Positions 1 through 38,870 of a DNA stretch of 38,870 bases are shown here, piece after piece. The notes beneath the pieces were generated by a model, which did not search any database, was not told the origin of the DNA, and worked only from the letters and a program-made list of their open reading frames with translations. Position 1 is the stretch's first letter, and each line of letters starts with the position of its first letter. The DNA is from Bacteroidales bacterium (GTDB lineage: Bacteria > Bacteroidota > Bacteroidia > Bacteroidales > UBA932), in contig JAFYEZ010000038.1 in assembly GCA_017544005.1 (NCBI GenBank), positions 1 to 38,870 of the forward strand, written 5' to 3'. The position numbers and the translations under genes were made by a program.

Positions 1-1
1 G

Positions 2-760
2 GCGCTGCACCAGCTGGTGACCGACGGCCGTATCCATCCCGCCCGCATCGAGGAGGTGGTGGAGAAGGTCAAGAAGCAGCTGGAAGACGAGATCATGGAG
101 ACCGGCAAGCGCACCTGTATCGACCTGGGCATCCATGGCCTGCATTCCGAGCTGATCCGTATGATCGGCCGCATGAAATACCGTTCCTCCTATGGCCAGA
201 ACCTGCTGCAGCACTCCCGCGAGGTGGCCAACATCTGCGCGACGATGGCTTCCGAACTGGGCCTGAACCCGAAGGCGGCCAAGCGCGCCGGCCTGCTGCA
301 CGATATCGGCAAGGTCTCCGAAGAGGAGCCCGAACTGCCGCACGCACTGCTGGGCGCCAAGATCGCCGAGAAGTTTAAGGAGAAGCCCGAAATCTGCAAT
401 GCAATCGGGGCGCACCACGAGGAGATGGAGATGAATACGCTGATCGCGCCGCTTGTCCTGGTGGCCGACGCCATTTCCGGCGCCCGACCGGGTGCCCGCC
501 GCGAGGTGGTCGAATCCTACATCAAGCGCCTCAAGGATATGGAAGGCATCGCGCTCTCCTATCCGGGCGTCACCAAGACCTACGCCATCCAGGCCGGCCG
601 TGAGCTGCGCGTGATCGTGGGGGCGGATGCCGTGTCGGATGCGGACTGCGAGCAGCTCTCCGCCGATATCGCCCGCAAGATCCAGGACGAGATGACCTAT
701 CCGGGCCAGATCAAGATTACCGTGATCCGTGAAACCAGAAGCATCGCCTTCGCAAAATAA
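2..760 (+). CDS. rny: Ribonuclease Y, C-terminal part (5' end outside window)
   Basis: This is the C-terminal half of RNase Y, the membrane-anchored endoribonuclease that starts mRNA decay. The frame is open from base 2, so the true start lies upstream; about 252 residues are present of a family length near 510-520. The HD domain is visible: an upstream histidine in LLQHSREVA, the paired HD of LLHDIGK, then GAHHEE and [14 protein letters not shown], all typical of RNase Y. The end (roughly [12 protein letters not shown] followed by a short tail) is the normal family C-terminus. The N-terminal transmembrane segment, coiled coil and KH domain would be off the window. It stops at TAA three bases before the DUF3467 gene, so the two are probably co-transcribed. 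The GTG at base 17 is an internal valine, not a start. Confidence 0.95.
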
Positions 761-763
761 CCG

Positions 764-1063
764 ATGATGGAGAACAAAGTCGATATCGAGTGCCGTCCGG
801 AAGTGCTCCGCGGCCTCTATTCCAACCTGGCGGTGATTACCCACTCCGCCAACGAATTCATCCTGGATTTTGCGCAGATGCTGCCCGGGTATCCCAAGCC
901 CTCGGTCGGCAGCCGCGTCATCATGACGCCGGAACACGCCAAACGCCTGCTGAACGCCCTCTCGGACAATATCCTGAAGTACGAGCAGCAATTCGGCCCC
1001 ATCAAGCTGGACCAGCCCTTCCCCGGCAACCTGCCCCCGATGGGGATGGGCGGCCAGGCCTGA
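764..1063 (+). CDS. DUF3467 domain protein
   Basis: A 99-aa protein matching DUF3467, a small family of unknown function common in Bacteroidetes. The body reads as a compact alpha/beta domain (RGLYSNLAVITHSANEFILDFAQ, then SRVIMTPEHAKRLLNALSDNI) with a Pro/Gly-rich tail. No signal peptide or membrane segment is seen, so it is probably cytoplasmic. It begins with two adjacent ATG codons; the first is chosen because it sits three bases after the rny stop, but the second is equally possible. It meets a convergent small gene at its 3' end, 6 bp apart, with no terminator between them. The family assignment is from recognition; no role can be stated. Confidence 0.85.
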   Translation: MMENKVDIECRPEVLRGLYSNLAVITHSANEFILDFAQMLPGYPKPSVGSRVIMTPEHAKRLLNALSDNILKYEQQFGPIKLDQPFPGNLPPMGMGGQA

Positions 1064-1069
1064 TTCCGA

Positions 1070-1225
1070 CTACTTATTGGAATAGAACTGGAAGCCCCGG
1101 GCGATTCCCGCCACGACGGCCTTCCAGCGGAGAATGATGCCAATCAGGCAGACCAGGCCGATCCAGATGAAGGCCTTGGTCGTGTCGCTCTGCGCCCGGT
1201 ACCATTCCTTGATTCTTTTGAACAT
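1070..1225 (-). CDS. Small single-pass membrane protein (51 aa)
   Basis: A short reading frame of 51 codons beginning MFKRIKEWYRAQSDTTKAF, followed by a hydrophobic stretch (about residues 20-33, IWIGLVCLIGIIL) and a short basic tail ending FQFYSNK. This layout, a positively charged amphipathic N-terminus followed by one membrane helix, supports a real small inner-membrane protein. A TAnnTTTG promoter element lies 22 bases before the ATG on the same strand, and the gene exactly fills the space before the convergent DUF3467 gene. It ends at TAG. The function is unknown. It could be a conserved Bacteroidetes membrane peptide, but I cannot name a family. Confidence 0.7.
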   Translation of the reverse strand: MFKRIKEWYRAQSDTTKAFIWIGLVCLIGIILRWKAVVAGIARGFQFYSNK

Positions 1226-1246
1226 CGTTTTGCGCGTTTGTGTCTG

Positions 1247-1254
1247 CAAAAGTA
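1247..1254 (-). promoter_or_regulatory. Bacteroidetes -7 promoter element (51-aa membrane protein)
   Basis: TACTTTTG on the minus strand matches the Bacteroidetes -7 consensus TAnnTTTG. It lies 21 bp upstream of the small membrane-protein ATG. No clear -33 TTTG was found at the usual spacing. It faces away from the pgi promoter in the same 74-bp spacer. Confidence 0.6.
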
Positions 1255-1267
1255 CGCAAAAAATCGC

Positions 1268-1275
1268 TATCTTTG
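1268..1275 (+). promoter_or_regulatory. Bacteroidetes -7 promoter element (pgi)
   Basis: TATCTTTG matches TAnnTTTG and lies 24 bp before the pgi ATG, giving a short leader. No convincing -33 element is seen. It probably drives the overlapping cluster pgi, addB-like, addA-like and the metallopeptidase-like gene. Confidence 0.65.
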
Positions 1276-1299
1276 TAAGATACCGAAAACCGATGCATT

Positions 1300-2646
1300 A
1301 TGATCAAGACGGACTTTAGCGGATGCCGCCCTTTTGTCGGGCCGCAAACCTACGATGCAGCGCTGCGCAGAGCGCATGAATCCTTCGAAATCCTGGAGGG
1401 CGGCACCGGGGCGGGGCATGATTTCCTCGGCTGGAACTACCTCCCTTCGCAAATTGGCCGGAAGGAACTGAACGAGTATCTTTCCGTGGTGGAGGCGTGG
1501 GTGGCCCTCGAGGTGGAGGTCGTCGTGGTCATCGGTATCGGCGGCTCCTACCTGGGCGCCAAGGCGGCCATCGAGGCGCTGAACCACTCGTTCAGCGACC
1601 TGATCGGCTCGGCCGGCGGCCCGGTCGTCGTCTTTGCCGGGCAGAACCTTTCGGAAGAGTATCTCGCGGAACTGACTGACCTGCTGAAGGTCCGCAGCTG
1701 CGCCACCGTGGTCATCTCCAAATCCGGAACCACCACCGAACCGGCCGTCGCCTTCCGGGTGGTCCGCGACCTGCTCCTGCGAAAGTATGGCCGTGAAGGG
1801 GCCCGGGAGCGGATTGTGGCCATCACGGACGCCCGCAAAGGGGCGCTCAAGGCCTTGGCGGACCGCGAGGGGTACCGCGCTTTCGTGATCCCCGACAATA
1901 TCGGCGGCCGCTACTCGGTGCTGACACCGGTGGGCCTGCTGCCGATCGCCCTCGCCGGCTACGACATCGACGAGTTGGTGCGCGGCGCGCGCGATATGCA
2001 GCGCCTCTGTGCCAAGAATCACGATGACAACCCCGCCATCCAATATGCCGCCATGCGCAATGCGCTCTACGAGAGCGGAAAAGATATAGAACTGCTGGCC
2101 AGTTTCCACCCGCGGCTGCGCAGTTTCGCCGAATGGTGGAAGCAGCTCTTCGGAGAGTCCGAGGGGAAGCAGGGGAAGGGAATCTTCCCGGCCTCCGTGC
2201 TCTATACGACCGATCTCCACTCGATGGGACAGTATGTCCAGCAGGGCAGGAGGAACCTCTTTGAAACCGTCATTGCTGTGGAGAAGAGCCGCCGGGAGCT
2301 GCTGATCGAGCGGGATGCGGACGATCTGGACGGCCTGAACTATCTCGCCGGCCAATCGGTAGAGCACTGCAACCGGATGGCCGCGGCCGGAACGCGCTTT
2401 GCGCACGTGGACGGCGGCGTCCCGAATATGCAGATTACCATCCGCCAGGTGGACGAGTACAGCCTGGGCCAGCTCTTCTACTTCTTTGAGAAAGCCTGCG
2501 GAATCAGCGCTTATATGCTGGGAGTCAATCCCTTTGACCAGCCCGGCGTGGAAGATTACAAACAGAATATGTTCGCCCTGCTCGGCAAGCCCGGTTACGA
2601 AGAACAGGGGGCGAAGCTCCAGACCCGACTCGCTGAAGAAGAATGA
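1300..2646 (+). CDS. pgi: Glucose-6-phosphate isomerase
   Basis: Interconverts glucose-6-phosphate and fructose-6-phosphate in cytoplasmic glycolysis and gluconeogenesis. At 448 aa it matches the short bacterial form (about 445-450 aa). Visible family signatures: [11 protein letters not shown] at residues 79-89 and SKSGTTTEP at 140-148 (sugar-phosphate binding), [12 protein letters not shown] at 201-212 (PGI signature), QLFGESEGK at 282-290 with the catalytic glutamate region, the DLHSMGQY histidine near 307, and the C-terminal lysine in EDYKQNMF. The ATG follows a TAnnTTTG promoter. The stop overlaps the next gene in an ATGA, suggesting translational coupling to the nuclease gene, although the functions are unrelated. 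Nothing is missing. Confidence 0.97.
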
Positions 2647-5480
2647 CGCGCTTTCTGGAACAGATTGCCCGGGCCTACTATGCCGAGGCGGGCGCGGAAC
2701 TGGGAGAGTACTGCTTTGTCTTCCCCAACCGGCGTTCCGCCCTCTTTTTCAGCAAATACCTGGGCCAGGCGGCTGGAAAACCCGTTTTTTCACCCCGCCT
2801 GCTGACCATCAACGACCTGATGACCGATCTCTCGGGCCTGCGCCCGGTGGACAAGATCGGTGCGCTCTACAAACTCTATCGCAACTATGCCGCCCTGATG
2901 TGGCCCGGCGAGGAGCCGAAGGAGCGCTTTGACGAGTTTGTCTATTGGGGCGACGTGCTGCTGGGGGATTTCGACGACGTGGACAAATACCTCGTGGACG
3001 CCAGCCGTCTCTTCAGTAACATCAGTGACCTGAAGGAGATCGATGCGGGTTATGATTATCTCTCGGACGAACAGGTGGCGGCCATCAAGGAGTTCTGGAC
3101 CGATTTCCTCAGCCGGAGCGGCAGCAAGATGAACGCTGCCGAACCGCTGGACAAAAAACACCTCTTCCGGACCACCTGGCGGATACTCTATCCGCTCTAT
3201 GAAGCCTTCCGGAAGGAGCTTCTGGCGGAAAATACCGGCTATGAAGGCATGATTTACCGCCGTGTGGCGGAGACGCTCAGCTGCGAAGGCACCGAAGGGG
3301 AGGCGCTCGTGGCACGGCTGGGCCGTTACCGCCGGATTGTCTTCGTGGGACTCAACGCGCTCAATGCGTGTGAGAAGGTGCTCCTCGGCACAATCCGGGA
3401 TCGTCTGAAAGGCGACTTTTATTGGGATTTCGAGGATGCGCGCACCTGCGATCCGGCCAACAAGTCCTCGCTCTTCCTGCGCGACAATACCCGGGACTAT
3501 CCTTCAAAATATACCCTCGCGACCTCGCTGCCTGCCGAGCAGACCTTCCGCACGATTTCCGTTTCGTCCGGAGTCGCTCAGACCTTTGTGGCCGGCAACC
3601 TGCTGCAGGAGATGGCGCAGGAGGCGGGTTTTGATCCGCTCGAGACGGCGGTGGTCCTGCCCGACGAGCGGCTGCTCCTGCCGATGCTGGGTGCCGTGCC
3701 CGATACCCTCTCCGAGATCAATGTGACGATGGGATTCCCGCTCGCCCAGAGCAATGCGGCCACCTTTGTCTCGTTCCTCGAGCGGCTCCACCGCAACAAA
3801 CGGGTGACCGAGGGCAACTGCACCTTCTACTACCGGGACGTCGTCGCCCTGCTGAACCATCCCTTCCTGGCGGAGGGAGAAAGGGGACATGAGCTGATGG
3901 CGGAGATCTCCCGGCAGAATCTGATTTATGTGGAGGATTCACTCTTGGCGGAGGGCCTTTTCGCGCTGGTTTTCAAGGATGTGCCGGATGCGGCGCAATT
4001 GCCTGACTATCAGATTGCCATCCTGGATGCCGTCGCCCCGGGGCTCTCTCCGGTGGACCGCGAGTTCGTCAGCCACCTGCGCGCCGCCGTGCTGCGTCTG
4101 CAGTCCCTGGCGGTGCCGATGGAGCCCAAGACCTATTACCGGCTGCTCGGCCAGCTCCTGAGCGTGATTTCCATCCCCTTCCGGGGCGAACCGCTCTCCG
4201 GCCTGCAGATCATGGGACCGCTCGAGACGCGGGCACTCGACTTCAAGAACGTCATCATCCTCTCGGTCAACGAGGGGGTCTTTCCGAAGCGCTCGGTGAG
4301 CGGTTCGTTCATTCCGTCCAACCTGCGCCTCGGATTCGGCTTGCCGGGCTACGAGTTCCAGGACGCCCTTTCTTCCTATTATTTCTACCGCAGCATTGCG
4401 CGGGCGGAGCGGATATTCCTGTTGTACGATTCCCGCACGGAAGGCTTGCAGACCGGGGAGCCGAGCCGTTTCATCAAGCAGTTGAAGTACCATTACGGCG
4501 TCAATCTCAATCCCTGCGACGCGCCGCTTCCGCTGAAAACCGACGGCACGGGGGAGGGCCCCATCGTCAAGGAGAAGACCCCCGAGGTGCTCTCGCGCCT
4601 GCGGGAGCGCTTTGTGCTGCGCAATGCCGAAGGAAGGCGCAAGCCCTTCTCGGCCTCGGCACTCAATACCTACCTGGACTGCCCGGTGCGCTTCTACTAC
4701 CAGTATGTGGAGCGGGTGGAGGAGGCCGACGAGGTGACGGAGGAACTCGATGCCAGCCTGTTCGGTTCCGTCTTCCACAAGGTGATGGAACTGCTCTACC
4801 GGCCCTATGGGGGGCAGGAACTCTCCGCGGCGCAGATTGCCGCCCTTTCGGCGGACGAGGCGCACATCAAGCGGCTGATTCTGGATGCTTTCGCATCGGA
4901 GGCCAAGATTAAGTCGCTTCGCGGGAAAAATCTGATTCTGAATGAATTGCTCCTGACCTTCGTGAAGGAGGTGCTCCGGCGCGACGCGGCGGCCGCTCCC
5001 TTCCGTCTGCAGGAGACGGAGGATCATCATTATGCCACCCTTGCGCTGGAGGGGGGAGAAACCGTGGATCTGACCGGCGTGATTGACCGCTGGGATATCC
5101 GGGGCGGAAAGCCCTGGATCTGGGATTATAAGACCGGCTCCCTCGACAGCAAGGTGGGCGGCGATTTCGACAAGATGTTCGCCGTGGAGGGAAAGGATCG
5201 CCCGACCATCTCGCTCCAGCTCTATCTCTACGCCCTGCTGGCGTTGGAAGAGAATCCCAAGCTGGCGGTGAGCGACCTGTGCCTGGGCATCTACAGCCTG
5301 CGCTCGATTTTCAACGACAAAAAGGCCGTCTATTCGCTGACCCTTTCCCAGCCCCTGCTGGAGGAATTCCGCGCGAGGCTGAAACGGCTCATCGCCGAAA
5401 TCCTGGACCCGGCGGTGCCCTTTACGGCGCACGATCCCAAGTGCGATTACTGTGACTTTAAAATCCTGTGCGGCAAATGA
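2643..5480 (+). CDS. AddB-like PD-(D/E)XK nuclease subunit
   Basis: A 945-aa protein resembling AddB, the second subunit of AddAB-type helicase-nucleases that process DNA double-strand ends for recombination. The first two thirds look like a degenerate UvrD-type fold. The C-terminal nuclease domain starts near residue 670 ([12 protein letters not shown]) and shows the PD-(D/E)XK pieces: [19 protein letters not shown] and WIWDYKTG. Cys680 together with Cys934, Cys937 and Cys943 forms the C...CxxCx5C set that holds an iron-sulfur cluster in AddB and Cas4-like nucleases. It overlaps pgi by ATGA upstream and the AddA-like gene by ATGA downstream, fitting two subunits made together. Similarity to AddB is at domain level, so no symbol is given. 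Confidence 0.9.
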
Positions 5481-8266
5481 ATACGTTAGAAATCATCAAG
5501 GCCTCCGCCGGCAGCGGAAAGACTTGGACGCTCGCACGGGAATACATCAACCTGCTGGTGCCCGCCGACGGGCAGCCCTTCGATCCGCAGGCCTTCCGCC
5601 ACATTCTGGCCGTCACCTTCACCAACAAGGCCACCGAGGAGATGAAGAGCCGGATTATCGAAGAGCTGCATAAACTGGCCACCGTCCCGGACTATCCGTA
5701 CCCGGCGCCCGGCCAGCATCCGACGCCCCTGATGCGCAAGCGGGCCGCCCTGGCGCTCACCGCCATTCTGCACGACTACGCCTCCTTCTCGGTCAGCACG
5801 ATCGACCGTTTCTTCCAGACGGTGCTGCGCGCCTTTGCCCGGGAAATCAACCAGTATGCCTCCTACAAGGTGGAACTGGACCGGAATGCCGTCCTCCAGC
5901 AGGCGGTGGACCGGATGCTCGCTTCGCTCGACGAGGCGGGGAGTGCGGACCTCCTGCAGTGGCTTACCGATTATTCGATTGGCCAGATCAGCAACGGCAA
6001 ACAGTGGGATATCTCCGCTCCGCTCTTTGAGATCTGCGGCCTTCTGACCGATGAGGAGTTCCTGCGGCTGCGCCGTCAATTTGGAGCGCATCTGTGGGAG
6101 CGGGAGACGATCGCCCGCTTCCAGCAGAAGCTCGAGGGAATCATTTCTTCTAAAGAATCTAAAGATAAAATAAAGACTGCCAAGCAGTTGCGGGAGAATA
6201 TCTGGCTGCTGGGCATCGTGTCGGACCTCTATTACCACCTGACCTCCCTCCTGAAGGAGAACAACCTGGTGCTGCTCTCTGAAACGACGGATGTCCTGAG
6301 CCGCATTATCGACGGCAGCGACACGCCCTTCATTTATGAAAAGGTGGGAACCCGTTACGACCATTTTATGCTCGACGAGTTCCAGGATACTTCGCGGCTG
6401 CAGTGGGAGAATCTCCGGCCGCTGCTCAAGGACGGTATCGACCGCGCCGAGGGTTCGCTCGTGGTGGGGGACATCAAACAGAGTATCTACCGCTGGCGGG
6501 GCTCCGACCTGCGGTTGCTGCACAGCGAGGTCGGGAAACTCCTGCCGGATCCGGCGAAGCACATCCACAGCAAACAGGGGAACTGGCGCAGCACGGAGAC
6601 CGTCATCCGCTTCAACAATGCCTTCTTTGAGCGGATTGGCGATCTGGTGGAGAAACTGGACAAGACCCGGCCCTTCGCGCCGGCTATTCGCGATTATTAC
6701 AGCGATGTGGCCCAGACGGTTGCCCGGGGCTCAAATCGAAACGCAGGTTATGTCCGCGTCGAATTCCTTGACCGCGGAGACAAGAAGGAGGGAACGGCCT
6801 GGGACGACCAGGTGCTCGAGCGGCTCCCGGCATTCATGGAGGAACTCTCGCAGCGCTATCCCCGCTATTCGGACATCGCCTTTCTGGTGCGCACGAATGA
6901 GGAAGGCGGCCAGATTGCGGAGCGGCTCCTGTCGCTGGGCTATCCGGTGGTGACCGAGGATTCCCTCGCGCTGGGCTCCTGCCTGAGCGTGAAGCGGCTC
7001 GCCGCGTTGCTCACCTTCCTGTGCGATCCTTCCAATTCCGTGAACCTCACCCTGATGCAGGGGCTCTTCGATACCATCCCGCAGCTTTCGCGCGCGGCGG
7101 GCGACTCCGATTCGCTCTACGAGATCTGCGACTCGCTGCTGCGCAACTATTTGCCGGAGATTCCCGCCGGCGACCAGCCTTTCCTCTTTGCCTTCCTCGA
7201 CGAGGTCATTGCCTACACCGACAAGTTCGGATCGAACCTGCCGGGCTTCGTGGAGTGGTGGAAGCGTACGGGTGCCACCAAGAAGATTTCCGCGCCCAAG
7301 CGCGACGACGCCGTGACGGTAATGACCATCCATAAATCCAAAGGGCTGGATTTTGAAGTGGTGGTTTTGCCCTTCTTCGACGAAGCGCTCTCGTCCGGCA
7401 ACCCCATCCTCTGGTGTGAGCCGGAAGGCGATTTTGCAGAGATTCAGTTGGTTCCGCTCAAGTCCAAGGAAGACCTGGCTGCCACGGAATTCCGCGACGC
7501 CTATGAAGAGGAAAAAAAGATGCAGTGCCTGGATGCCATCAACACGGCCTATGTGGCGATGACCCGCGCCGTGCAGGAGATGTATCTCTTTGCTCCGGTT
7601 CCCCGGTATCAGGGAGACAAACTCCACGCCGGAGGGAATGCCGTCTCCACGCTGCTCTATTTCCACCTGTTCCCGGATCACAGGAACGAGCCGGATGTGG
7701 CGGAATTCGGCCTGAAGAGCTGTGGCATCCCGCCCAAGACTTCCGGCGAGAGCCTGCCTCCGGTGGCCTACCGCAGTGCGCCCTATGGCGACCGGCTCCG
7801 GCTTTCGCTCAAGGGAGGCGACGACGATGAGCGGGCGGAGGGGGTCCGCCGCCACGAGATCCTCTCGCGCATCGATACGGTGGAGGACCTTCCCCGGGCG
7901 CTTCAATCCGCGCTGGGCGACGGCCTGATTTCCGCCGCCGAACTGCCGCAGGTGCAGGAGCAATTCGAGCATCTGCTCGCTTCGGTGGCCGGCCGCCACT
8001 GGTTCGACGGAACCTACCGGCCGCTCAACGAAATCACCATCGTGGATGAAAAGGGCGAAATTCACCGGCCGGACCGCGTGCTGGTGGAGAAGGACAAGCC
8101 GCTGGGGCAGGGGACAGCCCTCGTGATTGATTACAAGTTCGGCGCGCGGCGGGAAGCATACCGCCGTCAGATCCGACGTTATATGAAACTCCTTTCGCAA
8201 ATGGGCTATCGCGACGTACGCGGTACGCTCTGGTATTGTCATGAAACAGCAGAAGATGTCGATTAA
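5477..8266 (+). CDS. AddA-like UvrD helicase / exonuclease
   Basis: The helicase-nuclease partner of the preceding AddB-like protein. The start chosen is the ATG in the ATGA overlap; a GTG nine bases upstream is possible but less likely. Superfamily 1 motifs are all present: Walker A ASAGSGKT (9-16), AVTFTNKATEEMK, STIDRFFQ, DEFQDTS with Walker B at 300-304, GDIKQSIYRWRG, NWRST, TIHKSKGLDFE (617-626) and AYVAMTRA. The C-terminal end carries a nuclease-like VIDYKFG (Asp885, Lys887), as in AddA. At 929 aa it is shorter than a typical AddA (over 1,100 aa). The pair probably resects DNA ends; whether it recognises a Chi-like site cannot be told. Its 3' end overlaps the next gene by 26 bp. Confidence 0.92.
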   Translation: MNTLEIIKASAGSGKTWTLAREYINLLVPADGQPFDPQAFRHILAVTFTNKATEEMKSRIIEELHKLATVPDYPYPAPGQHPTPLMRKRAALALTAILHDYASFSVSTIDRFFQTVLRAFAREINQYASYKVELDRNAVLQQAVDRMLASLDEAGSADLLQWLTDYSIGQISNGKQWDISAPLFEICGLLTDEEFLRLRRQFGAHLWERETIARFQQKLEGIISSKESKDKIKTAKQLRENIWLLGIVSDLYYHLTSLLKENNLVLLSETTDVLSRIIDGSDTPFIYEKVGTRYDHFMLDEFQDTSRLQWENLRPLLKDGIDRAEGSLVVGDIKQSIYRWRGSDLRLLHSEVGKLLPDPAKHIHSKQGNWRSTETVIRFNNAFFERIGDLVEKLDKTRPFAPAIRDYYSDVAQTVARGSNRNAGYVRVEFLDRGDKKEGTAWDDQVLERLPAFMEELSQRYPRYSDIAFLVRTNEEGGQIAERLLSLGYPVVTEDSLALGSCLSVKRLAALLTFLCDPSNSVNLTLMQGLFDTIPQLSRAAGDSDSLYEICDSLLRNYLPEIPAGDQPFLFAFLDEVIAYTDKFGSNLPGFVEWWKRTGATKKISAPKRDDAVTVMTIHKSKGLDFEVVVLPFFDEALSSGNPILWCEPEGDFAEIQLVPLKSKEDLAATEFRDAYEEEKKMQCLDAINTAYVAMTRAVQEMYLFAPVPRYQGDKLHAGGNAVSTLLYFHLFPDHRNEPDVAEFGLKSCGIPPKTSGESLPPVAYRSAPYGDRLRLSLKGGDDDERAEGVRRHEILSRIDTVEDLPRALQSALGDGLISAAELPQVQEQFEHLLASVAGRHWFDGTYRPLNEITIVDEKGEIHRPDRVLVEKDKPLGQGTALVIDYKFGARREAYRRQIRRYMKLLSQMGYRDVRGTLWYCHETAEDVD

Positions 8267-11129
8267 ACTGAAAATCATGCTTCTCGCGCTGCTGACCCTG
8301 GTGCCGGCCTCCTTGCGCGCACAGTATTACTCCTTCGGTACCGAGCCCTCCGGGGTGAAGTGGCGCCAGATCAAGTCGGAACATTTCCGGATCATTTATC
8401 CGGAGGAGACCGATTCGCTGGCCCGCAGCTACCTGATGTGGCTTGAGAGGCAGCGCCCGCTGGTCAACGAGCAGGTGGATATCGACACCAAGCCGATTCC
8501 GGTCATCCTGCACGCCTACACCACCCTCAGCAACGGCAGCGTCTCCTGGGCGCCCAAGCACATGAACCTGATCCTGTCGCCCAATCCCTACGATTGCACG
8601 CAGTATCCCTGGCAGGAGCAGCTGGTGACCCACGAGCTGCGCCATGTGGCCCAGACGCAGCATTTTACCAAGGGGCTCTGGCGTGCGCTCTACTGGCCGC
8701 TGGGCGAGCAGTCCACCGGCCTGGGCATGGGGCTCTTCGCCAATACCAAGTACCTGGAGGGCGATGCGACAGTGGCGGAAACCGAATACACCCTCTCCGG
8801 CCGCGGCCGCAGCGCCGAGTTCCTGATGCCGCTGCGCACGGACTTCCTGAACGGCATTTTCCGCAACTGGGAGCAGTCCACGATGGGCTCCTATCATGTC
8901 AAGAACTATGATCCGTATGCCGTGGGCTACCTGATGGTTACCGCGGAGCGGATGCGCACGGGCGATGCCGACTTTATCGGCAAATTCTACCAGAACAAGG
9001 CGGCCGTCTCCGACGTGACGGACATCTTCAAACCCAAGAGCAAGCGCTACGCCCTCTCGCGTACTGAGGCGCTCCAACAGGCTCAGTCCTACTACTTTAT
9101 GCATTGGTATCTGCAGGATCTCCAGCGCGGCAAACCCACCGAAGGGTGGCGGATTTCCGCTCCCCAGAAGCTGCCGTGCGACTATTGGGGCGCCATCCAG
9201 ATCACCGATACCCTTTCGCCGATGTACGGTTCGATGGTGGTCCTGCGCCGGGGACATCATTTCGCCGAAGAGATGATGCAGATCGACACACTGGGCCAGG
9301 AACGCCATGTCCGCTACCATGCCTCCTTCAGTTCCAAGCTGAGCGAAGCACCCCTGGGACGGATCTACTGGTCCGAATCGGTGCTGCACGATCCCTCGTC
9401 CCTCGAGAACTTCTCCGAGATCAAGTTCTTTGATACGCGCCGCGACGAGCTGGGCACGCTGACCCACAGTACCAAGTATTTCAACCCTTCAGTTTCTGAC
9501 GATGGCCGGGCGATAGCCGTTGCGGAGTATCCCGTGGGCGGAGACTCCCGTCTGGTGCTGCTCGATGCAATGGACGGCGAGGCATTCGATTCTGTTGCGG
9601 CGCCCGAGGGCGGTCAGATCTTCGAGACGATGTTTGTCGGGGAGTGGCTCTATATCACCCTGGCCACGCCGGAAGGCCTCTCTTTGCGCAGAATCCGTTA
9701 CCAGGAGCTCCAGAGGGAAGACTGGCAGACGATTATCCCTGCGCAGCGCGCTTCCATTTCGGGCCTGCGCCACCTGAAAGGACAGTGGATCTGCTTCACC
9801 TCCGACCATGGCGGAGTGCTGGACATCTATGCCCTGCATCCCTCCAACAACCAGGTTTTCCGGCTGACCAACGCGCGCTTCGGCGCCACTTCGCCTTTCC
9901 TGGATGAGAGTCACAAGGTGCTCTATTTCAGTGAATACGATGCACAGGGTTTCCACCTCTGTTCGATGGATTTCAGCGAACTGCTCTGGGAGAAGGTTGA
10001 TTTTTCAATGCGGCCGGAGGATCCCGTCCTGGAAAAGGTCATTGCGCAGGGAAAGGCGCAGTCCCAGGTGACGGTGCAGGAGAACCGGGATTACCTCGAT
10101 CCCGACAAGTACCCTTCGAAGCACTACAGCAAGTTGCTCAACGGTTTCCATATCCATTCGTGGATGCCCTTCTACTTCAACGTGGACCGCGTCAAGAGCC
10201 TCTCGCCGGATACCTGGTATGAGGCGGTCCTGCCGGGCGCCACGCTTCACTCCCAGAATGCGCTGGGCGATGTGGTGGCCATGCTGGCCTACTCCTGGTG
10301 GGGCCAGAGTTCGGCGCACGCCAAGGTGACGGCGACGGTGGCCGACTTCGACGTGGAGCTCTACGGTGATCTCAATGCGACCACGAACGGCTCGCTTTCC
10401 ACGCCGGCCTACAAGGATGACGCCGGCCTGCTGATCGACTACCCGTTCAACCTCTTCGGCGGCGGCTGGTACAGCATGCTGATTCCTTCGTTGGGCCTGG
10501 AATTCGAGAAAGAGCGCGTGGCGGGCGCCCAGTGGCAGACCAGCTTCCAGGCGGGTGTTCGCTACTACCGGATGCTCTCGGTGCCCAAGGCGGCCATCTT
10601 CCCGCGCTGGGGATTCAGCGTTTCCGGCAGTTTGTTGCATAGTTTCATGGGGGACAACGATTTCGCGGCGGCGGGCATCTCCTCCTATCTCTATACGCCC
10701 GGCTTTACGCGCGGGCAGGGGCTGAAGCTTTCGATGGCCACCCAGTTCCGCCTGACCGATCCGGCCTCCACCTATTACAACGAGCACCTGCTCCCGCTGC
10801 CCCGTGGCTACCGGGGCGTGGCCACCGGCTACCGCCATATCAGTACCTCGGCCGACTATGCGATTCCCATCTGGCTGGGGGATGCGGCCATCGAAGGGCT
10901 GCTCTATCTGAGGCGGCTGCAGTTGATTCCCTTTGCAGATTGCGGCATGAGCTGGGAAAAGAACGGCGACTTTGCGGCCTGCTGCTCGTTCGGCAGCAGC
11001 GCCCTGCTGGATTTCAGTGTCTTCCGCTTCAATGTCGGCATTTCGGCCGGCACCCGTTTCTCCTACATGCCGATGCTTCCTTCGGGCAGCAAGACCCGCT
11101 GGGAACTGGTGGTGAGTGCGGGATTGTAA
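8241..11129 (+). CDS. Secreted HELRH metallopeptidase-like protein with propeller and barrel-like parts
   Basis: A 962-aa exported protein. The N-terminus has a basic stretch, a hydrophobic core and a likely signal peptidase site after SLRA. Residues 131-135 are HELRH, matching HExxH, with Glu173 in KYLEGDAT as a plausible third zinc ligand, the arrangement of gluzincin/MA-like peptidases. The middle (about 400-600) has beta-propeller-like repeats (FNPSVSDDGRAIAVAEY, ATSPFLDESHKVLYFSEY) as in TolB/PD40 proteins. The last 280 residues alternate polar and aromatic residues and end VVSAGL, suggesting an outer-membrane barrel. Such proteins are often annotated as TolB-like hypotheticals in Bacteroidetes. 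The start could also be the ATG 15 bases downstream, which would reduce the overlap with the helicase gene. Substrate and activity are unknown. Confidence 0.75.
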   Translation: MKQQKMSIKLKIMLLALLTLVPASLRAQYYSFGTEPSGVKWRQIKSEHFRIIYPEETDSLARSYLMWLERQRPLVNEQVDIDTKPIPVILHAYTTLSNGSVSWAPKHMNLILSPNPYDCTQYPWQEQLVTHELRHVAQTQHFTKGLWRALYWPLGEQSTGLGMGLFANTKYLEGDATVAETEYTLSGRGRSAEFLMPLRTDFLNGIFRNWEQSTMGSYHVKNYDPYAVGYLMVTAERMRTGDADFIGKFYQNKAAVSDVTDIFKPKSKRYALSRTEALQQAQSYYFMHWYLQDLQRGKPTEGWRISAPQKLPCDYWGAIQITDTLSPMYGSMVVLRRGHHFAEEMMQIDTLGQERHVRYHASFSSKLSEAPLGRIYWSESVLHDPSSLENFSEIKFFDTRRDELGTLTHSTKYFNPSVSDDGRAIAVAEYPVGGDSRLVLLDAMDGEAFDSVAAPEGGQIFETMFVGEWLYITLATPEGLSLRRIRYQELQREDWQTIIPAQRASISGLRHLKGQWICFTSDHGGVLDIYALHPSNNQVFRLTNARFGATSPFLDESHKVLYFSEYDAQGFHLCSMDFSELLWEKVDFSMRPEDPVLEKVIAQGKAQSQVTVQENRDYLDPDKYPSKHYSKLLNGFHIHSWMPFYFNVDRVKSLSPDTWYEAVLPGATLHSQNALGDVVAMLAYSWWGQSSAHAKVTATVADFDVELYGDLNATTNGSLSTPAYKDDAGLLIDYPFNLFGGGWYSMLIPSLGLEFEKERVAGAQWQTSFQAGVRYYRMLSVPKAAIFPRWGFSVSGSLLHSFMGDNDFAAAGISSYLYTPGFTRGQGLKLSMATQFRLTDPASTYYNEHLLPLPRGYRGVATGYRHISTSADYAIPIWLGDAAIEGLLYLRRLQLIPFADCGMSWEKNGDFAACCSFGSSALLDFSVFRFNVGISAGTRFSYMPMLPSGSKTRWELVVSAGL

Positions 11130-11138
11130 TTTTTTGGC

Positions 11139-11146
11139 TACTTTTG
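11139..11146 (+). promoter_or_regulatory. -7 promoter element very close to the start of the MBL hydrolase gene
   Basis: TACTTTTG fits TAnnTTTG and ends only 7 bp before the ATG. If transcription begins at the usual distance, the mRNA would have almost no leader. It starts the hydrolase, methylase and mtaB cluster. Confidence 0.55.
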
Positions 11147-11153
11147 CGCCGCG

Positions 11154-11939
11154 ATGAAAAACACCCTCACATTCCTCGGCACAGGCACCTCGCAGGGCGT
11201 TCCGGTGATTGGATGCGACTGCCCGGTGTGCCGCTCCGCCGACCCGCGTGATCAGCGGCTGCGGACGGCTGCGCTCGTGCATTATGAGGGGGTGGAACTG
11301 GTGATCGATGCCGGACCGGATTTCCGCCAGCAGATGCTGCGCGCAGGCGTGATTGCGCCCGATGCGATTCTGCTGACCCACCAGCACAAAGACCATACGG
11401 CCGGCCTGGACGATGTGCGGGCTTTCAACTATACGCCGCGCGACGGCTATAAGGAGGTGCATCCCTGCCCGGTCTATTGCGAAGAACGGGTGCAGGCGGC
11501 TCTCCGGCAGGAGTTTTCCTACGCCTTCTCCGAAGAGAAGTATCCGGGAATTCCGGTTTTCGACCTGCACACCATTACAGAGGCGCCTTTCACGGTCAAA
11601 GGCGTGGAGATCATCCCCATCCGGGTGATGCACTACCGGCTTCCGGTGCTCGGATTCCGTTTCGGAAGGCTCGCCTATATCACCGACGCCAACCGGATCG
11701 AGGAGGCGGAAATGGAGAAGTTGAGGGGAGTGGAGATTCTGATTCTCAATACAATCCGCTTTACGCCGCACATCTCGCATTTCTCGGTGCCCGAGGCCAT
11801 CGCGCTCGCGGAGCGCGTTGGGGCCCGTGCCACCTGGCTGACCCATCTTTCGCACCAGCTGCCTCCGCATGCAGAGCTTTGCGGGCAGCTGCCGCCCCAT
11901 GTCCAACCGGCCTATGACGGCCTGACGCTCGAATTCTGA
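11154..11939 (+). CDS. MBL-fold metallo-hydrolase, PhnP/RNase Z-like
   Basis: A 261-aa cytoplasmic metallo-beta-lactamase-fold phosphodiesterase-like enzyme. The opening FLGTGTSQGVPVIGC is the hallmark of the PhnP-like group, and Cys21, Cys23 and Cys26 (CDCPVC) form the extra structural zinc site known from PhnP. The catalytic metal motif HQHKDH lies at residues 76-81. Later pieces (VMHYRLPVLGFRFG, YITDANRI, LTHLSHQLPPH) supply the remaining histidines. No phosphonate genes are nearby, so a PhnP role in phosphonate use is not implied; a general cyclic phosphodiester or nucleotide substrate is possible. The stop overlaps the next start (TGATG), indicating an operon with the RsmI-like methylase and mtaB. 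Confidence 0.88.
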   Translation: MKNTLTFLGTGTSQGVPVIGCDCPVCRSADPRDQRLRTAALVHYEGVELVIDAGPDFRQQMLRAGVIAPDAILLTHQHKDHTAGLDDVRAFNYTPRDGYKEVHPCPVYCEERVQAALRQEFSYAFSEEKYPGIPVFDLHTITEAPFTVKGVEIIPIRVMHYRLPVLGFRFGRLAYITDANRIEEAEMEKLRGVEILILNTIRFTPHISHFSVPEAIALAERVGARATWLTHLSHQLPPHAELCGQLPPHVQPAYDGLTLEF

Positions 11940-12640
11940 TGAACGGACGACTCTACCTGATTCCTACGCCGCTGGGCGACTATCCGCCGCAGCGCGTGCT
12001 GACGCCGGAAGTGCTCGCAATCCTGCCCACCGTGGAGGTTTTCTTCGTGGAAGAGTTGCGCACGGCCCGTCGGTTTCTTTCGGCTGCCGGGCTGAAAGGG
12101 CATATCGAGGCGCTGGAACTGCATGAAATCAACGAACATACCTCCCCGGAGCAGATCTCCGCGCTGGCCGCGCTGCTGAAGGGACGCACTGCTGCGCTCA
12201 TCTCCGAGGCCGGGCTCCCCGCCGTGGCCGATCCGGGCGCGCAACTGGTGGCCCTGGCCCATGAAAAGGGGATTGAGGTGCTGCCGCAGGTGGGCCCCTC
12301 GTCGCTGATGATGGCGCTGATGTCCTCCGGCATGAACGGACAGTGCTTTGCCTTCACCGGCTACCTGCCCGTCAAACCCGACGCCCGGCGGGCCCGCATC
12401 GCCGAGCTGGAGCGCCGTTCCGCCCGGGAGGGGCAGAGCCAGATCGTGATCGAGACGCCCTACCGCAACGATGCGCTGCTCGCCGACCTGCTCGCCGTCT
12501 GTCGCCCGGAGACCCGTCTCTGCGTGGCCGCGGACATCACCCTCCCGACGCAGATGATTCTTTCCAAAACCGTCGCCGCCTGGCGCAAGGCCGTCCCCGT
12601 GATCGGCAAACGTCCCTGCGTCTTTGTCATTCAAGGATAA
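11939..12640 (+). CDS. RsmI-like SAM-dependent methyltransferase (tetrapyrrole methylase family)
   Basis: A 233-aa member of the tetrapyrrole methylase fold, related to RsmI, which 2'-O-methylates C1402 of 16S rRNA. Visible features: LYLIPTPLGDY at the N-terminus, EELRTARRFL, ISEAGLPAVADPGAQLV (SAM-binding region), VGPSSLMMALMSSGM and FTGYLPV, each matching an RsmI motif. The first motif differs from canonical RsmI (TPIGNL is replaced by TPLGDY, and the AEDTR element by VEELR) and the RsmI C-terminal domain is absent. It is therefore probably the shorter Bacteroidetes paralogue rather than RsmI itself; the substrate is uncertain. It overlaps the hydrolase gene by one base and lies six bases before mtaB, a tRNA-modification gene, which suggests an RNA-methylation context. 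Confidence 0.85.
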   Translation: MNGRLYLIPTPLGDYPPQRVLTPEVLAILPTVEVFFVEELRTARRFLSAAGLKGHIEALELHEINEHTSPEQISALAALLKGRTAALISEAGLPAVADPGAQLVALAHEKGIEVLPQVGPSSLMMALMSSGMNGQCFAFTGYLPVKPDARRARIAELERRSAREGQSQIVIETPYRNDALLADLLAVCRPETRLCVAADITLPTQMILSKTVAAWRKAVPVIGKRPCVFVIQG

Positions 12641-12646
12641 CCGCTT

Positions 12647-13876
12647 ATGTCGCACCAACCCCGTATCGCATTCGTCACCCTGGGCTGCAAGCTCAACTTC
12701 TCGGAGAGTTCCACCTTCGCGCGGCAGTTTACGACCGCTGGCTACCAGATTGTGCGCCCGGTGGACAAAAGCGACTGGTATGTGGTAAACACCTGCTCGG
12801 TGACGGAGCATGCGGACAAAAAGTGCCGCAATATCATCCGCAAGCTGCACAAGATTTCGCCGGAGGCACGGATTGCCGTGGTGGGGTGCTATGCGCAGCT
12901 CAAACCCACTGAAATCCTGGAGATTGAAGGTGTGGATATCGTGCTGGGCGCCGGTCGCAAAGGGGATCTGTTCGAGGTGATTTCCAGCTACGAGGAGGCC
13001 CGGGGCCAGGTGACCTGCCCCTCCGCCATCGAGGAGGTTCACGAGATCTTCCCCGCCTACTCTTCCGGTGAGCGCACCCGTTCCTTCCTGAAGGTCCAGG
13101 ACGGCTGCGACTACCGTTGCTCCTACTGCACCGTGCCGCTGGCCCGGGGCGGCAGCCGCAACCTGCCGATCGCCACCCTGGTGGCCCAGGCGCGGGAAAT
13201 CGCGGCCAAGGGCCTCTGCGAGATTGTGCTGACCGGCGTCAATATCGGTGACTTCGGCCGCACCACCGGGGAATCCTTCTTTGACCTGCTCAAGGCCCTG
13301 AACGACGTGGAGGGAATCGCGCGCTACCGTATCTCCTCCATCGAGCCCAACCTGCTCACGCGCGAGATTCTGGAATGGATGGCCTCCGCGCCCACCAAGT
13401 TCCTGCCGCACTTCCATATTCCGCTGCAGTCCGGCTGCGATCGGACCCTCAATGCGATGCACCGCCGCTACACCGCGCAGATGTTCGAGGACAAGATTGC
13501 GCTGGTGCGCGAGTTGCTGGAATGCCCGGAGGAGCGGGGGAGCCGCGTCTTCTTTGGGATTGACGTGATTGTGGGTTTCCCCGGGGAGAGCGAAGAGGAC
13601 TTCGAGACGACCTACCGGCTGCTGGAGCGCGTGAAGCCCGCCTTTCTGCATATTTTCCCCTATTCCCGCAGGCCGGGGACCCCGGCGGCCGAGCGCGCCG
13701 ACCAGGTGCAGGAAAGCGTCAAGACGGAGCGCGTGGCGCGGCTCGAGCAGCTCAGCGACCGCCTGCACGCCGCTTTCTGCCTGGCCAACAAGGGCCGCGA
13801 GGCCGAGGTGCTCTTCGAGAGCGCCAACAAGGGCGGGATGATGTTCGGCTATACCGACAATTATATCCGGATTTAG
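12647..13876 (+). CDS. mtaB: tRNA t6A37 methylthiotransferase MtaB, ended early by an in-frame TAG
   Basis: Radical-SAM enzyme that converts t6A37 to ms2t6A37 in tRNA. The N-terminal UPF0004 cluster cysteines are Cys14, Cys50 and Cys81 (TLGCKLN, NTCSVTE, VGCYAQ). The radical-SAM CxxxCxxC is Cys154, Cys158, Cys161 (DGCDYRCSYC). The C-terminal TRAM-like segment begins around NKGREAEVLFE and reads GYTDNYIRI before a TAG stop. The same frame continues for 16 sense codons and then another TAG, giving the usual end of this family (NYIRI-stop-REYDPAQIGRIVKV). The 409-aa product lacks only this tail. TsaD, which makes the t6A substrate with partners, is also encoded in the window. Catalytic parts are intact, so activity may survive. 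Confidence 0.93.
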   Translation: MSHQPRIAFVTLGCKLNFSESSTFARQFTTAGYQIVRPVDKSDWYVVNTCSVTEHADKKCRNIIRKLHKISPEARIAVVGCYAQLKPTEILEIEGVDIVLGAGRKGDLFEVISSYEEARGQVTCPSAIEEVHEIFPAYSSGERTRSFLKVQDGCDYRCSYCTVPLARGGSRNLPIATLVAQAREIAAKGLCEIVLTGVNIGDFGRTTGESFFDLLKALNDVEGIARYRISSIEPNLLTREILEWMASAPTKFLPHFHIPLQSGCDRTLNAMHRRYTAQMFEDKIALVRELLECPEERGSRVFFGIDVIVGFPGESEEDFETTYRLLERVKPAFLHIFPYSRRPGTPAAERADQVQESVKTERVARLEQLSDRLHAAFCLANKGREAEVLFESANKGGMMFGYTDNYIRI

Positions 13877-13927
13877 CGCGAGTATGACCCGGCGCAGATT
13901 GGCCGGATCGTGAAGGTTACCGTGTAG
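13877..13927 (+). pseudogene. mtaB: In-frame C-terminal tail of mtaB beyond the internal TAG
   Basis: Sixteen sense codons (REYDPAQIGRIVKVTV) in the mtaB frame after the TAG, ending in a second TAG. The segment resembles the last strand of the MtaB TRAM-like domain. It overlaps the 3' end of tamB by 11 bp. It would be translated only by readthrough, or if the first TAG is a sequencing error. Confidence 0.6.
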
Positions 13928-16900
13928 CCACGGGCTCCTCTTCCGTCACCTCTTCCTCCTTTTTCTTGCGGGCGAACATCTTCTTGAAGAGGCCCGAGAA
14001 GGTATCGAATTCCTCCTGATAGACGATACCGGCGCCGTTGCGCTGGGTCTGGTCGAGGTAGTTGCTGTAGCGGTCGGCGGCGTGCGAGAAGAGGTTCATG
14101 CGGAGCCGGCCGCTCTTGTTGAGCTTGATTTCCACATCCACGTTGCCCACCACCTCGCTGCTGCTGGAGGACATGTACTGCTGGTTGCCGATATTGCCGT
14201 TGATGGTCACGCGGTTGTTGAAGAGCTGCGTGGAGATGGCCACGTCGAAGATGTCGTTCGTGCCCTGGGCGGCGCCCGGCTGGTAGTTCAGACCGAGGTC
14301 CAGCGGAATGTCCAGCTGGTGGAAGATGTTGTTGATCTGGCTGGAGACGATCTCGGAGGCGTTGGAGTAGAGGATGGTGTTGTTGTTGACGATTCCGCTC
14401 TGCTCATCCGGCACGAAACTGCCCGAAACGAGCAGGGCCAGCGTCTGCTTGAGGTTCTTCTCGTCGGTGCTCAGGGCATTCTCCACCAGACCCTGGGTGG
14501 TCGGATCGAGGTCGGGGATGTCAATCTTGAAGGTCAGCTGCGGGTTGGAGACGGCGCCCGTGACGCCGATCGTACAGTTGACGGTCCGTCGGGTGGAGAC
14601 GGAGGTGTTGTCGCCGATGAGCGTTTCGATAGAGGCCTTGGTCTTGTAGAGGGCGTTCATATTGAACTCCGTCTGCATGATGCCGCCGTTGAAGAGGATC
14701 GTGCCGCCCTGTTCCACCGTGAAATCCTTGGCCGTGATGCCCATCAGGGACATGGTGTAGCTACCGTCCTCGATTACATACAAACCCTTGATATCGAACG
14801 ACTTGTTCGCAATATTCATCTCCACCTGGCCGTTGCCGTGCGAGCGGATGATATCGCCCGTGGCCTCGTTGATGTCGATACAGATTTCAGAAGAGGGATC
14901 GGCGGCGATCTTGATGTTCAGGGCGAGGCCCTGCGGTTTCGCGCGCTCCTTCTCTTTCTGGGTGCTGCCGGCCACGAGCAGGGAGTCGTAGGCATCGATA
15001 TGGGGGCGTTCGGTGCGGCTGATAAAGGTCAGCAGGTCGCTCTGGGTGACCACGCCGCCGCTGATGGGGATGTGCACGGTGCCGGAGGTGGCGTCCAGGT
15101 CGATATCCATCCTGAGCGCCTTCAGCGGGCCGTAGAGCCGGATGGTTCCGGTTCCGAAGGCCTTGCCGTAGAAGCCGTTCTCGGCATGGGCCTGGGTGGT
15201 GTTGATGCCCAACACCTCGTCCACCGTAAAGAGAATGTCGAATTCGAGCGACTTGAATCCGTTGAAGCGGACGCCGCCGCGGGCGATACCGGTGTTGCCG
15301 TATTCGTCGGTCACGTCCACGTCGGTGAACTCGATGCCGTCCGTGGTCACCTCAAACTCGCCGTTGCAGACGTAGGGGACGTTGGTGAAGGAGACGCGGC
15401 AGCGGGTGTCGTTGAAGCGGACCTTTTCGCTGCTGATTTCCAGGCTGTCCAGCGGGCCTTCCACGTGGATGTCGCCGCTGATGCTGCCGCCCATGTCCTC
15501 GAGAATGGTCACCAGGAGCGGGTCCAGCCAGCCGACGTTGAAGTCCACGAAGGAGAGATCAAGCGAGAGCCGTTTGTCGGAGGGCCTGAACCAGCCGTCC
15601 ACGATCAGCGGCTCCTCGTCGCCGATAAAGTTGTCCACCAGGATGTCGAAGCGCGCCTCTTCCGGATTCCACTTGCATTCGAGGTCGGCGTCGCCCAGCG
15701 CGATGCCGTCGGCCGACAGGTCACGCGCGGCAAAGGAGGCCAGCACGGAGAGTTCCTTGGCGAGCAGCGCGCTCGCCTGCGCCTCGCCCGTGAAGACGCC
15801 CTTGAGCTGCATATCGCTCTGCAGCAGCGCGTCGAACGGCTCGATATCGAACTGGTTGACAGCCAGGAAGAGGGTATCCGTCGGGCGGTCGGAAATCACG
15901 CCGTCCAGACTGATATACTGCTCGCCGTTGCTGATGTCGAATCCCTCTAGGGCGATGTTTCCCTCGCGGTAGTAGAGGGTGGCCGGGGCGATATCCCAGG
16001 TACCCGCGTCCTTGAGCGAAATCTCGGAGGGGAGGCAGTCCGCCACCAGGATGTAGGGCTCCTTGGAGCGGTCCGGGAAGGAGATGCTGGCGTTGACGTT
16101 GCCGTGGCCGCCGTCGAAGTGAGTGTTGTCGTAGTGGAGGGCCACGTTGATGGTGTTGTCCTGCAGCGAGGCGGAGATGGCATCCTCGTGCAGGAAGATG
16201 TTGCCGAACTGCAGCACCTGGGTGCGGATGGCGGCGTCAAGCGGGCCGTGGGTGTTGTCGGCCTGGATATCGATGCCGCGGATGAAGTTCTCCTTGAAGG
16301 CGACCAGGTCGGACTGCAGGCCGATCTCCACCCGGTCACACCCGTCGATATCGATATCGATGGCCGTGCCCTCGCTGATGTAGAGGTCCGGGGCGATGAA
16401 GGCCATCAGCGGACGCAGGTCCTTTGTACGGAACTGGAGGCTGCCGCGACACTTTTCGTGGCCGCTCTCCCGCGAAGCGGAGATGGGGATCAGGTTGCCC
16501 AGTTCGGACTGCAGCAGCTGCATGACATCTTCCACCAGGTGGGAAGGGTGGTCGGTGCCGTAGTAGGTGGCGTCGGCCAGTTTGGAGGCGAGCGAGACGC
16601 GGTAGCCCTGGTCCGTGTCGTTTTCGGCCAGGATGCGGATGTCTCCGATGTTGTGGAAATCCTTGTCAACGAATCCGTTGACATTGCTCAGCAGCACCTC
16701 GCCCGTAAAGACGCCTTCCCGCGAGCGGACTACGTCGGCATCGGCCTCCAGGCTGAAACGCGCCCGCTCTCGCTTGTCGAGATGGAGCGCATGCAGGTCG
16801 GCGCGGGCCAGGTCGAAGGAGAGGTGGTAGGTATTGTCGGCATTCTCGTTCAGGTCCAGGTCGGCCGCCGCGATAAAGTAGAGGTTCGGATCCACGGAGG

Positions 16901-18365
16901 TGGCGTTGGCCGTGAGGCGGTTGTTCTCCAGCAGACCGCTCGCCTCGATATCCGTGTAGGTATATCCTTTGAATTCCAACGCGCGCACGAAGAGGTTCCG
17001 CAGGTTCACCACCGGACTCTTGGAGAGCTTGGCGTCGAAGTGCGTATCCACCGATACATTGCCCAGGTCCTTCATGCCCAGGTACTTGCCGACATTCAGA
17101 CGCAGCGTGTTGACGCTGCCGCGGACGAACGGTACGCCGTCCGGTTCCACCTTGTAGGTGGCCTCGGCCACCAGGCCGCCGCTCTGGCGCGATCCCATCC
17201 GCACCTTGGCCTCGGCATCCTTCAGCGTGCCGTGCAGCTCGCCGTTGATGTCGATCAGTTCGGCCGGTACCTTGGCCAGCAGGGCGGAGGCGTCGAACTT
17301 GGGATCGATGCCCCGGATGATGGCGGCGATATCGCGCGCGCAGGTATTGGAGTGGTGCAGGGTGGCATCCACGCGGGTGTGGTTCACATCGGGCAGTCCC
17401 TTGACGTGGGCGGAGACCAGCAGGTTGGTCAGGCGCGATTCGGACTGGATGCGCAACCGGTCCGCCTTCAGGTCGCCCAGGCGTCCCTTGACGCTGCCGC
17501 TCAGGTAGCCCTTGGCGTGCAGCTTCTCCAGCGCGGGGACGAAGGCCGCCGCAGAGGCCACATCGAGCTGCGCGTCGGTAAACTCGACATCGAGTTCCAC
17601 CTTCTCCAGGAAATGCGCGAAGTCCGCGAACGAATCGTAGTAGAGCGCAATGTGCGGCGCATCGATATCGCTCCGGCCGTCGCGCAGACGGAAACTGTTC
17701 AGATAGAGCATCTTGTCGGAGACAAGCACACCGGTGGAGAGACTGTAGGGCTGTCCCTGAACCGCCTCCGTGAAGGAGAGATTGCGGAGCTGGCCGTAGA
17801 TCTTCTCTCCGTATTCCAGGTTGTCTGCCGCCAGGGCGAGCTCTTCAATCCGGATCTTCTTTTCAGGGTAGGAGAAGGAGAGGTCGTTGATGGCGAACTT
17901 CTCCAGCCGGATGTCTTTCCAGGGGAGGGAGAAAGGCGCGTCGCTTCCGGCGGTCTCCTGGGGCTCCGACTCCTTCTGCGCGCCGATAAAGGCGTCCAGG
18001 CTGGTGCCGCCCTCGGGCAGGTCCCGCAGTTTGGCCCGGCAGCGCTCCAGGCTGATGCGGCGCACGTCCAGCGTGTCGCTGGTCAGCGAACGGCTGTCCA
18101 GCTCGAGCAGCAGTTTGCCCGCGTAGAGGAGGGTGTCCCCCTCGGGCTCCAGCACGAGCACATCGCTCAGGATCAGCGTGTTGAAGAGAGCGTAGCGGAT
18201 GTCGCCCACCTGCACGCTGCCGCCCAGGTTCTTGGAGACGGCCTTGAGCGCCTTATTTCCGACAAAGGTCTGTACGGCAGGAATTTGGACAAGCACGGCC
18301 GCGGCCACGGGGATGAGTATCACCACCGCGAGCAGGCTCAGTACAATCCGTTTGAATACCTTCAT
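13917..18365 (-). CDS. tamB: TamB-like translocation and assembly protein (DUF490)
   Basis: A 1,482-aa envelope protein of the TamB/AsmA-like group, which spans the periplasm and is implicated in outer-membrane assembly or lipid transport. An N-terminal membrane anchor is visible (RIVLSLLAVVILIPVAAAV, about 6-24), followed by a long repetitive beta-rich body of the bridge-like type and the C-terminal TamB domain (roughly 1,030-1,440), with GTIRLYGPLKALRMDIDLDA, GGTILFNGGIMQTEFNM and GLNYQPG as typical stretches. The last 20 residues are highly charged (KKKEEEV), which is unusual for this domain. The gene is divergent from tsaD, with its own TAnnTTTG element, an arrangement I recognise as common in Bacteroidetes. 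It ends in TAA, overlapping the out-of-frame tail of mtaB on the other strand. Confidence 0.9.
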   Translation of the reverse strand: MKVFKRIVLSLLAVVILIPVAAAVLVQIPAVQTFVGNKALKAVSKNLGGSVQVGDIRYALFNTLILSDVLVLEPEGDTLLYAGKLLLELDSRSLTSDTLDVRRISLERCRAKLRDLPEGGTSLDAFIGAQKESEPQETAGSDAPFSLPWKDIRLEKFAINDLSFSYPEKKIRIEELALAADNLEYGEKIYGQLRNLSFTEAVQGQPYSLSTGVLVSDKMLYLNSFRLRDGRSDIDAPHIALYYDSFADFAHFLEKVELDVEFTDAQLDVASAAAFVPALEKLHAKGYLSGSVKGRLGDLKADRLRIQSESRLTNLLVSAHVKGLPDVNHTRVDATLHHSNTCARDIAAIIRGIDPKFDASALLAKVPAELIDINGELHGTLKDAEAKVRMGSRQSGGLVAEATYKVEPDGVPFVRGSVNTLRLNVGKYLGMKDLGNVSVDTHFDAKLSKSPVVNLRNLFVRALEFKGYTYTDIEASGLLENNRLTANATSVDPNLYFIAAADLDLNENADNTYHLSFDLARADLHALHLDKRERARFSLEADADVVRSREGVFTGEVLLSNVNGFVDKDFHNIGDIRILAENDTDQGYRVSLASKLADATYYGTDHPSHLVEDVMQLLQSELGNLIPISASRESGHEKCRGSLQFRTKDLRPLMAFIAPDLYISEGTAIDIDIDGCDRVEIGLQSDLVAFKENFIRGIDIQADNTHGPLDAAIRTQVLQFGNIFLHEDAISASLQDNTINVALHYDNTHFDGGHGNVNASISFPDRSKEPYILVADCLPSEISLKDAGTWDIAPATLYYREGNIALEGFDISNGEQYISLDGVISDRPTDTLFLAVNQFDIEPFDALLQSDMQLKGVFTGEAQASALLAKELSVLASFAARDLSADGIALGDADLECKWNPEEARFDILVDNFIGDEEPLIVDGWFRPSDKRLSLDLSFVDFNVGWLDPLLVTILEDMGGSISGDIHVEGPLDSLEISSEKVRFNDTRCRVSFTNVPYVCNGEFEVTTDGIEFTDVDVTDEYGNTGIARGGVRFNGFKSLEFDILFTVDEVLGINTTQAHAENGFYGKAFGTGTIRLYGPLKALRMDIDLDATSGTVHIPISGGVVTQSDLLTFISRTERPHIDAYDSLLVAGSTQKEKERAKPQGLALNIKIAADPSSEICIDINEATGDIIRSHGNGQVEMNIANKSFDIKGLYVIEDGSYTMSLMGITAKDFTVEQGGTILFNGGIMQTEFNMNALYKTKASIETLIGDNTSVSTRRTVNCTIGVTGAVSNPQLTFKIDIPDLDPTTQGLVENALSTDEKNLKQTLALLVSGSFVPDEQSGIVNNNTILYSNASEIVSSQINNIFHQLDIPLDLGLNYQPGAAQGTNDIFDVAISTQLFNNRVTINGNIGNQQYMSSSSSEVVGNVDVEIKLNKSGRLRMNLFSHAADRYSNYLDQTQRNGAGIVYQEEFDTFSGLFKKMFARKKKEEEVTEEEPVATR

Positions 18366-18391
18366 CTATGCGTACAGTATCCTTAATCTGC

Positions 18392-18399
18392 CAAAAGTA
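18392..18399 (-). promoter_or_regulatory. -7 promoter element (tamB)
   Basis: TACTTTTG on the minus strand matches TAnnTTTG, 26 bp upstream of the tamB ATG. No exact -33 TTTG at 19-21 bp was found. Confidence 0.6.
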
Positions 18400-18411
18400 G
18401 GAATTTTTTTC

Positions 18412-18419
18412 GTATTTTC
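18412..18419 (+). promoter_or_regulatory. Weak -7 element (tsaD)
   Basis: TATTTTCG differs from TAnnTTTG by one base and is placed 26 bp upstream of the tsaD ATG, back to back with the tamB promoter. It is the best candidate seen for tsaD, but weak. Confidence 0.35.
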
Positions 18420-18445
18420 GCGCAACAAATGCCCTGTAGTTACGT

Positions 18446-19477
18446 ATGAACCTGACCATTCTTGGAATTGAATCCTCCTGCGACGACACTTCCGCTGCCG
18501 TCATCCGCGACGAATACCTGCTCTCAAACGTGATGGCTTCGCAGGAAGTGCACCGCCGTTACGGGGGTGTGGTACCGGAACTGGCCTCGCGTGCGCACCA
18601 GCAGAATATCCTGCCGGTTGTATCGCAAGCGCTTGACCAGGCAGGGGTTACGATGGATGAAGTGGATGCGCTGGCCTTCACGCGCGGCCCGGGTCTGCTG
18701 GGTTCATTGCTTGTGGGAACCTCCTTCACCAAAGGACTCGCGGTGGCCTCCGGCAAGCCGCTCATCGAGGTCAACCACCTGCAGGGGCATATCCTGTCGC
18801 ACTTTGTGAAGGTCCCCGGCGCGGAAAACCGCCAGCCGAAGTTTCCCTTCCTCTGCCTGCTCGTCTCGGGCGGCCATACGCAGATTGTCCGGGTGGACAA
18901 CCACCTCGACTTCGAGATTCTGGGCCGCACAATCGACGATGCCGTGGGCGAGGCCTTTGACAAGTGCGCCAAGCTGATGGATCTGGGCTATCCGGGCGGC
19001 CCCGTGGTTGACCGACTGGCCAAGGAGGGCGACCCCAAGCGCTTCCGCTTTGCCAAACCCAACATCCCCGGGCTCGACTACAGTTTCAGCGGCATCAAGA
19101 CCTCGCTGCTCTACTTCCTGCGCGACCAGCTCAAGGAGGATCCGGATTTTCTCAAGAACAACATGGCCGACCTCTGCGCCTCCTTCCAGAAGGACCTGAT
19201 CGATATCCTGCTCAAGAAGCTGATTCTGGCCGTCAAGGAGACCGGAATCCGCGAGGTAGCCCTCTCGGGCGGCGTTTCCGCCAACTCGGGCCTGCGCGGC
19301 CGGATTGAGGAGGAGGGACGCAAGCGGGGCTGGAACACCTACCTGCCGGCGCTGCGTTTTACCACCGACAATGCGGCGATGATTGCCATCACCGGTTACT
19401 ACCGCTACCAGCGGGGCCTCTTCGCGCCGTTGGATATCGCCCCGATTTCCCGCAGCGCAGAATACGGCGACCGATGA
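18446..19477 (+). CDS. tsaD: tRNA N6-threonylcarbamoyltransferase TsaD
   Basis: Transfers the threonylcarbamoyl group to A37 of ANN-decoding tRNAs with TsaB and TsaE, giving the universal t6A modification. The 343-aa length is normal. Features: GIESSCDDTSAAV at the N-terminus (ASKHA phosphate loop), ELASRAHQQNI, the metal site NHLQGH with His111 and His115, LVSGGHTQ, GEAFDKCAKLMDLGYPGGP, DYSFSGIKTSLLY, and ALSGGVSANSGLR plus TDNAAMIA near the C-terminus. It is intact. Its product is the substrate that MtaB acts on. The stop overlaps the downstream oxidoreductase start (ATGA), so both are likely translated from one message. Confidence 0.97.
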   Translation: MNLTILGIESSCDDTSAAVIRDEYLLSNVMASQEVHRRYGGVVPELASRAHQQNILPVVSQALDQAGVTMDEVDALAFTRGPGLLGSLLVGTSFTKGLAVASGKPLIEVNHLQGHILSHFVKVPGAENRQPKFPFLCLLVSGGHTQIVRVDNHLDFEILGRTIDDAVGEAFDKCAKLMDLGYPGGPVVDRLAKEGDPKRFRFAKPNIPGLDYSFSGIKTSLLYFLRDQLKEDPDFLKNNMADLCASFQKDLIDILLKKLILAVKETGIREVALSGGVSANSGLRGRIEEEGRKRGWNTYLPALRFTTDNAAMIAITGYYRYQRGLFAPLDIAPISRSAEYGDR

Positions 19478-21030
19478 AAGAGTTTGAAATCGCTTTTCCC
19501 CTGCGGCACACGCCCTCGGAGGCCGAACTGAAGGCAGCCGCGGCGCGCGCCCTGGGCGTCCGGACAGAACGCGTGGCTCAGGCCCGCGTGTTGCGCCGTT
19601 CGCTCGACGCCCGCGGCGAGATTTTATACAGGTATCGCGTGGCCGCTGCGGCTGTGGGCGAAGAACCGCTTGAAGAATATCATCTCCCTGATTATAAGAA
19701 TGTTTCAACGGCTGAACCCGTGATTATTGTGGGCAGCGGTCCCGCCGGCATGTTCGCCGCACTGCGACTGCTGATGGAGGGACGCAAGCCCGTCATTCTC
19801 GAGCGAGGGCAGGATGTACACGCACGCAAGGGCGATATTGCCACCCTCTCCACGGCAGGCCGCGTCAACCCCGATTCCAACTACTGCTTTGGCGAGGGCG
19901 GCGCCGGCACCTTCTCGGACGGCAAGCTCTTTACGCGCTCCAACAAGAGGGGCGACATCCGCGAAGTGCTTCACCAGCTGGTGGCCTTCGGGGCTGATCC
20001 CTCGATCCTGGTGGATGCCCATCCGCATATCGGCAGCGACCGGCTGCCGCTGATTGTGGAGCGGATCCGGCAGTGTATCGTGGAGCATGGCGGGGAGTAT
20101 CACTTTGGAGAGCGGGTCGTGGATTTGCATCCGGTGATGGGGGCTGGCAAGCGCGCCTGGAAGGTCATCTGTGCCGATGGCCTTTGCCTGGAAGCTCCGG
20201 CTGTGATCCTGGCTACAGGTCACTCCAGCCGGGATTTGTACCGACTCTTTGCGGAAAAGGGCTGGGCGCTGGAAGCCAAGGGATTCGCCCTGGGCGTCCG
20301 CGCCGAGCATCCGCAGTCGCTCATCAACCGCATCCGCTACCATGGCAAGTACCAGCCGGACATGCCCGCCGCTGAATATGCGCTGGTGACCCAGGCGCAG
20401 GGCAGGGGCGTCTTCTCCTTCTGCATGTGTCCGGGCGGCATTCTGGTACCTTCCTGCTCGGCCGCCGGCGAGGTGGTGCTCAACGGCATGTCCAACTCGC
20501 AGCGCAATTCCCGCTGGGCCAACGCCGGGATCGTCTGCAGTGTGGAGCCGGGCGATGTGCCTGAATATGATAAGTATGGTGTCTTTGCGCTGCTGGAATT
20601 CCAGGAGGCCGTGGAGCGCAGGATGTATGCCTTTTCGGACTCCATCCAGGCCCCGGCCCAGCGCATGATGGACTTCTGCCGCAAGGCCCTTTCCGCCTCG
20701 CTGCCGGCCACCTCCTACCATCCCGGCGCGGTCTCCGCACCGCTGCATGAACTCTTGCCGGACTTTGTCTATTCGCGTCTGCGTGAGGCTTTTCCGGCCT
20801 TCAACCGCCAGATGAAGGGCTACTATACGAACGATGCGCTGCTGCTCGCCTGCGAGTCGCGCACCTCGTCGCCCGTGCGCATTCCCCGCGCGCCGGAGAC
20901 CCTCGAATCGCTCTCCTGCCCGGGGCTCTACCCCTGCGGCGAAGGCGCCGGTTACGCCGGCGGCATCGTCTCCAGCGCCATCGACGGCATCCTCGCCGCC
21001 CAGGCCCTCTGCCACGCCCAGCGTCGGTAG
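19474..21030 (+). CDS. NAD(P)/FAD-dependent oxidoreductase
   Basis: A 518-aa flavoprotein of the uncharacterised FAD-dependent dehydrogenase group. An N-terminal region of about 80 residues (FPLRHTPSEAELKAAAARALGV) precedes the Rossmann FAD site GSGPAG at 87-92. FGEGGAGTFSDGKLFTR, AVILATGHSSRD and a C-terminal FAD-contacting GLYPCGEGAGYAGGIVSSAIDG complete the fold. These proteins are widespread and cytoplasmic; the substrate is unknown. It overlaps tsaD by ATGA. It ends at a TAG that appears genuine, because the codons beyond it enter palindromic non-coding sequence. The frame is intact and the length is normal. Confidence 0.88.
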   Translation: MKEFEIAFPLRHTPSEAELKAAAARALGVRTERVAQARVLRRSLDARGEILYRYRVAAAAVGEEPLEEYHLPDYKNVSTAEPVIIVGSGPAGMFAALRLLMEGRKPVILERGQDVHARKGDIATLSTAGRVNPDSNYCFGEGGAGTFSDGKLFTRSNKRGDIREVLHQLVAFGADPSILVDAHPHIGSDRLPLIVERIRQCIVEHGGEYHFGERVVDLHPVMGAGKRAWKVICADGLCLEAPAVILATGHSSRDLYRLFAEKGWALEAKGFALGVRAEHPQSLINRIRYHGKYQPDMPAAEYALVTQAQGRGVFSFCMCPGGILVPSCSAAGEVVLNGMSNSQRNSRWANAGIVCSVEPGDVPEYDKYGVFALLEFQEAVERRMYAFSDSIQAPAQRMMDFCRKALSASLPATSYHPGAVSAPLHELLPDFVYSRLREAFPAFNRQMKGYYTNDALLLACESRTSSPVRIPRAPETLESLSCPGLYPCGEGAGYAGGIVSSAIDGILAAQALCHAQRR

Positions 21031-21067
21031 CCTGCGTTCTTCCCTTCCAAGTGCTCCAGCGCTCCAG

Positions 21068-21104
21068 TGCTCCCAGCGTCCCAAAAACAGGGACGCTGGG
21101 AGCA
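21068..21104. repeat. Palindrome 1 (15-bp perfect arms, 7-bp loop)
   Basis: TGCTCCCAGCGTCCC, a 7-base loop AAAAACA, then the exact reverse complement. There is no T-tract on either side, so it is not a typical intrinsic terminator. It is related in sequence to the palindrome 14 bp downstream. Confidence 0.85.
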
Positions 21105-21118
21105 AAAACCGCCCAAAA

Positions 21119-21155
21119 TGCTCTCCGCGTCCCTCGAAATGGGACGCTAGGAGCA
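21119..21155. repeat. Palindrome 2 (imperfect copy of palindrome 1)
   Basis: Arms TGCTCTCCGCGTCCC and GGGACGCTAGGAGCA around a 7-base loop TCGAAAT. Arm length, loop length and most bases match palindrome 1, so the two look like tandem copies of one repeat unit. Confidence 0.8.
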
Positions 21156-21249
21156 GTGTCGCAGGAAGAGAAGGATGGAATGGATGCAAGGATGCCTGCA
21201 AAGCGAAGGGGACCGACCTCTCGGCCAGTCCCCCTGTCGTAAAGAGAAA

Positions 21250-21286
21250 GGAGAGCGTAGGTCCTTTCTCGGGTCCGACGCTCTCC
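21250..21286 (-). terminator. Possible intrinsic terminator of the nuclease gene
   Basis: A 9-bp stem (GGAGAGCGT with ACGCTCTCC) with a 19-base loop, 7 bp beyond the nuclease stop codon on the minus strand, followed by a T-rich tail (TTTCTCTTT). Confidence 0.55.
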
Positions 21287-21292
21287 TGCAAT

Positions 21293-22411
21293 TTAGAAGC
21301 TCTGGAAGGCACTCCAGGAGGTATTTGCCTCGGCGGTTGCCTGCAGGGCGGTGGAGAGGTTCGTGAAGAGGTCGAAGCCGGTCCACGTTTCGATCTGGTC
21401 CACGCTCACAGTGTAGTTCGTATAGCTATCCTGGGCGTCGTAGTCCCGATGATCAAACCAGAATCCGATGGCGGAAGCACTCGTTACGGCGCCGGCTCCG
21501 TTGCGTTTCACCTTCAGGATCGCTTTCCAATAATAATTCGGGATCGGCAGACTCGCAGGGTTGGCATTTTTCCCGGCGGCCCCCGTCAGGTAGCTGATAG
21601 ATTCGCTGCCGCCGGCCTTACGATAGGCAGGGCCAGTCACCACATAGACCGTATCCGTCGAATAGGTTACTAGGTCGCGCACGGCAGCCTCCAATGCACC
21701 CCAGATGCTGGCATTGAATTTATCCTGCCGCTGAGGCGTTTGGTTGGTGACGTAGTAGGTCTGGACGTTCATCAGGCTGTCGCTCTTGCGGCTGGCGTTC
21801 GGGCACTGGTGGCCGCGGGAATAAGTGTCGTCACCGTACATCGAGGTATAACTGCCGTCTGAAGTGCGAACTTTGACCTGTCGGTTGACAGGTGACGTAG
21901 GAACATTCGGGTTGTACCGCCAGGTGGACGTCGATGCGGAGCCGCTCTTGTGCGACCCGCACAGCGGATAGGCCACCCAGAGCGACGCATACCAGGTGTA
22001 GCTGTAGTTATACGAATAATTCCGGTTGGCCGCCGTCTGCGCTCCGCTGCCGTAGAACTCTCCCACAAAATCCTCGCTGCCGGTCACGGCCGGAAGTTCC
22101 AGCCAACCGGTCGGCACGTAGGCCGGAGCCGCTGCGGTGGTGAAATAAGATTCCGCGCCGCGCCGCTCCACATACGCGGAGGTCGCCTCGTTATACTCCA
22201 GTACGTAAGCCTGGTAGTAGTACTTCGTCGATGCGGCAAGGCTCTCAATCGTATACTCAAAATCACCGCTGGCCGACGCCCCCTGGCACTGATCGCCCGT
22301 CACCTGGCTGCCCAGGCTCCCGGAAGTGGTTCCGTAATAGAAACCGGTCTCGTAAATGGTCCCTGTCACTCCCGAGAAGCTGCCCTGCAGGGTTGCCCCT
22401 GCAGAGCTCAC
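21293..22411 (-). CDS. DNA/RNA non-specific endonuclease with FN3-like domain, in-frame continuation of the upstream lipoprotein
   Basis: The reading frame encodes an FN3-like domain (GFYYGTTSG... TKYYYQAYVLEY, up to about residue 92) and then a NUC1-type DNA/RNA non-specific endonuclease: YSRGHQCPNASR with catalytic His201, and TNQTPQ with Asn223 as the metal-binding asparagine. Such enzymes degrade nucleic acid outside the cytoplasm, but this frame has no signal peptide; its only early start is a GTG inside the FN3 domain. The frame is open upstream to 22465, where a single TGA separates it from the 987-aa lipoprotein in the same frame. The likely reading is one original ~1,378-aa surface nuclease broken by a stop. 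Without readthrough, this part would be unexported or untranslated. Confidence 0.75.
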   Translation of the reverse strand: MSSAGATLQGSFSGVTGTIYETGFYYGTTSGSLGSQVTGDQCQGASASGDFEYTIESLAASTKYYYQAYVLEYNEATSAYVERRGAESYFTTAAAPAYVPTGWLELPAVTGSEDFVGEFYGSGAQTAANRNYSYNYSYTWYASLWVAYPLCGSHKSGSASTSTWRYNPNVPTSPVNRQVKVRTSDGSYTSMYGDDTYSRGHQCPNASRKSDSLMNVQTYYVTNQTPQRQDKFNASIWGALEAAVRDLVTYSTDTVYVVTGPAYRKAGGSESISYLTGAAGKNANPASLPIPNYYWKAILKVKRNGAGAVTSASAIGFWFDHRDYDAQDSYTNYTVSVDQIETWTGFDLFTNLSTALQATAEANTSWSAFQSF

Positions 22412-22465
22412 TTCGTCAGTCCCTCCGGTAACGACCGAGGCGGTCGCCTGCGGAGTGGGAGAGAT

Positions 22466-25429
22466 TCAATAATCTCCTTGCAGGTCAACTTCGTCAATGA
22501 GCGCTGAAGTATTGGAGGTATTCCAGACAATCTTCAGATAAAGGGTGCTAACCTGTGCGGCTACAGGGAGAGTATAAGAGCGCTCAACATAGGAAGTCGC
22601 ACCTGCCCCGGTTCCTGAGACTTCAGTATAAACGCCTCCGGAACTGGTCGCATAGTACAAGCTTGTGGAATAGGTTCCTTTAATCGATGCAGCTTTCCAC
22701 TGGTAGGTGAGTTCCATGTTCTCGGCACTCGAAACATCAAGAGGACCTATGATAATATAAGCATCGGTACCTGCGGTAGTCTGAGTTAAACCGGAATCAG
22801 TAGAGCCCATGGTGTTTTTGCTTTGCTTAGCATTGGAAATGGTGTATCCAGTAATGCCGGAGTATACAGCAGTTACACCGCTCTTATCTGAGTATGAGTT
22901 GTTCCAAGCTCTGGCATTTCCGGTATTATTACCAAATGTCTCATGGAAGAGCACCTGATTAGTTTTCCCACCTCCGCCTCCAGTCTGGGAGGGAGTGAAG
23001 GTCGTAGTGGAGCCAGTTACCTCATCACCGTCATCATAAACTGCATAAGCGTAATAGGTGTACTCAGAGTCTTTGGTGAGTCCGGTAAGGTCATACGAGA
23101 AACTGGTAGTTGAGGTAGGAGCGGCAGCGCAGGTCACCTTGGAATAAGAACCGGCGGAAGTCAACTTGTAGTAGAAGCCGGCCTCGGTGACGCTTGCATT
23201 TACTGCACCGTTGACAAGTGTCAGTGAACCGTTGAGGGTAGCCGTTGTTCCGGTAGCAGATGCAGTTGCAGTTGCGGCTAAAGTAGAAACTGTAATACCC
23301 GGAACAGGAGCGCCTGCGACAACTGAGATGTCGTCAATGCGGGTATTGTTTCCTTCTGAGTTCGAGAATGTAATGCTCAGTGTTTTCGTCCCGCCGGGAA
23401 CGGTAATTCCATAAACCGGTGCATTAGCTGAACCGATATTGGAACCAATCGTTGCGGAAGGCGTGGTCGAACTGACGGCGATATTGCCGTTATTTGCCTT
23501 GAAGGTCAGCGTGAAGCCTGTCGCATTACCGGTAGGGATGCCGGATACAGTGAAGGAACCTCCGCTTTGGTTAACCAGGAGTTCTGGAGATGTGCCTCCG
23601 GCAAGAGTGGCAGCATAAATCTTAGTATCACTTTTGCCGTTTACGCACACGTATGTAACAGACTTACTGCCATATACTGTAGTAGATCCATTTCCGGTAG
23701 CCGGCACATCGTTTTCCGAGAAACCGCTGAATGCCTCTGCCCAGAGAATATCGCCATTGTTGGCATCGCCAACTACTCCCGCTTGAGTAATAGTCAACAC
23801 AACGGGAGATACACCAGCAGCGGAAACAGTGAGAGTAACTTGCTTTTCGGAGGCCGTAGTATTCTCATTCAGGGTAACAGTAAGCGTCCCTGCGGCAATC
23901 TCTGTATTGAGCACAGCATTTCCGGTATCAGAAGTAACAGATACTACTGGTGCGCCGGAAAGGAAAGTTGACGTGTAGGCAAAATCGACGGATGTGGCCT
24001 CGGCATCAACGCTTTTGCTCGTTACCGGGAACGTAAGGGTAGGAGTGCCTGTAGCAGGGACAAAGTACAAATCCTTAGTGGTTTGCGCGTTAGCATAGCA
24101 GCCAAAGCCACTCGTCCCATTTAAGTATATATAGCTTGTACTCTGCAGATTATAAGATCCGTCAGCCGTTCCCTCTGAGACATCAAAGATACTGCCAGTA
24201 GAATTAAGCGGGAGTGTATTGGATCCGTAAGCCATATAGCTGTTGGAATCAATAGCGAGATTGATCTTCACTCCTCCAGTAACATTGGTAACAGTCCATA
24301 TGATATTGTTATCAGCCACGTAAGGAGACTGTGCAGAATAGTCAGCAGGGTCGAAGTCATTTGTCGTAATTTGAACTCTATCTCGACGCTGGCTAGTACC
24401 ATTAGGATTACTGGAGATAGCATAATAATTGCCTCCGGTCAACGCTAATATAACATAATTGCCGTTGGGAATATCTTCGGTATTGGCAACCCTGTTTGCA
24501 GTAGACATGTTGATGGTGAGAGTATTGCGGGCATTCTGCTTGAAGGTCTTGCTGATGCCGGTAATCTCACGGGTGTAAGTGGCCTTGTCGGTCTTCAACT
24601 CAACAGTCAATGCAGTGAAGGTAACAGGGAGAATGCTTGCCCAAGCATGAGCACTAGAAGCATCCTCAGTGATATTTGTTCCGTTAAGTACGAGTACGTT
24701 GGTACTTCCTTCGCCAGCAGTTCCAGCAGGAATACTAACAGCAAAGGAGCCAGCTACTTTCGCTTCAGAATTAAACGTCAAGGTTATTTTGGTAACCGAT
24801 TCGGCCCCGTCGAAAGCGAGATTGGAAAATGTCAGGTCTGCATGAGCGACAAGACGAGTCCAATTAATCTCAATAGGATCGGTGGGTAGACCACTGAGCG
24901 GCAAAGATGCCGTTTGGCCGACCAAAATATCAGCACTGGGATCAAAGGTATCAGCACCGGGAGTTTGGCTGGAAGGCAACGTAATACTCTGCGATGCAGG
25001 ATTGCCAACTGTTGCATTATTAATAGCATTACCGGGACAGACCGCAAAGAATTGATAGGTTCCACTCGTGGACGGATCGACGAACGCTGATCCTGAAATA
25101 GGTACATTGAAAGTACCTACACTGGCATTCCCGCCGTTGATTGATACGGCGTCGGACATGTAGAATTTGGCTGTTCCAGGTTCGCTTTGGCCCATCCAAC
25201 TACCGTCTTTCTGATAGCCGACACGAATCTTATCTCCAGTACTCCACACAACTTTATTCGTGTTCCACTCTGTTCTTGTATCTGTTTCAAGTCCGGGACG
25301 CTCGGAAGAGAAAGTAAGAACAACGTTATCGTTTTGCCCAATCGGGGAGACGGGTGCTACTTCGGGCACTTTGTTACATGCGGCAAGGGCGATGATCGCA
25401 GCACTTGCAAGAATCAAATACTTTTTCAT
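22466..25429 (-). CDS. Mosaic surface lipoprotein: fimbrillin-like, BACON and FN3 domains
   Basis: A 987-aa lipoprotein. The N-terminal signal ends LALAAC with the lipidated cysteine at 18. Residues about 30-310 resemble the N-terminal part of fimbrillin-family proteins (WSTGDKIRVGY... NARNTLTINMS). A further domain runs about 315-460; a BACON domain 465-552 (ending VVLTITQAG); a jelly-roll-like module 555-706; an FN3-like domain 708-815 (GFYYKLTSAGSYS); a GGGGG linker; and a second jelly-roll-like module 824-987. It stops at TGA, but the frame runs on into a second FN3-like domain and an endonuclease, so this may be the front of a larger protein. The base composition is clearly more AT-rich than its neighbours, as is common in laterally exchanged surface proteins. 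A 47-aa gene lies 12 bp upstream. Confidence 0.85.
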   Translation of the reverse strand: MKKYLILASAAIIALAACNKVPEVAPVSPIGQNDNVVLTFSSERPGLETDTRTEWNTNKVVWSTGDKIRVGYQKDGSWMGQSEPGTAKFYMSDAVSINGGNASVGTFNVPISGSAFVDPSTSGTYQFFAVCPGNAINNATVGNPASQSITLPSSQTPGADTFDPSADILVGQTASLPLSGLPTDPIEINWTRLVAHADLTFSNLAFDGAESVTKITLTFNSEAKVAGSFAVSIPAGTAGEGSTNVLVLNGTNITEDASSAHAWASILPVTFTALTVELKTDKATYTREITGISKTFKQNARNTLTINMSTANRVANTEDIPNGNYVILALTGGNYYAISSNPNGTSQRRDRVQITTNDFDPADYSAQSPYVADNNIIWTVTNVTGGVKINLAIDSNSYMAYGSNTLPLNSTGSIFDVSEGTADGSYNLQSTSYIYLNGTSGFGCYANAQTTKDLYFVPATGTPTLTFPVTSKSVDAEATSVDFAYTSTFLSGAPVVSVTSDTGNAVLNTEIAAGTLTVTLNENTTASEKQVTLTVSAAGVSPVVLTITQAGVVGDANNGDILWAEAFSGFSENDVPATGNGSTTVYGSKSVTYVCVNGKSDTKIYAATLAGGTSPELLVNQSGGSFTVSGIPTGNATGFTLTFKANNGNIAVSSTTPSATIGSNIGSANAPVYGITVPGGTKTLSITFSNSEGNNTRIDDISVVAGAPVPGITVSTLAATATASATGTTATLNGSLTLVNGAVNASVTEAGFYYKLTSAGSYSKVTCAAAPTSTTSFSYDLTGLTKDSEYTYYAYAVYDDGDEVTGSTTTFTPSQTGGGGGKTNQVLFHETFGNNTGNARAWNNSYSDKSGVTAVYSGITGYTISNAKQSKNTMGSTDSGLTQTTAGTDAYIIIGPLDVSSAENMELTYQWKAASIKGTYSTSLYYATSSGGVYTEVSGTGAGATSYVERSYTLPVAAQVSTLYLKIVWNTSNTSALIDEVDLQGDY

Positions 25430-25441
25430 AGCTCTTTCGTA

Positions 25442-25585
25442 TTAGATGGTACCCAAATCATTGTTGTCGTCATAACCGCTGAAGACACTGTCCGGACGAA
25501 CACTGCCTTGAAGAATGGTCTCACTTAAGTGGACCTCGAAGCATTTGGCCTTCGGGGCAGAATACACTGCTTTTTCAGTTTTCAT
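25442..25585 (-). CDS. Small peptide gene (47 aa) leading the lipoprotein gene
   Basis: A 47-codon frame beginning MKTEKAVYSAPKAKCFEVHL and ending DDNNDLGTI with TAA. It lies 12 bp before the lipoprotein ATG on the same strand, and a TAnnTTTG element lies 50 bp upstream, so the two are probably co-transcribed. The start (basic residues, then Y-x-A-P, then a hydrophobic stretch with a cysteine) resembles many short Bacteroidales peptides found ahead of surface-protein genes; this is recognition of a pattern, not a named family. No membrane helix or signal peptide. Roles to consider are a leader, a regulator or a modified peptide; none is shown. Confidence 0.6.
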   Translation of the reverse strand: MKTEKAVYSAPKAKCFEVHLSETILQGSVRPDSVFSGYDDNNDLGTI

Positions 25586-25635
25586 AAGATATTGTATTTT
25601 AGATAGTTTGCGGAAAAGGTATACACATAACCCAA

Positions 25636-25643
25636 CAAAGGTA
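25636..25643 (-). promoter_or_regulatory. -7 promoter element (47-aa peptide and lipoprotein)
   Basis: TACCTTTG on the minus strand matches TAnnTTTG and lies 50 bp before the 47-aa gene. No clear -33 TTTG at the usual spacing. Confidence 0.6.
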
Positions 25644-25743
25644 CTGAAAGCGGAGGAAAAACATGCGCGTCTGCGCGTACGCGTGCGGGCGACTTATGAG
25701 AAACTTATCAACAAACTGTACTGCTAACAGCTGGAGGGCGTTT

Positions 25744-25965
25744 GGCGGACGGGCGCAGGACGGGGAGGGACCCGGAGCAAAGGCGGAGCAGCGAGCGGGC
25801 AGGAGGGCGCCGCCTCGTGCGAGAACTTGTCTGACGACCGTTAGGCGAGGGGCACAAAAGCGGAGCTGCAGTGCCACCGAGACTAAAAGGGAGGAGTTTC
25901 GAGCAAGGCGGCCGACGTCCGCGAGCAGCCTTTGCGACATTGGTCCCGACCCGCCTGCACCCGCC
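25744..25965. ncRNA. Candidate rod-shaped structured element, strand undecided
   Basis: The spacer between slyD and the 47-aa gene holds a segment whose two ends pair over a long distance. On the + strand, 25744-25772 pairs with 25942-25965 (about 20 pairs with a few mismatches and bulges, including GGGACC with GGTCCC). Inside it, GCAAAGGC at 25777-25784 pairs perfectly with 25928-25935, GCCGCCT at 25809-25815 with 25906-25912, and GGCAC at 25851-25855 with 25871-25875. The nested order makes an extended rod with internal loops ending in a hairpin, the general shape of 6S-like RNAs. The sequence has no convincing coding frame and is very GC-rich. No promoter was found for either strand, so transcription is inferred; it may instead be a DNA-level inverted repeat. 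Confidence 0.35.
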
Positions 25966-25990
25966 GCCCCGCCCGACGGCGCGGGGATAA

Positions 25991-26026
25991 TAAACAAAAA
26001 AACCGCCCCGGTAGCAGGACGGTTTT
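25991..26026 (-). terminator. Intrinsic terminator after slyD
   Basis: On the minus strand, AAAACCG, a 14-base loop, CGGTTTT, then a run of T (TTTGTTTATT). It lies 18 bp past the slyD stop and closes the zeta-tldD-pmbA-nhaC-slyD cluster. Confidence 0.8.
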
Positions 26027-26044
26027 GAGATTTCTGGTGGAGAG

Positions 26045-26575
26045 TTATTTCCCGCAGCCGCCTTCGCAGTCGGAGCAGTTGCCGCTGCAGTGGTGGGCAA
26101 GTTCGCCGTGGAGACCCTCGGCGAGCTCCTTGTCCGTGGCTTCGCGGACCGCGAGGACCTCACCGGTGAAGTGAAGCGTCTTGCCGGCCAGCTCGTGGTT
26201 GAAATCCATCTTGACCTTCTCGTCGTTGATCTCGAGCACGCGGCCGGGAACCACGCGGCCGTCGTTGGTCATCATGGGGACGGTGGCGCCCACGCGGATG
26301 CGCTCGTCAATCTTGCCGTCGCTCTCAAACATACTGCGGGCGAGGTCGAGCACGGCGCTGGCGGAATAGACGCCATAGCCCTCCTCGGGAGTGAGGACGA
26401 AATCAAAGGTGTCGCCTACCTCCTTGTCGAGGACATTGGCCTCGAACTTGGGCAGCAGGTAGCCCATGCCAAAGATAAATTCCAGCGGATGCTCAGCGTC
26501 GGCGCGGTCGCGGACGGCGCCCTCCACATCCAGCACATAGGAGAGGGCGACTACTTTGTTGTCATTAATTTTCAT
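26045..26575 (-). CDS. slyD: FKBP-type peptidyl-prolyl isomerase SlyD
   Basis: A 176-aa SlyD-like cytoplasmic prolyl isomerase and chaperone. The FKBP domain is interrupted by the inserted-flap domain normal for SlyD: PLEFIFGMGYLLPKFE and VGDTFDFVLTPEEGYG belong to the FKBP part, RVGATVPMM to the flap, and MDFNHELAGKTLHFTGEV to the FKBP end. The C-terminus is a Cys/His tail (HHC, then Cys167, Cys170, Cys174) of the kind that binds nickel or zinc in SlyD. Its start lies inside the end of nhaC (11-bp overlap), so it is probably translated from the same message, and an intrinsic terminator follows. The tail is short compared with the E. coli protein but retains four cysteines. Confidence 0.93.
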   Translation of the reverse strand: MKINDNKVVALSYVLDVEGAVRDRADAEHPLEFIFGMGYLLPKFEANVLDKEVGDTFDFVLTPEEGYGVYSASAVLDLARSMFESDGKIDERIRVGATVPMMTNDGRVVPGRVLEINDEKVKMDFNHELAGKTLHFTGEVLAVREATDKELAEGLHGELAHHCSGNCSDCEGGCGK

Positions 26576-27998
26576 GGGGTTCTAATCTATGAATCTTGAA
26601 ATTGAACGCCGCCAGCAGGATGGCGATGACGGGCGTCACGAAACAGAAGAGGGCGTAGGGGAAATAGGCCATCGTGGCTACGCCCAGCACGGTGGACTGA
26701 ATCACGGCGCAGGTATTCCAGGGAACGAGCACCGAGCTGACCGTGGCCGAGTCACCGAGCGTACGGCTCAGGAGCTCAGGCGCATAGCCCAGTTTCTTGT
26801 AGGTAGTGGCGAACATCTTGCCGGGAAGCAGGATGGCCATATACTGGTCTGCGAGGATCATATTGGAAACGATGCAGGTGCCGACCGTGGTGGCCACGAG
26901 CGAACCGGCGCCGCGAATCATCTTGATCAGGGCGTTGGTCAGGGTTTCCAGCATGCCGCTGCCCGCCAGGGCGCCGCCCGCCGACATGATGCAGATCACG
27001 AGCCAGACCGTGTTGATCATGCCCGCCATACCGCGCGTGGAGGTCAGGTTGTTCAGGAGCTCGTTGCCCGTATCCACGGCGATGGGGGTGGACATCATCT
27101 TGAAAACGGTGGAGAGGGCGCTGCCCACGCCGGAGCCTTCGCCGGCAATCTGCAGCACAATCTGGGGCTGAGCCCAGAAGGCCACGAGGCCGCCGACCAG
27201 GGCGGAGACGAACAGCGTCAGGAAGGCGGGGATCTTCTTGACCACCATGAAGATGGTCAGGCACGGGATCAGCAGCAGCCAGGGCGAGATGTGGAAGGTG
27301 TTGCTGATGGCGTTGAGCTCTGCGGCCATCTCAATCTCTGCGGTAGCGGGGAGCGTGAGACCCACGATCAGATAGACCGTAAAGCAGATGATGAAGGCCG
27401 GAATGACCGTATGCAATGAATAACGGATATGCTTGTAAAGATCTGAACCGGCAACCGTTGCGGCCAGGTTGACGGCGTCCGAGAGCGGGGAGAGCTTGTC
27501 ACCGAGGTAGGCGCCGGAGATGATGGCGCCGGCCATCCAGCCCACAGGCAGACCGATCAGCTTGCCGGCCGTGAGCATCGCCACGCCGATCGTGCCGACG
27601 GTGGTCCAGGAGCTGCCCGCCAGGATGGAGACGAGGCTGCAGAGGACAAAGGTGATCACGATAAAAAAGCGCGGGCTGATAATCTTCAGACCGTAGTAAA
27701 TCATGGTCGGCACGGTGCCCGAGAGCATCCAGGTGGCCGTCAGGGCGCCGATGGAAAGCAGAATCAGCAGCGTGGGGGCCGTCTGGCGGATATTCTCGGA
27801 AATATCTTCCTCCACCTTGGCCCAGGGAACCTTCAGGAAAATGATGGCGATGCCCGCCGTCAGCAGCGTGGAGAGCAGCAGGGCAATCTGGATGGGGCCC
27901 GAGGTGGCGTCGTCGCCGAAAAAGACCACACACAACGCCAGCAGGGCCACGAGCGCCAGCAGCGTTGCGATAGAGAGTGCAAGTCCGGGTTTCTTCAT
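26565..27998 (-). CDS. nhaC: Na+/H+ antiporter, NhaC family
   Basis: A 477-aa polytopic inner-membrane protein of the NhaC/ArsB-like group. It opens with two hydrophobic helices (ATLLALVALLALCVVFF and IALLLSTLLTAGIAIIF). Family landmarks are SGTVPTMIYYG, AGSSWTTVGTIGVAML, GAIISGAYLGDKLSPLSDAVNLAATVAG and the late DQYMAILLPGKMF and LSRTLGDSATVSSVLVPWNTCA. The length is in the family range. It probably exchanges Na+ for protons; the exact substrate cannot be fixed from sequence, since some relatives exchange malate and lactate. It lies 12 bp after pmbA and overlaps slyD by 11 bp. Its presence with a sodium-type V-ATPase subunit in the window fits a sodium-based membrane economy. Confidence 0.9.
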   Translation of the reverse strand: MKKPGLALSIATLLALVALLALCVVFFGDDATSGPIQIALLLSTLLTAGIAIIFLKVPWAKVEEDISENIRQTAPTLLILLSIGALTATWMLSGTVPTMIYYGLKIISPRFFIVITFVLCSLVSILAGSSWTTVGTIGVAMLTAGKLIGLPVGWMAGAIISGAYLGDKLSPLSDAVNLAATVAGSDLYKHIRYSLHTVIPAFIICFTVYLIVGLTLPATAEIEMAAELNAISNTFHISPWLLLIPCLTIFMVVKKIPAFLTLFVSALVGGLVAFWAQPQIVLQIAGEGSGVGSALSTVFKMMSTPIAVDTGNELLNNLTSTRGMAGMINTVWLVICIMSAGGALAGSGMLETLTNALIKMIRGAGSLVATTVGTCIVSNMILADQYMAILLPGKMFATTYKKLGYAPELLSRTLGDSATVSSVLVPWNTCAVIQSTVLGVATMAYFPYALFCFVTPVIAILLAAFNFKIHRLEPHEN

Positions 27999-28010
27999 AT
28001 CTGGAAATGT

Positions 28011-29345
28011 CTATATACCACTGAAATTCACCCCTTCGAAGGCGAGGGAGGGAACGGCCCACCGGGAGGAGGTGCGCGGATCGTCGCCGACGGCGGTGAG
28101 ATGGTTCCACAACTCGAGCATATTGCCCGTGATGTTCATCTCCCTGACCGGATGGACGATGCGGCCTTTCTCGAAGCGGAAACCGCGGATTCCGTAGGAG
28201 AAGTCTCCCGTGGAGGGGTTGCAGTTGCCGCCGTTGAAGTCGGTGATGAGGATTCCCTGGCCCGTCTGTTCCAAAAGGGCGGGCAAATTTAACACTTTTT
28301 CGGAATTTTCCCCGATGCGGCTGAAACGCAGCACGGAAGGGGCATCGACGGTGGCGGGAATGCCCATCTTCAGCGCATAGTAATGCGGGATGAAATAGGC
28401 GTTTACGACGCCCCGGGCGATGATTTCGCGGCGGGCGGTGGCCAGGCCGTCGCCGTCGAAGAGGCGGGAGCCCGGGAGGCCGGGGACGAAGGGATCGTCC
28501 GTCAGGGTAAAATTCTCGCCGAAAACCTGCGTGCCGAGGCGGTCCATCAGGAACGAACTGCGCTGTTGGAGCGATCCGCCGCTCAGGGCGCGGATCAGGG
28601 GCGAAACCACCTTGGAGGCGACCATGTTGTCAATGACGATATCGTAGCGCCCGCTGCGCAGCTTGCGCGGGTGGAGCTGGTCCAGCGCGCGCTGGAGGGC
28701 CTTGCGGCCGCATCCTTTGGGGTTGGCCTCGTCGAGCCGGATACCGCTTTCATACCACCAGGCCTCGGGACGTTCGTCACCGCGACCGCGGATGGAGACG
28801 TTGGCATTGATGGTATGGTTGCTCTGGAGGGTCTCTCCTGCAAATCCCTGGCTGTCTGCGGTATAGGAATAGTCGATATTATCTCCCCACTCGGTCTCCA
28901 CCGAGAGCAGGCGGCGGTGCGAGCCCAGAATCTCGCGGCAGGCAGAGAGGGCCTTGTCGCGGCGCGCCTCCGGCGTCAGCGTCTCGATAGCCGGGTCGTA
29001 CTGCCGCAGGTCCCTCGCGGGGCCCTTCCAGCAAAGCGCGGGATCCGGCAGTCGCCGGCAGGGATCCGGGGTGATCAGGCGCACGGCGGCGGCCGCATGG
29101 CGGATAAACTCGCGCAGCGCGCTCTCTTCCAGTCGGTTGGTGGAGAAAGAGCCGTAGCGTCCGTCGAGATAAAGCTGGATGAAGAGGGTGGAGCCGCTGG
29201 CGGAGAGCGTCTTGTCCAGCCGGCCGTCCAGCACGGTGGCGGAATTTTCTACGGAGCGTTCCAGGGCAATGCGTGCCTGGGCGGCTCCGGCCTCGCGTGC
29301 CATCTGTAGCGCGGTCTCTACGATACTGTGGTCGAACGGGATCAT
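28011..29345 (-). CDS. pmbA: PmbA/TldE-like metallopeptidase partner
   Basis: A 444-aa partner of TldD. In E. coli, TldD and TldE (PmbA) form a heterodimeric protease that matures microcin B17 and degrades the CcdA antitoxin. This protein has the fold typical of the family (HSIVETALQMAREAGAAQARIALERS at the start; SGRYDIVIDNMVASKVVSPLIRALSGGSLQQRSSFL; GILITDFNGGNCNPSTGDFSYGIRGF near the end) and, as expected for PmbA, lacks the HExxxH metal motif. It overlaps tldD by ATGA, in keeping with a heterodimer made in fixed ratio, and stops at TAG 12 bp before nhaC. The frame is intact. Confidence 0.92.
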   Translation of the reverse strand: MIPFDHSIVETALQMAREAGAAQARIALERSVENSATVLDGRLDKTLSASGSTLFIQLYLDGRYGSFSTNRLEESALREFIRHAAAAVRLITPDPCRRLPDPALCWKGPARDLRQYDPAIETLTPEARRDKALSACREILGSHRRLLSVETEWGDNIDYSYTADSQGFAGETLQSNHTINANVSIRGRGDERPEAWWYESGIRLDEANPKGCGRKALQRALDQLHPRKLRSGRYDIVIDNMVASKVVSPLIRALSGGSLQQRSSFLMDRLGTQVFGENFTLTDDPFVPGLPGSRLFDGDGLATARREIIARGVVNAYFIPHYYALKMGIPATVDAPSVLRFSRIGENSEKVLNLPALLEQTGQGILITDFNGGNCNPSTGDFSYGIRGFRFEKGRIVHPVREMNITGNMLELWNHLTAVGDDPRTSSRWAVPSLAFEGVNFSGI

Positions 29346-30754
29346 AGGTCTCCTCCTACGATTAGAGATTTGACCAGCACGCTGGGCATGCCGCAGGAGA
29401 CGGGGCAGTACTGGTCCTTTCCGCAGGTCCAGGTGCTGTTGTCAATGCGGCTGTCGGCGGCCACGGCCACGATGTCGGCCAGGGCCTGCGGCCCGTTGCC
29501 GATGATGTTGATATCCTTGATGGGCTGCGTCAGACGCCCGTTTTCAATCAGAAATCCGCTCTTCACGTAGAAGGTGAAATCCCCGGCGCCGATCTCCACT
29601 TCGCCGTTGGTGAAGGAGTCCACGAAGATGCCGCGTTTCACGCTGTGGATGATCTCCTCCTGCGTGCCGCTGCCGCTCTCCATATAGGTGGCCCGCATGC
29701 GCGGGATGGGGTTGAAGCGGAAGGATTCGCGGCGGCCGTTGCCCGTGGGGGCCACGCCGTAGTGCGCGGCGCTGATCCGGTCGTGCAGGTAGGAGGTCAG
29801 GACGCCCTCGCGCACCATGTAGGTCTTCTGGCCGGGCGTGCCCTCGTCGTCGATATTGACGGCCCCGCGGTTGCCCGGGAGGGTGGCGTCGTCCACCACG
29901 TTGATCTGCCGGGAGCAGATCCGCTTGCCCATCTTGTCGGAGAAAATGGAGACCCCCTTGCGGTTGAAATCGGCCTCGAAGGCGTGCCCGATGGCCTCGT
30001 GGAGCAGGATGCCGGAGCTGCCTGCGGCCATTACCACGGGCATCCGTCCGCCCTTGGGACGGCGCGCCTCGAAGAGATAGGGAATGTGGGCCTCCACCTC
30101 GGCGACCATCTCGTCCAGCAGGGCCTCGGAGAGCATCTCGCTGCCGCGGCGGAAACTGCGCGAAACGGTGACATTCTCGCTGTGGCCCTCCTTCTCCAGG
30201 ATGCAGCTGGCCACCAGCGAAAGGATGGGGCGCTCGTCGCAGAAGAGGTCGCCCAGCGAATTGGCAAAGAGAATATCGGAATGGTCGTAGGCCAGATTGG
30301 CCACCACCCTGACAATCAGGGGGCTGAGCGCAGACAGCCGTTCACCGAAGTGGCTCAGGAACGCCTTGCGGGCGCACACGTCGAGCGACTCCCAGGGCGT
30401 GCGGATCGGATAGTGGTTCGTGACCTGCAGCCGCGTCAGCGGGGCGGGGGCGGTACCGGCAGCGGGGCAGTCGGCAATGCTGGCCGCCGTACGGGCGGCG
30501 CGCTCCATTTCGGCGGGAAGGGTGCTCTCCGCGTAGGCATAGCCGGTATGTCCGTCCTTAATGACGCGGATGCCCACGCCGTAGTCCGCCGTGCTCTCCA
30601 CGGCGGAGACTTCGCCGTCGCGAAGCGTCAGTTCATCGGAGGTGGTAGATTCAAAAAAGATGTCGGCATAGTCTCCGCTCCGGGAGAGTGCCGACTCCAT
30701 CAGTCTGCGAATACCCTCTTCATCAATCTGGAAGAGGTCAAAGTACTTCTTCAA
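29342..30754 (-). CDS. tldD: TldD-like metallopeptidase
   Basis: The catalytic subunit of the TldD/TldE protease. The HExxxH zinc motif is present as HEAIGH (His252, Glu253, His257 counted from the chosen start), followed by AFEADFNRKG as in TldD. Other conserved pieces are YADIFFE, ADYGVGIRVI, MESGSGTQEEII and GDFTFYVKSG. The start is a judgement: a longer frame runs upstream but would overlap the 51-aa gene completely. A TTG four bases after that gene's stop gives a 470-aa protein of normal length with a plausible N-terminus (LKKYFDLFQID). The next ATG, 18 codons on, would cut into the conserved fold. TldD is best known for its effect on CcdB/CcdA, which makes its position behind a toxin-like gene notable. 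Confidence 0.9.
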   Translation of the reverse strand: MKKYFDLFQIDEEGIRRLMESALSRSGDYADIFFESTTSDELTLRDGEVSAVESTADYGVGIRVIKDGHTGYAYAESTLPAEMERAARTAASIADCPAAGTAPAPLTRLQVTNHYPIRTPWESLDVCARKAFLSHFGERLSALSPLIVRVVANLAYDHSDILFANSLGDLFCDERPILSLVASCILEKEGHSENVTVSRSFRRGSEMLSEALLDEMVAEVEAHIPYLFEARRPKGGRMPVVMAAGSSGILLHEAIGHAFEADFNRKGVSIFSDKMGKRICSRQINVVDDATLPGNRGAVNIDDEGTPGQKTYMVREGVLTSYLHDRISAAHYGVAPTGNGRRESFRFNPIPRMRATYMESGSGTQEEIIHSVKRGIFVDSFTNGEVEIGAGDFTFYVKSGFLIENGRLTQPIKDINIIGNGPQALADIVAVAADSRIDNSTWTCGKDQYCPVSCGMPSVLVKSLIVGGDL

Positions 30755-30758
30755 GGTC

Positions 30759-30914
30759 TCAGAGCTCCACTGCTTTAACGGTGACCACCTGACCCTCTTC
30801 CGCGAAAGCCAGCTCGGAATTCGATTTCTTCTTTTCCGCAACAAGCTTTTCGAAGGAACGTCCCATCCCTTTGATGATATCGTCCCGCAAATCCCTAGTC
30901 TCTTGTTCGCTCAT
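30759..30914 (-). CDS. 51-aa partner of the zeta-toxin-like gene (candidate antitoxin)
   Basis: A 51-codon frame starting MSEQETRDLRDDIIKGMGRS and ending TVKAVEL with TGA. Its ATG lies inside the last codons of the zeta-like gene (20-bp overlap) and its stop is four bases before the tldD start. The sequence is charged, helix-prone at its front (roughly 1-31) and ends in a short strand-like piece (GQVVTVKAVEL). The overlap strongly suggests translational coupling, the layout of toxin-antitoxin pairs with the toxin first. It does not resemble the classical epsilon antitoxin, which is about 90 aa. Similar short genes follow zeta-family genes in other Bacteroidetes as far as I recall; the antitoxin role is inference. 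Confidence 0.6.
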   Translation of the reverse strand: MSEQETRDLRDDIIKGMGRSFEKLVAEKKKSNSELAFAEEGQVVTVKAVEL

Positions 30915-31476
30915 ATTCCAAAATCGAGTTATAAATAGGTTTCGAATGAATCTTTGTCGTAATGTTCACGCCGCCCTCGGCGACGATGCGGCCAGCCTGG
31001 CCGGAGTTGTCGATCAGAACCCAGTAGTCCACGATCGGCATGTACAGCTTGAACAGGTTGTCGATGCCCGAGGCGTAGCGCCGCATGATGGTGGCCTCCG
31101 GGACATCGTGTCCGCCGGACTGCACGCGCAGCCGGACCCGTTCAATAGCCAATTCCGGAATCCGGAGCCACAGGAAGACGAGGGTCACCATGTACCCGCG
31201 CCGCTGGGCGTCCACCACGATCCGCGCCAGCGATTTGGTGGAGAGGGTGGTTTCGATGCCGAAATTTTCCCTTTTTTCAATCAACTCGTCCATCCGTTCC
31301 GCCATCAGCTTGCTGGCCTTGATGGCCGCCAGGGCCGGGTTGAACGGAGAGAGGCCCTTGGCAATCTCGTCCGAATTGATGAACTCGTTGCAGTCGAGCA
31401 GTTCCGGCAGAAGGGTGTAGGACGCCGTCGTCTTTCCGGAACCGTTGCAGCCTGCTATGATGAACATCTTGGGCAT
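30895..31476 (-). CDS. Zeta-toxin-family P-loop kinase
   Basis: A 193-aa P-loop protein of the zeta-toxin family. Known zeta toxins phosphorylate UDP-N-acetylglucosamine and thus block peptidoglycan synthesis. Visible features: Walker A GCNGSGKTT at 9-17; INSDEIAKGLSPFNP with Asp36 in the position of the catalytic/substrate aspartate; GIETTLSTKS (Glu75-Thr77); and GGHDVPEATIMRRY with Arg132 and Arg133 of the lid. The start follows a strong Shine-Dalgarno-like AAGGGAGG six bases upstream, unusual in this window, and a TAnnTTTG element. It ends at TAG, overlapping the 51-aa gene. Family members also include non-toxic kinases, so toxicity is not established. glmM and a namZ-like gene lie just upstream on the same strand. 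Confidence 0.85.
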   Translation of the reverse strand: MPKMFIIAGCNGSGKTTASYTLLPELLDCNEFINSDEIAKGLSPFNPALAAIKASKLMAERMDELIEKRENFGIETTLSTKSLARIVVDAQRRGYMVTLVFLWLRIPELAIERVRLRVQSGGHDVPEATIMRRYASGIDNLFKLYMPIVDYWVLIDNSGQAGRIVAEGGVNITTKIHSKPIYNSILEYERTRD

Positions 31477-31482
31477 ATCAGA

Positions 31483-31490
31483 CCTCCCTT
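31483..31490 (-). promoter_or_regulatory. Strong Shine-Dalgarno sequence of the zeta-like gene
   Basis: AAGGGAGG on the minus strand, 6 bp before the ATG. Bacteroidetes genes generally lack such strong sites, and the other starts in the window do not show one. Confidence 0.7.
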
Positions 31491-31496
31491 GTTTTG

Positions 31497-31504
31497 CAAA
31501 AGTA
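31497..31504 (-). promoter_or_regulatory. -7 promoter element (zeta-tldD cluster)
   Basis: TACTTTTG matches TAnnTTTG, 20 bp upstream of the zeta-like ATG. It lies between the NamZ-like gene and the zeta gene, so the cluster probably has its own transcript. Confidence 0.6.
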
Positions 31505-31554
31505 GAAAAATATCTCCGCGGGTAAGCGCTTCGAAGGACAAATTTATCAACAGG

Positions 31555-32655
31555 TTATTTAACCCTCCAGGGTAGGTCGTCGTAGAGGGCGTATTTCTTG
31601 GATTTGCGCATCCATTTCTGCTCCTCCACCTTGATGTACTCGGAGGTGACGTCCCAGTCCACCTTGCCCTCGAGGTAGCAGAGGAGCGCCTCGTCGTCGA
31701 GCAGGGGCTCCATGCCGTCGAATTCGAATTCCGGGCACTCTTCGCGCACGAAACGGATCAGCCGCAGGGCATGGTTCAGGGCGTGGTAGTTGACCCCCGG
31801 GATGAACATCAGCTGGAAGCCGAAGCAGGCGCGGCCCGCGTGGATGCCGTAGGCCGGCACGAAACGGGTCCAGCGGATGCGGATATCGGGGTTGGCGACG
31901 GGATTCGCCGGATCGTTCCAGCCGTGGAATCCGTGGCGCTCGTTGTAGTCGTAGAGCGGCTCCATGAAGGGGGCGCCGAACTGTTCGAAGGGGCGGGTGG
32001 TGCCATGGCCGTAGCTCACGTTGGTCCCCATCCAGAGGCACTGGCCGCTGTAGAAGTGCGAGGTGAAGAGCCCGGCGAAATCGGTGAAGGGCGGGATGGT
32101 CCAGGGCATCAGTTCCCGGTTGACGGCTTCCGCCGCCGCGGAGATGATGTGCAGGGGGAACTTGGCGTTGGCCTCCTCGTAGAACAGGTAGGCCACTTCG
32201 CCAAAGGTCAGGCCGTGGCGCTGCGGCAGCCCGATGCTGCCCATCGTGCCCTCAATCTGGCGGCCCGAAGGGTTGATCCTATCCAGCAGATAAACAGCAA
32301 TTTGTGCATCCTTTTCCTTAAAGAGGCGGATCAGGTTGCGGAGCAGCCGGGTGAAGGTGCTGTAGCGCGATCCCACATCCTGCAGCTCGATGACTAGCGC
32401 ATCGATTCCCTCGAATTCTTCCCAGGGAATCGTATCGCCCACTTCCACCGCCTCCAGGTTGTCGCTGACCGGGCCGTAGAAGGAGTGCTCGGGCATGAAG
32501 ACCTTGACCAGGTGCCGCTCCCGCTCGAGGGTTTCGAACAGATACTCACCCTCTTCCGGATGCCAGGCAACCTGGTTGCACAGCAGGGCCAGCCGCCCCT
32601 CGCGGAGGGTGCGGTCGCTCTGTTCGAGCAGCGGAGTGGTACGGAAGGAGAACAT
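31555..32655 (-). CDS. NamZ-like exo-beta-N-acetylmuramidase (DUF1343)
   Basis: A 366-aa protein of the DUF1343/NamZ family, whose characterised member removes N-acetylmuramic acid from the end of muropeptide chains during cell-wall recycling. Supporting segments: LALLCNQVAW, VKVFMPEHSFYG, IDALVIELQDVGSRYSTFTRLL (family signature), YLLDRINPSGRQIEGTM, LPQRHGLTFGEVAYLF and WMGTNVSYGHGTTRPFEQFGAPF. No signal peptide is visible, so this copy appears cytoplasmic, unlike many relatives. It starts one base from the glmM stop (TAATG), which indicates coupling between amino-sugar activation and wall recycling. The frame is intact with TAA. Confidence 0.88.
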   Translation of the reverse strand: MFSFRTTPLLEQSDRTLREGRLALLCNQVAWHPEEGEYLFETLERERHLVKVFMPEHSFYGPVSDNLEAVEVGDTIPWEEFEGIDALVIELQDVGSRYSTFTRLLRNLIRLFKEKDAQIAVYLLDRINPSGRQIEGTMGSIGLPQRHGLTFGEVAYLFYEEANAKFPLHIISAAAEAVNRELMPWTIPPFTDFAGLFTSHFYSGQCLWMGTNVSYGHGTTRPFEQFGAPFMEPLYDYNERHGFHGWNDPANPVANPDIRIRWTRFVPAYGIHAGRACFGFQLMFIPGVNYHALNHALRLIRFVREECPEFEFDGMEPLLDDEALLCYLEGKVDWDVTSEYIKVEEQKWMRKSKKYALYDDLPWRVK

Positions 32656-34046
32656 TAAGCGAGCTGCTTGTTGATGATATCGATGACCTCCTGCGCCAGG
32701 GCGTCGGCCGTGCGTTCGTCACGCGCCTCGGCGTAGATGCGGATGATGGGCTCGGTGTTGGATTTGCGCAGCACGAACCACTTCTTGTCAGCCTCAAAAT
32801 CCACGCGGAGGCCGTCGGAGGTATTGATCTGCTCCTGGCTGTAGTGCGCCTTGACCGCTTCCAGCAGGCTGTCGATGACCGCCGGATCGGCGATCTGGAT
32901 CTTGTTCTTGGAGATGTAGTAGTCCGGATAGGTGGCACGCAGGGCGCTGGCTTTCAGTCCTTTGTGGGCCATCAGACTCAGGAAGAGGGCCGTACCGATC
33001 AGGGCGTCGCGGCCGTAGTGGAAGTCCGGGACGATCACGCCGCCGTTGCCCTCGCCGCCGATCACCGCGCCGCTCTCCTGCATCAGGGTGGAGACGTTCT
33101 TTTCGCCCACCTTGGAGAAGCGGTACACGCCGCCGTGCGCCTCGGTGACATCTTTCAGCGCGCGGGAGGAGGAGAGGTTGGAGACGGTGTCGCCCTTTTT
33201 GCCTTCCAGGACATAGTCCGATACGGCCACCAGGGTGTATTCTTCGCCGAAGGGAGCGCCGTTTTCGCAGATGAAGGCGAGGCGGTCCACGTCGGGATCG
33301 ACGCTGACGCCCAGGTGGGCGCCGGTCTGGACCACCTTGTAGGAGAGGTCGGTCAGGTTGGCGGGAAGCGGCTCCGGGTTGTGCGCGAAGCGGCCGTTGG
33401 GCTCCCCGTTGATCACGGTGCACTCCACGCCGAGGGCGCGGAAGAGGGCGGGCATCGCGATGGCGCCCACCGAGTTGATGGCGTCGAGCACCACCTTGAA
33501 GCCGGCGTTGCGCACTGCGGGCACATCCACGAGCGGATAGTCGAGGACCGCCTTGACGTGGGCCTCCGTGAAGTCCTTGTGCGTCAGCTTGCCCAGCGAG
33601 AGGACGTCCGCAAAGACAAAGCCGCCTTCGCCCGCCAGGCGGACCACCTCGCGGCCGTCGGCGTCGCTCAGGAATTCGCCCTTCTCGTCGAGCAGTTTCA
33701 GCGCGTTCCACTCCTGCGGGTTGTGGGAGGCAGTGAGGATGATGCCGCCGTCGGCCTCCTCGAAGAGGACGGCCATTTCCGTGGTCGGGGTGGAGGCCAG
33801 GCCGGCGTCCACCACGTCGATGCCGCAAGCCGTCAGCGTGCTGCAGACGAGCCCTGCGACCATCTCGCCGGAGATGCGGGCGTCGCGGCCCACAACCACC
33901 TTCAGGCGCTCCTTATTCGGGAATTTGGCCTTGCGCTGCTGCGCGTAGGCGGCCGTAAACTTGACGATATCGATGGGGGAGAGACCTTCTCCCGCAGGGC
34001 CTCCGATTGTGCCCCGGATGCCGGATATGGATGCGATGAGTGACAT
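32655..34046 (-). CDS. glmM: Phosphoglucosamine mutase
   Basis: Converts glucosamine-6-phosphate to glucosamine-1-phosphate, feeding UDP-N-acetylglucosamine for peptidoglycan. The 463-aa length fits. The phosphoserine loop is LTASHNP with Ser107; the magnesium loop is DPDVDR with Asp250, Asp252 and Asp254; GGEGNGGVIVPDFHYGRD is the sugar-binding loop; and the phosphate-binding loop RKSNTEP is near the C-terminus. The opening ISGIRGTIGG matches Bacteroidetes mutases. Some relatives use mannose or glucose phosphates, but the adjacent NamZ-like gene supports GlmM. A TAnnTTTG element lies 37 bp upstream. Confidence 0.93.
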   Translation of the reverse strand: MSLIASISGIRGTIGGPAGEGLSPIDIVKFTAAYAQQRKAKFPNKERLKVVVGRDARISGEMVAGLVCSTLTACGIDVVDAGLASTPTTEMAVLFEEADGGIILTASHNPQEWNALKLLDEKGEFLSDADGREVVRLAGEGGFVFADVLSLGKLTHKDFTEAHVKAVLDYPLVDVPAVRNAGFKVVLDAINSVGAIAMPALFRALGVECTVINGEPNGRFAHNPEPLPANLTDLSYKVVQTGAHLGVSVDPDVDRLAFICENGAPFGEEYTLVAVSDYVLEGKKGDTVSNLSSSRALKDVTEAHGGVYRFSKVGEKNVSTLMQESGAVIGGEGNGGVIVPDFHYGRDALIGTALFLSLMAHKGLKASALRATYPDYYISKNKIQIADPAVIDSLLEAVKAHYSQEQINTSDGLRVDFEADKKWFVLRKSNTEPIIRIYAEARDERTADALAQEVIDIINKQLA

Positions 34047-34083
34047 ATTCAGACGTACTTTGATTCAAAAAGTGTTCGAATCA

Positions 34084-34091
34084 CAAATATA
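34084..34091 (-). promoter_or_regulatory. -7 promoter element (glmM-namZ)
   Basis: TATATTTG on the minus strand matches TAnnTTTG, 37 bp upstream of the glmM ATG and directly after the rpmE2 terminator. Confidence 0.6.
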
Positions 34092-34127
34092 CAAAAAAAG
34101 ATGACGAGAATCGCTCCCCGTCATCTT
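34091..34127 (-). terminator. Intrinsic terminator after rpmE2
   Basis: On the minus strand a 9-bp perfect stem (AAGATGACG with CGTCATCTT) around a 12-base loop, followed by TTTTTTT. It lies 19 bp after the rpmE2 stop. Confidence 0.9.
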
Positions 34128-34146
34128 CCGTATTGAAACCTTTAAA

Positions 34147-34398
34147 TTATTTCTTTTTCTGACCGTAGCGGCTGTAGAATTTGTCAACGCGACCTGCGGT
34201 GTCGACGAGTTTCATCTTGCCGGTGTAGAACGGGTGGGAGGTGTTGGAAATCTCGACCTTCACGACCGGGAACTCGACGCCGTCAACCTCGATGGTTTCC
34301 TTCGTATTCACGCAGGAACGGGTGATGAAGACGTGTTCGTTGGACATATCCTTGAAAGCTACAAGACGGTAGGTTTCGGGATGGATTCCTTTTTTCAT
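34147..34398 (-). CDS. rpmE2: 50S ribosomal protein L31, type B
   Basis: An 83-aa ribosomal protein. It begins MKKGIHPETYRLVAFKDMS, and the STSHPFYTG-type motif appears as NTSHPFYTGKMKLVDTAGRVDKF. The zinc-binding cysteines of type A L31 are absent (only Cys29 remains), making it the zinc-independent type B form. The gene stands alone, with a good -33/-7 promoter upstream and a terminator downstream, so it is probably a single-gene unit. Confidence 0.97.
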   Translation of the reverse strand: MKKGIHPETYRLVAFKDMSNEHVFITRSCVNTKETIEVDGVEFPVVKVEISNTSHPFYTGKMKLVDTAGRVDKFYSRYGQKKK

Positions 34399-34437
34399 GA
34401 TATAGGAGAGTTAGTTGGTTGTCTTTTTATTGGGCCG

Positions 34438-34468
34438 CAAAGGTAACAAAAATCTTTAACGTCGCAAA
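34438..34468 (-). promoter_or_regulatory. Full -33/-7 promoter of rpmE2
   Basis: Minus-strand TTTG (34465-34468) and TACCTTTG (34438-34445) separated by 19 bp, the best match in the window to the Bacteroidetes sigma factor consensus. Confidence 0.75.
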
Positions 34469-34477
34469 TATTATTCG

Positions 34478-34485
34478 TACTTTTG
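34478..34485 (+). promoter_or_regulatory. -7 promoter element (interrupted secreted protein)
   Basis: TACTTTTG matches TAnnTTTG; a TTTA at 34455-34458, 19 bp upstream, is a one-mismatch -33. The ATG is 20 bp downstream. Confidence 0.6.
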
Positions 34486-34505
34486 GAGACCAAAATGAAA
34501 CGAAA

Positions 34506-35027
34506 ATGAGAAAAATCCTTCTGTTTTTGGCCCTGATGACCGCGGGAATGAGCCTCGCAGCCCAGGAAGCGCCGATTGTCCCGCAACGCGAAGTTGTTAT
34601 TGTAGATAACTTTACCGCAGTGCCGAATATAACCCTCGGCCTTTATCAATATGCGCGTCAGTGCGTGATCGACGGCCTGGCAAGGCGCCGTCTCGTGGTG
34701 GTGGACGTCGAGAACAACGGCTACGGCCGCGCCGATATCGTCTATCCTTCGATGCGCGGTGCACGCGGCTACAACGGCAGCCCCTTCGACATCAACCGCG
34801 CCGAGAACCTGATGAAGGACTTCTCCACGGCACGCTATTACCTGACGGCCTATATCTGCCGCTTCGGCAGCCGTCCCGTGGAGCACAAGAGCAAGGACAA
34901 GGAGGGCAATCCGGTGCTCCGCACCGACTTTACCGGCGAGGTGGAGGCCGACGTCTATCTGTATGACACCGAGACCCGCCTGGTGGAGGGACCGATTCGC
35001 TGGCGTTACAGCTATACGGGTGCCTAG
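34506..35027 (+). CDS. Secreted protein, N-terminal part, ended by an in-frame TAG
   Basis: An exported 173-aa product starting MRKILLFLALMTAGMSLAAQ, a clear signal peptide with cleavage probably after SLAA. The mature part (VVIVDNFTAVPNITLGLYQYARQCVIDGLARRRLVVVDVE) has the alternating strand/helix pattern of CsgG/LpoB-like periplasmic domains, though I cannot assign it firmly. The TAG is followed in the same frame by 124 more sense codons that read as a continuing beta-rich protein. The start was chosen at the signal-peptide methionine; the frame is open further upstream, but that part includes the promoter. The natural protein is probably 298 aa. Confidence 0.7.
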   Translation: MRKILLFLALMTAGMSLAAQEAPIVPQREVVIVDNFTAVPNITLGLYQYARQCVIDGLARRRLVVVDVENNGYGRADIVYPSMRGARGYNGSPFDINRAENLMKDFSTARYYLTAYICRFGSRPVEHKSKDKEGNPVLRTDFTGEVEADVYLYDTETRLVEGPIRWRYSYTGA

Positions 35028-35402
35028 AACCCGGAAATCGCTGAAGAAAAGGCAGTTTACAACCTTGGATTCCGTGCCCGCACGTTCGTTACCGAGCGCT
35101 TCCGCTACAAGGCTTCCGTCCTTGGCCTGGGCGAATACAGCCGCCGAGGCAAGCTGCAGGATCTCTATCTGAGCTGCGGCAGCAACATCGACGTGGAGAA
35201 CGGCGACGTCTTCTACATCTACTCCGTTTTCGAGGTAAACGGCATCACCACCACGCGCAAGCTCGGTAAGGTAAAAGCCCGTGAAATCACCGGCCCCGAA
35301 AGCTGCCGGTGCTCCGTCTCGAATGGCGAGATCGAAATCGACCGGGCTCTCAGGGCCGGCGAGTTGCTGATCGCCGTCAGTGACGACGACCGCTGGTTTT
35401 AA
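35028..35402 (+). pseudogene. In-frame C-terminal part of the interrupted secreted protein
   Basis: 124 codons after the TAG at 35025-35027, ending in TAA, in the same frame as the upstream secreted protein. They read NPEIAEEKAVYNLGFRAR and continue with soluble-protein composition to SDDDRWF. The only internal start of note is a GTG at 35193. The segment has coding-like character up to three bases before the ntpK stop on the other strand, which supports recent interruption, readthrough or a sequencing error. Confidence 0.6.
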
Positions 35403-35405
35403 TCG

Positions 35406-35846
<441 letters not shown>

Positions 35847-35859
35847 TTAAAATGTTTGT

Positions 35860-37713
35860 TTATTGTTGTAAGGTTGTTTCTCTCTTGAAGGGGCGGAAGG
35901 TGGTACCCTTGCCCTCATAGCCGCTGTTCTTGAAGTATTCCACAAAGGTCAGACGCAGCGGGTGGACGAAGGCGCCCAGGCAGCTCATCGCGAAGTTCAG
36001 CGTGTGGCCGAAGACCACGATCAGCACGAAGAAGACCCACTGCCAGGTGGGATTCTCGCCGAGCAGCATGCCGCCCAGGTTGTTGAATGCATTTCCGAGC
36101 ATGCCGCCGGCGAGGCCCAGGGCATACAATCGGATGTAGCTCAGGACGTCGCCCAGGATGCCGGTGGCCATGCCGTAGGTGTCCCAGAGGCCGGCCCCGA
36201 TGTTCACGAGCGGGTTGCGGCCGGGCTTGTTGAAGATGAAGATGCCCAGTGCGGAGACTACGCCCAGGACGATCACGACAATCTTGGTCACCGAGGCGTC
36301 GATGACGCGGGTCAGCGCCAGGCCTGCGGTGATGAGGCCGCCCACGATGAGCGTCACCCAGCCCCAGGTGCTGATGGCCGCCTTGAAGCCGAACCGTTTG
36401 GTGAGGCCGATGGCCTTGATGACCATCGCCAGACAGATGTGGAAGACACCGATGGCGATGGCGGCGACCATCGAGAGGTCGTAGGCGCTGCCGCCCAGCT
36501 CCAGTTTGCCCGCGAGCATCAGCTTCTTGCATCCTTCCGGAATCCAGGAGACCTCGGCCAGCGAGATGCCGAAGAAGGTCCCCAGGAAGAGGCCGACCAC
36601 CGTGGCGCCCACGCCGAGGGTCATGACGAGCCGGCGGTGGTTGCGCAGGTCGAGAATATTCACCTTCTTGAGCAGCAGGGCCACGCCCATCAGCACCAGC
36701 CCGTAGCCCGCATCGCCCATGCAGAACGCCCAGAAGAGCATGAAGAAGGGGGCGAGGATCGGGGTCGGGTCGAATTCGTCGTAGACGGGCATGCCGTACA
36801 TGCCGGTGAGCGTCTCGAACTGCCGGGCGAACCAGTTGTTCTTGAGCTTGATAGGCGGGTTGTCTTCCTTGCGGGCTGCCTCCCGGATGTAGTAGAGGTC
36901 CATGGTATCGAGCGCCTCGGCAATCCGGGCATCGTCGTCGGTGGGGGCGAAGGCGGTCAGGGCGCAGAGCGTGCCTTCCGCCGCCTCCTCGCCGGAGATC
37001 GATGCGAGATAGAAATTGAGTTCGCCCAGTTTGTCATCCGCGCGCTTCTGCGCGTCGGGCAGGCTGCGGCGCAGGGCCAGCAGCGAGGCTTTCGCCGAGC
37101 GGATTTCGCCGCGCAGGGCCTCCGCCTTGCTGTCGGCCACCGTATAATCGTAGGCAGGCGCGGGAACCTCCGTAGCGGGGATTCCTTCGGCTTCTCCAGC
37201 CACGACGAACCAGACGGTGCCCTCGTCGCGGTGAATCACCTCGAGGGGCCACTGTGAAGCCCAGTCGTCGCTGAAACGCTTGGCCGGCGCGGTGAAGAAG
37301 CGGAGACGGATGCCGCGGTCGGCGAGCCTTGATACCGCCTGCGGGTCGAACACGCCCCAGGGCTCCAGCTGTTTGCGCTCCTTTTCCAAGTCGGAGCGCT
37401 GACTCTCCAGGGTGCGCAGGTGCGCAAGCCATTCATCGGCTTCCCGGAGCAGGTCGCCCTCAAAGTCGGGAACGCCCTCGGCCTCCTTGGCAATTGCCTC
37501 GGCATCAGGATCGTAGGTGAAGTCGATCCGGGCGATGGCATCCGCCGCGCTGCGCGCGTCACGGATCTCCTGCAGCAGGGCCTCGGAGTGCTTGTCGATG
37601 GGTTTGGCCGAGCGGGTGATGTCCAGCAGCCCGAGATCGCGGATCTGGGAGAGGATGGCATCCTTGTCGCTGCCCAGCAGCAGGATGCTGTATTTCGTCA
37701 TTTTGGCAATCAT
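35860..37713 (-). CDS. ntpI: V-type ATP synthase subunit I (stator, a-like)
   Basis: The 617-aa membrane stator that forms the ion half-channels. The N-terminal half (to about 300) is soluble and coiled-coil rich (LESQRSDLEKERKQLEPWG). The C-terminal half has about seven hydrophobic helices, beginning PTPILAPFFMLFWAFCMGDAGYG, the conserved first membrane segment. Further on, GDVLSYIRLYALGLAGGMLGNAFN carries the essential arginine of the family (SYIRL), and FGHTLNFAMSCLGAFVHPLRLTFVEYF is the usual end. The start overlaps the ntpD stop by ATGA. An alternative start is the methionine four codons in. Confidence 0.95.
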   Translation of the reverse strand: MIAKMTKYSILLLGSDKDAILSQIRDLGLLDITRSAKPIDKHSEALLQEIRDARSAADAIARIDFTYDPDAEAIAKEAEGVPDFEGDLLREADEWLAHLRTLESQRSDLEKERKQLEPWGVFDPQAVSRLADRGIRLRFFTAPAKRFSDDWASQWPLEVIHRDEGTVWFVVAGEAEGIPATEVPAPAYDYTVADSKAEALRGEIRSAKASLLALRRSLPDAQKRADDKLGELNFYLASISGEEAAEGTLCALTAFAPTDDDARIAEALDTMDLYYIREAARKEDNPPIKLKNNWFARQFETLTGMYGMPVYDEFDPTPILAPFFMLFWAFCMGDAGYGLVLMGVALLLKKVNILDLRNHRRLVMTLGVGATVVGLFLGTFFGISLAEVSWIPEGCKKLMLAGKLELGGSAYDLSMVAAIAIGVFHICLAMVIKAIGLTKRFGFKAAISTWGWVTLIVGGLITAGLALTRVIDASVTKIVVIVLGVVSALGIFIFNKPGRNPLVNIGAGLWDTYGMATGILGDVLSYIRLYALGLAGGMLGNAFNNLGGMLLGENPTWQWVFFVLIVVFGHTLNFAMSCLGAFVHPLRLTFVEYFKNSGYEGKGTTFRPFKRETTLQQ

Positions 37714-38318
37714 TCCGTTGCCGCCTCCTCCTCGGCCTGGTGGCGCGCCTTCACAATCTTCTGTGAGGCCTTGGAAAGGTTCTCTTCGTCTTCCATGAAG
37801 CGCTTGATCTTGCGGATCGCCTCCTGGTAGCCGGGAATCTGCACCTTTTCATACAGGTTCACCTTCTGGGTGGTCTTCTTGCGCTGGTAGTCCAGGATGC
37901 GGCTCTTTTCCGAGCAGACCTCGGACTCGATGCCCAGACGGGCAAGCCGCTTGAGGATTTCCACACCGTCCGTGTACCAGAGGGGCTGGGCGAAGGTGTC
38001 GAAGGGTTTCACCTCGTAATAGACCTCCTTGAGTTCGGGGGTCCGTACGCCGGCCACTTTGACGGTGACCAGGTCGATATCCTTCACGGCAATCAGCCCC
38101 GGGGTGAATTCGTTCCACAGGCCGGCCAGGTATCCGTATTCTTTCAGAGAGCTTTCCAATTGCGCCAAAAGCGACTCTGACTGCGCCTTGGCGGCCTGCA
38201 CGCTGACGCGCAGCGCGGACTCCTTGTTCTTCAGGGTAGGGAGTGCCCGCTGACGCACCTTCAGCTGCTTGCCGAGGTTGTTCAGAGAGGTTTTGTTGTA
38301 TTGAAATTTGATAGCCAT
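37710..38318 (-). CDS. ntpD: V-type ATP synthase subunit D (central stalk)
   Basis: A 202-aa central rotor stalk subunit, functionally like F-type gamma. Long helices at both ends (QLKVRQRALPTLKNKESALRVS and the C-terminal KIKRFMEDEENLSKASQKIVKARHQ) form the antiparallel coiled coil that enters the A3B3 head. It lies three bases after ntpB and overlaps ntpI by four, in the usual B-D-I-K order. Confidence 0.93.
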   Translation of the reverse strand: MAIKFQYNKTSLNNLGKQLKVRQRALPTLKNKESALRVSVQAAKAQSESLLAQLESSLKEYGYLAGLWNEFTPGLIAVKDIDLVTVKVAGVRTPELKEVYYEVKPFDTFAQPLWYTDGVEILKRLARLGIESEVCSEKSRILDYQRKKTTQKVNLYEKVQIPGYQEAIRKIKRFMEDEENLSKASQKIVKARHQAEEEAATE

Positions 38319-38321
38319 CCG

Positions 38322-38870
38322 TTATTTCTTCTCTTTCCAGTATTTGTCGATCATGGCCTGCTTGATACCGGTCTCGGCCGGGCTGAAATACTTGCCGAAG
38401 AGCTCCCAGGCCGTATCGAGCATCTCGTCGATGGAAATGTTGACGTCGATGCTGAGGATGCGGGTGGCGTACTCCTTGGCGTAGTCCAGGCAGCGGAGGT
38501 CGTATTCACTCAGGTCAAAGCCGTTCTCGAGTTTGGTCTTGGCGTTCTGCGCGTCGGCGTAGAGACGCACGGAGGCGTTCATCACCTGCGAGTGGTCCTC
38601 GCGGGTCTTCTTGCCCTGCACGTGCTGTTTCAGACGCGAGAGGGAGCGGAACGGGTCGATGATGACCTTGCCCGTATCGGTGTCGAGGCGCAGGTAGAGC
38701 TGGCCCTCGGTGATGTATCCGGTGTTGTCCGGGATGGCGTGGGTAATGTCGCCGTCGTTCAGGGTTGTGACCGCGATGATGGTGATCGATCCGCCGGAAG
38801 GGAGCTGGACCGCCTTCTCGTAGATCTTCGCGAGATCCGAATAGAGGGAGCCCGGCATGGAATCCTTGGA
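38322..38870 (-). CDS. ntpB: V-type ATP synthase subunit B, C-terminal part (5' end outside window)
   Basis: The non-catalytic B subunit of the head; the frame is open to the window edge, giving about 182 residues of an expected 430-440. SMPGSLYSDLAKIYEKA is the conserved segment of V-type B subunits, followed by SITIIAVTTLNDGDITHAIPDNTGYITEGQLYL, which surrounds the nucleotide site region, and DPFRSLSRL. The internal ATG at 38858 is not the start. Subunits A and E should lie upstream beyond the window. Confidence 0.95.
   Translation of the reverse strand, partial: SKDSMPGSLYSDLAKIYEKAVQLPSGGSITIIAVTTLNDGDITHAIPDNTGYITEGQLYLRLDTDTGKVIIDPFRSLSRLKQHVQGKKTREDHSQVMNASVRLYADAQNAKTKLENGFDLSEYDLRCLDYAKEYATRILSIDVNISIDEMLDTAWELFGKYFSPAETGIKQAMIDKYWKEKK

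What the first reader, a model, noticed from the sequence alone, without database searches (positions are those of the whole stretch)
29342..31504. Zeta-toxin-like kinase and overlapping 51-aa gene heading a TldD/TldE operon
The order on the minus strand is promoter, zeta-like kinase, 51-aa gene (20-bp overlap), tldD (4-bp gap) and pmbA (ATGA overlap). Seen: intact Walker A and zeta motifs, HEAIGH in TldD, and spacing that implies one message. Known: TldD/TldE in E. coli were found through the CcdAB toxin-antitoxin system and degrade the CcdA antitoxin. Inference: the protease may process or degrade the 51-aa partner and so control the kinase. I know of no described system with this layout.
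Basis: partly seen in the sequence, partly recalled or inferred. Interest (0 to 1): 0.8.

Follow-up and report, generated by a model that had tools for sequence, protein, structure and literature searches.

The report
Zeta-type kinase with downstream small partner
A gut-type bacterium carries a kinase gene of the zeta-toxin family whose end overlaps a gene for a tiny conserved protein; the two occur together widely as what looks like a toxin-antitoxin pair, while the protease genes next to them are probably only neighbours.

Summary
The layout is real: promoter box, zeta-family kinase (KIN), 51-aa gene (SM, 20-bp overlap), tldD (4-bp gap), tldE (ATGA overlap). It splits into two parts.

KIN-SM is a two-gene module. 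SM lies directly downstream of KIN in 69 of the 80 best related loci and 40 of 50 close kinases from 295 genomes of the order. It is under purifying selection and matches no Pfam or NCBIfam family. Where the genus lost SM, KIN diverged more than its neighbours. Best reading: SM is an antitoxin-like restrainer of a zeta-type kinase, in toxin-first order.

TldD/TldE is probably not part of it. KIN and tldD adjoin only in the window's family among those 295 genomes. SM and tldD are each lost without the other. 32 of 42 SM genomes have no tldD hit. In relatives with a longer SM-tldD spacer, terminator-like hairpins lie in it.

Against: intact KIN persists without SM in four clades.

The parts
30895..31476 (-). 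KIN: zeta-toxin-family P-loop kinase, 193 aa (Walker A 31426-31452; NSDEIA with presumed catalytic Asp36 31360-31377; ETTLS 31240-31254; RRY 31075-31083)
   Evidence: Pfam Zeta_toxin E 9.9e-12; motif coordinates; invariant columns
30759..30914 (-). SM: 51-aa downstream partner gene, 20-bp overlap with KIN
   Evidence: no Pfam or NCBIfam family
31497..31504 (-). TACTTTTG, probable -7 promoter box (consensus recalled)
   Evidence: TANNTTTG at -25 to -30 in 13 of 14 loci examined
31544..31552 (-). TGTTGATAA, element about 40 nt 5' of the promoter box
29342..30754 (-). tldD metalloprotease subunit (HEAIGH 29984-30001); neighbour, not shown to belong to the module
28011..29345 (-). tldE/pmbA subunit; neighbour
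26565..27998 (-). NhaC-type antiporter; neighbour in the same block
26045..26575 (-). FKBP-type peptidyl-prolyl isomerase; directly follows KIN in the SM-less genus clade
31555..32655 (-). NamZ-type exo-N-acetylmuramidase gene upstream of KIN
   Evidence: synteny

Best explanation
KIN and SM form a toxin-antitoxin-like pair. KIN is a zeta-fold small-molecule kinase, by family most likely acting on a UDP-amino-sugar precursor of the cell wall. SM is a roughly 50-aa protein, by eye an amphipathic helix followed by a hairpin-like stretch, probably made by coupled translation from an overlapping downstream gene. It binds KIN and holds it in check. KIN-SM has its own promoter. TldD/TldE belongs to a neighbouring unit that became co-transcribed with it in the window's subclade when the spacer and its terminator shrank. 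Shown here: pairing, overlap, conservation, selection, separate losses, hairpins in relatives. Inferred: binding, inhibition, toxicity, substrate, co-transcription.
For: SM directly downstream in 69 of the 80 best loci, from Bacteroidota and one Chlorobiota record, and in 40 of 50 close KIN matches in 295 genomes of the order; 6 more are followed by a look-alike 60-77-aa ORF without a significant match. No SM lies upstream of KIN in the 80 loci. The SM frame relative to KIN is the same in 82 of 89 loci. Similar pairs lie on Nostoc and Geminocystis plasmids (SM model 17.0 and 22.0 bits), with a weak look-alike on Synechocystis pSYSG (2.9 bits). Purifying selection on both genes. KIN of the SM-less genus clade is 54.5% identical to the window's (n=18) against 64.0% (n=8) for SM-bearing loci outside the window's subclade (p=7e-5), while namZ, FKBP and g19474 do not differ and glmM-like and g18446 are closer in the SM-less clade. 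Of six interrupted close KIN genes, five stand beside an intact SM, and three genomes keep SM without a detected KIN; avrRxo1/arc1 shows the same pattern (PMC4938570, passages).
Against: Intact KIN persists without adjacent SM in four clades of the tree (18 genus loci; L083/L103; L102, L115, L128, L138, L140, L144; L057/L116). A genome-wide search with the first SM model found none in the SM-less genus genomes, G061 or G054; it was not done for L083/L103, and L116 shares a genome with L114, which has SM. KIN is a syntenic chromosomal gene in 33 of 37 genus genomes, unlike a typical mobile toxin. The faster KIN divergence rests on one loss event; in the six-locus clade KIN is lower (51-54% against 58-66%) but FKBP falls too (48-52 against 55-59), so nothing KIN-specific can be claimed there. 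Interrupted KIN genes may be assembly errors, and KIN is about four times longer than SM. The helix is weakly supported (hydrophobic moment 0.29 at 100 degrees, 0.60 at 90). No solved structure matched at E 0.001 and none could be predicted.
Confidence: 0.58

Rival explanations
1. Three-part system of the first reader: TldD/TldE degrades or processes SM and thereby controls KIN.
For: The genes are spaced like one transcription unit in the window and its subclade, spacer 0-7 nt in 6 of 17 entries. In the genus SM and tldD occur in nearly the same genomes (17 each of 40, 16 shared). TldD/E degrades the CcdA41 fragment (PMC5810440).
Against: The genus pattern fits loss of one block, SM-tldD-tldE-nhaC, in one clade. 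No significant SM-tldD co-occurrence across the order. SM and tldD each lost alone. Terminator-like hairpins between SM and tldD in relatives. Full-length CcdA resisted TldD/E in vitro.
Confidence: 0.06
2. KIN is a housekeeping sugar or nucleotide-sugar kinase of cell-wall turnover, and SM is an activating or stabilising subunit rather than an antitoxin.
For: NamZ lies within about 110 bp upstream on the same strand in the window and 15 of 32 fetched genus loci, and a phosphohexomutase gene (PGM/PMM family; GlmM-like is my guess) is next to it in the window. KIN is syntenic and vertically kept in the genus. Intact KIN occurs without SM in several clades.
Against: The NamZ neighbourhood is local: other lineages have a cluster-2 gene, hemW or unrelated genes upstream. 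A similar pair sits on a conjugative Nostoc plasmid between two VapC genes. Patchy: close KIN in 49 of 295 genomes of the order.
Confidence: 0.28
3. KIN is functional alone and SM is an unrelated small gene kept nearby only by overlap and translational coupling.
For: KIN survives without SM in several clades.
Against: Pairing holds across Bacteroidota in unrelated neighbourhoods, sometimes with a few bases between the genes instead of an overlap; SM-less KIN of the genus diverges more.
Confidence: 0.06

Closest known systems
Zeta toxins / PezT (epsilon-zeta, PezAT)
   Same: KIN passes the Pfam Zeta_toxin cut-off, with P-loop, Asp and Arg motifs in the order given for zeta in PMC4938570.
   Different: The partner matches no Pfam family and lies downstream; substrate untested.
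AvrRxo1:Arc1 (PMC4938570, passages seen)
   Same: Zeta-like kinase first, small partner directly downstream; partner intact beside broken kinase genes.
   Different: Arc1 is 98 aa in the reference, predicted as 3-4 short helices with a double-tyrosine motif; SM is about 50 aa, by eye a helix then a hairpin-like stretch. AvrRxo1 is 421 aa in the reference and is a secreted effector.
ng_epsilon1/ng_zeta1 of Neisseria gonorrhoeae (PMC5923241, passages seen)
   Same: A zeta kinase paired with a partner of epsilon-unrelated fold.
   Different: ng_zeta1 is described as topologically rewired (P-loop Lys115, Asp56); KIN has Lys15 before Asp36.
EzeT (PMC4826407, part 1 of 3 read)
   Same: Zeta-type kinase with its own inhibitor.
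   Different: The inhibitor is fused at the N-terminus in EzeT; here it is a separate downstream gene.
Synechocystis pSYSG sll8004/ssl8003 (PMC4963859, passages seen; gene identity inferred from gene order)
   Same: Zeta-family kinase followed by an overlapping 59-aa gene; the paper lists both among TA-related genes that missed its criteria.
   Different: SM similarity there is not significant (2.9 bits); the pair was not among the four tested in that paper.
TldD/TldE (PMC5810440, passages seen)
   Same: Both subunits present with HExxxH in TldD only.
   Different: No evidence that SM or KIN is its substrate.

Membership tests
Zeta-toxin kinase family (PF06414) | Profile score above the curated cut-off | tested here: met
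   45.2 bits against 22.3
Zeta-toxin kinase family (PF06414) | P-loop Lys/Thr, catalytic Asp, conserved Glu and Arg | tested here: met
   K15, T16, D36, E75, R113, R117, R133 invariant in 75 aligned sequences; equivalence to zeta K46/T47/D67/E100/R158 inferred from motif order and PMC4938570
Zeta-toxin kinase family (PF06414) | Phosphorylation of UDP-N-acetylglucosamine or related sugars | not testable with these tools
   needs enzyme assay
Canonical epsilon-zeta / PezAT type II TA | Epsilon or PezA antitoxin | tested here: not met
   window SM matches no Pfam or NCBIfam family at E up to 1; five other SM proteins and seven SM or look-alike proteins (six of them) reach no curated cut-off
Canonical epsilon-zeta / PezAT type II TA | Antitoxin gene first | tested here: not met
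   SM is downstream in 69 and upstream in 0 of 80 loci
Type II toxin-antitoxin pair | Kinase toxic, small protein neutralises it by binding | not testable with these tools
   needs expression and binding assays
Type II toxin-antitoxin pair | Two-gene cassette conserved across unrelated neighbourhoods and on plasmids | tested here: met
   only 4 of 585 plasmid records with a KIN match were examined for a partner
Type II toxin-antitoxin pair | Toxin not kept intact without its antitoxin | tested here: not met
   intact KIN without adjacent SM in four clades; a changed, tame KIN there is possible
TldD/TldE protease | HExxxH in TldD, absent from TldE; family profiles | tested here: met
KIN-SM-TldDE as one system | Co-occurrence and operon-like layout beyond one lineage | tested here: not met

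The most novel reading that the evidence does not exclude
SM founds a new family of zeta-kinase antitoxins, about 50-60 aa and encoded downstream of the toxin, spread through Bacteroidota and reaching cyanobacterial plasmids. In several lineages the antitoxin was lost and the kinase was tamed and repurposed. In the window's subclade the loss of a terminator has in addition put the TldD/TldE protease on the same message.
Probability: 0.4. Interest if true: 0.65.

Novelty: new variant of a known kind. Interest (0 to 1): 0.42.

Why it matters
In the four plasmid records examined the kinase is annotated 'zeta toxin family protein' and its partner 'hypothetical protein'. Recognising the pair gives a concrete, testable antitoxin candidate for a widespread kinase group. 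The natural SM-less clades offer a built-in comparison of restrained and unrestrained kinases. The TldD/TldE link, the exciting part of the finding, looks like local synteny, which spares others from building on it.

Tried and rejected
TldD/E as a system part: rejected on distribution, separate losses and hairpins. SM as a chance ORF: rejected. SM as a member of a known family: nothing convincing (the PADLOC matches LmuC to SM, E 0.012, and mad8 to KIN, E 0.0014, were judged chance; PHROGs was not searched). Phage origin: four phage records match KIN, all under 60% identity, and one viral contig holds the pair. Sites marking SM loss in KIN: positions 29, 41, 45, 51, 142 and 151 changed in at least two of three SM-less clades, a number that 3 of 364 control triples reach, but 41 and 45 also vary in SM-bearing relatives, so I lean little on it. 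MAFFT would not place SM rows against a KIN+SM chain. Literature: no paper on this pair in ten searches of an open-licence library; most subscription papers are not covered.

The decay asymmetry (five of six interrupted KIN with intact SM) is compatible with TA behaviour but not decisive. L065 was dropped before the tree. L044 (G009) is labelled SM-less there by the search rule although its SM is intact; L195 is labelled SM-less too.
Full report
Observation. On the minus strand the window holds KIN (30895-31476), SM (30759-30914), tldD (29342-30754, TTG start) and tldE (28011-29345), with 20-bp overlap, 4-bp gap and 4-bp overlap as stated. KIN passes the Pfam Zeta_toxin cut-off; TldD and TldE match the three PmbA_TldD domains. 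A TANNTTTG box stands 25-30 nt before KIN in 13 of 14 SM-bearing genus loci examined, the window included; in the SM-less genus clade such a box lies 12-18 nt before KIN in 9 of 18 loci. The window lies in a 1.57-Mb, 50-contig draft genome. Its close named relatives are Bacteroidales bacteria, for example from goat rumen (L067) and horse faeces (L071), so I take the order to be Bacteroidales.

KIN and SM are a pair. In the genus KIN is found in 33 of 37 genomes. Of 32 fetched genus loci besides the window, 14 carry SM and 18 run from KIN straight into an FKBP gene. In 295 genomes drawn evenly from the order there are 50 close KIN matches (E below 1e-45) in 49 genomes. The SM frame relative to KIN is the same in 82 of 89 loci. 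A pair of this kind is on records typed as plasmids of Parabacteroides, Nostoc and Geminocystis, and a weak look-alike on Synechocystis pSYSG beside restriction and PIN genes; only 4 of 585 plasmid records with a KIN match were examined. SM has an invariant first Met and Gly16 and near-invariant Lys28 and Gly41 in 51 sequences, and no named family.

SM matters to KIN. Both genes show purifying selection in 78 pairs (median pN/pS 0.27 for SM, 0.24 for KIN; synonymous sites near saturation). In the kinase tree (120 rows, midpoint root) SM-bearing rows are spread widely, and SM-less rows fall mainly into clades on long stems (0.47, 0.36, 0.51). Within the genus, SM-less KIN is 54.5% identical to the window's (n=18) against 64.0% for SM-bearing loci outside the window's subclade (n=8; p=7e-5). 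namZ (66.6 vs 66.3), FKBP (60.0 vs 59.9) and g19474 (74.2 vs 73.3, only 2 SM-bearing) do not differ; the glmM-like gene (72.9 vs 71.5) and g18446 (84.8 vs 78.5) are closer in the SM-less clade. This is one evolutionary event, so it is suggestive, not proof. In the six-locus SM-less clade KIN is lower too, but so is FKBP, so that clade adds nothing. Of six interrupted close KIN genes, five stand beside an intact SM (G048, G075, G261, G167, G069; not G103), and three genomes hold SM without a detected KIN (G143, G183, G281).

TldD/TldE is a neighbour. tldD lies within 240 bp of KIN in 15 of 80 loci: 9 with SM between, 6 without SM; in one more it is 2.8 kb away. Of the SM-less six, 3 have the cluster-2 gene upstream and 5 an FKBP match, as in the genus block, and G061, in the window's family, has the same KIN type and layout. 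In the 295 genomes tldD (E 1e-30 or better) is in 46 and SM in 42, both in 10 (p=0.16; without the window's family p=0.47). KIN and tldD do co-occur somewhat (13 genomes, p=0.03), but not without the window's family (p=0.25), and adjoin only in that family. In the genus SM and tldD are in 17 of 40 genomes each, 16 shared; G009 keeps SM without tldD, and G026 has only a 45%-identical tldD piece at a contig end. That near-match fits loss of one block in one clade.

The single-message layout looks derived. In 17 loci measured, the SM-tldD spacer is 0-7 nt in the window and five subclade relatives (two with an uncertain tldD start), and 57-85 nt in the other 11. A script flags hairpins with T-rich tails in 9 of those 11 (its hits in L072 and L074 are weak); eight of the 11 were folded, including the two the script missed, and all have stable hairpins (z -2.55 to -5.59), four of the eight followed by six or more T. 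The tool's own scan finds the L036 and L041 hairpins. KIN-SM therefore probably once ended before tldD. An attenuator for tldD is an alternative reading of the hairpins.

Mechanism. Characterised zeta kinases phosphorylate UDP-sugars of wall synthesis and are held by a partner at the ATP site (PMC5923241 and PMC4938570, passages). I take KIN to be such a kinase and SM its restrainer; neither step is shown here. The strongest objection is that intact KIN survives without adjacent SM in four clades. I read that as taming of the kinase, supported by its divergence in the genus, but a housekeeping kinase with an accessory subunit is a serious rival, and the NamZ neighbour gives it some weight.

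Novelty. Zeta kinases with non-epsilon partners and toxin-first order are known (ng_zeta1, AvrRxo1:Arc1). A roughly 50-aa partner family of this kind was not found in print in my ten searches of an open-licence library (listed under Tried and rejected). Hence a new variant of a known kind.

Noticed in passing
window 31544-31552 (-) and 25705-25713 (-): TGTTGATAA lies about 40 nt 5' of the KIN promoter box, is present (read by eye) in 8 of the 14 SM-bearing genus sequences printed and in 0 of 18 SM-less genus loci, and has one more copy in the window (0.06 expected). It resembles a DnaA-box variant (recalled, not tested).
   Followed up: partly
SM-tldD spacers of L036, L038-L043, L072, L074, L076, L077: A short CTCTGC motif follows the SM stop codon and precedes the hairpin; it could belong to a tldD leader (by eye).
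   Followed up: no
L212 1953-2225 (-): An SM gene without detected KIN lies just downstream of a 102-aa ORF that looks like a RelE/ParE-type toxin (by eye, no family search) and a 73-aa ORF.
   Followed up: no
L083, L103: In two SM-less loci the gene after KIN looks like a lytic transglycosylase (recalled from sequence, not searched), again a peptidoglycan context.
   Followed up: no
295 genomes of the order: A TldD match at E 1e-30 or better was found in only 46 of 295 genomes, and the best matches fall into two groups, about 43-66% and about 31-33% identical to the window's TldD.
   Followed up: no
L088 (Bacteroides rodentium): KIN is intact while the SM reading frame looks shifted; this may be a sequencing error.
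   Followed up: no
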